Assembly (NCBI RefSeq): GCF_014696925.1
Contig: NZ_JACJQY010000044.1
Coordinates: forward strand, 1 to 46,964
DNA: 46,964 bases
Direction: 5' to 3'
Origin: Phormidium tenue FACHB-1050
GTDB taxonomy: Bacteria > Cyanobacteriota > Cyanobacteriia > Pseudanabaenales > Pseudanabaenaceae
Made by a program: the position numbers and the translations under genes
Shown here: positions 1 through 46,964 of the stretch, piece after piece
Numbering within the stretch: the first letter of the stretch is position 1
How the letters are laid out: each line of letters begins with the position of its first letter
Notes under the pieces: generated by a model
Told to the model about the DNA's origin: nothing
The model's database searches: none
Seen by the model: the letters and a program-made list of their open reading frames with translations, nothing else

Positions 1-207
1 GTCTGTCCCTGTAAAAATATGGAACACTTTCCCACATTCCCGACACTTGTATTTGACGATTGGTGTACGTTGGCGATCGTGTGGCGCTTGTCCCACTGGT
101 ATTGCGTGTCCATTGGGACAATACAATCCTTTCGGATGTAGAATTTCTAATAACCATTCATAGCAGGCTTGCTCATCTAACAATTCCGTCAGGGGAAATT
201 TGATCAT
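1..207 (-). CDS. IS1595/ISXO2-like transposase, N-terminal part (cut by window edge)
   Basis: This frame opens with an ATG at 207 and runs off the left edge, giving 69 residues. It begins MIKFPLTELLDEQACYEWL and then has a zinc-ribbon-like pattern: C-PNGH, followed about 25 residues later by CRECG and KVFHIFTGTD. This is the typical N-terminus of IS1595-family (ISXO2-like) transposases, whose DDE catalytic domain would lie outside the window. The family assignment is from remembered motif layout and is fairly secure. Whether the element is intact cannot be judged. The 121 bp between it and the CheW-like gene end contain two similar stretches (TTTCACCTGCT at about 254-264 and 299-309) but no terminal inverted repeat I can assign. 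Confidence 0.7.
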   Translation of the reverse strand, partial: MIKFPLTELLDEQACYEWLLEILHPKGLYCPNGHAIPVGQAPHDRQRTPIVKYKCRECGKVFHIFTGTD

Positions 208-328
208 GGCATCTCTATCGATTCATGAAAATGACTCCCTCCTATTTTGCCATTTCACCTGCTTCCCCATATGAGCGAGGAAAATATATTGCCCTATTTC
301 ACCTGCTGAATCTAGGTTTAAAATTTTG

Positions 329-859
329 CTACAACAACTCAGGCTTTTTCTTTGGCTTTACCATATTGGAGATCAGGCGATCGCTGTCGATTACAAATAG
401 TGAAGGCAGATCCTCAGAAGGAAGAGTCATCGAACTGATAAAGTCAACTTTCCAGCGTTGGCTATAGGTTTGTGGTAGTGACACAATCTGATCTTGAGAA
501 ACTCTTTGAAGTGCAGGTTGGGAATTACTGAGGATACCAATTAAGTGTTCATTCTGACTATGCACAATAATCAAGGAGGGTTTGGAAGCCACGACCGCTC
601 CATTAACAACTAACTGAGGGATATTATCTACTGTTCCTTTAGTTGAACCAAATAGTATTTTCCCAAGATCGACTATCGGCACATTTTGTCCTAAAAATGT
701 AATTCTAGGAATATGTTTGTCTAGGGGAATTACCCGATAAATAGACTCGATCGGGAGAATAAACCAAGCAAGACGTAAGCGAAATGCAACATATTGCTTA
801 ACAATATCAGGACGAAGTTCTGAAAGTCGTTGCGATCTTAGGGAAGAAATGGCTGGCAT
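329..859 (-). CDS. CheW-like adaptor, last gene of the chemosensory operon
   Basis: This 176-residue protein is one CheW-like beta-barrel domain. It shows the opening pattern QYVAFRLRLAWFILPIESIYRV, here reading a strand followed by the hydrophobic LPIESI segment, and later VPIVDLGKILF. CheW proteins couple receptor arrays to the CheA kinase in the cytoplasm. It starts 17 bp after the cheA stop and is read in the same direction, so it is probably co-transcribed. Most Hmp/Pil-type operons have one CheW between CheY and the MCP, as here, so this second adaptor at the end is extra. The C-terminus ends in a basic KPKKKPELL tail. The two CheW proteins differ clearly, so it is not a recent duplicate. 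It could serve another receptor or act as a pilus-system-specific adaptor. Confidence 0.75.
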   Translation of the reverse strand: MPAISSLRSQRLSELRPDIVKQYVAFRLRLAWFILPIESIYRVIPLDKHIPRITFLGQNVPIVDLGKILFGSTKGTVDNIPQLVVNGAVVASKPSLIIVHSQNEHLIGILSNSQPALQRVSQDQIVSLPQTYSQRWKVDFISSMTLPSEDLPSLFVIDSDRLISNMVKPKKKPELL

Positions 860-876
860 AATTTGATAATTCGTAA

Positions 877-3807
877 TTAATTAGCTACAAGTTGAGATAA
901 AGTTTGCAGAAGCTCATTATCTTTAAAAGGTTTAGCAAAATAAGCTGATGCTCCTAGACGCATAGCTAAATCTCGGTGTTTATTGCCACTGCGCGATGTG
1001 AGCATCACCACAGGGATGTTTTTGCAATTCTCATCACTACGAGATTGAACTAGGAAACCAAACCCATCTAGTCGAGGCATTTCAATATCACAGATGACAG
1101 CCCTGACGTGAGAACTCTTAGGTAACGTTTGCAATTTCCGCAATTTCTCCATCGCTTCCAAACCATCTTTAGCTTGTTCAACTCGATAGCCAGACTTCTC
1201 TAAGGTCATCGCTAAGAATCTACGTACGTTAATAGAGTCGTCAACTATCAATACAGTAACGCGCCGATCGCTTCGCTCAGATGGCAAAGTCAGGGATTTG
1301 CTAGGAGGTGCATCAATGTCGGCGATCGCCCAAACTAGTAAGTTGTCAATATCTACCAGTGGTACGAGTTTACCACCGCCTAAAATTGCACAACCCATAA
1401 ATCCTGTTGGCATCGGAATCAAACTTTGCACACCACGGATCGTTACTTCTTGCTCACCCCAGTAACGATCAACTTGTAATCCAAAGGGAACGTTATTGCG
1501 GGTGACAATTAGCATTAAAGGTTCGTCTACAATCGGGCGATTTTCTGTCTCGATTTGGAATTGTGGGCGTGAGAAGTGCAGGCGATCGCCTAGTTTTAAC
1601 AAAGGCACAGAATAACCTTCCCAATCCACTACTTCTTGATCGGCGACGGGATAAATGGAAGTGTCTTTGATTAAGAGAATTTCTTCGACAGCGCTGGTAA
1701 GAATTGCCATCTGCAAACCGTTACTCTCAAATAGCAGTACCCGTGCAATTGAGAGAGACACAGGTACGGTTAAAACAAAGGTCGTTCCTTGCCCTGCTTC
1801 GGTTTCAACCCGCACACTGCCGCCAATCATACTGAGGTTTGAGCGCACTACATCCATACCGACACCACGTCCTGAAAGCTCAGTCACGCGATCGGCGGTG
1901 CTAAATCCTGCTTCAAAAATTAGCTCTAATAGTTCTGATTGACTAGAGCCATCCAGATCACTCTCGCTTAATCCCATTTGCAAAGCGCGATCGCGTAGTT
2001 TCGCAAAATCAACACCATTACCATCATCACTAACGGTAATTACAGTTTGATTACCCCGATAGCCTGCGGCAATTTCGATCTTTCCCTTTGGTGCTTTGCC
2101 AGCCGCCATCCGTACTTCTGGCGTTTCGATGCCATGATCAAAGGCATTGCGAACTAGATGTAAAAGGGGATCTTCCAAAACTTCTAAAACCGAGCGTTCA
2201 ACTAGAGTGGAGCTACCACGGACTACAAGTTCTACCTGTTTGCCGTGAGCTAATGACAAATCCCGTAACAGACGGGGAAAGCGTCCTAGTACTTCGCTGA
2301 GCATTCGCATTCTAGCTTGTTCGATCGCTGTTTGCATTTGGCGAGATGCTCGACCCAGTTCCCGTTCTGTACCTTCCGTATCCGTTAAGGCAGTTTCTAA
2401 GTCGCTGGAAACCTCCTGTAACTGCACCACACTATCCATGATTTCCCGTGATAGCACATGTAACTCGCTATAGGAGTCCATTTCTAATAAATCAAAGCGA
2501 CTAGTATAGGGAAGAATTGATTCGTTGTTTGGACTTTGATTGGTAAAGCGATCGCCTTTAATATTGCCCTTAATACTTGTCAGCGTTTCCGAGGCAATTA
2601 CTGCATTGATCGGAATGAAAGATTCTGAGGAGGTTGCCACCCGATCATATGCGTCTCTGAGTTGAGCATTAGATTGCTCTAATCCATGCATTCTCGTATT
2701 TAAAAGCTGAACTAGATCGCGCATCCGTTTTAGCTGAAGTCGTAATCCGCTACGTTCAGCATTCAACTCACCAAAGCGATCGCTAAGGGCTTCTAACTGA
2801 CGCAAAGGTATCCGAATTGTCGCGTCTAGACTTTGTTCAGAGGTTGAAGGATCGTTAACTACTGGGGAATGCTCTGTGTTTAAATCTTGGAAATTCGCCA
2901 GATCGAGCGAAGATTGTTCAAGACTAATAGCTTCATCTTCATGCAGAAAATCACTATCTAAAACTTCTTGAGTGTTTTCTCCGAGATTAAAAGTATTGAG
3001 AGAATCTGGACTTGCATCTAAGCGAGATGGTGCTATTTCAAAATGCTCTGGTAAAGCCTGAAACTGACTAACCAATACAAGGGCTTGCGATCGCCTCCAA
3101 GCTTCTAGAGCCGCAGTCGTCACATCTTGAAGATTATGGTCTTTATTAGCTAAGGCTGTACCAATTTCCGCACAAAGTTGGCTAAATGCTGGTAATTCCA
3201 ACATTTCACCTAAACAGCCAAATTCTTGACTAGTAAGTTCAAATTCTTCCCTTAGCACTTGTGAATTTTGATCAGCAAGTACATTGGTTAACCTTTCTAG
3301 ACAAGCATCTACCTCTGTTGCAAACATGAGGACACGCATATCCTGTCCTGCTTCTTCAGAAAGTAAACTCGCTTCATCCTGCGCTGACAAGTCTCCTAAG
3401 ATTTCATGCAGTTGTTGGAAGGGAGAATTAATATGTTCTTGCAACCAGTTTTCTGGAGGAATTTTCCGCTGCTTATGAATCTTGGCAACCTTTCCCATCC
3501 CATCGATCGCCGCCAGAAATAGGCTTTCCATGTCTGGGGCGATCGCTGTTTGATTACTAGCTTGCAAAATCTTAAAAAAGTCCTCTAAACGATGAGCCAG
3601 TTCACTGAGGGCATGAAATCCCATCATTGCTGCACCACCTTTCATCGAGTGAGCAGCCCGTAAAATTTTATTGATTGCCGATCGCTGCAAACCGCGATCG
3701 CTTAAGCCTAATATTTCTGTCTCAATATCTGCTAGGAAGTCCTTAACTTCATCCAGAAATAATAATCGAACTTCCCATTCGCGATCGGTTAATGTATTAG
3801 TTGCCAT
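877..3807 (-). CDS. Hybrid CheA histidine kinase with C-terminal receiver (PilL/HmpE-like)
   Basis: This 976-residue kinase is the signalling core of the cluster. Domains in order are: an Hpt domain with phospho-accepting His about residue 53 in AAHSMKGGAAMMGF; a long acidic linker; a dimerisation helix region about 330-480; the HATPase with N box HLVRNAFDHGIE, G1 DDGNG and G2 GRGVGMDVV; a CheW-like regulatory domain; and a receiver with phospho-acceptor Asp about 907 in VICDIEMPRLDG and the conserved Lys in AKPFKD. The open frame extends to a GTG at 3819, but a strong GGAGG lies 5 nt before the ATG at 3807, so that ATG is chosen. It lies 62 bp after the MCP gene, across a perfect hairpin. 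The receiver fusion is typical of PilL, PixL and HmpE kinases rather than enteric CheA. No CheR or CheB is in the window. Confidence 0.93.
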   Translation of the reverse strand: MATNTLTDREWEVRLLFLDEVKDFLADIETEILGLSDRGLQRSAINKILRAAHSMKGGAAMMGFHALSELAHRLEDFFKILQASNQTAIAPDMESLFLAAIDGMGKVAKIHKQRKIPPENWLQEHINSPFQQLHEILGDLSAQDEASLLSEEAGQDMRVLMFATEVDACLERLTNVLADQNSQVLREEFELTSQEFGCLGEMLELPAFSQLCAEIGTALANKDHNLQDVTTAALEAWRRSQALVLVSQFQALPEHFEIAPSRLDASPDSLNTFNLGENTQEVLDSDFLHEDEAISLEQSSLDLANFQDLNTEHSPVVNDPSTSEQSLDATIRIPLRQLEALSDRFGELNAERSGLRLQLKRMRDLVQLLNTRMHGLEQSNAQLRDAYDRVATSSESFIPINAVIASETLTSIKGNIKGDRFTNQSPNNESILPYTSRFDLLEMDSYSELHVLSREIMDSVVQLQEVSSDLETALTDTEGTERELGRASRQMQTAIEQARMRMLSEVLGRFPRLLRDLSLAHGKQVELVVRGSSTLVERSVLEVLEDPLLHLVRNAFDHGIETPEVRMAAGKAPKGKIEIAAGYRGNQTVITVSDDGNGVDFAKLRDRALQMGLSESDLDGSSQSELLELIFEAGFSTADRVTELSGRGVGMDVVRSNLSMIGGSVRVETEAGQGTTFVLTVPVSLSIARVLLFESNGLQMAILTSAVEEILLIKDTSIYPVADQEVVDWEGYSVPLLKLGDRLHFSRPQFQIETENRPIVDEPLMLIVTRNNVPFGLQVDRYWGEQEVTIRGVQSLIPMPTGFMGCAILGGGKLVPLVDIDNLLVWAIADIDAPPSKSLTLPSERSDRRVTVLIVDDSINVRRFLAMTLEKSGYRVEQAKDGLEAMEKLRKLQTLPKSSHVRAVICDIEMPRLDGFGFLVQSRSDENCKNIPVVMLTSRSGNKHRDLAMRLGASAYFAKPFKDNELLQTLSQLVAN

Positions 3808-3834
3808 ATCGACCTCCACGTAATTGTTTAATTA

Positions 3835-3869
3835 TTTTTTAGGTATGTGCAAAGCACATACCTAAAAAA
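3835..3869. terminator. Perfect hairpin between mcp and cheA
   Basis: A 16-bp perfect inverted repeat (TTTTTTAGGTATGTGC and its complement) with a 3-nt AAA loop. Its A/T flanks are symmetrical, so it could act as a partial terminator or an mRNA-processing or stability hairpin in either direction. It ends exactly at the MCP stop codon. Because downstream cheA has its own strong ribosome site and belongs functionally with the MCP, partial read-through is more likely than full termination. That role is inferred. Confidence 0.6.
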
Positions 3870-6191
3870 TTAAGCAGCATCAACCTTAAAAGTTTCTACC
3901 GAAGCTTGTAACTTACTAGCAACATTGGCGGTTTCCTGTAGAGCGATCGCCACTTCACGGGAAGTTTCCGATGACTTTTGGGATTGGGTCGAGAGGTTTT
4001 CCATAACCTGTTTCACTGATTGCGAGGTCTGCACCTGTGAAGTCGTAGCGATCGAAATACCTTGGAAGAGTTCATTTACCCTTGTGGCAACCTGTACAAT
4101 CTGGCTTAAACTCTTTCGCGCATCTTCAACCTTGTTTGTACCTTCAACCACCTGTAAAGTACTAGCTTCCATTGATTCGACCACTTCACTAGTCTCCTGT
4201 TGAATGCTTTCAACAATGCGGGCAATTTCTTTGGTCGCCGTTGCTGACTGAGCAGCCAGTGCGCCGACTTCTTCCGCAACCACCGCAAAGCCTCGACCTT
4301 CTTCACCCGCACGCGCCGCCTCAATACTGGCGTTTACCGCTAGCATGTTGGTTTTTAGTGCGATTTGGTCGATCAAAACGACAACCTTAGAAATCTGTTG
4401 CGAAGCTTCACCGAGTCGTTTTACTTTTTTGGTAGTTTCGGCAACGGTTTGGCGCAGTTGCAAGATACTGGCTGCGGATTGCTCGATCGCCACGCTACCA
4501 GTTTCTGCGGTGTTCGCTGCCAAGGTGGAGGCATCAGCCGCCTGTCTAGCATTACTAGCCACCTGCTGAATCGAGTTAGTCATCTTTTCGACAGATTGCA
4601 ATGCTTCATCAAGTTGTTCTGCTTGTAAGGTGGCATCTTGGGCAAGAGTGCGAATCGACTCATTGTTGGTATTGACTGATGTATTTACCTGTAAAGTGGC
4701 AAGTTTTACCTGTGTTACAACGTCTCGCAAGCTTTCAACGATCGCGTTAAAGAAGTCGGCAACGATGCCAATTTCACCAGCTGAGATTTGAGCGCGAACA
4801 GTTAAATCTCCACTCACCGCACCTTCAACGTCAGATAGTAGGGTGATTAACTCGCGTTGAATGGATTCACTGCGTAAACGTTCTTTTTCTGCTAATTGCT
4901 CAGATTGCTGCTTTTGTTCTTCTTGCAGCGCAATAAAATCTTGTAACTGCCCTGCCATCAAGTTGATGTTGTTACCAAGTTGAGCGATCTCATCCTGTCC
5001 TGTAATGTCAAGACGGGTTTCAAGATTACCTTTCCCTAGTTCAACTACGGCTTCTGTGGCTTCAATAATCGGGCGGGTCGCACGTCGAGAGATAGCGATT
5101 GCTAAGATAGTCGCCAAAATAGCCACGGCTAACGTTACTGACACCAAGATTAACAATAGTTGCTGCAAAGGTTTGAGAGCGATCGCCGTGTCAATGGCGA
5201 TGACTGCATCCCACTTTAGGTCTGGTAATCCATCCAGCTTGGGAAGCGGTGAATAACCCACAAATTGTTCATTATTAGAAATTAGATCGATTGATGTTGC
5301 TGAACCTATTTCCCGTTTCTCAACTAGAGGAGCTAATGCTGGAAAGTCAGTTTTTAGATCGCGTCCAACTTGCTCCTTCTCAAAAGCCACGAAAAACTTG
5401 TTATCAGATTCAATCAAGTGATAATGGTCACCGCCAACACTAAAATCTTTGATAATATCTTCAAGAGCAGATGCTTGCATTCTGGTTCGTATAACGCCAA
5501 TAGTTTTTCCCGTTATAGAATCTTTAATTGGTGCAGCAATAAAGATACTGACCTTCTTAGTAACAACAGAGGCTTCGGGCTGACTGATAAATGGTCTGTC
5601 TGTACTTACCGTTGTCTGAAAGTAGGGACGTTTAGCGATATTTGTAGGTGGTGGCTCTGAACTAGCATCGATAACTAAGCTGCCGTCTAAGCGATAGACG
5701 GCAATACTGTCATAGACAAGGTAACTCTTGAGATAATTCTCTAAAATTGCTTTCTGTTCGGATGCGGGCAACAAAGCCTGCACTTTTGGGTTTGTCAAGA
5801 ATGATAGTTGTGCAAGTACTTGAATATCGCCATATCGTTCTCGCATGAAATAGGCAACCCGATAGGCCATCCCATTAGTCTGAACCACCTTAGATTGTTT
5901 TGTCGTATTGGTGATATCTTGGGCAACAAAGTAATAAGAAAATCCTCCGATCGCCAGCAAAGGGATCGTGATTGCGGCAACAGATACAATAGTGGTTTTT
6001 GTCCGCAGCCCTAGATCTTGCCACCATTTTCCAATTGATTTTTTATGGACTACAGGCGATAAAGGGATAGAAACCGATGAATTGCTAGGAGCTGCCGTTT
6101 CACCACTGTCATTGCTAGATGCTTTAGTACTATGACCGTTGTTGTTGTGAACTTCAGTGCTATCGACGCGGGAACGTGAATCAAGAACCAT
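3870..6191 (-). CDS. Methyl-accepting chemotaxis protein with periplasmic Cache-type sensor (PilJ/HmpD-like)
   Basis: This 773-residue receptor has a Ser/Asn-rich cytoplasmic N-terminus of about 60 residues, a first membrane segment at about 66-90, a periplasmic domain of about 250 residues with a double-Cache-like layout, and a second membrane segment at about 343-368. Next come a HAMP domain, a coiled linker with a second HAMP-like repeat, and a signalling domain with the conserved hairpin tip ([20 protein letters not shown] then [11 protein letters not shown]). It lacks the cysteine-bearing GAF domains of PixJ/TaxD1 photoreceptors, so it probably senses a small ligand or surface/pilus state rather than light through a bilin. 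The ligand is unknown. The hairpin tip departs slightly from the consensus ([10 protein letters not shown] for QTNLLALNAA). It lies between the cheW and cheA genes of the same operon. Confidence 0.92.
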
Positions 6192-6256
6192 TGTTTAAAA
6201 CTCCATTTTCAAGGAAAAAGTTACAAAGAAAAGAGAAAATCCAATTTACATCCAAT

Positions 6257-6769
6257 CTAAACAGTGAAACTATGACTAGCGATCGCCTCCGCATCTAATA
6301 CATACAGATTGTTTTGATTGCCTTCAGCCTGAATGAGCCAACCATGCAAAAATGGCACAGTTTCAGCTGGATTTTTGGACTGCGGCGAATCTTGAGGAGA
6401 TACGATCGCAGTCTCGGCAAAACGAATTACCCGCCCAATGCGATAAACGCCCAAACCCAGAAATGATCCACCAATTTGCAAGATCGCAATATGTGTCTCA
6501 AGCGCAGTGGAATCAAGGGGCGTAAATCCTAATAATTGCGGTAAGTCCAATACCCAAAAAACGTTACTGCGATGCTCAACTAACCCCATCAGACAGGGGT
6601 GGACATTGGGCATTTGCGTAAACCGATTGGTAGCCAGTACCAAGGTTTCACGCACAAATTTTAGTTGCACAGCAACTGTAATCTCTTGATCTAATTGCAA
6701 GGTCAAATATGGCAAGTCTACACTTGCTTGTATTTCTTCTGCTTGTAACTCGATCATTAAGTCGATCAT
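6257..6769 (-). CDS. CheW adaptor (PilI/HmpC-like)
   Basis: This 170-residue protein is a single CheW domain: LTLQLDQEITVAVQLKFVRE is an atypical opening, followed by the recognisable HPCLMGLVEHRSNVFWVLDL and LGLGVYRIGRVIRF. It would bridge the neighbouring MCP and CheA. Its ATG at 6769 is preceded by AGGAGG five nucleotides upstream. That ribosome site is formed by the last codons and stop of the upstream cheY gene (Gly-Gly-stop), and only one base separates the two genes, so translational coupling is very likely. The MCP gene follows after 65 bp. Confidence 0.85.
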   Translation of the reverse strand: MIDLMIELQAEEIQASVDLPYLTLQLDQEITVAVQLKFVRETLVLATNRFTQMPNVHPCLMGLVEHRSNVFWVLDLPQLLGFTPLDSTALETHIAILQIGGSFLGLGVYRIGRVIRFAETAIVSPQDSPQSKNPAETVPFLHGWLIQAEGNQNNLYVLDAEAIASHSFTV

Positions 6770-6770
6770 C

Positions 6771-7136
6771 TTAGCCTCCTAAACCTAGCGATCGTAAGGC
6801 TTGTAAAATATCCTCTTTGGTAAACGGCTTAGTGAGATAGACATCAACCCCCTGTTTCATCCCCCACAGGCGATCGAGTTCTTGACTTTTGGAAGTGCAA
6901 GCAATGACAGGCACTTTACTAGTAGCAACTTTTTTGATCGCCCGACATAGTTCCAATCCACTCATCCCTGGCATTACCAAATCTGTAATGACTGCATTTG
7001 GATTAGTTTTACTAAACTTCTCTAATCCTTCTGTCCCATCAGCAGCACTTACTACTGCATACCCCCCCTGTCGCAAGTAATCACAGATTAACTCACGTTC
7101 TGAATTGGTATCTTCAACAACTAGTACTGTAATCAA
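6771..7136 (-). CDS. CheY-like response regulator (PilH/HmpB-like), TTG start
   Basis: This is a stand-alone receiver of 121 residues with the acidic pair in VVEDT, phospho-acceptor Asp52 in TDLVMPGMSG, the switch Thr in ACTSK and Lys103 in LTKPF. The start codon is TTG. It is supported by AAGGAGAG ending 5 nt upstream and by alignment with the neighbouring cheY paralogue, which starts at the same residue. It is nearly colinear with the 119-residue paralogue at 7218-7577, so the pair comes from a tandem duplication. Such CheY pairs in pilus systems usually have opposing roles or one acts as a phosphate sink. Which is which cannot be told from sequence. Confidence 0.88.
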   Translation of the reverse strand: MITVLVVEDTNSERELICDYLRQGGYAVVSAADGTEGLEKFSKTNPNAVITDLVMPGMSGLELCRAIKKVATSKVPVIACTSKSQELDRLWGMKQGVDVYLTKPFTKEDILQALRSLGLGG

Positions 7137-7217
7137 GATCTCTCTCCTTGCTATATATAAGTCAATAGGGGCTTTCTGTCATTTATGGCTCTAGTCTGCA
7201 TTAGATGACAAATATGT

Positions 7218-7577
7218 CTAAGCAACAGAGCGTACAGCCCGTAAAATATCTTCACGGGAGAAAGGCTTGGTAACATAGACATCAATTCCTTGTTTCATCC
7301 CCCATAACTTATCAAGTTCTTGATTCTTAGAAGTACAAGCTACAATTGGCACATCTTTTGTCTCACTATTTTTTTTCAGACTACGGCATAGCTCTAAGCC
7401 ACTCATCCCAGGCATTACCAAATCTGTAACAACGACATCTGGCTTTTTACCTTCGATTTTTTTGAGGGCTTCTTGCCCATTAGCAGCACTGATTACGTTG
7501 TAACCACTTTCTACTAAATAACTAACAATCAAGTCTTGCTCAGAAGCAGTATCTTCAACTACAAGTACGGTGGTCAT
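7218..7577 (-). CDS. CheY-like response regulator, paralogue of the next gene
   Basis: This 119-residue receiver has Asp52 in TDLVMPGMSG and Lys104 in VTKPF. The segment CTSK-QELD-LWGMKQG is shared with the downstream cheY, showing common descent. The ATG at 7577 follows GAGGGAA. An 81-bp gap without a hairpin separates it from the next cheY, while a 232-bp AT-rich gap separates it from the PatA-like gene upstream, so an extra promoter before this gene is possible. Its output is presumably pilus polarity or motor choice via protein contact, since there is no DNA-binding domain. Confidence 0.88.
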   Translation of the reverse strand: MTTVLVVEDTASEQDLIVSYLVESGYNVISAANGQEALKKIEGKKPDVVVTDLVMPGMSGLELCRSLKKNSETKDVPIVACTSKNQELDKLWGMKQGIDVYVTKPFSREDILRAVRSVA

Positions 7578-7735
7578 AATCCATTCCCTCTAAAATTTTG
7601 TTGTGGGTTTGCGTTGGTAACTAAAGACTTTAGTAAATAAGATTTTACTTTTGGCATTCATCATATTTTGTCCAAACTAGTAATTCCTAATAAAATACTT
7701 AATAAAACAAAAGATACCACACAAAAGTAATGTGC

Positions 7736-7774
7736 TTTTAGGTTTGTGTTTTTTAACTTACACAAAGCTAAAAA
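7736..7774. terminator. Imperfect stem-loop between PatA-like gene and cheY
   Basis: The arms TTTTAG-G-TTTGTGT and ACACAAA-G-CTAAAA pair with one mismatch around a T/A-rich loop. It lies just downstream of the PatA-like gene on the minus strand and could attenuate transcription into the cheY genes. The 232-bp gap that holds it is otherwise AT-rich with no open frame. Confidence 0.35.
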
Positions 7775-7809
7775 TCAATCCTGTTTTCCAAGTTTTTCAT
7801 CACCAACAC

Positions 7810-9108
7810 TCACATGAGATGGCGCATGATCATCTTTAGTAAATCAGCTTGGGTAAAAGGTTTGGTCAAATAATCTGTAGCTCCTGCAAGCCTTGCACGA
7901 GCGCGGTCAATCAATCCTTTATTGCCTGTCACCATGACAATGGGAATATCTTTTAAAATCGAAGATTTACGAATTAGAGTACAAAGTTGATAACCATCAA
8001 CATTGGGCATTCCAATATCCAGCAGAATTAAATCAGGACGGATAGAATTAATCTTCATCAAGGCTTTCATTGAGTCTTGAATGAGCATAACCTGAAAATC
8101 TTGAATTCCTAAATAGCTGCTGATGATGCTAAGCATTGATTCACTGTCATCAATGCAAACAATCTTCCATGTTTTGACTGTCTGCTGAGCTGAAATTTGC
8201 GAAATACCAGAGTAGTCGTTGTCGATCGCTTCATCTTCTTCCACTTCGTCATTAAATGCACCTGAAAGTTTCTCAATGCTTTCCTGTTCTTCTTCAGGTG
8301 TTAGGCGATAGGTGTGTGGTAATAAGTTAAAAGGAGGTAAAGGTTCTTTTAAGGAGATGGAGCCATCGCCAATCAGAGAACTCAGTTGTTTAGCGATCGC
8401 GAGGGGATCTTTGCCCAATAATGCACCTAACTGACAAAAGTTAAATCCACGGAGAATCCTGCCAAGGCTCTTGACAGTCTCGACAGACATGCGTTTTGTA
8501 GCCTCTTTCTCGCTGACTAAATATGGACATTGATAGGGAGAATAAATTGCAGGTCCCAGCTTATACCAAGCTTTTAACCTTTGCTCAACAACTTCCAAGG
8601 TGCGATCAATAGACAAACTACAGTAGGTATCCCGCAATAAGTGAGCATAAAAACTGCTGCTTAAGTTCTCATTAGGAAGGCATAGGAAAGCTTCTATCAC
8701 TTCTTGAATAATGCGAGCCACCAGTTTACCCGCAACTATTTTGGTTAGATAATTTTCATTAACTAGCCATTGAATCGCAAGGTATTCCGTACAGAGGTTT
8801 TCACTGGTCTCCTTATACTTTGTCTGTTCTGGCGAAGTCTCGTCAAACATCAAACGCAGTTGCGATCGCAATTTGTCGTTCAGTGCAGGAACTTCGCGAG
8901 TTAGTCCCCGCAAATGCCTTTCTACTCTTTCAAAGCTTTCTAATGAATGCGATGCATAGACCAATTTTCCCCTTTCAACATAGAAAGACCAACGAATGCG
9001 ATCGCAAACAACGTACATGCATCCATTTTTACTGGATTCTAGGTTCCCTAAAAGCTTCCTAGGCGAATGTTTGTATTCGTCAATCATATCGATAGTGTTA
9101 TATATCAT
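7810..9108 (-). CDS. PatA-type regulator (PATAN domain plus receiver), copy 2
   Basis: This 432-residue protein has an N-terminal PATAN (DUF4388-like) region with GCMYVV...RIRWSFYVERGKLVYASHS and a helical middle part. A C-terminal receiver follows (CIDDSESM, phospho-acceptor Asp in LLDIGMPNVDGYQLC, Lys in LTKPFTQ). PatA-type regulators head pilus-chemotaxis operons in cyanobacteria (PilG, PixG and HmpA are of this kind), and there is no DNA-binding domain. The ATG at 9108 follows GGGGTAAG. The protein is a close full-length paralogue of the gene at 9560-10858: the receiver and most of the N-terminus match nearly residue for residue, while the linker at about 285-310 differs. Having both first in the cluster suggests either specialised outputs or redundancy. 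Confidence 0.85.
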   Translation of the reverse strand: MIYNTIDMIDEYKHSPRKLLGNLESSKNGCMYVVCDRIRWSFYVERGKLVYASHSLESFERVERHLRGLTREVPALNDKLRSQLRLMFDETSPEQTKYKETSENLCTEYLAIQWLVNENYLTKIVAGKLVARIIQEVIEAFLCLPNENLSSSFYAHLLRDTYCSLSIDRTLEVVEQRLKAWYKLGPAIYSPYQCPYLVSEKEATKRMSVETVKSLGRILRGFNFCQLGALLGKDPLAIAKQLSSLIGDGSISLKEPLPPFNLLPHTYRLTPEEEQESIEKLSGAFNDEVEEDEAIDNDYSGISQISAQQTVKTWKIVCIDDSESMLSIISSYLGIQDFQVMLIQDSMKALMKINSIRPDLILLDIGMPNVDGYQLCTLIRKSSILKDIPIVMVTGNKGLIDRARARLAGATDYLTKPFTQADLLKMIMRHLM

Positions 9109-9350
9109 GACTTACCCCAATAGCAAAAACTAACTTTAGGATTAATCTCAAATTCCCCGCGACGAAATACTATTTGATTTTTGATGGGTCTAAAAGACAT
9201 GGTTAAAACACGATATCTTTTATCTCAAGATTTTATCAAATCAAACTGTAAATAGTTGGATTTGAACTTAACGATACATATTCAATATTAAACCATTATT
9301 TGTTAATAATAAATAAATTAAAAATAAAATAAAAATTTATAAGGTAAAGC

Positions 9351-9386
9351 CAAAACACAAAAGTGTAGCCACACTTTTGTGTTTTG
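9351..9386. repeat. 16-bp-stem hairpin (CAAAACACAAAAGTGT)
   Basis: Perfect inverted repeat with a 4-nt AGCC loop. Its arms resemble both hairpins of the ATACCAA family (see 14312-14414) joined into one, so it may be a deletion derivative of that family. It could also serve as a terminator for the upstream PatA-like gene read from the right. Confidence 0.6.
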
Positions 9387-9437
9387 GGATAACTCTAAAT
9401 CGTTTGTCGGTTTTTGAAATTTGGGTTCGTGGAATAA

Positions 9438-9543
9438 TATAGCTATAGCCACCTGTATCAGGACAAATCAAACCCCAAATATTGTGAGGTGGTGCGAAGC
9501 GCCGCCTCACAATATTTGGGTTTTATGTCCTAGCTATCTCTTA
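9438..9543. mobile_element. MITE-like palindromic element, TATAGC type (copy a)
   Basis: The element starts TATAGCTATAGCCACC, has AGGAC/GTCCT sub-ends, and contains a long palindrome whose core is the GC-rich GGTGGTGCGAAGCGCCGCC. Its left 35 bp are the same as the left end of the copy at 43535. It fills most of the 451-bp gap between the two PatA-like genes, which otherwise holds the hairpin at 9351 and AT-rich sequence. No open reading frame is present. Confidence 0.65.
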
Positions 9544-9559
9544 ACAAAAAATTAGAGGT

Positions 9560-10858
9560 CTACATCAGATGACGCATAACCATCTTCAGTAAATCAGCTT
9601 GTATAAATGGCTTAGTCAAATAATCTGTTGCACCCGCCATATTTGCTCTAGCTCGATTGATTAGACCTTTATTGCCTGTCACCATAACAATGGGAATATC
9701 TTTTAAACTAGAAGACTTACGAATTAAAGAACAGAGTTGATAACCATCAACATTAGGCATTCCAATATCTAGCAGAATTAAATCAGGATGAATCGAACTG
9801 ATTTTGATCAATGCTTTCATGGAGTCTTGAATGAGCGTAACTTGAAAATCTTCACTTCCTAAATAGCTGCTGATGATGCTAAGCATTGATTCACTGTCAT
9901 CGATACAAACAATCTTCCACGTTTTAACAGATTGATTTAAAACTATTCGTGAAATACTAGAAATATCATCATTGTTTGCACTCTCTTCTGTGTCAAAAGT
10001 TTCTGCAAGTTTTTCAATGTTTTCACGTTCCTCTTCAGGAGCTAGATAGTATGTACGTGGCAACATGTTAAAAGGTGCTAAGGGATCTCTTAATAGAATT
10101 GAGCCATCACTAATTAAGGGGCTGAGTTGCTTGGCGATCGCTAGAGGATCTTTGCCTAGTAATGCACCTAACTGACAAAAGTTAAATCCACGTAAAATCC
10201 GACCCAGCCGCTTGACTGTTTCCGTAGACATCCGTTTTTCCGCAGTTGTCTGGCTGACTAAATAGGGACATTGATAGGGAGAGTTAATCGTTGGTCCTAG
10301 TTTGTACCAAGCTTGGAGTCGTTGCGTAACTACTTCTAGAACCCGCTCAATTGTTAAACTACAATAGGTTTCTTTCAAGAAATGCTCATAATAGATGCCT
10401 CCAAACTTGCCATCTGGTAGTCCTAGGAATGTTTCAACAACCTCTTGAATGATTCTTGTAATCAATTTGCCTGCCATGACTTTTGATAAATAATTATCAT
10501 TAACTAGCCACAGAATTGCTATGTATTCCACACAGAGAATCTCGCTAGTAACTTTGTACTTAGCATTCTCTGGAGATGGGTCATCAAATATGAGTCGAAG
10601 TTGCGATCGCAATTTGTCGTTCAAAGCTGGGACTTCTCGACTTAAGCTTCGCAGATGTCTTTCTAATCTTTCAAAACTATCTAACGAGTGGGACGCATAG
10701 ACCAATTTGCCCCGCTCGATATAAAACGACCAACGGATGCGATCGCGTACAACATAAACACATCCGTCCCTACTTAACTCTAGACTCTTTAATAGCTCTC
10801 TAGCAGATTCTTTTGGCTCTTTATCTACACTATCGATGTTAACTTCAGCACGCATCAT
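9560..10858 (-). CDS. PatA-type regulator (PATAN domain plus receiver), copy 1
   Basis: This protein of 432 residues has the same architecture as its neighbour: PATAN-like GCVYVV...RIRWSFYIERGKLVYASHS, a helical middle, and a receiver with CIDDSESM, Asp in LLDIGMPNVDGYQLC and Lys in LTKPFIQ. The longest frame reaches a TTG at 10870. I prefer the ATG at 10858 (ATGATG), because the extra residues are not shared with the paralogue; no strong ribosome site distinguishes the two. It is the first gene of the chemosensory cluster, divergent from the YdcF gene at 11280. The linker before the receiver is Asp/Asn-rich. Phosphorylation by the hybrid CheA is inferred from context. Confidence 0.85.
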   Translation of the reverse strand: MMRAEVNIDSVDKEPKESARELLKSLELSRDGCVYVVRDRIRWSFYIERGKLVYASHSLDSFERLERHLRSLSREVPALNDKLRSQLRLIFDDPSPENAKYKVTSEILCVEYIAILWLVNDNYLSKVMAGKLITRIIQEVVETFLGLPDGKFGGIYYEHFLKETYCSLTIERVLEVVTQRLQAWYKLGPTINSPYQCPYLVSQTTAEKRMSTETVKRLGRILRGFNFCQLGALLGKDPLAIAKQLSPLISDGSILLRDPLAPFNMLPRTYYLAPEEERENIEKLAETFDTEESANNDDISSISRIVLNQSVKTWKIVCIDDSESMLSIISSYLGSEDFQVTLIQDSMKALIKISSIHPDLILLDIGMPNVDGYQLCSLIRKSSSLKDIPIVMVTGNKGLINRARANMAGATDYLTKPFIQADLLKMVMRHLM

Positions 10859-11017
10859 GATTAGTACCAATTGCTAGGCGTGAACTCGAATATCTCCCCC
10901 CATGAGTATATTCTTCGATTATATATTTAGAGATTCTATACTTTTTGACTAAAGCTTTTTTAGTTTCCTTGAATATTCATTAAACCATAAACCTCACTTA
11001 AATAAATAAAATACTTA

Positions 11018-11108
11018 TATAGCAATCCTAAATGGTTTGTGGAAGCGCACCCCAAAGGGGTGCGCTTCCACAAACCCAAAAATCTACAAATGATTTAGGA
11101 CTGCTATA
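11018..11108. mobile_element. MITE-like element with TATAGCA ends (type k)
   Basis: The ends TATAGCAATCCTAAAT and, inverted, TATAGCAGTCCTAAAT form imperfect terminal repeats. Inside is a palindrome with arms GGTTTGTGGAAGCGCACCCC around an AA centre. It lies directly against the next element at 11109, sharing the TATA junction. Both sit in the 420-bp divergent region between the PatA-like operon and the YdcF gene, so promoters there must lie between or outside them. Confidence 0.65.
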
Positions 11109-11220
11109 TATAGCAATGTAAGTTTTGCTTAGGACATTAAACCCAAAAGATGATAGGCGGCGCTTCGCGCCGCCTATCATCTTTTGGGTTTTGATTTTTG
11201 TCCGAGCTGTCTCTTACATT
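11109..11220. mobile_element. MITE-like palindromic element, TATAGC type (copy b)
   Basis: The left end TATAGCAATGTAAGTTTTGCTTAGGACA is the reverse complement of the right end of the copy at 43535. The centre is a long palindrome (AAACCCAAAAGATGATAGGC then GGCGCTTCGCGCC). The right end (GTCCGAGCTGTCTCTTA) resembles the right end of copy a at 9438. The copies are therefore mosaics of a small set of ends. Confidence 0.65.
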
Positions 11221-11279
11221 CAAAATCATGGATCTGATTCAAAACCAGCTTAAAATAACTTAAACCCGTCTTTAAAACT

Positions 11280-12119
11280 GTGTCGCTTTTTTTATCAAAA
11301 CTTTTACCACTGTTCTTTTATCCCCTTGGGCTGTCGAGTCTCTTAATTACGATCGCTTTACTGAATTTACTATGGCAATCCAAACGATCGCGCAATCCTA
11401 GTAACTCTAGTAAACCAATCAGCTTATTAAAAAAAAATCGTTTTGCTTCATTCCTAATCGGCATCGCGCTCGTGGTTTTATTGCTAAGCAGCAATGAAAT
11501 TTTTTCTAAGTGGTTAGTGCGATCGCTGGAATGGCAATATTTGCCCAACGGTGATATCCCCCAAGCTGAAGCGATCGTCGTTTTAGGTGGTGGTACTCGT
11601 CCGCGCATAGCACCTAGACCTTGGTATGAGGTCAATGAAGCAGGCGATCGCATTTTGTACGGCTCATGGCTGTACAAACAGGGCAAAGCTCCCTTAATCA
11701 TCGTTACTGGTGGTCGTGCTGAATGGTTAGGCGACGGTGGCAATCCTGAATCCGAAGATATGGCGGCGATCGCCGAATTTTTGGGTATACCCTCTAGGGC
11801 GATTATCCAAGAGTCGCAATCTTTTAATACTCGTGATAATGCGGTCAATACTAAGCAAATCCTCGATCAAAGAGGGATCAACAAAATATTGCTGGTAACA
11901 TCGGCTCTACATATGCCGCGATCGATGGAAATTTTTCGGAAGATTGGTTTTGAAAGCATTGCCGTTCCAACTGACTTTTTATCGGTGCAAAATGAAAATA
12001 GTAAGGGTTTGGCGGCAGTGCTAGATTTGCTACCTACCGCAGATGCGCTCAGAAATACGACTAATGCCATCAAAGAATATATTGGGCTACTTGTTTATCA
12101 ATTAGCGGGATGGGCTTAA
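11280..12119 (+). CDS. YdcF/SanA-family (DUF218) membrane protein, GTG start
   Basis: This 279-residue protein has two N-terminal membrane segments (about 5-28 and 50-68). A DUF218 domain follows, with AEAIVVLGGG, then IIVTGG, SFNTRDNA and LLVTSALHMPRSM, the usual markers of the YdcF/ElyC/SanA family. Members act at the cell envelope; E. coli ElyC affects peptidoglycan and lipid-carrier use, but the biochemical reaction is not settled. The start is GTG; the first residues SLFLSKLLPLFFYPLGL match the usual start of cyanobacterial relatives. It stands alone between a cluster of hairpin elements and a strong terminator. The nearby exopolysaccharide genes fit an envelope-polymer role, which is inference. 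Confidence 0.8.
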   Translation: MSLFLSKLLPLFFYPLGLSSLLITIALLNLLWQSKRSRNPSNSSKPISLLKKNRFASFLIGIALVVLLLSSNEIFSKWLVRSLEWQYLPNGDIPQAEAIVVLGGGTRPRIAPRPWYEVNEAGDRILYGSWLYKQGKAPLIIVTGGRAEWLGDGGNPESEDMAAIAEFLGIPSRAIIQESQSFNTRDNAVNTKQILDQRGINKILLVTSALHMPRSMEIFRKIGFESIAVPTDFLSVQNENSKGLAAVLDLLPTADALRNTTNAIKEYIGLLVYQLAGWA

Positions 12120-12120
12120 A

Positions 12121-12157
12121 AGAAGATGGGGCGCAAAGCGCCCCATCTTCTTTTTTT
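12121..12157 (+). terminator. Rho-independent terminator of the YdcF gene
   Basis: Stem AGAAGATGGGGCGC / GCGCCCCATCTTCT with loop AAA, followed by a run of seven T. It begins one base after the stop codon. It is textbook in form, with a GC-rich lower loop side and a T tract. Confidence 0.88.
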
Positions 12158-12160
12158 AAT

Positions 12161-12213
12161 GCAGAGAAATTTTTAAAAAGCTTGCTAAACAAGCTTTTTA
12201 AAAATTTCTCTGC
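12161..12213. repeat. 24-bp perfect inverted repeat
   Basis: Arms GCAGAGAAATTTTTAAAAAG plus CTTG and its exact complement, 5-nt loop CTAAA. It follows the terminator at 12121 and precedes the deacetylase fusion gene by about 100 bp. It could be a second, bidirectional terminator or a mobile hairpin. No copy elsewhere in the window. Confidence 0.7.
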
Positions 12214-12320
12214 GTTTGTTTAAGTTTGAGAGAAGCGCATAGCCCTGTATGGGGACTTGTGTACATGAGGTCTCTCTGATTAAATAGGCGCTAGTAATAT
12301 CAACAAAGTTATAAATCTTT

Positions 12321-14180
12321 ATGAGCAGGGGAAACGGCAATAATAACGGCAGCATGAACACAATTTGGCTCGTGCTGGGATTAGCTGCCCTCGGTACTGG
12401 CATGGGCGCAGCGATCGCCTCACGACTAGTTTCCTATCGTCCATCCTCTGCGGATATAGTCATCAATGAAACAGCTTTAAATCCTGTTACTCCAGTGAGC
12501 AATGACTCACAGGCTTTTTGTCAATACAATGCTTTGGACTCGGTGACGGCTTCGCTGTATCAGGTCAGAGCGATCAATGCGATCGCCAATGATCCGTTAC
12601 CTGCTTTATCAAGTTTGAGCAGCACCATTAATGCTGACCTGATCGCCAGTTTTACCCCTGCGCCATTTCCTCAAATTAGCGATCGCGCGCGTACTGCCAA
12701 AATCCCGATCATCATGTATCACGACATCTCTCCTACTAAAGATGTGAGTTGGGATGTCACCCCCGAAGAATTGGAAAGACATTTTCAAGCGCTCCAAGAA
12801 GGTGGATATACACCAATTACGATGGATAGAATGGTTAACCATCTAAGGACTGGCGCACAATTACCCGAAAAGCCTGTACTACTCACCTTTGACGACAACT
12901 ACGTTGGGCAGTATAAATATGCATTTCCATTGCTGAAGAAATATAACTATCCTGCTGTCTGGTCGGTGCATACGCGCTTTGTGGGTACTGGCGGACAGAA
13001 GCCCAAGGCTACATGGAATCAACTGCGAGAAATGCAAAAAAGTGGTCTGATTACGGTTGCTTCTCATACGGTCAACCACTTGAATTTTCGAGATCTGAGC
13101 GATGCTGAAATCGAGAAAGAAGTAACAGAATCAAAAAAGGTTCTCGAAAAAGAATTAGGGATTGCCATCGACTACTTTACCTATCCTGAAGGAGACTTTA
13201 CCGACAAAGCTAGAGATAAAGTCAAGGAAGCTGGTTACAAAGCAGCATTGTCAATGAGTCTCGATCCAAGGCAAGAGCGATCGGCTAATGAGTCAGAAGA
13301 TTTATTAACAATTATGCGTTTTGGGCAGTCGCGCTTTGATGAAGCGATTGAGCAAGCATCTGGAGGAACTTCTACTAACCAAGTTGCACTTTTACCCACG
13401 GTAAGTAATGGAGCCATTAACTTTACTAGTCCTGTGGAGAAACGTAAAGTTACCATTGATGGGCTACCACTTACCCTTGTTCATGGTGGTCGCGTTGTGA
13501 CAACCCATGCGGATAGCCGTTATCAGGTTGCCGAAATTATGACCAAGACTCCTAATGCGATCGCCGCTGTTGATGGAACCTTCTTCTCTTTAGAACACCT
13601 TGATAGCAATAAGATGATTGGTCCTGTGTTGAGCCAATTTTCTAGTAAGGCTGGAGTCTTTATCAATGGTAACAAGGGCGAAAATCCACTTCTCAATGGT
13701 CGTCCCCTAGTCTTGATAAGTCCTACGGCGATTAAGTTTATTCCCTACAATGCTGCTAAGCACAATTCGCTAGAAGCGGTAAGAGCCGAACTCCCAGATG
13801 TGACTGATGCTTTTGTGGGGGCTGGTTGGTTAGTTCGTGATGGTAAACCCCAACCAGCAGAATCCTTTGGTAAGCTTTATGGTTTTGATGCTAGCCGCGA
13901 TCGCGCCTTTTGGGGGATTGATCGTTCTGGTAGACCGACCATTGGCGTAACTATGGAAATGATCGATTCGGTTGGCTTGGGCAAAATATTAGTCAAAGCG
14001 GGATTGCGTGATGTGGTCATGCTTGACTCTGGTGCGAGTGCTGCCCTTGCCTATCGAGGTAAATCAGTCATGGCTTACGAGCCACGTCCTGTTCCGCATA
14101 TTGTCGCGCTTCTCCCACCCGATCCTGCGCCTGTGGAAACTGCTGAGAAACCGAATTGTCCAGTTAGTTTAAATCCTTAG
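12321..14180 (+). CDS. Secreted polysaccharide deacetylase - phosphodiester glycosidase fusion
   Basis: This 619-residue protein appears bifunctional. A signal anchor at about 13-36 is followed by a NodB-type deacetylase (about 125-345). Its metal and catalytic motifs look intact: TFDD at 189-192, SHTVNH at 248-253 and TYPEGDF at about 287-293. After a linker comes a second domain of the NAGPA/DUF2233 phosphodiester-glycosidase type (about 385-600), with NAIAAVDGTFFS, RPTIGVT and VVMLDSGASAAL. NodB domains remove N-acetyl groups from amino sugars; NAGPA domains cleave sugar phosphodiesters. The fusion would act on an envelope or exopolysaccharide outside the cytoplasmic membrane. The ATG at 12321 lacks a clear ribosome site; ATG at 12354 (residue 12) is possible. 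The exact substrate is unknown. Confidence 0.82.
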   Translation: MSRGNGNNNGSMNTIWLVLGLAALGTGMGAAIASRLVSYRPSSADIVINETALNPVTPVSNDSQAFCQYNALDSVTASLYQVRAINAIANDPLPALSSLSSTINADLIASFTPAPFPQISDRARTAKIPIIMYHDISPTKDVSWDVTPEELERHFQALQEGGYTPITMDRMVNHLRTGAQLPEKPVLLTFDDNYVGQYKYAFPLLKKYNYPAVWSVHTRFVGTGGQKPKATWNQLREMQKSGLITVASHTVNHLNFRDLSDAEIEKEVTESKKVLEKELGIAIDYFTYPEGDFTDKARDKVKEAGYKAALSMSLDPRQERSANESEDLLTIMRFGQSRFDEAIEQASGGTSTNQVALLPTVSNGAINFTSPVEKRKVTIDGLPLTLVHGGRVVTTHADSRYQVAEIMTKTPNAIAAVDGTFFSLEHLDSNKMIGPVLSQFSSKAGVFINGNKGENPLLNGRPLVLISPTAIKFIPYNAAKHNSLEAVRAELPDVTDAFVGAGWLVRDGKPQPAESFGKLYGFDASRDRAFWGIDRSGRPTIGVTMEMIDSVGLGKILVKAGLRDVVMLDSGASAALAYRGKSVMAYEPRPVPHIVALLPPDPAPVETAEKPNCPVSLNP

Positions 14181-14190
14181 TTCTTGGCTG

Positions 14191-14307
14191 TATAGCTGTC
14201 ACCAAGTGTATGAGGACATAAAACCCAAGAAGAGAATGGCGGCGCGAAGCGCCGCCATTCTCTTCTTGGGTTTTGCTTTTGTCCTAACACAATCGACGGC
14301 AGCTATA
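14191..14307. mobile_element. MITE-like palindromic element, TATAGCTG subtype (copy c)
   Basis: The ends are TATAGCTGTCACCAAGTG and, inverted, TATAGCTGCCGTCGATTG. The inner palindrome is AAACCCAAGAAGAGAATGGC then GGCGCGAAGCGCC. The copy at 31068 has the same two ends in opposite order, so these are inverted copies about 17 kb apart. It could also terminate the deacetylase gene, which stops 11 bp before. Confidence 0.75.
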
Positions 14308-14311
14308 TATA

Positions 14312-14414
14312 ATACCAATTCACAAAAGTGTGACTACACTTCTGTGAATTAAAAAACAAACCCTGTAAGGGTTTTAAAAACATAAAATGGCTACGCCATT
14401 TTGTGTTTTGGTAT
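14312..14414. mobile_element. Three-hairpin element, ATACCAA family (copy B1)
   Basis: Ends ATACCAA and TTGGTAT. Inside are, in order, a hairpin of AATTCAC..GTGAATT type, a short ACCCTGTAAGGGT hairpin, and a hairpin with ATGGC-TAC-GCCAT at its tip. Similar copies lie at 19153, 27025 and 31702. It abuts copy c and separates two convergent genes. Confidence 0.75.
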
Positions 14415-14425
14415 AATTCCTAGTC

Positions 14426-16741
14426 CTATTGGGGTTGCCCGTAAAGAATGCCACGACCGCCTGTTCCTACATACACTCGACCGAATGTAAGGCGATCGCC
14501 TTCTAGATAGGTTATATCTCCCAAAACATGGCTATTGGTGGAAACCTTTACCCATGTTGCCTTAGCGGCATCTCCCGACAGGCTAGTTGCATCATCTGAC
14601 CGAAATAGCCCCTTAGTATCGTTAATAATGCCATTGACAAAGACTGTCGGATTGCGGCGACCGTTAGCTGCTTTGCCAAAGGTAATATTGCTGGCTTGCT
14701 GAACATTTGCCAATTTGTGAAAGCTCAAGCCAGCATCACTGGAACGATATAGGGCGTTATCTTTGACTGTTAACCATACTTCGCCGCGCATATCAGGAGC
14801 AGCTTTTAGAGTATGAACCCAGTGACTGGGTAAGTCCACAGGAGTTTTTTGCCATGTGGCTCCACCATCGGTACTACGATAAAATTCTCCACGATTTGGG
14901 TTTTCGTGATGTTCACGATATTTATACAGATAAAAGATATTGCCATCTACACGATCAGAGGCGATCGCTTGACTCGAAAACCATACCTGCAAGGTGGTGC
15001 GATTAGGGGCATTCTGCACAGGTAGCCAAGTTTTACCACCATCTAGCGATCGATGTGGGTAAATGTTTCCCTGAGGAGCCCAAAGGATAATCGGATTACC
15101 ATTGGCTTGCAAGTTAGCAGAGACTGCCACCTTGCCATTGATCGCCCCAACTGGAGCATTGGTAAAAGGTTGCCATGATCTGCCATTGTCTGAGGAATAG
15201 GCTGAACGCAACTGGCTATTTTCTCGACCTCCTTTACCCGAGGAACTGCCAACACGCACAATCATATTAGGATTGGCTTCCGCAAAATCAAGCCCTGTAG
15301 TATCGCCAAACTGTCCATTGTCATGGGTTTGTCGAGGGAGAATGTCAAGGGATTGATGACGAAATCCGTCCATATCAGCCACACCACTCAATAACTTAGC
15401 GCCATCTTTAACGGGAGGACTCTTGAGCGTAAATACTACTAATTCTTCTAGATTGTGCATGGCAGTACACCAATTTGATGGGTTTGCCGTAATATCCTCT
15501 GTCCGCATTACCCCAAAGCCAGTGGTGAGCCAAACTTGTTTTGGTTGCTGAGGGCTAATAGCCACTCCACCCATATAGGTGTAGAGATGCCAGTTTGGCC
15601 ACCAGTCCACAGCTTTTACCTTGAGCTTGATATTTTGCCAGTTATTGCCGCCGTCCGTTGTCCGATATAGCCCAGTGGGCGAAAAGGGATAAGTGGCTAC
15701 GATCACAGTATTGAGATTACTGGGATCAGAGGCGATCGCACTGTAATTTCTGCCCTTTGCAGGTGTAATTGATGTCCATTTGTTGGCGTGATACTTCCAT
15801 ACACTGCCTTGAGGATTAGATGGGGTGTTAAAAAAGGTGACGTACAAGCTGCCATCGGCAGTTACCAACCCTTGCTGAGGATGTTGATCGCGATCTGCTC
15901 CATGATCCAGCCTAGTCCAGCTTGTACCACCATCATTACTACGATAAACACCTTGACCCATTACCCCCACATAGATCACTTGAGAACGCTCAGCTCCCTG
16001 AGAATCTGTCTGTACCGATTGGTGATCAAACAAGACAAAGGTAATACCTCCATTCGCATCCATATTCGGGACTATATTGGCAAAGCTAGATACAAATTGC
16101 CAAGATTTAGCGCCGTCAATGCTGCGGTACAACCCATCTAACCGCGACCCAAAATATATAATCTGACTATTACGGGGATCAACTGCTAATCTTTCACCTG
16201 CCCAGCGCCATATTTCATTTCCCCCCATTCTTACCTGTTTGCCTTCTGGGGTTTTGAGATTGGTGGGAGTCCAAGTGTTTCCGCGATCGCTTGATTTTAA
16301 AATTTCACCATCGGCTTTTTGTGTATAGGCTCCAGTGGCTGCATAAATTACATCGGCATTACTCGCATCTAAGGCAATACTTTCAATGCTGTAGCGATCG
16401 CGGACACCATCTAGCAACTGCACCCAACTCGATGTCAACGTATTCCAGCGATATATACCACCCACATCTGTCCGCACATAGATCAAATCAGGTTGCTGCG
16501 GATGCATCACGATCCCCGTCACAAAGCCCATACCCGCGATCGCTACATTTCGCCAAACATAGCTCCCATCTTGGTTCAAATTAGTAGCCCCCGCCTCTAA
16601 GGATGCGCGATCGCTATCCCCAAGTGCTGCACAATTATGATCCCAATGATCCCAAGCCAATCTTGAGCAACTGCCCAGGGCCAACCCTGCGATCGCTAAA
16701 GAAATAATCACAGGGTTATATGGGTGCAATTGTCTAGCCAT
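14426..16741 (-). CDS. GH74-like seven-bladed propeller lipoprotein (possible glycoside hydrolase)
   Basis: This 771-residue protein starts with a signal sequence ending in LALGSC, a lipobox-like site with Cys25, so it is probably a lipoprotein. The body consists of BNR/Asp-box repeats (many S-DGG-TW or S-DRGNTW motifs) and carries the GH74 opening WRNVAIAGMGFVTGIVMHP, then VRTDVGGIYRWN and GNEIWRWAGERLAVDP. GH74 enzymes cleave beta-1,4-glucan backbones such as xyloglucan between two propellers, using two Asp residues. Asp92 in RTDVGG fits the first; Asp458 (DMDGF) or Asp485 (GLDFAE) is a candidate for the second. A cyanobacterium has no obvious xyloglucan, so self-made or algal polysaccharide is a better guess. 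It is divergent from the exopolysaccharide locus, 257 bp away. Confidence 0.75.
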   Translation of the reverse strand: MARQLHPYNPVIISLAIAGLALGSCSRLAWDHWDHNCAALGDSDRASLEAGATNLNQDGSYVWRNVAIAGMGFVTGIVMHPQQPDLIYVRTDVGGIYRWNTLTSSWVQLLDGVRDRYSIESIALDASNADVIYAATGAYTQKADGEILKSSDRGNTWTPTNLKTPEGKQVRMGGNEIWRWAGERLAVDPRNSQIIYFGSRLDGLYRSIDGAKSWQFVSSFANIVPNMDANGGITFVLFDHQSVQTDSQGAERSQVIYVGVMGQGVYRSNDGGTSWTRLDHGADRDQHPQQGLVTADGSLYVTFFNTPSNPQGSVWKYHANKWTSITPAKGRNYSAIASDPSNLNTVIVATYPFSPTGLYRTTDGGNNWQNIKLKVKAVDWWPNWHLYTYMGGVAISPQQPKQVWLTTGFGVMRTEDITANPSNWCTAMHNLEELVVFTLKSPPVKDGAKLLSGVADMDGFRHQSLDILPRQTHDNGQFGDTTGLDFAEANPNMIVRVGSSSGKGGRENSQLRSAYSSDNGRSWQPFTNAPVGAINGKVAVSANLQANGNPIILWAPQGNIYPHRSLDGGKTWLPVQNAPNRTTLQVWFSSQAIASDRVDGNIFYLYKYREHHENPNRGEFYRSTDGGATWQKTPVDLPSHWVHTLKAAPDMRGEVWLTVKDNALYRSSDAGLSFHKLANVQQASNITFGKAANGRRNPTVFVNGIINDTKGLFRSDDATSLSGDAAKATWVKVSTNSHVLGDITYLEGDRLTFGRVYVGTGGRGILYGQPQ

Positions 16742-16784
16742 AGGATATTGATTAACGCAATTGGTAAATAAAACTTGCTGCTCT

Positions 16785-16845
16785 ATGTCCAGTCATATGT
16801 CCAGTCAAGAGTGGTGCGGAGCTTTGTGCAGTAACACTCTTGACT
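16785..16845. promoter_or_regulatory. Direct and inverted repeats in divergent promoter region
   Basis: A tandem 12-bp repeat (ATGTCCAGTCAT then ATGTCCAGTCAA, 16785-16808) overlaps the left arm of an inverted repeat AGTCAAGAGTG ... CACTCTTGACT (16803-16813 and 16835-16845, 21-nt spacer). It lies between the divergent GH74-like and GT4 genes, so an operator is plausible. The function is inferred from position only. Confidence 0.4.
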
Positions 16846-16998
16846 TTATAGTGTCTATTTACTTGGTTGGGAAGGCAAAAATAAATTGACGCATTTGTTT
16901 TTGTAGTTGAAGATAAAGCTAGAGTAATTATGCATCAAATATATCAGCCCTAGATTTAGCAAATTCTTGATTTAGTAGCATACCTATTGAAGAAATCC

Positions 16999-18165
16999 AT
17001 GACAGTACGACCTTCATCGCATTCCTTAGATGTCACAGAATCAGCTAATCTAAATTTTGACTCTACAACCGAAAAGATCAAAGTCCTCATGCTAGGACCT
17101 AGCTTAAATCATCAAGGTGGCATGGCATCTGTTGAGAAGCTATTAGTCCAACACATTAATCATGATATCGATGTTCAGCATCTATCAACCTATGAAGAAG
17201 GTTCAGGCCTACAGCGACTTTGGATCTTCCAAATGGCTCTATATCAACTCCTAGGGAAGTTATGGAAAAAAGAAGTAGATGTAATTCATGTGCATTTTTC
17301 TGAACGGGCGAGCGTCTTTCGCGCAGCTATTTGGATACTACTTGCTCGCCAATTTCGCAAACCAATTGTCATGCATAGTCATGGTTGCGACTTTCATACC
17401 TTCTATGAAGCCTTGCCCCAATTTGTCCAGAGCGTGATTAATTGGGCTTTTCAAAAAGCCTCCTGTTTCATTACCCTATCTCAAAGTTGGCAAGACTATT
17501 ACATCAATCAATGTCAACTATCACCTGAGAATGTGGTGACTTTGATTAATCCTGTCAAATTGCCGCCGCAAGTACCTGATCGCCGCAATGTTCAAATTGT
17601 TAGTTTTGTATGTTTAGGACGTGTGGGTCAGCGCAAAGGTTCTTTTGATTTGCTCAGAGCCTTTGCCAAGCTATCGATCGCTCAGCAACAAAATGCAAGA
17701 TTACTCCTCGCAGGTAATGGAGAAGTGGAAGAGGCGCAGCAGTTAGCCGAGCGTCTTGGTATTGCTGATCATGTAGAGTGCTTAGGTTGGCTGAGTGCCG
17801 AAGACTGTAATCAACTGCTTGAAAAATCCGATGTATTTGTTTTGCCTTCCTATGCCGAAGGGCTACCGATGGCAATTTTAGAGGCAATGGGTTGGGGGTT
17901 GCCAGTATTGAGTACCCCCGTAGGTGGTATTCCTGAAGTTCTGATTTCCCATCAAAATGGCATATTAGTTAATCCTGGCAATGTTCAAGAACTAACCGAA
18001 GCGATGGAAATACTGCTGGAAAATGAGGATTTGCGAATTAGTTTTGGAAAAGCAGCAAGGCAGAAAGTTGAACCTCTAAATATTGAAGGTTATCGCGCTC
18101 GACTGAGAAATATATATCGAAATCTACACAAAGGTCTGTCAGTTCAAGACCTTACATCTCTATAA
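16999..18165 (+). CDS. GT4-family glycosyltransferase, first gene of exopolysaccharide locus
   Basis: This protein of 388 residues has the two-Rossmann (GT-B) layout of GT4 enzymes: GPSLNHQGGMASVEKLL near the N-terminus, a middle HSHGCDFH, then VCLGRVGQRKGSFDLLRAF and the donor-binding E-x7-E stretch (PSYAEGLPMAILEAMGWGLP). Such enzymes add a sugar from a nucleotide donor to a growing lipid-linked glycan at the cytoplasmic face of the membrane. The frame reaches a TTG at 16987, but the ATG at 16999 is a better start; no strong ribosome site distinguishes them. The GT2 gene follows after 26 bp. Sugar specificity is not predictable. Confidence 0.85.
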   Translation: MTVRPSSHSLDVTESANLNFDSTTEKIKVLMLGPSLNHQGGMASVEKLLVQHINHDIDVQHLSTYEEGSGLQRLWIFQMALYQLLGKLWKKEVDVIHVHFSERASVFRAAIWILLARQFRKPIVMHSHGCDFHTFYEALPQFVQSVINWAFQKASCFITLSQSWQDYYINQCQLSPENVVTLINPVKLPPQVPDRRNVQIVSFVCLGRVGQRKGSFDLLRAFAKLSIAQQQNARLLLAGNGEVEEAQQLAERLGIADHVECLGWLSAEDCNQLLEKSDVFVLPSYAEGLPMAILEAMGWGLPVLSTPVGGIPEVLISHQNGILVNPGNVQELTEAMEILLENEDLRISFGKAARQKVEPLNIEGYRARLRNIYRNLHKGLSVQDLTSL

Positions 18166-18188
18166 ATCAATCATCTATAAATCAATCA
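18159..18188 (+). repeat. Tandem 15-bp direct repeat
   Basis: Two perfect copies of TCTATAAATCAATCA span the GT4 stop codon and end 3 bp before the GT2 ATG. They form the whole intergenic gap, so copy number sets the spacing between the two genes. A slipped-strand origin is likely. Confidence 0.8.
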
Positions 18189-18191
18189 TCT

Positions 18192-19136
18192 ATGAGTCCA
18201 CAACCCCTCGTTAGTATCCTAATCAATAATTACAACTATGGACGCTTCCTTCAAACCACGATCGCTAGCGCCTTAGAGCAGTCTTATCAACCCATTGAAG
18301 TGATTGTTGTAGATGATGGCTCCACCGATAACTCTCAAGAAATTATTGCAAGCTTTGGCGATCGCATTAAAGCAATTCTCAAAGAGAATGGAGGACAGGC
18401 TTCCGCATTCAACCAAGGCTTTGCGAGTAGTCAGGGAGAAATTATTTGTTTTTTGGATTCTGATGATCTATTTAGACCTGATAAGGTCGCAGCAATTGTC
18501 CATGATTTTCAAAAAGATCAAGAAATAGGTTGGCATTTTCACAACTTAGAATTATTTGGCGATGCCATTCCTATCAATCCCGCAGAAACGGATATCAATG
18601 CTCCCAATTTCTCAAGTATTTACAATCTCATGTCCAGTATGCGTCGAGGAAAACTAAGCAATACCTTGCCCTTTAAGCTCAACACGGCTACATCGGCAAT
18701 GAGCTTTCGGAGATCGCTCTTAGAAAAAATCCTCCCCATGAATCAAAACATACGAATCACCAGTGATGACTATATAAAATACGCAGCTTTAGGCATTAGT
18801 AAAGGTTTTATTTCCTTTCAACCCCTTGCCAAGCAGAGAATTCATGGTAATAATGCCTATACTGGCAATACAAAAGTTGGCATATTAAAGGGGCTAATTC
18901 AGATCTTAACTGCCGCAAATCTTAAGGAAAAGTTTCCTGAATTATCGAAGTTTGCCAATAATCTTGCAGCCTTGGCGATTACGATCTTTTGGTGGCTCGG
19001 AGATGATAAATATGAGATGGAAAAGTTAATTAACAACTATCTCGCCAAAACAACATTGCCAGAAAAATTGCAGATATACAGCAAAGCGATTTATTACCGC
19101 CATATAAAAAATCTTCTGCCTAAACAAAAAAAATAG
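18192..19136 (+). CDS. GT2-family glycosyltransferase
   Basis: This 314-residue GT-A enzyme opens VSILINNYNYGRFL and has the nucleotide-binding VVDDGSTDNS and the metal-binding DSDD in FLDSDDLFRPD. It lacks a membrane segment, so it would be a peripheral cytoplasmic transferase. It follows the GT4 gene by 26 bp in the same direction, and a hairpin element (B2) lies immediately after it, so these two may form a short transcription unit. The position of the start is supported by the usual distance to the first strand. Substrate is unknown. Confidence 0.88.
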   Translation: MSPQPLVSILINNYNYGRFLQTTIASALEQSYQPIEVIVVDDGSTDNSQEIIASFGDRIKAILKENGGQASAFNQGFASSQGEIICFLDSDDLFRPDKVAAIVHDFQKDQEIGWHFHNLELFGDAIPINPAETDINAPNFSSIYNLMSSMRRGKLSNTLPFKLNTATSAMSFRRSLLEKILPMNQNIRITSDDYIKYAALGISKGFISFQPLAKQRIHGNNAYTGNTKVGILKGLIQILTAANLKEKFPELSKFANNLAALAITIFWWLGDDKYEMEKLINNYLAKTTLPEKLQIYSKAIYYRHIKNLLPKQKK

Positions 19137-19152
19137 GCTAGATAACAGACTA

Positions 19153-19254
19153 ATACCAATTCACAAAAGTGAGCCAACACTTTTGTGAATTAAAGACCAA
19201 ACCCTGTAAGGGTTTTAAAACTAAAAATGGCGGAGCCATTTTTAGTTTTGGTAT
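19153..19254. mobile_element. Three-hairpin element, ATACCAA family (copy B2)
   Basis: Same layout as B1 (14312), with ATACCAA and TTGGTAT ends. The third hairpin reads AAAACTAAAAATGGC-GGA-GCCATTTTTAGTTTT, so both arms differ from B1 yet still pair. It lies between the GT2 gene and the polymerase gene. Confidence 0.75.
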
Positions 19255-19284
19255 AAACAATAGATTGCGTAGGAGATGGCAGAG

Positions 19285-20562
19285 ATGAACCCCATATTAA
19301 ATCTTGTAGAACAGTGGTTTACGGTATTCTCTCTGATCTTTTTTACGGGTATATTGCGCTGGGCAAGCCTATTTGTATCGCCTGATGCTAAGGCAATCTC
19401 TGCCAATGATTTCAATCCATTTGATCCAATTAATGCAATTGTCCAATATCTAATCTATGCGATCGCCCTATTTTTTCTGCTCGCCCGTAAACAAAGCAGC
19501 ATTAGGACTGCAAGAGGAAACATCCTCATCTGGCTATTACCAGTCTTAACCATCATCTCCTTTCTATGGTCAGATTTTCCCGATGAATCACTTCGCAAAG
19601 GAATAGTCGTCATCCAGACTAGCTATTTTGGTCTATATTTTGCCTCCCGATTTACCATCAAACAACAACTACATCTACTTGCTTGGACATTTGGTATCGT
19701 TGCAGTTCTCTCACTACTATTCGGGATTGCCTTTTCAGGAGCTTCAATCGAAGCAGGTGCAAATGCGGGTGCATTTAGAGGACCCTTTACTCAAAAAAAT
19801 TTACTTGCTCGTGTTGCAGTCTTGGGCGCGATCGTTTTTTTAATTAATGCATTGAACGAACCAAAATATAAATTTTTTCTATGGGCAGGGTTTGCCTTAA
19901 ATCTACTCCTAGTTTTAGCTTCCACATCCAAAACCGCTCTATTACTGCTGTTAATGGTGTTTATCCTGTTACCCCTATACAAAGCCTTACGCTGGAAAAG
20001 TACTATCACTATTCCCTTAGTTGTGGCAATTGTCGTCATTAGTGGCAGTCTTATTACTCTAGTTTTATCCAACTGGGAACTATCACTAAACGCAATCGGT
20101 CGAGATGCTACCCTAAGTGGTCGAGTAGGACTTTGGGAAGGAGCAATAGAAAAAATCATTGTAAGACCTTGGGTAGGCTATGGCTATCAAGCATTTTGGC
20201 GTGAAGATGGTGGAGCCTTTGATATTTGGTTGTCAGAAGGATATAAACCACCCCATGCCCACAATGGATTTATTAATGTTCCCTTAGATTTAGGTCTAAT
20301 CGGATTATCAATTTTTTTAGCAATCCTTGCTATTAACTATGTGCGTTCTATAATCTTTTTACGCTCAGACAAAACAGTGGTCGGGCTGTGGCCCATCTAT
20401 TACATCACCTTCTTTTTTATGTATAATCACAGCGAAAATACAATCATTGAACATAATTCAATTTTTTGGATTCTATTAGTATCAACCATATTGTCAGTAA
20501 AACAATATAATCGCAATCAAATTATTTACTCTCTAACATCTAAATCTCTGACCCAAGGATAG
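19285..20562 (+). CDS. O-antigen-ligase/Wzy-like polymerase membrane protein
   Basis: This 425-residue protein has about ten to twelve hydrophobic segments and the O-antigen ligase/polymerase (Wzy_C-like) signature region: FRGPFTQKNLLARVAVLG, STSKTALLLLL, and a large loop with GRVGLWEGAIEKIIVRPWVGYGYQAFW and HAHNGFINVPLDLGLIG. Such proteins join undecaprenyl-linked repeat units in the Wzx/Wzy route. The open frame begins at an ATG at 19276, but AGGAG directly abuts it; the next ATG at 19285 has the correct 9-nt spacing from the same AGGAG and is chosen. Next to flippase and Wzc genes the polymerase role is likely; ligase is the alternative. Confidence 0.85.
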   Translation: MNPILNLVEQWFTVFSLIFFTGILRWASLFVSPDAKAISANDFNPFDPINAIVQYLIYAIALFFLLARKQSSIRTARGNILIWLLPVLTIISFLWSDFPDESLRKGIVVIQTSYFGLYFASRFTIKQQLHLLAWTFGIVAVLSLLFGIAFSGASIEAGANAGAFRGPFTQKNLLARVAVLGAIVFLINALNEPKYKFFLWAGFALNLLLVLASTSKTALLLLLMVFILLPLYKALRWKSTITIPLVVAIVVISGSLITLVLSNWELSLNAIGRDATLSGRVGLWEGAIEKIIVRPWVGYGYQAFWREDGGAFDIWLSEGYKPPHAHNGFINVPLDLGLIGLSIFLAILAINYVRSIIFLRSDKTVVGLWPIYYITFFFMYNHSENTIIEHNSIFWILLVSTILSVKQYNRNQIIYSLTSKSLTQG

Positions 20563-20626
20563 TCAGTGTTAAAGAATTATAGATAAAACAAAAGCTGCTA
20601 AATGTTCTTCTATCCTTTAGACTGAA

Positions 20627-21673
20627 ATGATGAATACAAATATAAATAATCAAAGGATAGAATACATTGACTTTGCAAAAGCACTTGCGATCTTGTCAAT
20701 TGTTATTTATCACTATTCACTGCCATATGTATCAGGAATCTTATCTAAATTAATCATGGTTGGAGGAGCAGGTGTACATTTGTTCTTTATCTTGTCAGGA
20801 TTTGGGATTGGGCTTGCACCTCAGCCAATAAAAACTCTAAAGTTTTATCAAAAGCGCTTCTTGAAAATATTAATTCCCTACTATGTTGTAGTTTTAATTA
20901 TCTTCACTATCAATTTAATTTATCCAATTTACAAAAATGATGGGCTATATGCTCTGGGAGGACACTTATTCTTTTATAAAATGTTTGATGAAAATATTAT
21001 GACTAGTTTTGGATATCATTTTTGGTTTATCTCAACAATAGTTCAGTTTTACCTATTTTTCCCACTACTGTCTTATGTCAGACAAAAAATTCACTCAGAT
21101 AAAAAATTTTTAGTAATATCACTTTTGATTTCATCTTCTTATTGGATTGTTTTAAGTTTTTTTAAGCTATATGACCAAAGAATATTTAATAGTTCATTTT
21201 TACAATATCTTTGGGAATTTAATCTAGGGGTAGTTCTGGCAAGTTTGTACATTTCAAAAAATTTTATATTATGGGAAAGTAATAAATTTGTTTGTTTCTT
21301 TTTGTCGATTTTAAGCTTTTTGATTGCAGCATTTTTAGAGTTAAAGGGCGGTATAGGAAGAATATTTAATGATGTTTTTTCCTCCTTAGGCTTTCTTTGT
21401 ATTTCTATATTTTTATATGCAATCTGTAAATCGCGGTTTTTTTTGATTAAAGAGTTTATGATTTATATTTCCAAGATTTCCTATGAATTTTACTTGGTAC
21501 ACCTACTTATATTTGTTTTGATAAATAGTTGGCTAAATAATTTATTGTTAATACAATCAAACATTATTTATTCTTTTTTGTTGATTTTTCCGACATCAAT
21601 AATAGCCGCCCATTTATTAATGAAATTCCTTAAATGGTTTTATCGACAACCATTTATAAGCAAACTAATGTAA
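20627..21673 (+). CDS. Acyltransferase-3 (OafA-like) membrane protein
   Basis: This 348-residue protein begins with the family signature: RIEYIDFAKALAILSIVIYH with the catalytic-type His, then HLFFILSGFGIG, and about ten membrane segments. Acyltransferase-3 proteins transfer acetyl or other acyl groups to sugars of surface polysaccharides at the membrane. The start has two adjacent ATGs (20627 and 20630). The gene is noticeably AT-rich, contains no GCGATCGC octamer, and uses many ATA/TTA/AAA codons unlike its neighbours, which suggests acquisition by transfer. It is followed after 15 bp by a GT4 gene. Confidence 0.88.
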   Translation: MMNTNINNQRIEYIDFAKALAILSIVIYHYSLPYVSGILSKLIMVGGAGVHLFFILSGFGIGLAPQPIKTLKFYQKRFLKILIPYYVVVLIIFTINLIYPIYKNDGLYALGGHLFFYKMFDENIMTSFGYHFWFISTIVQFYLFFPLLSYVRQKIHSDKKFLVISLLISSSYWIVLSFFKLYDQRIFNSSFLQYLWEFNLGVVLASLYISKNFILWESNKFVCFFLSILSFLIAAFLELKGGIGRIFNDVFSSLGFLCISIFLYAICKSRFFLIKEFMIYISKISYEFYLVHLLIFVLINSWLNNLLLIQSNIIYSFLLIFPTSIIAAHLLMKFLKWFYRQPFISKLM

Positions 21674-21688
21674 CCAAGTGAACTAATT

Positions 21689-22783
21689 ATGAAGATAGCA
21701 ATTTTTTTAATGGATCTTGGAGGAGGAGGAGCTGAAAGGGTAATGGTCAACTTAGCTCGGGGATTTTTGAATCGTGGCATGGAAGTTGATCTAGTTTTGG
21801 TAAAAGCAGAAGGTCCTTATCTCTCGCAACTTCCTCAAAATATCAATGTTGTAGCTTTAGATTCTCCCCGTCTTATCTCCAGTTTGCCTGCCCTAATTAC
21901 ATATCTAAAAACAGTGCGACCTTCAGTGCTAATGTCTGCTCTCGAAGATACTAACCTAGTCGCATTGTGGGCTAGAAAACTAGCTAATGTTCCTACTCAA
22001 GTAATTGTTACAGTACATAATAATTTATCTCGCGAATCTCAAAATGCAACACAGCTAAAGAGAAAACTCACCCCACAGTTAGTAAAACTTTTTTATCCTT
22101 GGGCTGATCAAATTGTCGCAGTTTCTGAAGGAGTTGCTCAGGATCTCATTAAAATTGGTCTACCTCGCCAAAAAATTCACGCCATCTACAATCCCATTAT
22201 CACAGCCGATCTCCTAGAGAAATTAAAGGAAACACTCGATCATCCTTGGTTTTTACCTGAACAACCACCTGTCATTATTGGCGTAGGTAGATTAACGAAA
22301 CAAAAAGATTTTTCCACCTTGATCAAGGCTTTTGCACAGGTCAAAAAGCAAAAATCATCGCGCTTACTACTGCTTGGTGATGGCGAAGAACGTTCTACCC
22401 TCGAAAATCTAGTGCAATCATTAGGTCTAACCCAAGATGTTCAGTTTATGAATTTCGTGGCAAACCCATACATATACATGGCAAAAGCCTCAGTATTAGT
22501 TTTATCTTCCGCTTGGGAAGGTTTTGGTAATGTTTTAGTGGAAGCGATGATATCTGGTACTGCTGTTGTTTCTACGGATTGCGAAAGTGGTCCCGCCGAA
22601 ATTTTAGCGAATGGAAAATTCGGTAGGTTAGTTAAAGTTGGTAACGTGGAAGAGATGGCAAAAGCAATATTAGAAACACTAGCACATCCTCCTGAGATAG
22701 AAGCTTTAAGAGCACGAGCTAATGAGTTTACCCTTGAGAAATCAATTGCTGGCTATCAGCTTCTGTTACCCGCTTCCCAGTGA
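21689..22783 (+). CDS. GT4-family glycosyltransferase
   Basis: This 364-residue GT-B enzyme begins MKIAIFLMDLGGGGAERVM, has the hinge IIGVGRLTKQKDFSTLIKAF and the donor-binding SSAWEGFGNVLVEAM. It lies 15 bp after the acyltransferase gene. Its last codons and stop (CCCGCTTCCCAGTGA) match the left flank and arm of the palindrome at 42435 (CCCTTCCCAGTGAAAGA), so its 3' end may have been supplied by a repeat insertion. The function is transfer of one sugar to the exopolysaccharide unit; donor unknown. Confidence 0.87.
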   Translation: MKIAIFLMDLGGGGAERVMVNLARGFLNRGMEVDLVLVKAEGPYLSQLPQNINVVALDSPRLISSLPALITYLKTVRPSVLMSALEDTNLVALWARKLANVPTQVIVTVHNNLSRESQNATQLKRKLTPQLVKLFYPWADQIVAVSEGVAQDLIKIGLPRQKIHAIYNPIITADLLEKLKETLDHPWFLPEQPPVIIGVGRLTKQKDFSTLIKAFAQVKKQKSSRLLLLGDGEERSTLENLVQSLGLTQDVQFMNFVANPYIYMAKASVLVLSSAWEGFGNVLVEAMISGTAVVSTDCESGPAEILANGKFGRLVKVGNVEEMAKAILETLAHPPEIEALRARANEFTLEKSIAGYQLLLPASQ

Positions 22784-23145
22784 AAGATTACACGTTGCGA
22801 TCGCATTGAGAATTTCGCATATTATTTATTAATATTCGCCACATTACCGCTCAATTAGTAATTATATAAAAGTATCGATACTAGTGAAGTATCCAACCAT
22901 GCCAACTGGCGGAGACCTTTGATATATCTTTGATACGGGCTACTAATTGCATGACCTATATTATGTGATAAAGTGTCAATGCTAACCTATGCAAATTTGT
23001 TTTAAAAAGCTAATTTAGCAACTAGGATACAATAATCAGTCTGTTAATTTCGTCTATGTAGTGTTTTGCTTAGACTTAAATTAAGACTTTAAATTACAGA
23101 GTCTCAAACAATGCTCACCACACTTCTAGCTGGTGTTACTTAACT
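22784..23145. other. 362-bp gap between glycosyltransferase genes
   Basis: The left end carries a half-match to the palindrome at 42435 (CCCAGTGAAAGATTACACGT). A perfect 12-bp palindrome AGTATCGATACT lies at 22871-22882. The rest is AT-rich with no open frame I can support. It is long enough for a promoter for the 23146 gene, but I see no convincing -35/-10 pair. Confidence 0.5.
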
Positions 23146-23940
23146 ATGTTAGTTTTCATCGTTCCCGTTAAGAGAAAGCAATCGGCTACGTCTTGGTCTG
23201 AGCTATGCAAGTTATTTGAGCGTTCTCTCCGCTCCATATGCAATCAAACCTCAACAGACTTTAAAGTGCTAGTTGTTTGTAATGAGAAACCTGAAATTGA
23301 GTTTGAGCATCCTCAGGTGGAGTACTTGGAAGTGGACTTTCCCGTACCAGCCCCTAACTATAATGCCAAAGTTGATGATCGGGCTAAACGGGTTGTAGCT
23401 GGGCTTTTAGCTGTTAAAGCTCTCCAACCAAGCCACGTCATGTCAGTGGATGCCGATGATTGTATAAGCTCTAAAATTGCTGAGTTTGTGAATCAGCACC
23501 CATCAGATAACGGTTGGTACGTTAATGGTGGTTATGAGTACGAAGAAGGTAGTAATAAAGTTAATGTCCGCCGTAAAGATTTTCATAAGATTTGTGGAAC
23601 TTGTAACATTATTAATTACCGTTTATACAACTTGCCAGAGAAGATGTTACCTTACAACGAATTAGCAGGTTATGACCGTTTTTTGGGTGGTCATCCTTTA
23701 GCTAAGGGAGATCTGGCAGAACGCGGTACACCGATCGCTCCACTTCCATTCCCAGGAGTTGTATTTGTGCGCGATCGCGCAGGTGAAAGTGTCTCAATGC
23801 AGGAAGGTTTAATTGCTAAATTACAACGCAACCCCAAAGAAGTATTGCGTGGCTACAAGAAAGCCATATTAGCTCCCTTTAACGAACAACTGATTACCCC
23901 AGAAATTCAGAAGGAATTTAACCTATTCCCAATTCGCTAG
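23146..23940 (+). CDS. GT2-like glycosyltransferase, paralogue of the next gene
   Basis: This 264-residue protein has a GT-A-like fold pattern: MLVFIVPVKRKQSATSW, FERSLRSICNQTSTDFKVLVV, and a metal-binding motif HVMSVDADDCIS. The overall layout resembles GT2 transferases with a short acceptor region, but the classic DDGS motif is missing, so family placement is less sure. The next gene is a clear paralogue with the same opening, CNQTS segment and DADDCIS motif. The conserved C-terminal EF-L-PI ending is shared. The role in the exopolysaccharide locus is inferred from context. Also possible is an adaptor-like or modification transferase. Confidence 0.72.
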   Translation: MLVFIVPVKRKQSATSWSELCKLFERSLRSICNQTSTDFKVLVVCNEKPEIEFEHPQVEYLEVDFPVPAPNYNAKVDDRAKRVVAGLLAVKALQPSHVMSVDADDCISSKIAEFVNQHPSDNGWYVNGGYEYEEGSNKVNVRRKDFHKICGTCNIINYRLYNLPEKMLPYNELAGYDRFLGGHPLAKGDLAERGTPIAPLPFPGVVFVRDRAGESVSMQEGLIAKLQRNPKEVLRGYKKAILAPFNEQLITPEIQKEFNLFPIR

Positions 23941-23993
23941 ACATATTTACCCAAAAATCATCACAAATCGTAAGTATTAGGGAAGAAATTATC

Positions 23994-24776
23994 GTGTTAG
24001 CTTTTATCATTGCACTCAAGAGTTCGCAAGTATCAAGTTCATGGGGACTAGTCTGTAAGTTATTTGAAAGAACATTAAAATCTGTCTGCAATCAAACTTC
24101 AGAAGACTATCGAGTAATTGTAGTTTGTCATGAGAAACCCGAAATTCAATTTGAGTCTCCACAAGTAACTTACATTCAGGTCGATTTTCCTATCCCAGGC
24201 TCAACATTTGCTAGTAAAGACAAAGATAAAATGCGAAAGATGCAGGTTGGGCTATTACATGCTCAGAAAATCAATGCTTCCCATGTCATGTTTATCGATG
24301 CCGATGATTGTATAAGCAAGCATATAGCCCAATTTGCTAGTCAAAATCCTGAAGAAAATGGTTGGTTTTTTAGTAAGGGTTATGATTATAGAGAAGACAT
24401 ATGCTTATTACGCAAACGCAATAAAAATCTCCACTTACGCACAAATACAAGTCATGTTGTCAAAATAGATTTGTTAAAACCAGAGATGAACTTATCCTCA
24501 GATGAGATTGATGCCGACTGCGGTTTAAATCATCCCCACACAGCAAGAGTATTGAGTAAAAGAGGAACTCCGCTCAAAGTATTACCTTTTAGAGGTGTTA
24601 TTTACATCACAGATAATGGAGAAAATATTTGGTGGAATCAAGAGGCGCTTGAGCCAAATCGCAATAGTATTAAGAATTCCATAACTCTTCTAATCAAAGG
24701 TTTATATCAATTTTTTATTACTCAGGCAGTTACTAATTCCATACGTGAGGAATTTAGTCTATATCCGATAAATTAG
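23994..24776 (+). CDS. GT2-like glycosyltransferase, GTG start, paralogue of the previous gene
   Basis: This 260-residue protein shares the order MLAFIIALKSSQVSSSWG, FERTLKSVCNQTSEDYRVIVV, HEKPEI, and HVMFIDADDCIS with its upstream neighbour. The start is GTG at 23994, preceded by GGGAAG at a suitable distance and matching the paralogue's first residue. The gap to the preceding gene is 53 bp, so they are probably co-transcribed. The middle third, after the DADD motif, has diverged more, which may reflect a different acceptor. Its base composition is more AT-rich than the first copy. Confidence 0.72.
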   Translation: MLAFIIALKSSQVSSSWGLVCKLFERTLKSVCNQTSEDYRVIVVCHEKPEIQFESPQVTYIQVDFPIPGSTFASKDKDKMRKMQVGLLHAQKINASHVMFIDADDCISKHIAQFASQNPEENGWFFSKGYDYREDICLLRKRNKNLHLRTNTSHVVKIDLLKPEMNLSSDEIDADCGLNHPHTARVLSKRGTPLKVLPFRGVIYITDNGENIWWNQEALEPNRNSIKNSITLLIKGLYQFFITQAVTNSIREEFSLYPIN

Positions 24777-24807
24777 CGAGTAAGAGATCTCAATCCTTAA
24801 GGGAACT

Positions 24808-26142
24808 ATGTTAACAAAGCTTAAACAGCTTAAATCATCTATTCACAATCGACTTCATCCCGAACAGCTGAAAATCATTAAGAACATTGGCTGGTTAGCA
24901 TCTGAGCGCGTTTTTCGACTAGGTGTTTCTTTTGTAACAATGGCATGGACAGCTCGCTATCTGGGCGTAGATCAGTTCGGCTATTTCAATTATGCATTTG
25001 CTTTTGTATCAATGTTTACTCCTCTGCTGCAACTAGCATCAGATTCGATCATCTTTAGAGATTTAATTAACCACCCAGAAAAAAAAGAAGAAATCCTTGG
25101 TACGGCTTTCTTTATTCAGTTCATTATTGGAGTGATCATTTTTTGCTTGTCTACTGTCGCGGTATTACTATTTCATAGTTCCGATCCACTGATTTATAAA
25201 TTAGTAATTATCTTAGGGACAGGTTCTTGCTTAGTAAGTTTTGGAGTTATAGAGTCTTGGTTCAACTCATTAGTGGAAGTCAAGTATCCAATCTGGGTAA
25301 GAAATAGTGTATTTTCTCTAGCAACATTATCGCGCGTAATTTTGCTGTCAATCAAAGCACCCATTGAATATTTTGCTTGGTTAGTTGTTGCTGAGAGCCT
25401 TTTAAATGCTATTGGTTTTACAATCGTCTTTCGGATGACTGGTCACAATATCTTGGCGTGGCGATCTAACTGGAAATACGCTAAGGAATTGATGAAGGTT
25501 AGCTTCCCTTTAATTTTCTCCTCTCTAGCCATAGCAGTTTATATGCGAATTGATCTAATTATGCTTGGGCAACTATCAAGCCCCCAAGCAGTAGGTACTT
25601 ACTCTGCGGCTGTAAAACTTTCAGAGTTATGGCCATTTGCTTCAACAATGCTGGTTAAGTCCATAGCGCCATCTATTATTGCCGCCAAAAAAGTTAGTGA
25701 AGAAAGTTATTATCGGAAGCTCCAAAATCTGTGCAATTTACAAGCAATCTTAGTCTACTGCATAGCCATTCCTATGACATTTCTCGCTACCCCTTTTGTT
25801 GTTTTAGTTTTTGGCAAAGATTATGCTCCATCGGGTATTGTTTTATCTATTCACATTTGGTCGTCTATGTTTTTGTTCTTAGGCTATGTTAAAGAAATAT
25901 GGATTACGACTGAAGGTAAGACTTGGTTTGCTTTCGCATTTACGATAGTCGGGGCTACGATGAATGTGTTGCTTAATTTCATATTAATCCCCCCTTATAA
26001 GGAAATTGGTGCTGCTGTGGCAACAGTAATCTCTTATTGTTTTGCTGATTATGTGATGTGTTTTGTATACCCATCTGTGCGACGTTTTGGCTGGATGATG
26101 ACCCAAGCAATGAGTTTAAATTTAATCAAACCCAAATTCTAA
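24808..26142 (+). CDS. Wzx-like polysaccharide flippase
   Basis: This 444-residue protein has about twelve membrane segments and the start of the RfbX/MVF superfamily: LKIIKNIGWLASERVFRLGV, then WTARYLGVDQFGYFNYAFAF. Further on are VSFPLIFSSLAIAVYMRIDL and MLGQLSSPQAVGTYSAAVKL, the usual repeat-unit flippase pattern. It would turn lipid-linked repeat units to the periplasmic face for the polymerase at 19285. It is 31 bp after the upstream transferase and 23 bp before the acetyltransferase start at 26166. It is the only flippase in the window. Confidence 0.9.
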   Translation: MLTKLKQLKSSIHNRLHPEQLKIIKNIGWLASERVFRLGVSFVTMAWTARYLGVDQFGYFNYAFAFVSMFTPLLQLASDSIIFRDLINHPEKKEEILGTAFFIQFIIGVIIFCLSTVAVLLFHSSDPLIYKLVIILGTGSCLVSFGVIESWFNSLVEVKYPIWVRNSVFSLATLSRVILLSIKAPIEYFAWLVVAESLLNAIGFTIVFRMTGHNILAWRSNWKYAKELMKVSFPLIFSSLAIAVYMRIDLIMLGQLSSPQAVGTYSAAVKLSELWPFASTMLVKSIAPSIIAAKKVSEESYYRKLQNLCNLQAILVYCIAIPMTFLATPFVVLVFGKDYAPSGIVLSIHIWSSMFLFLGYVKEIWITTEGKTWFAFAFTIVGATMNVLLNFILIPPYKEIGAAVATVISYCFADYVMCFVYPSVRRFGWMMTQAMSLNLIKPKF

Positions 26143-26165
26143 ATTCCTTAGAAATCTATTTTAGT

Positions 26166-26729
26166 ATGCTAGAGAATTTCAGAGCCGATATAGATAGATA
26201 TGTAGTATTGAAAAAGAAGTCTTGGTTGATCTTACTTCTTACAGAGCAAGGACTATGGGCTTTAGCTGAGTACCGTTTTAGCTCTTGGAGACATAACTAT
26301 GTCCATATTCCTTTGATTCGCCAAGCTTTACATCTCGTGGGGGTAGTATGGCATAAACTCGTTGAAATCATGACAGGTATCAGTATTCCCTATAGTGTCA
26401 AGATTGGGAAAGGACTTTATATCGGTCATTTTGGAGGGATCTTTATCAATGAAGATGCTGCTATTGGTGAGAACTGTAACTTAAGTCAGGGTGTGACAAT
26501 TGGTGTTGGTGGTAGAGGCGAAGCAAGAGGATGTCCTAAGATTGGCGATCGCGTTTTTATGGGACCTGGAGCAAAAATATTTGGAGCAATTACTATTGGC
26601 AATGATGTGGCGATTGGGGCAAATGCAGTCGTGACAAAAAATTTACCTGATGAAGCTGTTGCGGTTGGTATCCCTGCCAAAGTTGTTAATTTGAATGGGT
26701 CTAAGGACTATATTATGCTGCGAGATTAG
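26166..26729 (+). CDS. Serine-acetyltransferase-like hexapeptide acetyltransferase
   Basis: This 187-residue protein has a helical N-terminal part with LTEQGLWALAEYRFS and a left-handed beta-helix of hexapeptide repeats (GKGLYIGHFGGIFINEDAAI, IGENCNLSQGVTIGVGG, IGNDVAIGANAVVTKNLP). The longest frame starts at 26058 inside the flippase gene; ATG at 26166 gives the usual family N-terminus (MLENFRADIDRY), so it is chosen. CysE-like enzymes in exopolysaccharide loci often acetylate sugars rather than serine. Both are possible here and the locus favours a sugar acceptor. It has a GCGATCGC site, so it looks resident. Confidence 0.82.
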   Translation: MLENFRADIDRYVVLKKKSWLILLLTEQGLWALAEYRFSSWRHNYVHIPLIRQALHLVGVVWHKLVEIMTGISIPYSVKIGKGLYIGHFGGIFINEDAAIGENCNLSQGVTIGVGGRGEARGCPKIGDRVFMGPGAKIFGAITIGNDVAIGANAVVTKNLPDEAVAVGIPAKVVNLNGSKDYIMLRD

Positions 26730-26792
26730 TTCTTCAGAAGGCAGTATGCAATACAAACTATAGATTCAGTCACTTTCATTAAGACAACTCAA

Positions 26793-26838
26793 AACCTAAA
26801 AAGCTAGAGTCGGCACTTTGACACTAGCTTTTTAGGTT
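26793..26838 (+). terminator. 15-bp stem-loop after acetyltransferase gene
   Basis: Arms AACCTAAAAAGCTAG and CTAGCTTTTTAGGTT with a 16-nt loop, 64 bp past the stop. No strict T tract follows (TTATGACC), so it may be a weak terminator or processing site at the end of the operon. Confidence 0.5.
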
Positions 26839-26873
26839 TATGACCTAATAAGACTGGCGATCGCTATATCTAA

Positions 26874-27020
26874 ATAACGTGAGTTCGGGATAAGCTACAA
26901 AATTTAAAAAGCCAAAACAGTAAAAGCCTCGCGAAGCGAGGCTTTTACTGTTTTGGCTCCTAGTTTGGGTTAATTGCAAATTGGCTCCTAGAGAGAGTTT
27001 GCAATTAACCCGAACTGAGG
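26874..27020. mobile_element. Nested palindromic element with GAGTTCGGG ends
   Basis: Outer arms TAACGTGAGTTCGGGATAA and, inverted, TAACCTCAGTTCGGGTTAA enclose two inner palindromes. The first has arms GCCAAAACAGTAAAAGCCTC with tip GCGAAGC. The second has arms GGGTTAATTGCAAA. No coding capacity. It is immediately followed by copy B3. Confidence 0.6.
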
Positions 27021-27024
27021 TTAA

Positions 27025-27126
27025 ATACCAATTCACGAAAGTGTGACAAAACTTTTGTGAATTGAAAACCAAACCCAGTAAAGGTTTTAAAAACACAAAA
27101 TGGCTACGCCATTTTGTGTTTTGGCA
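27025..27126. mobile_element. Three-hairpin element, ATACCAA family (copy B3)
   Basis: Layout as in B1; the right end has decayed (TTGGCA for TTGGTA). The first hairpin (AATTCACGAAAGTG / acttttgtgaatt) carries one mismatch. It abuts the element at 26874. Confidence 0.7.
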
Positions 27127-27298
27127 AATATATTGGTCAAACCAATTAGGCTTCAGCCGTTTTTTTGCTTACTGTGGTCAGTTCATACTTGTACTTTTTC
27201 AAAGCAAATTTTGCTTAAGCTCAGAATAGTACTTTTTGTCATATTCCAAGCCTCTAAATTAATTTTCATACAGTTACTATACAAAACACTAACATTTT

Positions 27299-27371
27299 GT
27301 TAACCTAATGTTAACAATGCATTAATCCTAAGTTAATGTAGGGTTAACCATTATGTAAACTAGGTTAAGAT
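27299..27371 (+). promoter_or_regulatory. Tandem TTAA-core array, 11-bp period (Pho-box-like)
   Basis: GTTAACCT, GTTAACAA, ATTAATCC, GTTAATGT, GTTAACCA and TGTAAACT start at 27299, 27310, 27321, 27332, 27343 and 27354, each exactly 11 bp apart. A seventh TTAAG core follows at 10 bp. Cyanobacterial Pho boxes are tandem 8-bp PyTTAAPyPy(T/A) repeats separated by 3 bp, bound by SphR. The first base here is mostly G rather than a pyrimidine, so the match is close but not exact. The array ends four bases before the ATG of the next gene, which is unusually close for an activator site. Repression or a downstream start are alternatives. Confidence 0.55.
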
Positions 27372-27374
27372 GGA

Positions 27375-28070
27375 ATGAGCAAAGTTCAAGCTACCTCCAA
27401 ATTTCTTTCTTTAGGTATAAAGATAGACATTAAGCTATTAATTACATTCATCCCAAGTTTACTATTCTTAATTGTGGGTATCACAACTGGATACTCTTTT
27501 GGAGTAACGCCTAGTCTTTTGCTTGGAGATCTTGCTGACATAGCAGGCAAGATTAATCCCTTATATGGTTTATTCACCAACATTGGTGTTTTGTGTTGGA
27601 TTGCAACTGCAACAGTATGTTTATTCACAGCTATTACATTACGAAAATTAAAATCTAAAAAAATATTTAATTTTTTGATATATTCAGGAATCCTGTCAGC
27701 ATATTTAGGTATTGACGATGCTTTTATGCTTCATGACTTCGTAGCACCGATTTACTTAAAGATTTCAGAAAATTTTATTTTGGCATCCATATTAATTGCC
27801 TTCATAGTTTATATAGTCAGATTTTATAAACTTATTCTAGCTAGCAACTATACCTTCTTTATTCTGGCGCTATCCTTCCTAACAATGTCATTGGGCTTAG
27901 ATGTATGCCTAAAGTTTTTTGAAGAGACCGCTAAGATTGATGTAAATGTTGGTTTGCCATTAATCCTTGAAGATGGATCTAAATTCCTTGGTATAACTAG
28001 TTGGTTAAGTTACTTTATATACTATTGTCATGATTTGTTAATGAGTATTTTGGGCAAAGACACTCACTAA
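27375..28070 (+). CDS. Unrecognised multi-pass membrane protein
   Basis: I do not recognise this 231-residue protein. It has about six hydrophobic segments (near 20-40, 65-88, 98-118, 130-150, 160-180 and 205-225). Polar residues lie at membrane edges: DDAFMLHDF at about 116-124 and EDGSKFLGITSW at about 197-208. The spaced D-D-x4-H and E-D...K...W pattern could be a metal or active site of a membrane enzyme, such as a ceramidase-like (CREST) fold, but this is speculation. The ATG at 27375 is the only plausible start. It stands alone, preceded by the TTAA array and followed by a 600-bp gap. No GCGATCGC site is present. Confidence 0.65.
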   Translation: MSKVQATSKFLSLGIKIDIKLLITFIPSLLFLIVGITTGYSFGVTPSLLLGDLADIAGKINPLYGLFTNIGVLCWIATATVCLFTAITLRKLKSKKIFNFLIYSGILSAYLGIDDAFMLHDFVAPIYLKISENFILASILIAFIVYIVRFYKLILASNYTFFILALSFLTMSLGLDVCLKFFEETAKIDVNVGLPLILEDGSKFLGITSWLSYFIYYCHDLLMSILGKDTH

Positions 28071-28190
28071 TAAGCACTACTTGATTTCTATATATTTCAC
28101 TATACATACAAATAAATAAAAAATCTTTGGCTGAAACAATATGGGCTTTCTGGGTTTTCGGAGAAGCCACTATAGTTTTTAATTTGACCT

Positions 28191-28475
28191 GTTATCTATA
28201 AATCCTCAACATTCCTAGCTTTAAAAGCCTTACGCCAGTGTTATACATTGTCGTTAAGCAAGGCTTGTTGCAAATATTTAAGTGCAGGATAAAAACTTGA
28301 AATGCACTCCTATCAAGAGCTTAAAATGATAGGCTCAAAATCCTTGTTTAGTATTGTTTTTGGGCTGTTTTGGTTTTCTACATTTGATTTTTCCTATACA
28401 TTTAGTGCAAGTGTACATATTAATTAATCCTAAAATCTTTACCTAGAAGTCATTTTCAGCGATGACGAGAAAAGC
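28191..28475 (-). pseudogene. Decayed ISAs1-like transposase remnant with an insertion
   Basis: Two blocks (28191-28277 and 28426-28475) match the sequence at 31191-31341. Read on the minus strand, they give NDNV-stop-HWRKAFKARNVEDL, which follows the C-terminal NED..R.RK..A..N pattern of ISAs1-family transposases. The reading frame is broken by stops. The 148 bp between the blocks are absent from the copy at 31191. This remnant lies in a 603-bp gap (28071-28673) that otherwise shows no gene. Confidence 0.4.
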
Positions 28476-28673
28476 ACGGTATGGTTTAATACAAAAACAC
28501 TCAGCAAGACTCAAACCTTTGGTGTGAAAGGCTTTCATCTTTGATTGGGTTTGATTTATTCTTAAGAACCCAGAAGATCGAATAATACTTGTTTACTTAC
28601 TTTGAGTATTTGGTTGTTCCTTAGCTCTTTTCTTGCATATCAAGTATTATAAAATCACTAAACAACAAACATT

Positions 28674-29609
28674 ATGCAAAAGCAATTAAACATTTTAGTA
28701 ACAGGTGGTGCAGGTTTTATTGGATCTGCTGTAATTGCAAATCTACAATCCGTGGGGCATAACATTCATGTCATTGACAACTTGTCCTTCGGCAATCGAA
28801 AATTTCTAACAATTCCCGATACTCATTTTCATAATGTCGATATCTTGAATGCAGAGCAACTGGATTCATTAGTTCAAACAATCTCTCCTGATTGGTTAAT
28901 TCATCTAGCTGCAATTCACTTCATCCCATACTGCAATCAAAATCCTACAGAAGCCAGTCTTACAAATATTCAAGGCACAATCAATGTATTGAGTGCAGCT
29001 AAGAAGCTAAAAAAATTAGAAAAGGTTTTCTTTGCTTCCACAGCAGCAGTGTATCCCATCGTCGATCAAGCAATTCCAGAAAGTCATCGCCCTGAGCCTA
29101 CAGATATTTATGGCATTTCTAAGTTGGCTGGGGAGTATCTAATGAACGAATTCTATCTGCAAACATCGATCCCAACGATCATTGGTCGATTTTTTAATGC
29201 TTTTGGTCCCAATGAGACCAATGCCCATGTTATCCCTGAAATTCAGCGACAGGTTAACTTAGGAGCAAGAACAATTCAGCTAGGGAACCTTGATCCCAAG
29301 CGGGATTTTATCCATACCTCTGATATGGCGATCGCAATCTCAAAACTTCTCAATAAGTTTGATCAGGGCATTGACACCTTCAATATCGGTCGAGGTATTG
29401 AGTACTCCATTAGAGAAGTAGTTCAAGCATTTGAGCAGTCATTGGGAGCAGAAATCACGATCCAAGTTGATCCTAGTCGTGTGAGAAAAGTTGAGCGGAT
29501 GCACTTATTAGCTGACATTTCCAAGCTTACCAGTTTCATTAATTGGGAACCGCAAATTAGCTTGAGCCAAGGCATTAATACACTTATTGAAACCCAAGAG
29601 TCTCTCTAA
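28674..29609 (+). CDS. NAD-dependent epimerase/dehydratase (GalE-like)
   Basis: This 311-residue extended short-chain dehydrogenase has the nucleotide-binding LVTGGAGFIGSAVI at its N-terminus, the catalytic Ser in STAAVYP and Tyr-x3-Lys in YGISK. It also has the usual FFNAFGPNE and RDFIHTSDMA strands. The family makes UDP-galactose, UDP-sugar epimers or dehydrated sugars for polysaccharide assembly. GalE itself is longer, so UDP-glucuronate- or UDP-glucose-4-epimerase-like function is only likely. The ATG at 28674 gives the expected start of the Rossmann fold. It stands before the GT4 gene at 29714, with a 104-bp gap. Confidence 0.87.
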   Translation: MQKQLNILVTGGAGFIGSAVIANLQSVGHNIHVIDNLSFGNRKFLTIPDTHFHNVDILNAEQLDSLVQTISPDWLIHLAAIHFIPYCNQNPTEASLTNIQGTINVLSAAKKLKKLEKVFFASTAAVYPIVDQAIPESHRPEPTDIYGISKLAGEYLMNEFYLQTSIPTIIGRFFNAFGPNETNAHVIPEIQRQVNLGARTIQLGNLDPKRDFIHTSDMAIAISKLLNKFDQGIDTFNIGRGIEYSIREVVQAFEQSLGAEITIQVDPSRVRKVERMHLLADISKLTSFINWEPQISLSQGINTLIETQESL

Positions 29610-29713
29610 GCTATGTAAATTAGCTGTTTTTTTTTGTGATGAATCTTGACAAGTATGTTATTCCTTAATTCTATTCCTTTGTTAACCAAGTAACTCAAAT
29701 TAATTGCCAGTAT

Positions 29714-30994
29714 ATGTCTACCAATTCTCCCAAGAAGAAAGTTCTATTTCAACTCCCAGTTAAGTTAAAGCCGATTTATTACGGCACTCAACCTAGAATA
29801 TTAGGGATTTTGAAGTACTTCAATGATCGCCGCGATCGCATATCTGTAGATGTGGTAGTTGCTAATCAATGGCTCAAAGAATCGTACATTACTCCCAAAT
29901 GGGATGACGAACAGACCCAAGAAGCTCTGAAGTTTGTTGATAACGTATTCATATACGAAGCTAGGCGCAATTTGCTCGAATTTTTATACACCCGCAGCAA
30001 AATCTTCTACTATCAAGTTCTATGGAAGGAACAGATGCCCATTGATACAGACTTCTATTCGCCTCCTGGCTATGTCAACTATGTGCGTTCCCTAGGCAAA
30101 CGCAACACATACGATTTTGCTTGGATCAACACTGTCAACTTTGCCCATCTTGCCAAACCATTCCAATCGACTTCCACCAAGACAATCATCGATACCCATG
30201 ACATCATGTGTCGTCTTCGTAAAGTCCTTAAAGATGTACTTAATTACAAAGGACTAAAGTTTGATTACGATCTAAATTTTGAGAAGGAAGTTCAATTGCT
30301 TAACACCTTTGACGTAGTAATTTCTGACTCCAATTACGAATTTACAACCCTAAAAAATTATCTGTCCGCCGATAAGCTCTCCTCAATTCCCCACTGTGTG
30401 GATGTCCTTGGTAGTGATGCGGAGCTAATTCCCTATCAAGAGCGAAACTTTAAGTATGACTTATTGTTTCTTGGTATGAGCAATCCTCAAAATGTCGATG
30501 CTATGAAATTCTTTCTAGGTGAAATTTTCCCTAATATTGTCAAGGGGAAACCCGATGTACGCCTCGCGATCGCAGGCAAGATCAGTAACGATATTCAAAA
30601 TATCTGTAACGATCTCCAAGTCGATCCTCAACTGCTACAGAACATTGAAATAATGGGCTATGTACCAGATCTATCTGCACTTTACTATGGAGCAAGATTA
30701 ATGCTTTGCCCCGTTAGAACTGGTGGTGGAACCAATATGAGATTGGTAGAAGCAATGTCATATTCACTGCCCATCATTACAACTCGGCAATGTGCTGGAG
30801 CATTATCTATGCAGAATAATGTCAATGCACTCATTACCGATGATCCAGTTGAATATACCGAATATGTTCTTCAGGCATTGGCAGATCCTCAACGCGCCCA
30901 GCAGATTTCCCACGAAATCAAACAAACCTATGATCGCCAATATGCCAAATCTGTCATTTATGAACAACTAGACACTTTATTTGGCATTAACTGA
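29714..30994 (+). CDS. GT4-family glycosyltransferase (intact parental copy)
   Basis: This 426-residue GT-B protein opens KKKVLFQLPVKLKPIYYGTQ and has the C-terminal hinge YDLLFLGMSNPQNVDAMKFF and donor motif CPVRTGGGTNMRLVEAM. It is the family of cyanobacterial exopolysaccharide transferases that carry GGGT instead of the usual E-x7-E start, while the second Glu is kept (VEAM). A 3'-end fragment of this same gene recurs at 33189-33500, showing that the gene was once duplicated. The ATG at 29714 follows a rather weak ribosome site. The acceptor and donor are unknown. Confidence 0.85.
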   Translation: MSTNSPKKKVLFQLPVKLKPIYYGTQPRILGILKYFNDRRDRISVDVVVANQWLKESYITPKWDDEQTQEALKFVDNVFIYEARRNLLEFLYTRSKIFYYQVLWKEQMPIDTDFYSPPGYVNYVRSLGKRNTYDFAWINTVNFAHLAKPFQSTSTKTIIDTHDIMCRLRKVLKDVLNYKGLKFDYDLNFEKEVQLLNTFDVVISDSNYEFTTLKNYLSADKLSSIPHCVDVLGSDAELIPYQERNFKYDLLFLGMSNPQNVDAMKFFLGEIFPNIVKGKPDVRLAIAGKISNDIQNICNDLQVDPQLLQNIEIMGYVPDLSALYYGARLMLCPVRTGGGTNMRLVEAMSYSLPIITTRQCAGALSMQNNVNALITDDPVEYTEYVLQALADPQRAQQISHEIKQTYDRQYAKSVIYEQLDTLFGIN

Positions 30995-31067
30995 TATTTT
31001 CCCCAATCTCACATGGCAAATATCAACCAACGATACGAAACAAGCACAACACAGCCTAAAGTGAATG

Positions 31068-31180
31068 TATAGCTGCCGTCGATTGTGTTGGGACAAAAGC
31101 CCAAGAAGAGAATGGGGCGGCGCTTCGCGCAGACATTCTCTTCTTGGATTTTATGTCCTCATACACTTGGTGGCAGCTCT
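31068..31180. mobile_element. MITE-like palindromic element, TATAGCTG subtype (copy d)
   Basis: The left end TATAGCTGCCGTCGATTGTG equals the right end of copy c (14191) inverted, and its right end (TACACTTGGTGGCAGCT) equals the left end of copy c inverted. The inner palindrome AAGCCCAAGAAGAGAATGG is the same as in copy c but its core (GGCGGCGCTTCGCGCAGAC) has decayed on one side. It opens the 1.1-kb gap after the GT4 gene. Confidence 0.72.
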
Positions 31181-31190
31181 TACTTTTCCC

Positions 31191-31345
31191 GTTATCTAGC
31201 TGTTTCAGTATAACCGCCAATATTCCTACTGCCACAAGCCTTATTCTAGCGTTGTACATTGTCATTAAACAACACTTATTGCAAATATAGTTGATTCTAA
31301 AACTCTTGCCTAGAAAGCGTTTCAGAGATGACGTGAAAAGTAAGG
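31191..31345 (-). pseudogene. ISAs1-like transposase C-terminal remnant
   Basis: On the minus strand this stretch reads NQLYLQ-stop-VLFNDNVQR-stop-NKACGSRN, which follows the ISAs1-type end NQLHWVLDVVFNED..R.RK..A..N. Several stops break it. It is more complete than the match at 28191. The ORF seen across 31056-31265 on this strand crosses the neighbouring hairpin element and is not a gene. Confidence 0.4.
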
Positions 31346-31358
31346 GTGGCAGCTATAC

Positions 31359-31452
31359 TATAGCGTTTTTCAAGCAAGCGAGGTACAAAGGTTTGTTTCT
31401 CTGTCGAAGGCGGGAAACAAACCCGTACTTTACTAGACTGATAAACGCTATA
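31359..31452. mobile_element. Small element with TATAGCGTTT ends
   Basis: Ends TATAGCGTTT and AAACGCTATA are exact inverted repeats. Inside is a broken inverted repeat TTTGTTTC / GAAACAAA. A relative without the middle part is inserted in the GT remnant at 33261. No coding capacity. Confidence 0.65.
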
Positions 31453-31455
31453 AAG

Positions 31456-31590
31456 CCCTAAGCTTTAATATATGGAATACCCATTCTCAAAAGAGATGTA
31501 TCTTCTGCCATTTCCATCTGATGTCTTAAAAAAATATGTCAGTTAGAATGCTTAAGCCAACAAAATACACCTATAGATACAGAAGCATCG
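31456..31590 (+). pseudogene. Remnant of a wzc-like gene (5' part)
   Basis: CCTAAGCTTTAATATATGGAAT matches the sequence before and at the start of the intact wzc gene (CCTAAACTTGAACATATGGAAT), giving a start codon at 31472. About 150 bp of the gene are then missing, and the match resumes with AAAGAGATGTATCTTC and CAACAAAATACACC-TAGATAC-GAAGC, equal to codons 57-92 of the 33575 gene. Frameshifts and stops make it dead. After about 31590 no match is seen. Confidence 0.8.
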
Positions 31591-31701
31591 GCAAAATCTG
31601 GTATTTCTCAAATTAGAAAATGCCTCACTGTCTACGAGAAGCTGTTAAGGAATGAAGAGGATATATAACGGCATATCAAGATTGCTCATCCTCTACCTGT
31701 A

Positions 31702-31802
31702 ATACCAATTCCCGAAAGTGTGGTGACACTTTTAGGAATTAAAAACTCAACCCAGTAAGGGTTTACAAAACACAAAATGGCGTAGCCATTTTGTGTTTTG
31801 TA
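31702..31802. mobile_element. Three-hairpin element, ATACCAA family (copy B4)
   Basis: Same layout as B1. The first hairpin reads AATTCCCGAAAGTG / CACTTTTAGGAATT and so has changed on both sides compared with B1-B3. The right terminal TTGGTA has become TTGTA. It lies between the wzc remnant and the next transferase. From 31803 to 32113 the sequence is AT-rich with no gene I can support. Confidence 0.7.
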
Positions 31803-32113
31803 AGTTTCCTGCCACTTGGCTCAAAAATCCTTAACGTATATCAATTCTAGAAAAAGGGAGGGGGGCTTAATCTGGTAACAGATTCTGTTTTTCATGGCTC
31901 AATTTAAGATTGCTATGTAGCGCTATTATTGATATTCAAACTAAACTACATATCTATTTAAAGACCATAGAATATACTTTAGAAAATTGGATGATTTATT
32001 CTTAAATAAATCAGTTTAAACTTTTATTAGTACCACATAATAGGAATTGACAAATTGCAGATTGAGAAAATCTCTTGACTATCGTCACTATTACGAAGTA
32101 TTATTCGACAGTT

Positions 32114-32145
32114 CTTTTAAGACTTGTTAAGAAGAGTCTTAAAAG
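32114..32145 (+). repeat. 11-bp hairpin just upstream of the 32160 gene
   Basis: Arms CTTTTAAGACT and AGTCTTAAAAG with a 10-nt loop. It ends 14 bp before the chosen ATG and overlaps the alternative TTG start, which argues against TTG. It may act as a 5'-leader hairpin affecting translation or as a weak terminator. Confidence 0.6.
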
Positions 32146-32159
32146 TTATTAATGAAACT

Positions 32160-33167
32160 ATGACGCAATCTATTGAGCCCGCTAATAATTTAGTTCTTGG
32201 ATTAGTAAAAAATTATGATTTTAATACCTTAAAACCATTTTTATATTCCTTGAAAAATTCAGTTTATACTGGTGATGTTTGCCTAATTGTGAGCAATGTT
32301 AGTGAAAAAACCTTGCTAAATCTTCAAGAATTTTCCCTTCATTATCCCCAATTTAGTTTTTATACCTATTGGGACTTTCCAAGCTTAAAAATCCCATACA
32401 AGTTACAAGACAAACAATTACTTTATAAAAGTCTTAATCTTTATGTACTGTTTGATATTTATCCTATTAACCGTTTACATCTTTGGGGGATTAATACCTT
32501 TAGCAAAATTGTCGCAAACTATAAACATCAAAATTATTACGAAGTTCGTGCAAATTTGATAAAGCACTATTTGCACTTGGTCAACTCTAGATTTTTCTTG
32601 TATTATTTATACATTTTGCAGTCTGAAAAAAAATATGAAAAGATATTATTAACAGATGTTAGAGATGTTGTTTTTCAGGATGACCCCTTTAACTTTGTGT
32701 TAACTGCACCGTTAAACTGCTTTTACGAAGAAGATAGAAGAATTTACGATTGCCCATACAATTCAGACTGGCTCAAGAGAAGCTTTGGGAAAAAATCTTT
32801 GTCAGAAATTGGTCATCTAAGAATATCTTGTGCTGGAACGACTATAGGGACAAAAGAAGGCATCATAAATTATTTAGAATGGATGATGGATTACATTCTT
32901 CAATCTAACTACCAACGTTTTGGTGTAGATCAAGCTGCTCATAATTTAATCTTGCACAGAAATATGATTCCAGACGTTAAATTTTATGATAATTACCAAA
33001 GTCCGGTCTTGACGATGAATTATATTGATTCCGAGAAATTGAGATTTAGTCAAGATGGATTTTTACTCAATGAAGATGCCAGTGTTATTAGCGTTTTACA
33101 TCAATATGACAGATTAGCAGATGACTTAAAAAACAAGCTAAAAGCTTATAATAGTTCGCTTACGTAA
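32160..33167 (+). CDS. Putative glycosyltransferase with DVRDVVFQ motif
   Basis: This protein of 335 residues has a GT-A-like centre with the metal-binding D-x-R-D motif ILLTDVRDVVFQDDPF and a later VDQAAHNLILH. These are typical of a group of transferases sometimes annotated as DUF616-like or sugar-transferase-like proteins. The frame extends to a TTG at 32124, but that lies in a hairpin, and ATG at 32160 gives a proper start. The gene is markedly AT-rich (long runs of TTA/AAT/ATT codons), lacks GCGATCGC, and sits exactly between the two halves of a decayed duplication. It is therefore probably a foreign insert. Activity and sugar are unknown. Confidence 0.7.
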   Translation: MTQSIEPANNLVLGLVKNYDFNTLKPFLYSLKNSVYTGDVCLIVSNVSEKTLLNLQEFSLHYPQFSFYTYWDFPSLKIPYKLQDKQLLYKSLNLYVLFDIYPINRLHLWGINTFSKIVANYKHQNYYEVRANLIKHYLHLVNSRFFLYYLYILQSEKKYEKILLTDVRDVVFQDDPFNFVLTAPLNCFYEEDRRIYDCPYNSDWLKRSFGKKSLSEIGHLRISCAGTTIGTKEGIINYLEWMMDYILQSNYQRFGVDQAAHNLILHRNMIPDVKFYDNYQSPVLTMNYIDSEKLRFSQDGFLLNEDASVISVLHQYDRLADDLKNKLKAYNSSLT

Positions 33168-33188
33168 TATTTAGAAGACAGAAATTTC

Positions 33189-33505
33189 TGTGCTGGAGCC
33201 TTATTGATGCAAAATAATATCAATACACTTATTGCTGATATCCCAATCTAAAATACTGAATATAGCGCTTTTCAAACAAGCGGGGAAACACCAACCTTTG
33301 TACCACACTTGCTCGAAAAGCACTATATCTTCTAAAGTTATGGGCAGATCCTCAACTCGCCCAATCAATTTCTCACGAAATCAAGCAAACTTATGATTGC
33401 CAATACGTTAAATCTGTTATCTATGACCAACTTGACTCTTTATGTGGGACATTAGCTGATATTTTCACCAATATCACAGGGCGAATCTCAACCAATACAG
33501 AGTTG
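33189..33505 (+). pseudogene. 3'-end remnant of the GT4 gene at 29714
   Basis: TGTGCTGGAGCC-TA-TGATGCA-AATAAT-TCAATAC and GCAGATCCTCAAC-CGCCCA match codons about 360-426 and some 35 bp of downstream sequence of the 29714 gene. The pattern is consistent and colinear. The frame has a stop (TAA in the ATCTAAAATACT region), and a 67-bp element interrupts it at 33261. It lies directly before the intact wzc gene, the same order as the original pair. Confidence 0.85.
33261..33327. mobile_element. 67-bp element inserted in the GT remnant (TATAGCGCTTTTC ends)
   Basis: TATAGCGCTTTTC at the left and GAAAAGCACTATA at the right are near-perfect inverted ends. The interrupted sequence continues on both sides (GAATAT before, CTTCTAAAGTTATGGGCAG after), which shows a clean insertion. 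The element shares TCAA-CAAGCG and ACAAAGGTT-type segments with the element at 31359. Confidence 0.75.
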
Positions 33506-33574
33506 TTAGGGAGATAATGTAAAAAAATAAAATACAACCTAAATTCAATTTGGTACAGTCCTAAACTTGAACAT

Positions 33575-35779
33575 ATGGAATCTCAATCCTATCCAGAAGA
33601 TATCGACTTTAGTAAATATTGGTTGATCCTGAAGCGTCAGTGGCTTCCAGCGAGTGCAGCTTTTTTGTTGGTTGTTTTGACTGCCGCAGTAATGACCATG
33701 TTTGAGAAGCCCACTTACGAAGCTCAAGGTAAATTATTATTCAAAAAACGAGATGTATCTTCCGCCCTTCTATCAGATACTCCCGAAAAAGCAGGTCAGT
33801 TAGAATCCTTAAGTCAACAAAATACACCCGTAGATACGGAAGCAGAGGTAATTCGTTCTTCCCCAATCCTTGAACAAACAATTGCCTCCTTAAATTTAAG
33901 AGATAAGACAGGTAGCGCTCTCGATCCAGAGGATCTTTCTAAGAACTTGACAATCAAAGGTATTAAGGGAACAGATATCCTCTTAATCTCCTATAAAGGT
34001 AACGATCCTAAAGAATCTGCTGATATCGTAAATAAGTTAATTGAAGTTTATATTGAGCGAAATATATTTATCAATCGCTCGGAAACGACAGCAGCCCGTG
34101 AATTTATTACTGGTCAACTGCCTAAAACAGAGCTAGCCCTACAACAAACAGAAAAACAACTACGTCTATTTGATGAAAAGAATAACGTTATTAATTTACC
34201 TGACGAAGCAAAATCAGCAGTTTCATCCTTAGCGATATTAAACCAAAAAATTGTAGAAGTAGAGGCTAATCTAGCCAACACAACGGCTCAATCAGAAGAA
34301 CTCCGCAATAAAATAGGGCTAACTGCCGAGGCAGGGATGCAGTTAAACTCCCTTAATCAATCGGATGCAGTGCAACCAGTTCTAAAGGAACTACAACAGG
34401 TAGAAAGCGATCTCGTAAAGCAACGCACACGCTATACAGAAAATCACCCCGAGGTTGTTCAACTAAAAGACCGACTAGCAGCGATCAGATCTCTACTCAA
34501 CGAGCGAATTGCTCAGGTTGTGGGAAATAGTCAGCCCATTCCTTTTAGTAACCTCCAAAGTGGCACTTCTGCTCAAACTTTAACTGATAGTTTTATAACA
34601 ATGGAGGTAACAAAACTTGGTTTAGATAGTCAATTAAAAGCTCTTTTAGAAGCTCAGAGAGACTATCGCAGGCGAGTTAATCTTTTACCGAGACTAGACC
34701 AACAACGTCGCGATCTCGAACGGCAGATGGCAACTGCTAAATCTAAATATGAAATTTTAGTCAAACGTTTACAAGAGGTAGAGATTGCAGAGAAACAAAA
34801 TGTTGGCAATGCTCGCATAGTAGCAGCAGCAACCCCACCTACTCAGCCCGTAGATTCTAAGAGGCGTTTGATTCTAGGTGGTGGCGTAGTGGTAGGTGCA
34901 TTAATCTATATCATCGTAGCCTTTTTGCTCGATATTTTAGACCCATCAATTAAAACTGCCAAGGAAGCGCAAAAATGTCTCAATTATCGTTGGCTAGGTA
35001 TGATTCCTCTGTTAAAGAAAAATCCAGCCCTTGCGATTCAGCCAGATTCCAAAGAGCTAGCCATAGAGCTACCGGTCAGAGATAGACCCTACTCACTAGA
35101 AAGTGAAACCTATCGGATGTTGCAGTCTAACCTGAAATCCCTAAAATCGAATCCGATGGTTAAGACAATCGTTGTAACAAGTTCGGTTTCCAAAGAAGGA
35201 AAGTCAACGATATCAGCTAACTTGGCGATCGCTCTTGCTCAATCAGGACGCAAGGTTCTATTAGTCGATGCAGATTTTCGCTATCCAATGCAGCATTATA
35301 TATGGGAATTAAGTAATGCCCTAGGGCTTAGTGATGTCATCGTAGATCATGAAAAGTTGCAAGATGCGATTAAGGAAGTTGATGTAAATCTGAGTGTTTT
35401 GCCAGCAGGTTTTACTCCTCACAACTCCTTGTCACTGATTGATTCACCCCAGATGTATACCCTAGTAAAAGACTTTTATCATAACTATGATTTTGTGATT
35501 TTCGATACCCCACCTCTTGTTTTGGTTCCCGATGTATTGACTCTAGGCAAAATAGTTGATGGTATTTTGTTAGTAGTACGCCCTGGGGTTGTCGATGCGG
35601 CTAGTGCAACTACCGCTAAAGTACAGCTAGAACAATCAGATCTAAGGGTTTTAGGTCTTGTAATTAATGGCGTTGTAATCGGACAAGAGCCAGATAATTA
35701 CCTACGTCACCTCAAGGATTACCATTCTGTTCCACCAAGAAATATTCTTGTTGCTAATAATAATCAACAGACAAATTAA
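33575..35779 (+). CDS. Wzc-like chain-length determinant / tyrosine-kinase (BY-kinase) protein
   Basis: This 734-residue protein has a Wzz domain with a membrane segment near residues 28-48 (PASAAFLLVVLTAAVMTMF), a large coiled periplasmic region, and a second segment around 430-452 (LILGGGVVVGALIYIIVAFL). A C-terminal kinase domain follows, with Walker A in SSVSKEGKSTISANL, A' in VLLVDADFRYP and Walker B in FVIFDTPPLV. It would control polymer length and export and phosphorylate itself. The C-terminal tail has only one or two tyrosines (DNYLRHLKDYHS), fewer than the Tyr cluster of E. coli Wzc. The 5' end was duplicated; the dead copy is at 31456. The ATG at 33575 is supported by that duplicate. 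Confidence 0.92.
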   Translation: MESQSYPEDIDFSKYWLILKRQWLPASAAFLLVVLTAAVMTMFEKPTYEAQGKLLFKKRDVSSALLSDTPEKAGQLESLSQQNTPVDTEAEVIRSSPILEQTIASLNLRDKTGSALDPEDLSKNLTIKGIKGTDILLISYKGNDPKESADIVNKLIEVYIERNIFINRSETTAAREFITGQLPKTELALQQTEKQLRLFDEKNNVINLPDEAKSAVSSLAILNQKIVEVEANLANTTAQSEELRNKIGLTAEAGMQLNSLNQSDAVQPVLKELQQVESDLVKQRTRYTENHPEVVQLKDRLAAIRSLLNERIAQVVGNSQPIPFSNLQSGTSAQTLTDSFITMEVTKLGLDSQLKALLEAQRDYRRRVNLLPRLDQQRRDLERQMATAKSKYEILVKRLQEVEIAEKQNVGNARIVAAATPPTQPVDSKRRLILGGGVVVGALIYIIVAFLLDILDPSIKTAKEAQKCLNYRWLGMIPLLKKNPALAIQPDSKELAIELPVRDRPYSLESETYRMLQSNLKSLKSNPMVKTIVVTSSVSKEGKSTISANLAIALAQSGRKVLLVDADFRYPMQHYIWELSNALGLSDVIVDHEKLQDAIKEVDVNLSVLPAGFTPHNSLSLIDSPQMYTLVKDFYHNYDFVIFDTPPLVLVPDVLTLGKIVDGILLVVRPGVVDAASATTAKVQLEQSDLRVLGLVINGVVIGQEPDNYLRHLKDYHSVPPRNILVANNNQQTN

Positions 35780-36082
35780 TTAAACCACTTAGGCTATACA
35801 TCAAATCTTGTAAGACTAAAATACATAATAAATTCACAAACCAATTAGAAAAATAGATTTGATTTTTCTTGATAATACCTTTTGGGTATTGCAAAGAGAC
35901 TGCTAGGAATAATAAAAGCGAAAATCACAAATGATTGCAAGAATCTTTCCACACATATGTTTTGAGCTTTGTGTCCCAAGCCAAATTTTCATTGCTATAT
36001 ATGATTTTTAACTATTATGTTATCTTTTGTTAAAAGCGTAGTTAGAATTAATTAAATAAGGCTTTACAAACTCTAATAATTC
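35780..36082. other. 303-bp AT-rich gap between wzc and the WecG-like gene
   Basis: Apart from a short inverted repeat (AATACC TTTTG GGTATT at 35874-35890), no feature stands out. A promoter for the next gene is possible, but I see no confident -35/-10 pair. Confidence 0.5.
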
Positions 36083-36889
36083 ATGTCAAATAAGTTTAAT
36101 TTAAAAAACTCGGTAAGAATTTTAAATATTCAGATTGACAATACCTCTGTCAATGAAATGCTTGCACATCTTCAAGAGGGAGTTGTCTTAACGCCCAATG
36201 TAGATCATTTAATGAAACTACAAAGTGATCCAGATTTTTACCGCATCTATGAATTAGCAGATTATCGAGTGTGTGATAGCCAAATTTTACTTTATGCTTC
36301 ACGATTCTTAGGTACACCTTTGAAGGAAAAAATCTCTGGCTCCGATTTATTCCCAGCTTTCTGTATGTTTCACAAAGAGAATCGTGATATAAGAATCTTT
36401 TTGTTAGGTGGTATGGATGGTGTTCCAGAGAAAGCCACTGCAATGATTAATCAAAAAGTAGGAAGAGAGATTGTTGTTGGTGCGTATTCTCCACCCTTTG
36501 GATTTGAAGCAGATGAGCAAGAGTGTAGGGCGATCCTTGAAAGAATTAAACAATCTGGAGCGACTGTGCTGGCGGTGGGTGTGGGAGCGCCCAAGCAGGA
36601 AAAGTGGATTTATAGTTATAAAGATCAGTTGCCAATGATTAAGATTTTTATGGCTGTGGGTGCTGCGATTAATTTTGAGGCTGGGGTCATTAGCCGTGCG
36701 CCTCAATGGATAAGCAATTTGGGATTGGAATGGTTATATAGATTTTTGGGTGAGCCAACTCGACTTTGGAAGCGCTATTTTATTGATGACTTTCCATTTT
36801 TTTTCTTGCTGGTTAAGCAACGCTTGAGCCTATATCAAGATCCTATAGTTTCTTTGCGTCAAGAAGAAGACGATCGCTCTAATATGTAA
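36083..36889 (+). CDS. WecG/TagA/CpsF-family glycosyltransferase
   Basis: This 268-residue protein is a GT26-type transferase: VLTPNVDHLMKLQSDPDF and RVCDSQILLYASRFLG near the N-terminus with the catalytic-type Asp, then KISGSDLFPAFC, and VLAVGVGAPKQEKWI. The family adds ManNAc(A) or another sugar to a lipid-linked precursor at the membrane. It lacks a transmembrane segment, and its C-terminal WLYRF and RYFIDDFPFFFLL hydrophobic helices are thought to give membrane contact. It closes the exopolysaccharide locus. The next gene (lnt) is 103 bp downstream. Confidence 0.9.
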   Translation: MSNKFNLKNSVRILNIQIDNTSVNEMLAHLQEGVVLTPNVDHLMKLQSDPDFYRIYELADYRVCDSQILLYASRFLGTPLKEKISGSDLFPAFCMFHKENRDIRIFLLGGMDGVPEKATAMINQKVGREIVVGAYSPPFGFEADEQECRAILERIKQSGATVLAVGVGAPKQEKWIYSYKDQLPMIKIFMAVGAAINFEAGVISRAPQWISNLGLEWLYRFLGEPTRLWKRYFIDDFPFFFLLVKQRLSLYQDPIVSLRQEEDDRSNM

Positions 36890-36992
36890 GGTAGTCCATC
36901 ATAAGTAAGAATAAAACTATGAAAAAGGTTGAGTCTCTCTTAACTGTATGGGACTAACTTCCAACTCATCCCTAATCTGTTGACGAACGTCT

Positions 36993-38531
36993 ATGCGAAA
37001 TTTACGCAATCTCCTGTTTGCTGCTTTTGGTGGAGTGTTGATGGGACTTACTCCCGATCCGTTTAGTCAGTGGTGGCTAGCATGGATCGCGTTGATTCCC
37101 CTCTGGATGCTTGCTCAAAGGTTAAAAGTCAAAGAAGCGATCGCAATGGGAGCGATGTGGGGATTTTGCTATCACGGTATGGCTCTATTTTGGATTACCA
37201 CTGTGCATCCGATGGAATGGATGGGTGTACCTTGGTGGACGAGTTTTTGGATTGCCACATTGGTTTGGCTGCTGATTACAGCGTGGGGCGCGGTATTATC
37301 GGGATTATGGGCTGGGGGAATGTCTCTCCTTACGCAGAATCTCAATGTGACGAGTCGGGTAATTATTGCCTGTGCGATGTTTAGTGGATTAGAAATTGTG
37401 TGGAGTTGGGGACCACTTTATTGGACAGCCCTAGGATTTACCCAAAGCCCCCATGATTTGCTGCTGTTACAAATTAGTCGAATTTCTGGACAACAGACTA
37501 TGACTTCAGCGATTGTGGCAATTAATGGATTATTTGCAGAAATTCTCTTGCAGAGAACTTGGGCGGATAAACGACGCTGTGCGATCGCAGCCATTACTCT
37601 CTTGGTTGCGATCGCGGGTTATGGTGCATGGGAAATGCAAGGCGATCGCATGACAAGCAGTAATGGACAAGCGATCAAAGCAGGGATTATTCAAGGCAAC
37701 TTCCCAAATGCTCTGACTGTAAAGCCGAAAGGATGGGAAATAGCAGTTAATAACTACACCAAAGGCTACGAAAAACTAGCTCAGTCAGGAGCAGAAATGA
37801 TCGTTACGCCTGAGACTGCAATTTCTTTTCTTTATCCTAATTACGATCCTCGTCGCGAACCCTTTGATCGGGCGGTGGAGAAATATCGAGTTCCAGTATG
37901 GCTAGGGGGCTTTGGTACAACTCGTAATCCCAATGCAGAAGACCCAAATAACTATACAAATAGCCTCTTTTTGATTGATGGTTCTGGCAAGATTCTCAGT
38001 CAATACGATAAAGTTCGGCTTGTGCCAGTGGGTGAATATATTCCCTTAAGACCAATTTTAGGAAATCTAATTAGGCGCTTATCGCCATTGCGTGGTGAAG
38101 TGGATGCTGGTTCTAGTGAACAATTAGTCGATACACCTTGGGGACGTTTTATCGTCGGAATTTGCTATGAATCTGCCTATCCTGCCACTTTCCGTTTTCA
38201 AACTGCCGCAGGTGGTAAATTAATTCTCTCTGCTTCTAATAATGCTCATTTTGCCTCCTATATGTCAGCCCAACACCATGCCCAAGATGTGGCTAGAGCG
38301 ATCGAAAGCGATCGCTGGGCTGTCAGAGCAACTAATACTGGCTATTCGGGCTTTGTCGACCCCAATGGACGCACGATTTGGCTTTCAGATGTGAATACCT
38401 ATGAAACGCATTTGGAAACAGTTTATTTAAGAGATACTAAAACTCTGTATGTCCTATGGGGCGATTGGTTAACACCTTTACTCTGTGTGATTAGTGTCGC
38501 TATTTATGCAAGATATCGCTTCGCATCCTAA
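36993..38531 (+). CDS. lnt: Apolipoprotein N-acyltransferase
   Basis: This 512-residue protein has six or more N-terminal membrane segments and a C-terminal nitrilase-like domain. The catalytic residues appear as Glu in MIVTPETAISF, Lys in QYDKVRLVPVGEYIPLR, and Cys in FIVGICYESAYP, giving an intact triad. Lnt completes lipoprotein maturation by adding a third acyl chain to the N-terminal cysteine in the inner membrane. This suits the presence of lipoproteins such as the GH74-like protein. The ATG at 36993 gives a normal N-terminus. It is convergent with the TPM gene, whose stop is 7 bp away. Confidence 0.92.
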   Translation: MRNLRNLLFAAFGGVLMGLTPDPFSQWWLAWIALIPLWMLAQRLKVKEAIAMGAMWGFCYHGMALFWITTVHPMEWMGVPWWTSFWIATLVWLLITAWGAVLSGLWAGGMSLLTQNLNVTSRVIIACAMFSGLEIVWSWGPLYWTALGFTQSPHDLLLLQISRISGQQTMTSAIVAINGLFAEILLQRTWADKRRCAIAAITLLVAIAGYGAWEMQGDRMTSSNGQAIKAGIIQGNFPNALTVKPKGWEIAVNNYTKGYEKLAQSGAEMIVTPETAISFLYPNYDPRREPFDRAVEKYRVPVWLGGFGTTRNPNAEDPNNYTNSLFLIDGSGKILSQYDKVRLVPVGEYIPLRPILGNLIRRLSPLRGEVDAGSSEQLVDTPWGRFIVGICYESAYPATFRFQTAAGGKLILSASNNAHFASYMSAQHHAQDVARAIESDRWAVRATNTGYSGFVDPNGRTIWLSDVNTYETHLETVYLRDTKTLYVLWGDWLTPLLCVISVAIYARYRFAS

Positions 38532-38537
38532 AGAAAG

Positions 38538-40241
38538 CTACCAATCACCACCCGCACCTCCGCCATCGCTACCTCCGCCTCCAAAATCACTACTAGAAGA
38601 AGAACTACCACCATAATCGTAGGAATCATAGCTACTCGAACTACTACTGGAAGTATCACTAGAACTGTAATAGTCTGCACTACTGGAATAACTTACAGGC
38701 GCAGGGATAAAAGGATAGACAGGTTCTTCATGAAAACAGTTTTGGCATTGACGTATACTAATTGCGTCTTTAGAAGCTTTTTTGGGGAACTTCTTGGGTT
38801 TACGAGATTGCTTAAGGTCTGCTGGAGTCATTGTCGCATAGCTACATACAGGGCAAATTGTTTCTTCTTTTAAAATATTAGGCTGGCAATAAACATGCTG
38901 ACGATCGCCTTTAGCAGTTTGATTGGTTGCAAGATAGCAGCGATCGCAAGAATATACTGTGTAAGTGGCATTCCCTAACTCAACAGCCTTTAACTCTGGC
39001 TTAGTTAAGTACTGATTAGTTACATCTGAAGCTACACGCTGAACAAGATTTCGACAGCTTTGACAAAAACGCTGTTCCTTCGCTAAACACATGTCAAGGT
39101 ATAGGTTATTCACTATATGCAGCCATATAAATTGATATCCCATCGCCATAACTAAGTTTGTCCCTGCAAATAACAAGTGACTAGGAATTGTCAACAAAAT
39201 TGAAGTACTTGTAATTAGCCATAGCACAACTAAAGCAGGTAAATGCAAAACAATGATCAAGCTAGAACGTTCAAATCCAAATCGAGTTCCTCCATAGCGC
39301 TGTATTGGAGTTTGGAAAATGACAGTTAACTGAGCCAACCAAAATTTTTCAATACTCAGCCACAACTGAAGAGAAGCAAAGGCAACTATCAAGTTAATCA
39401 GTACTGTAACCAAAAGTTGATTAATGGGCTGAATAAATAAGCTAGTTAACATTTCTTGAGATAGTACCCATGCATTGATGCTAACGGCGATCGCCGCTAG
39501 CCCAAACACCATTAACAACATTCCTAAACTAGTAAATTCCGTCAATTGAGGAATACGTAACTGAAAAACAACAGGATTTTGAAGTTCTACCCTCACTGTA
39601 GATAATGTTTGTCGCCATTCTCGAATTTTGATAACGATCAATATCGCGCCACTTAGAGCGATCGCTACGCCAATAAGCCCAATATTGCTATAAATGGGTA
39701 TAAAGGGGAAAGGATAAAAATTGATTTTCTCTAAACGTCCCGCCATTTCCTCTACGCCGTTAATGATGCCTAGATCGTAATTCTGACGCTTAAACTCAGG
39801 GGTAATCAGATCTTCGATAATTTGCTTTACTTGGCGATCGCTAATATATGCTAAAATCCCTCGCCCAGACTCTATTTCAATCCTGCGCTCGTTTACTGCA
39901 ATCAGAAACAATACGCCATTATCAATACCCCGTTTACCAATACCCCAAGTATTAAATAATTCTGTTGCATAGGCTTTAACCGTTGCCGATGGTATGGTAT
40001 CTGGCACTGTCACTACCGCGATTTCTGAACTATTATTAGCGGCTAATTGCGAAATTCTTTGATTGAGTCGAGATTCGGTTTCGGTACTTAAAATATTTGC
40101 GACATCGCTCACCCAAGTTCCATTTAATTTTCTAGGATTGGGAATGTCACTAATGGGAATCGCATGTAAAGGTGCTGTAGGTAATAGAACTGACCATAGC
40201 AAAAATATTAAACAGATAATCCCAGCTAATTTACCCTTCAT
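38538..40241 (-). CDS. TPM-domain (YgcG/Psb32-like) membrane protein with cysteine-rich tail
   Basis: This 567-residue protein starts with a signal peptide (IICLIFLLWSVLLPTAPLHA), then a TPM domain (NPRKLNGTWVSDVANILS, NNSSEIAVVTVPDTI, WGIGKRGIDNGVLFLIAV). After it come four or so membrane segments, then four CxxC-type clusters (CQSC, CDRC, CPVC, CQNC) that could bind zinc, and a Ser-rich, then Gly-rich C-terminus ending GAGGDW. The N-terminal domain would be outside the cytoplasmic membrane and the cysteine-rich part inside. Proteins with this TPM-membrane-SSS/GGG tail are common but of unknown function. The ATG at 40241 overlaps the end of the upstream cyclase-like gene by 11 bp, suggesting coupled translation. 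Confidence 0.78.
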   Translation of the reverse strand: MKGKLAGIICLIFLLWSVLLPTAPLHAIPISDIPNPRKLNGTWVSDVANILSTETESRLNQRISQLAANNSSEIAVVTVPDTIPSATVKAYATELFNTWGIGKRGIDNGVLFLIAVNERRIEIESGRGILAYISDRQVKQIIEDLITPEFKRQNYDLGIINGVEEMAGRLEKINFYPFPFIPIYSNIGLIGVAIALSGAILIVIKIREWRQTLSTVRVELQNPVVFQLRIPQLTEFTSLGMLLMVFGLAAIAVSINAWVLSQEMLTSLFIQPINQLLVTVLINLIVAFASLQLWLSIEKFWLAQLTVIFQTPIQRYGGTRFGFERSSLIIVLHLPALVVLWLITSTSILLTIPSHLLFAGTNLVMAMGYQFIWLHIVNNLYLDMCLAKEQRFCQSCRNLVQRVASDVTNQYLTKPELKAVELGNATYTVYSCDRCYLATNQTAKGDRQHVYCQPNILKEETICPVCSYATMTPADLKQSRKPKKFPKKASKDAISIRQCQNCFHEEPVYPFIPAPVSYSSSADYYSSSDTSSSSSSSYDSYDYGGSSSSSSDFGGGGSDGGGAGGDW

Positions 40242-41493
40242 AGGTTGTTATCTCCATTCCAGAAACGTTGTACTTAATCTCGTTAAATCCTTTTACATCA
40301 ACCACATCTTGCATCGTAGCGCTTAGATATAACTTACCAAATTTGCCTCTATCTTGAGCCATTTTTGAAGCGACATTGACAGGCATTCCTGCAATATCCT
40401 TAGTTCCGAATGGTAAATTGAAAATTAGAACTTCGCCTCGATCAATGCCAATCCGACAGGTGATATCTTGTTTTACTAGTTCTTGACGGAACGTTTGGGC
40501 AAAGTTGACTGCATCATGAGCATCATCAAAAGCATAAATTCCTAAGGAGCTAACCACCTTGATTTCCTCGGCTGATGTCTTGTTCAGCAGTCGCAATCCG
40601 ATATCTTTCATCAAAGCTGAGAATGATAACTGATTAAACATCGAAACCTCATGGGTTTCCACAGATTCACTCTTACTCTCGATTAGCACCACCACTTTTT
40701 GCTGGATGTACCTCTCTATTAAATTATGAGTAAAACTTTGATCGATATTTTGGTTTGCGAGTTGAGTTTCATATGCCAATAAATCAGCATAAAAATCTTC
40801 GGAATAAGGAATTGGATAGCGTTGATTGTCTGGTTGCAATTCTGTCAGGCGATCGCCACCCAATACTCGATAAATATTACCGATTGCAGGATGTAAATCA
40901 TCGCGTTTTTTAATGATGAAGTTGTGTTTTGCTGGAAGGCGATCGCGTATGGCTTGACTGATTAAGATCTCACCGCCACAGGTGTGATTCTCGGCAATTT
41001 CCTCGATCGCATCGGCTTCTGCTCCATACAAACCGCCACTAATCGAATAAAAACTACCATAATGAGCGCCTAGCCCAATCTTGATCTGGCAACTTTTGGC
41101 GATCGCATCTTGGATTGTTAGGAGTGTGGACACAAGGGTCGATGCGCTTAGGTCATCTGGATAAAACATTTGGGTATTGTCCGCCGCCCAAATCCCCACA
41201 CTTTCACCCCCGATCGCTTTCCCATAGCCATGCACAATCTTTTTCGGTTGGTTGATGATGGCAAGAATCTCTAGCAACCCCTTTTGCTGGCAAAGCTTAG
41301 TTAGTCCAACTGAGTCTGAAGATACGCTGTAACCTATTACTTTGTGACCATCAAGGAGCTTGAGTGCATCTGCATAGGTTTGGTCGCTGCTCAGCCATTG
41401 CTCAACCAATTTCAGTGGTAGCGCACCGATGATGTCTTGAGTGACATCAAACAGATTTGTGGAATAGCGTTTTTTGCTGAGCTTTTCTAGCAT
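40231..41493 (-). CDS. Degenerate double class-III-cyclase-like protein
   Basis: This 420-residue protein appears to hold two class III nucleotide-cyclase-like domains. The first has VSSDSVGLTKL (one metal-type Asp), GGESVGIWA where GD is expected, and RIG-type KIGLGAHYG; its Asn/Arg helix is replaced (GAEADAIEEIAEN). The second has SSLGIYAF where GD is expected, and CRIGIDRGEV and PVNVASKMAQ, which keep Asn with Lys for Arg. So neither half has a full active site, and enzymatic activity is doubtful; a pseudo-enzyme or C1/C2-like pair is possible. It overlaps the TPM gene by 11 bp. The ATG at 41493 follows no strong ribosome site. Confidence 0.6.
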   Translation of the reverse strand: MLEKLSKKRYSTNLFDVTQDIIGALPLKLVEQWLSSDQTYADALKLLDGHKVIGYSVSSDSVGLTKLCQQKGLLEILAIINQPKKIVHGYGKAIGGESVGIWAADNTQMFYPDDLSASTLVSTLLTIQDAIAKSCQIKIGLGAHYGSFYSISGGLYGAEADAIEEIAENHTCGGEILISQAIRDRLPAKHNFIIKKRDDLHPAIGNIYRVLGGDRLTELQPDNQRYPIPYSEDFYADLLAYETQLANQNIDQSFTHNLIERYIQQKVVVLIESKSESVETHEVSMFNQLSFSALMKDIGLRLLNKTSAEEIKVVSSLGIYAFDDAHDAVNFAQTFRQELVKQDITCRIGIDRGEVLIFNLPFGTKDIAGMPVNVASKMAQDRGKFGKLYLSATMQDVVDVKGFNEIKYNVSGMEITTYEG

Positions 41494-41516
41494 AAAAGTA
41501 TCTCAGTTAAATTCCT

Positions 41517-41552
41517 AAAAATAAAAAGGGACGCATTGCGTCCCTTTTATTT
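41517..41552 (-). terminator. Rho-independent terminator after the NarL-type gene
   Basis: Stem AAAAGGGACGC / GCGTCCCTTTT with loop ATT (or AAT on the other strand), and T-runs on both sides. It lies between the regulator's stop and the cyclase-like gene start, so read on the minus strand it ends the regulator transcript. The downstream gene therefore probably has its own promoter or relies on read-through. Confidence 0.75.
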
Positions 41553-42242
41553 TTATTTGACCAGCCCAGCTCTAAGAGCGCGAACTGCTGCTTGGGTGCG
41601 ATCGTCAGCACATAGCTTATTCAAAATATTCCGCACATGAGTTTTAACCGTGCCAACCGTAATATAAAGTCGTTCGGCAATTTCAGCATTGCTATTACCA
41701 TTTACAATCTCAGACAGAACTTCTAGCTCACGTTCAGTCAGTGGTGTTGCTTGCAAAACTTGTTTGTAATCAGCCTCTGCTGCATCAATTTCTACAGTTG
41801 CCTCGCGGCGACGTACCTGCTGCAAGACAATGCTAGCGATCGCAGGATCAATCCATGAGTTACCCTCGGCAGTTAGCTTCAGCGCTTGCACCAGATTTTC
41901 GGAACTAATATCTTTGATGCAATAGGAATCTGCACCTGCGGCAAAGGCGGCTAATACTGTCTCTTGGCTATCGGTGAGGGTGAGAATCAAAACTTTAGTG
42001 GCACGACCCGCCTCTGTAGCTGCCGCTTTAATTTGGCGAGTTACTTCCACGCCATCCATATCAGGCAAGCCCAAATCAACGATCGCTACATCAGGTTGTT
42101 GGCTGTTTACTAGTGATACGCCTTCTGCGCCTGTGGCAGCCTCACCAACAAACACAAGATCAACTTGCTGTTGCAAAGCGATCTTCATGCCCATTCGGGT
42201 TAGGTCATGGTCTTCAATTAGGACAACACGAATCGAACTCAT
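41553..42242 (-). CDS. NarL/LuxR-type response regulator
   Basis: This 229-residue protein has an N-terminal receiver (VVLIEDHDLTRMG, phospho-acceptor Asp in VAIVDLGLPDMDG, Lys in SYCIKDIS) and a C-terminal LuxR helix-turn-helix (LTEREVEVL-type: LTERELEVLSEIVNG, then TVGTVKTHVRNIL). It should bind DNA when phosphorylated. The frame extends to a GTG at 42248, but the ATG at 42242 is preferred. No partner histidine kinase is adjacent. A 480-bp region of hairpin repeats lies upstream. The regulon is unknown; NblR- or RppA-like roles cannot be claimed. Confidence 0.88.
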   Translation of the reverse strand: MSSIRVVLIEDHDLTRMGMKIALQQQVDLVFVGEAATGAEGVSLVNSQQPDVAIVDLGLPDMDGVEVTRQIKAAATEAGRATKVLILTLTDSQETVLAAFAAGADSYCIKDISSENLVQALKLTAEGNSWIDPAIASIVLQQVRRREATVEIDAAEADYKQVLQATPLTERELEVLSEIVNGNSNAEIAERLYITVGTVKTHVRNILNKLCADDRTQAAVRALRAGLVK

Positions 42243-42335
42243 AAGCACTTGTGCAGGTTATGCATGGTCTGTATTGATACCAGAATCTCACAGAAAGGGG
42301 CAATAAAATCAAAAACACTCTAAATATCATAGGTA

Positions 42336-42357
42336 GGGGCAATTCATGAATTGCCCT
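42336..42357. repeat. 20-bp palindrome GGGCAATTCATGAATTGCCC
   Basis: A perfect palindrome preceded by ATAGGTAGG, in the region upstream of the NarL-type gene. It could be an operator or another short mobile hairpin. No second copy is in the window. Confidence 0.55.
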
Positions 42358-42434
42358 TACTTTGCGTTCTTTTGCGTAAGTTTTACTAAGGTTATGAAGA
42401 TATTGAACTTCCATAAGTTCTACCTACTCCCTTC

Positions 42435-42491
42435 CCAGTGAAAGAATAGACGTGGCGGCGCGAAGCGCCGCCACGTCTATTCTTTCACTGG
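42435..42491. repeat. Long palindrome with CCAGTGAAAGAATAG arms (copy e)
   Basis: 27-bp perfect arms (CCAGTGAAAGAATAGACGTG then GCGGCGC) around GAA. The tip GGCGGCGC-GAA-GCGCCGCC is shared with copies a-d, f, h and i, while the outer arms are different. The outer arm also appears next to the GT4 gene at 22773. Confidence 0.75.
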
Positions 42492-42495
42492 AAAT

Positions 42496-42550
42496 AAAAC
42501 CCAAAAGATTAGTGGCGGCGCTTCGCGCCGCCACTAATCTTTTGGGTTTT
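42496..42550. repeat. Long palindrome with AAAACCCAAAAG arms (copy f)
   Basis: 26-bp perfect arms around TTC, with the usual GGCGGCGC tip. It directly follows copy e. Part of the 480-bp repeat-rich gap between the NarL-type gene and ycf23. Confidence 0.75.
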
Positions 42551-42615
42551 GATTCGTTGCTATATGTGTGGTCAATACTTCCATTTACTCAAATATTTCT
42601 TTGGCATTAAAATAT

Positions 42616-42670
42616 AAAACCCAAAAAATATAAGGTAGAACTTCACGCCATCTCATACTCTTTGGGTTTT
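42616..42670. repeat. Decayed palindrome (copy g)
   Basis: Outer arms AAAACCCAAA / TTTGGGTTTT are kept, but the GGCGGCGC core reads GGTAGAACTTCACGCCATC and pairs poorly. It is an old copy of the same repeat, and it overlaps a long but unsupported TTG extension of ycf23. Confidence 0.6.
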
Positions 42671-42721
42671 ACGCAAAATCGCGTTAAAGTAGTCCTACAT
42701 CTAAATATTCAGTCTATTAGG

Positions 42722-43486
42722 ATGACAAAGCTTATGTCTCGTTTACCTATTTCTTTATTCACCGCTTTTAGCCGCCGCAACGCTCTGAAGATTATTAGCG
42801 GGCTTCACAACTTCGATCGCGACTCCGTGAAAATGGTCGTGCAAGCAGCCGATCGCGGTGGCGCAACATTTGTAGATATCGCGGCTGATGCGGAATTAAT
42901 TGCGATCGCTAAGGCTAATTGCTCTTTGCCCATTTGTGTATCGGCGGTTGAAGCTCACAAGTTGGCTGAGGCTGTGGCTAATGGTGCTGATCTAGTTGAA
43001 ATCGGTAACTACGATAGTTTCTATGCTCAAGGTCGTGTATTTACTGCCGATGAAATCATTGCTTTGACCGCAGAAACCAGAGCATTGCTGCCTCACACCG
43101 CAATCTCTGTTACCGTTCCCCACACTTTGCCCCTCGATGAGCAAGTCACCCTTGCTGAGAAACTTGAAGCGATTGGTGCAGACATCATCCAAACTGAAGG
43201 TGGTACAAGCTCCGCTCCAACCCATGCAGGTGTTCTTGGTGCGATCGAAAAGGCTGCGCCGACCCTTGCAGCCGCCCATGCTATCAGCCGTGCAGTTTCG
43301 ATCCCCGTAATGTGTGCTTCTGGTTTGAGCAATATCACTGCACCAATGGCGATCGCTGCTGGCGCGTCTGGTGTTGGTGTTGGTTCCGCCGTTAACCAAT
43401 TGAATGATGTTATTTCGATGATTGCGACTGTTCGCGCTCTCAAAGAAGCGATCGACAGCAACATTGCTAACCAAGCAGTTGTGTAA
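42722..43486 (+). CDS. ycf23: Ycf23 homologue (DUF561)
   Basis: This 254-residue protein is a TIM-barrel-like Ycf23/DUF561 protein with SRRNALKIISGLHNFDRDSV, FVDIAADAELI, LVEIGNYDSFYAQGR and ASGLSNITAPMAIAAGASGVGVG. It is conserved in cyanobacteria and red-algal plastids, and its function is not known. The longest frame begins at a TTG inside a decayed repeat (42662), which is rejected. ATG at 42722 or 42734 is likely; AGGA lies about 10 nt before the latter and abuts the former. The gene is rich in GCG and GATCGC, like the resident genome. Confidence 0.9.
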   Translation: MTKLMSRLPISLFTAFSRRNALKIISGLHNFDRDSVKMVVQAADRGGATFVDIAADAELIAIAKANCSLPICVSAVEAHKLAEAVANGADLVEIGNYDSFYAQGRVFTADEIIALTAETRALLPHTAISVTVPHTLPLDEQVTLAEKLEAIGADIIQTEGGTSSAPTHAGVLGAIEKAAPTLAAAHAISRAVSIPVMCASGLSNITAPMAIAAGASGVGVGSAVNQLNDVISMIATVRALKEAIDSNIANQAVV

Positions 43487-43534
43487 TCAATATTTGTTTA
43501 ATTTCCTGTCAGCAAATTAGCAAAATCGATAAAC

Positions 43535-43649
43535 TATAGCTATAGCCACCTGTATCAGGACAAATCAAAAACCAAAAAGATGAGTGGCGGCGCTTCGCGC
43601 CGCCACTCATCTTTTTGGTTTTATGTCCTAAGCAAAACTTACATTGCTA
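43535..43649. mobile_element. MITE-like palindromic element, TATAGC type (copy h)
   Basis: Left end TATAGCTATAGCCACCTG and right end CTAAGCAAAACTTACATTGCTA. The palindrome AAAACCAAAAAGATGAGTGG then GGCGCTTCGCGCC fills the middle. The left end is that of copy a; the right end is the inverse of copy b's left end. It stands after ycf23 and could act as a terminator. Confidence 0.75.
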
Positions 43650-43668
43650 AAAAAGGCGAGCGCCTTTT

Positions 43669-44082
43669 TTAGCTTGGGGGATGACGACCTAATAATTCTT
43701 CTTCAGCACGAATTGCTAACATTGTGACTCTGTTTAAGTCTAATGCTTTTATGGTAGCTCTTCCTGTAGGTGTTAATCCAACAACTTTTACACCTTCCCA
43801 TTGGAAATGCTTGCTCCATGACTGTTCACGCGGATTGAAAATAGTTACAGTCTCTCCTGTTTCCAAGTCCTCAACCTCTTGACGTGCGCCTTTTCTTAGC
43901 GAACAAGATACACAAGCAAGGGCTAAATTATCGGGAGTTGTTTCGCCACCAGCGACGACAGGAATAACATGGTCGATATGAAAGGTAGCTACCTGCCCTA
44001 TTTGCGAGATACCGCAATATTCACAGCGATCGTCAGATCTCTGGATTACTAATCTACGAAGAGATGTAGGAATGGAAGACAT
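43669..44082 (-). CDS. HNH endonuclease-family protein
   Basis: This 137-residue protein has a compact HNH domain: CEYCG, FHIDHVIPVVAGGET, NLALACVSCSLRKG, with two CxxC-type zinc knuckles and the catalytic His-Asp-His-like set (HIDH, N-LAL). The C-terminal part (about 80-137) has no known motif that I see. It starts at ATG 44082 directly after the stop of the 69-residue gene (TAAATG), so translation is coupled. Such HNH/small-protein pairs recur in cyanobacteria. Possible roles include defence, mobile DNA or DNA repair; no target is visible. Confidence 0.85.
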   Translation of the reverse strand: MSSIPTSLRRLVIQRSDDRCEYCGISQIGQVATFHIDHVIPVVAGGETTPDNLALACVSCSLRKGARQEVEDLETGETVTIFNPREQSWSKHFQWEGVKVVGLTPTGRATIKALDLNRVTMLAIRAEEELLGRHPPS

Positions 44083-44292
44083 TTAACTAAACTTTTGCAC
44101 CCTTTGTGCCCGCAAAAAAAGTAAGGACAGAAATTCTGCTAAATCGATGAGTCCTTGAGCTTCTTGTCTTTCATTCTGAGATAACCAATGTCCTGCATCT
44201 TGGCGATCAAGTAAAAACTGAAGCCTTGCTTGAACTGCTTCTGGAAGCTGAAATTTGGTTAACTCGATGGGGATTTCTACAACTTCAAGCAT
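44083..44292 (-). CDS. Small 69-residue protein coupled to the HNH gene
   Basis: This protein is acidic and helical, MLEVVEIPIELTKFQLPEA then VQARLQFLLDRQDAGHWLS, then QNERQEAQGLIDLAEFLSLL and FLRAQRVQKFS. The layout resembles a conserved small cyanobacterial protein often found before HNH genes, and may be an antitoxin-like or accessory subunit. I recall the pairing but cannot name a family. It ends exactly where the HNH gene begins. The ATG at 44292 has no strong ribosome site. Confidence 0.7.
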   Translation of the reverse strand: MLEVVEIPIELTKFQLPEAVQARLQFLLDRQDAGHWLSQNERQEAQGLIDLAEFLSLLFLRAQRVQKFS

Positions 44293-44373
44293 AAACGTAA
44301 TGTACTAAGTGCAAGTTGATTGATTTAGTATAAGGCATCCTCAAAAGTCCTGATCGCCTTTCCCATAAAATCC

Positions 44374-44500
44374 AGCAATTCTAATTATGAAAACGATTTT
44401 GGTGATTCCATTGCCTTCGGCAATGGAATCACCAAAATCGTTTTTTTGAAAGATCGCCGTTGGCGCTTTCAAAAAAACGATTTTTATAATGAGAATTGCT
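44374..44500. mobile_element. 127-bp composite palindromic element (AGCAATTCT ends)
   Basis: Ends AGCAATTCTAATTATGAAAA and, inverted, AGCAATTCTCATTATAAAAA are nearly perfect terminal repeats. Inside are a 26-bp perfect palindrome with tip GCC-TTC-GGC (44390-44444) and a second hairpin TTTTTTTGAAAG / CTTTCAAAAAAA. No coding capacity. It lies in a 538-bp gap and may be a MITE. Confidence 0.7.
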
Positions 44501-44567
44501 GCTTACATTGCTATACTTGTATATTAGGCTATTATAGAAATCCTATGATTACACCTCTTAGTAAGCC

Positions 44568-44755
44568 TATTTTTCCATGACATCACTGTTATAAAAACTG
44601 GTAATCCCAGTCTATTTAAGTTTAGCGATCGCTTACAAGATCAAATGGAACTACTTTTAGATAAAAAGAAACGCGATCGCTTGGATCTATCTTTAGATAC
44701 ATCATTCATGCAAAAAATAGGACTTCAATCCAGCATTTTCAAATTCAAAGGGTAA
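44568..44755 (+). pseudogene. Possible truncated small gene (DUF-like, stop at 44753)
   Basis: In one frame this reads HDITVIKTGNPSLFKFSDRL then QDQMELLLDKKKRDRLDLSL and a stop at 44753. Two GCGATCGC sites lie in it, as in resident genes. The frame has no start codon before the internal ATG at 44645, and a TGA blocks it upstream, so the 5' end is missing or broken. ATG 44645 would give a 36-residue peptide. The character of the sequence (FKFSDRLQDQMELLLDKKK) resembles small cyanobacterial antitoxin-like proteins, but I do not name a family. Confidence 0.35.
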
Positions 44756-44830
44756 CCATTTTATTGCTATATCTAGACAAAGAACTGCCTACAACACTTA
44801 TAAATTTTCATCAACATTAGGAGATTGCTG

Positions 44831-45502
44831 ATGGCGCAAGTTAGCACTCGCCTTTACTGGTTGTTCAAATCACTCATTGCTTTCACTCCCTATCTGCTGG
44901 CAGGTTTGCTAGCGGGCACGATCGTTTTAGCGCTAGGTGTTTTCATTGCTCGTTTCCTTCTATGGGATTGGTTACTACCTTTTGAAGAGTTATGCTTGAT
45001 AACTCTCAAAGAATGGTCTAATCCGACCCTAGATCGATACATGATGGCTCTAACTTGGATGGCTCAGGGCGAAATTACTATTCCGATACTCATGGCGATC
45101 GCAGGAATTCTGATTTATCGAGACGAAGCAGTTCCTGCTCTGATTTTGGCGATCGGGCTAAGCGGTTCATGGTTGCTTAATGGCATTTTTAAGTCTTTCT
45201 TTCGACGTAAAAGACCTGATCTATGGGCTTCTTCTAAACGTCCGATGGATTACAGTTATCCTAGCGGTCATTCCATGAGTGCAATTTCCTTTTATGGTTT
45301 ATTAGCGGCGATCTTAACGCAGTCTCTAAGTATTCCTTTAGGAATTACTATTCCCTTAGCTGCGTTTTTAACATTGGGGGTGGGCTTTAGCCGAGTGTAT
45401 TTTGGTGTGCATTGGCCGACAGATGTCCTGAGTGGATGGGTTGCTGGCGGTATCTGGCTTGCATCCTGCCTATACGGACTAGTTCAAATTAGTGGAATTT
45501 AA
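44831..45502 (+). CDS. PAP2-family phosphatase
   Basis: This 223-residue membrane protein has the three PAP2 motifs: KSFFRRKRPD, PSGHSMSA and SRVYFGVHWPTDVLSG, with about six hydrophobic segments. The family removes phosphate from lipid phosphates such as phosphatidate or undecaprenyl pyrophosphate. The second fits carrier recycling for the exopolysaccharide route, but is only an inference. The frame starts at a TTG at 44825, but AGGAG is 7 nt before the ATG at 44831, which is therefore the start. It is convergent with and overlaps the lipid kinase gene by 4 bp. Confidence 0.88.
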   Translation: MAQVSTRLYWLFKSLIAFTPYLLAGLLAGTIVLALGVFIARFLLWDWLLPFEELCLITLKEWSNPTLDRYMMALTWMAQGEITIPILMAIAGILIYRDEAVPALILAIGLSGSWLLNGIFKSFFRRKRPDLWASSKRPMDYSYPSGHSMSAISFYGLLAAILTQSLSIPLGITIPLAAFLTLGVGFSRVYFGVHWPTDVLSGWVAGGIWLASCLYGLVQISGI

Positions 45503-46485
45503 ACTGAGATGGATGGAAGATCGGTAAAAATGCTGTCAGCTTGCTCTGTTAATCCATAACTATTGTTTGCGTCAGCGAACTTTAATAGCAACTCAGGCGT
45601 AGGTACACAAATCAAAAGAGCGTCTGGAATCACTTCCACAGTGATGGGGGTAACGCCTAGGTACTGTCCGTCTGCATGAACTTCTAATGGAGGATAACTC
45701 TTAATATCAATTTTAGCAGCGCGATGAACGTTGAGGCGCTCATGGGGAAGGCGTTCACCCCGCATAGCTTTAAAGAAGTGACACAGATGATCCCATTTGG
45801 ATGGGTTATCAATATATACTACATCCAGCTTGCCATCATTCATTTTTGCGTCAGGCGCTAAGGTAAATTGCACTCCATAGCGAGGACTATTGCAGATATT
45901 GACTTGCAAAATGCGTAAACGGCGCATCCGTTTGCCGTCAAGGCGCAAGACTAAGCGATGTTGTTTAAACTGCAAAAAAGCTTGAATACCTGAGAAGAAA
46001 CTTTTAAAAGCAGCCCAATAATTTTTCTTGATTCCTTCTTTGACTTCATCTCCCCAAGGAAAGAGTGTCGCTTCTAGACCCACGCCCACCACTTCCACAA
46101 AGTAATGATTGTTTGCTTTGCCCATATCAAACCGACCCCGCGTTCCCTCCACCAGAGTCTGAATAGCTTGAGATAAATCGTTGGGAATATTTAAGCTAGC
46201 GGCAATGTTATTGCGGGTTCCCATAGGAATAATGCCCAACACAGTTTGAGTATGCATTAATCCTCGCGCTACGGCTTCAATCGTGCCATCGCCTCCTGCG
46301 ACAATTACAAGCTCAGCACCTGCTTTTGCAGCTTCAGCGGCAAGCCTCTCTCCATCTTCATCGGGAGAAGTCGTACAGAGTTCAGCTTCGATGCCTTGAT
46401 TTTGCAAAGCTTCGACAATTTCAGTTGACAGATCAGGTTTGTCAGCGGGGCCAGAGGTGGGGTTGATGATGAGTCGGGTATTCAT
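45499..46485 (-). CDS. Diacylglycerol-kinase-family lipid kinase (YegS/DgkB-like)
   Basis: This 328-residue protein has the family start RLIINPTSGPADKPD and the nucleotide-binding VIVAGGDGTIEAVARGL, followed by LGIIPMGTRNNIAASL. The C-terminal beta-sandwich holds RYGVQFTLAPDAKMNDGKLD and EVHADGQYLG. Such enzymes phosphorylate diacylglycerol or a related lipid at the cytoplasmic membrane. The ATG at 46485 gives the expected N-terminus. It overlaps the end of the PAP2 phosphatase tail to tail by 4 bp, so the two opposed activities lie next to each other on opposite strands. Confidence 0.9.
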   Translation of the reverse strand: MNTRLIINPTSGPADKPDLSTEIVEALQNQGIEAELCTTSPDEDGERLAAEAAKAGAELVIVAGGDGTIEAVARGLMHTQTVLGIIPMGTRNNIAASLNIPNDLSQAIQTLVEGTRGRFDMGKANNHYFVEVVGVGLEATLFPWGDEVKEGIKKNYWAAFKSFFSGIQAFLQFKQHRLVLRLDGKRMRRLRILQVNICNSPRYGVQFTLAPDAKMNDGKLDVVYIDNPSKWDHLCHFFKAMRGERLPHERLNVHRAAKIDIKSYPPLEVHADGQYLGVTPITVEVIPDALLICVPTPELLLKFADANNSYGLTEQADSIFTDLPSISV

Positions 46486-46903
46486 CTCTGTCTTTTTCCT
46501 ATTGGTTTGAAGTTAAAAATAATGTAAACGGTTAGGATAAAAGCCTACTCATGCACAAGTTCATTAATTTAGATCTGTCCAAAAGATGAGCCAATAGATC
46601 TAAAGTCTACGGACTATAGCAGTTTGTTGATACTTTCCCTTCCTTCTATAAGCTGATCTACCAAACTGACGAGATTAACCCACCACCAGTGAGTAAGCAG
46701 CATTTTCCCATGGTCTTTAACTGCTCAATATTTTTTGCCTTTTCTTTTCGATATAACATCGCGGCAATAAACCCAAGAATCGAGTGGCGGCGCTTCGTGC
46801 TGCCACTCGATTCTTGGGTTTTGGTTTGTACTATACTTTGACAGGGGGGAGACTTTATTTTTTAAAAGGGGAAGAATGGAAGAAAAGTTAACTTTTCTCC
46901 AAA
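46486..46903. other. Gap with a palindromic repeat
   Basis: Upstream of the lipid kinase this stretch carries only the repeat at 46769 and AT-rich sequence. The 46725-46919 minus frame crosses the repeat and is not a gene. No promoter is convincing. Confidence 0.5.
46769..46821. repeat. Long palindrome with AAACCCAAGAATCGAG arms (copy i)
   Basis: Arms AAACCCAAGAATCGAGTGGC / GCCACTCGATTCTTGGGTTT with a tip GGCGCTTCGTGCT that has two unpaired bases. It belongs to the GGCGGCGC hairpin repeat set. Confidence 0.75.
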
Positions 46904-46964
46904 ATGATCCAAATAACATTTAGCAAAGAAGAAATAGATGCCCTACATTAGGAAAGATTCCATC
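46904..46964 (+). pseudogene. IS630-like transposase N-terminus with in-frame stop (cut by window edge)
   Basis: The frame reads MIQITFSKEEIDALH-stop-ERFH. The usual start of cyanobacterial IS630-type transposases is similar, with ALHYERFHHPHP, so the tyrosine codon seems to have changed to TAG at 46949. The rest lies outside the window. IS630 elements insert at TA, like the TATAGC elements here. Confidence 0.55.

Follow-up and report, generated by a model that had tools for sequence, protein, structure and literature searches.

The window analysed here, a stretch of 46,964 nucleotides of Phormidium tenue FACHB-1050, is contig C39 of a 5.6-Mb genome, and 25 other genomes of the genus were searched alongside it. 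Its positions 27375..28070 (plus strand) encode a 231-aa membrane protein with six predicted long helices, directly preceded on the same strand by a Pho-box-like array (27288..27371) delimited from the sequence and from matrix scores. The array contains seven octamers at exact 11-bp steps, starting at 27288, 27299, 27310, 27321, 27332, 27343 and 27354, and one more that starts 10 bp on, at 27364. When the sequence is indexed, exact TTAA is found at 27300, 27311, 27322, 27333 and 27344, i.e. five cores separated by four exact 11-bp steps, and these in-register units form the core of the array (27299..27350, plus strand; 30.0 bits together with the matrix described below). They are flanked by degenerate in-register units, CTAA at 27289 and GTAA at 27355, and the final TTAA lies at 27365, 10 bp past the GTAA unit. 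With the octamer frame set one base before the core, the region reads ACTAACAT ttt GTTAACCT aat GTTAACAA tgc ATTAATCC taa GTTAATGT agg GTTAACCA tta TGTAAACT ag GTTAAGAT gga ATG. The array is thus a real feature of the sequence, and its five exact units and degenerate in-register ones have the Pho-box form of at least three tandem TTAA octamers with 3-bp spacers. The sequence-only reading of this locus had counted six TTAA octamers at 11-bp steps and a seventh at 10 bp: the seventh is where it was placed, but only five cores are exact and the sixth is GTAA. Its general description of the extent holds, except that the upstream CTAA unit was overlooked, and it was right that the array stops just before the start codon, since the last unit ends at 27371, 3 bp from the ATG at 27375. 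Tandem duplication was rejected as the origin of the array: its units differ from one another, as do its spacers, and Tandem Repeats Finder reports no repeat at this place.

Of the 30 site rows in Table 1 of PMC1906773, 27 went into the Pho matrix; the rows omitted are one from a genome without sphR and two identical to others, and both rows of one identical pair were retained. The score range of the published sites (26 rows, median 17.85) is that of training sites and is no independent test of the matrix. The units of the array score, in order, 0.43, 8.69, 4.05, 4.55, 5.22, 7.48, 1.36 and 2.33 bits: two are near the top of the matrix (8.69 and 7.48, for a maximum of 10.6 bits) and the remaining ones are moderate or weak. 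Scoring the region with such a matrix, a check that the sequence-only reading had proposed, gives a best run of seven units and 31.8 bits, unit counts following a maximal-sum rule that includes weak units. This score was reached by none of 1000 shuffles of the 200-bp upstream region and by none of 150 shuffles of the whole window, for which the best shuffle gave 20.5 bits (runs below 15 bits were recorded as 0, so that the maximum alone is informative). When the 200 bp upstream were compared with 2000 shuffles for a given number of units, the score was matched by 22 shuffles for two units, 0 for three, 1 for four and 0 for five, six or seven. Moreover, the pattern TTAA-N7-TTAA-N7-TTAA with at most one mismatch has 8 matches in the window, of which the array accounts for 5, compared with 0.78 ± 0.86 in 100 shuffles (largest 4), and in the whole genome the exact four-unit pattern is confined to this site (2 overlapping matches; 0 in the control).

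Bare or relaxed TTAA patterns were nevertheless rejected as markers, for they show no excess over reversed controls. The bare four-unit pattern is not enriched across 58 genomes (27 forward matches vs. 38 in the reversed control), where many of the matches are near-identical tandem copies, nor is the relaxed three-unit pattern enriched on the two strands of the genome of the window (53 vs. 57 matches). Three-unit scores were likewise discarded as proof of a Pho box: a triplet on the minus strand at 8324-8353, CTTAAAAGAACCTTTACCTCCTTTTAACTT, scores 19.9 bits within a response-regulator coding gene (7810-9108), probably by chance, and outscores the best triplet of the array (17.3 bits). The case for the array therefore rests on its length, its position and comparison. 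No unit fits YTTAAYYW fully, and each of the five core units begins with G or A. The four TTAA pairs of the array have flank scores (1.0, -3.2, -2.0 and 0.9) at about the level of control sites. The direction of the array is also uncertain, because the minus strand scores 26.7 bits over 8 units.

Promoter-like sites in this region are at chance level (7 found, 7.7 expected), and the promoter scan found no convincing -10/-35 pair and recovered neither of the two -10 candidates picked by eye on the plus strand. The first of these, TATACA (27278..27283; 4/6, no -35), would leave the array in the 5' leader, as required for occlusion. The other, TAGGTT (27361..27366; TAN3T), is found 10 bp downstream of the fifth core unit; from it, transcription would start at or next to the ATG, as required for activation; the E. 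coli spacing rule behind it is the one given in PMC1906773. On the minus strand, the scan detected a promoter-like TTAACA-16-TATAGT (27276..27303; 10/12) whose first hexamer overlaps the array. This site reads towards the terminator at 26911 and could yield an RNA of ~360 nt (window 26905-27303). The neighbouring DNA (26903-27125) is rich in repeats, with a 20-pair hairpin that has a minus-strand T-run at 26911-26957. Two further elements were seen by eye, an inverted repeat, TTTGGGTTAATTGCAAA / TTTGCAATTAACCCGAA, near 26963-27015 and another hairpin near 27085-27125. A search for RNA elements between 26600 and 28700 returned 12 Rfam matches, all below their gathering scores.

The gene at 27375 has no further in-frame ATG, GTG or TTG upstream or in its first 30 codons. 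Its product belongs to no Pfam family and has a single NCBIfam match, far under the model cut-off, which agrees with the earlier description of an unknown membrane gene. The predicted structure consists of six long helices (mean pLDDT 88.2, pTM 0.84). Foldseek gave a best E of 0.18, a second-look fold search a best Z of 9.0, within the range that this tool describes as usual for helical bundles, and a profile search of solved structures a best E of 0.49, with an unrelated protein. A known fold was thus set aside, there being no clear match among solved structures; relatives might still lie in families outside those compared. Homologues were found in 2 of the 26 genomes of the genus and in 37 of 386 genomes sampled from the phylum, the own genome being included in both counts. 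They were also found at 74 named loci, mostly in Prochlorococcus, Synechococcus and Cyanobium, lineages that are over-represented because these loci come from a scan with picocyanobacterial patterns; 15 named homologue loci lie in records named Bacteroidota, Alphaproteobacteria, Actinomycetes or Chloroflexi. A first contig scan with the window protein alone gave 146 stretches matching the pattern, none of them a relative.

In a full-length alignment with 17 other members, the window protein shares about 49-50% identity with the orthologue of the congeneric genome G017 and 23-33% with the other 16. D52, D114, D115, H120, E199 and K203 are among the 12 columns that are invariant in these 18 proteins, a set of acidic, His and Lys residues that would be compatible with a transporter or a membrane enzyme. 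Pfam gave stray matches for only two of the 18 (E 0.03 or worse). Inspection by eye of the window ORFs between 22 and 33 kb and of the surroundings of 14 homologue loci found no recognisable phosphate gene beside the 27375 gene or its relatives. A phage-borne copy was sought with one picocyanobacterial member and rejected, with no match in 50,697 phage records. One genome carries three copies of the family on one contig, two of them adjacent beside a flippase-like gene (by eye). At a marine Synechococcus locus, the family gene overlaps the end of a purE-like gene, with no Pho site there.

We compared the array with the phosphate genes of the genome and of the genus. Two pstB genes of the genome pass the model cut-off, and each follows a pstS-like gene. 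Upstream of pstS2 (contig C30) lies an 8-unit run with 11-bp steps, and four congeneric copies have 6-unit runs; all five pstS2 loci found in the genus score 27.5-33.9 bits, with 0/1000 shuffles each. Copies of the pstS2 type (at least 82% identity) were detected in 5 of 23 genomes of the genus. Upstream of sphX/pstS1 (contig C35 and congeners), a block like CTTAACTG-N3-CTTTAACG-N3-CTTAACCT recurs, with a -10-like TAGTAT or TACTAT downstream. Of the 30 loci considered, 19 from the genus were inspected, namely 5 of the pstS2 type, all scored, and 14 of the sphX/pstS1 type, 8 of which were scored and have 3-4 units with 22.2-29.5 bits (0-2/1000 shuffles). Six sphX/pstS1 loci were left unscored. 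One was not oriented; in the other five the called start placed the box beyond the scored stretch or at its border, and by eye the same block is visible in three of them and its end in two. Long Pho-type arrays (6-8 units) thus occur at pstS2 promoters in the genus. Less favourably, a crude scan of 600 bp upstream of 30 pstS-like loci from several genera gave a triplet of at least 17 of 19.8 points at only four (L032, L033, L038 and L039). Two to four Pho motifs are described for Synechocystis promoters in PMC13226834, and the array had been thought longer than usual, a claim that the pstS2 runs do not bear out: its odd feature is its position, not its length. Two further Pho-like sites lie beside genes that were named by eye. 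In another cyanobacterium, a 4-unit TTAA array with 11-bp steps, detected from its pattern alone, lies directly before a PstB-like gene (L087, 1501-1537), and in the genome of the window a triplet, TTAACCTAATCTTAACCTAGATTTAA, lies between a small gene and a sensor-like gene (L014, 1501-1526; G000:C59:25376).

The best match to the PhoB model in this genome, G000:C12:58188-58859, scores 240.5 bits, below the cut-off of 296.2. PhoB is its top NCBIfam match and RegX3 its closest solved relative, and RpaB and RppA are separate genes, over their own cut-offs. This regulator is likely SphR, judging from these model matches. In Synechocystis, mutating any of three TTAA cores strongly cuts or abolishes PhoB binding (PMC11126600).

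For the regions upstream of homologues, 105 loci gave 103 upstreams (L139 and L142 were dropped, their 5' ends being cut off), of which 76 non-redundant ones were left after removing those at least 70% alike, or 75 without the query; start codons are putative, having been assigned by a script or by eye. The single orthologue detected in a congener, L002 in G017, is preceded by ATTAACCT ttt CTTAACCA aga AAAACCTT ga ATG, in which the box ATTAACCT ttt CTTAACCA ends 13 bp before the ATG. Its two-unit run scores 17.0 bits (3/1000 shuffles) and is followed by a degenerate third unit. From its sequence, this site is a near-consensus Pho box at the same place as the array of the window. Among the 75 non-redundant homologues, 10 have an exact TTAA-N7-TTAA pair at most 60 bp from the start and 65 have none; the other TTAA spacings from 6 to 18 occur 0-4 times in the same upstreams (mean 1.75). 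When one mismatch is allowed, the 11-bp excess shrinks to 22 vs. 8-16. Control genes of the same loci have an 11-bp pair in 8 of 418 cases, and 11 bp is the commonest spacing there too. The resulting values (Fisher P = 6e-5; spacing P = 7e-5) both ignore phylogenetic relatedness; several hits belong to Prochlorococcus or freshwater strains that are related to one another, and the independent lineages are perhaps five or six.

Within 150 bp, 12 homologues, the query being left out, have an exact pair, and in 10 of them it lies at most 46 bp from the start. The bases flanking the paired TTAA cores of homologues match the Pho matrix (mean 3.6 bits for 12 sites of 11 homologues, compared with -1.05 for 52 control sites; P = 2e-5), which favours SphR over an unspecified TTAA-binding regulator. 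The orientation of the pairs is clear but opposite among homologues, forward in L002, L058 and L104 and reverse in L054, L097, L121 and L122. In addition, ten aligned Prochlorococcus upstreams share a fairly conserved block, roughly TAGTCGATAG, upstream of the Pho units of some strains. If this block is the core promoter, the Prochlorococcus Pho units would sit downstream of the promoter.

We consider it fairly likely, on these sequence comparisons, that the array is an operator of SphR (the cyanobacterial PhoB) and that SphR controls the 27375 gene, with one sign or the other. We infer that SphR is the binder and that it probably occupies the array, where phosphorylated SphR would bind along one DNA face, set by the 11-bp steps. 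The sequence-only reading had attributed this spacing to cyanobacterial SphR Pho boxes, an attribution strengthened by the same form of the pst promoters of the genus and by such sites at part of the homologues. The 11-bp direct repeat is a habit of the OmpR/PhoB family in general, as in PmrA and PhoP boxes, and another member with the same half-site step could use the array in response to a signal other than phosphate. The genome offers 16 candidates that span nearly the whole PhoB model, among 150 matches scored, and the flanks of the array are not specifically SphR-like. Such a regulator is nonetheless unlikely, given that SphR-like flanks are seen at the orthologue and at most homologue sites that were scored, that the pst arrays of the genus share the layout, and that the RpaB motif has a different core and a 10-bp step. 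The array might also have no regulatory role, having arisen by chance in AT-rich intergenic DNA or being the remains of a tandem repeat, with which the inverted repeats that fill this region and the lack of enrichment of bare four-unit and relaxed three-unit patterns would agree. We regard this as very unlikely, since the long run was unmatched in any shuffle, the orthologue has a Pho box at the same place, and the upstreams of homologues show an excess at one spacing only.

As for the sign of the control, we tentatively propose, at somewhat less than even chances, that SphR represses the 27375 gene on phosphate starvation, as it does urtA. The core promoter would likely lie upstream of or inside the array, and because the array also runs almost to the start codon, SphR bound there would most likely obstruct transcription at initiation or early in elongation. 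Cells with ample phosphate would then produce the membrane protein, and cells starved of phosphate would stop doing so. The sequence-only reading had linked the array to SphR Pho boxes, and this part stands, but it left the sign, and with it repression from sites near the start, out of consideration. In Synechocystis, boxes at or upstream of the -35 activate, whereas the urtA boxes near the -10 go with repression under low phosphate, and a synthetic promoter, PPi-neg, with boxes between the -35 and the -10 shows low-phosphate repression that depends on SphS (PMC13226834). The presence of sites in both orientations at homologues fits blocking better than a directed contact with the sigma factor. 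Such directed contact is the mode of action of E. coli PhoB. For sites close to the start codon and in both orientations, occlusion fits at least as well as activation.

The array could instead be an ordinary activating SphR operator, recruiting the polymerase to a -10 that lies within the array or at its end and giving a leaderless or short-leader mRNA induced by starvation, a reading that we hold possible, if doubtful. All the evidence for SphR binding applies to it equally. The pst arrays of similar length in the genus sit ~7-9 bp before a -10-like hexamer (by eye), and TAGGTT would start the mRNA at the ATG. Moreover, six predicted boxes of pst/sphX operons in Table 1 of PMC1906773 begin only 23-48 bp before the annotated start codon. 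The known SphR targets other than urtA, the one exception named in PMC13226834, are induced, which gives prior weight against repression. However, the candidate -10 is weak, and the reversed sites at several homologues are ill-suited to directed activation. At the G017 orthologue, the box is so near the ATG that transcription from a canonical start site would begin within the coding region, where the next in-frame ATG follows after 66 bp; neither this gene nor that of the window has another plausible start codon close by. The weight given to repression and to induction is our judgement and not a computed value.

Extended to the whole six-helix family, from filamentous cyanobacteria to Prochlorococcus, repression by SphR through sites of either orientation between promoter and start codon would be a recurrent feature, which we advance as a somewhat unlikely generalisation. 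If true, SphR would repress, in addition to urtA, a second class of genes, and the membrane protein would be a candidate for a function in phosphate-replete cells, such as low-affinity transport or membrane phosphorus metabolism. The comparative evidence ties an uncharacterised membrane family of abundant marine and freshwater cyanobacteria to the phosphate regulon, and the array offers a clear test of whether the position and orientation of Pho boxes set the sign of SphR control. What is new here is the target family and the position at the start codon, the latter making repression a live possibility; an earlier report of a phosphate response in this membrane family may exist, for example in the supplementary tables of PMC1906773.

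Compared with known systems, the window protein has no Pfam family or NCBIfam model over its cut-off to be set against, and within the six-helix family of Prochlorococcus, Synechococcus, Cyanobium and others it has the same invariant D, DD, H, E and K. Like the SphR Pho boxes of pst, sphX and phoA (YTTAAYYW with 3-bp spacers), the array has TTAA at 11-bp steps and a high matrix score, but its core units begin with G or A and its gene is not beside a phosphate-acquisition gene. It equals the pstS2 arrays of the genus in length, whereas the pst arrays of the genus end 65-121 bp before the start codon and the array of the window abuts it. The closest parallel for the proposed repression is urtA of Synechocystis, which is repressed by SphR and whose boxes likewise lie where the polymerase could be blocked rather than recruited; urtA has two boxes near the -10 and a mapped start site, whereas the window has seven or eight units before an unrelated gene.
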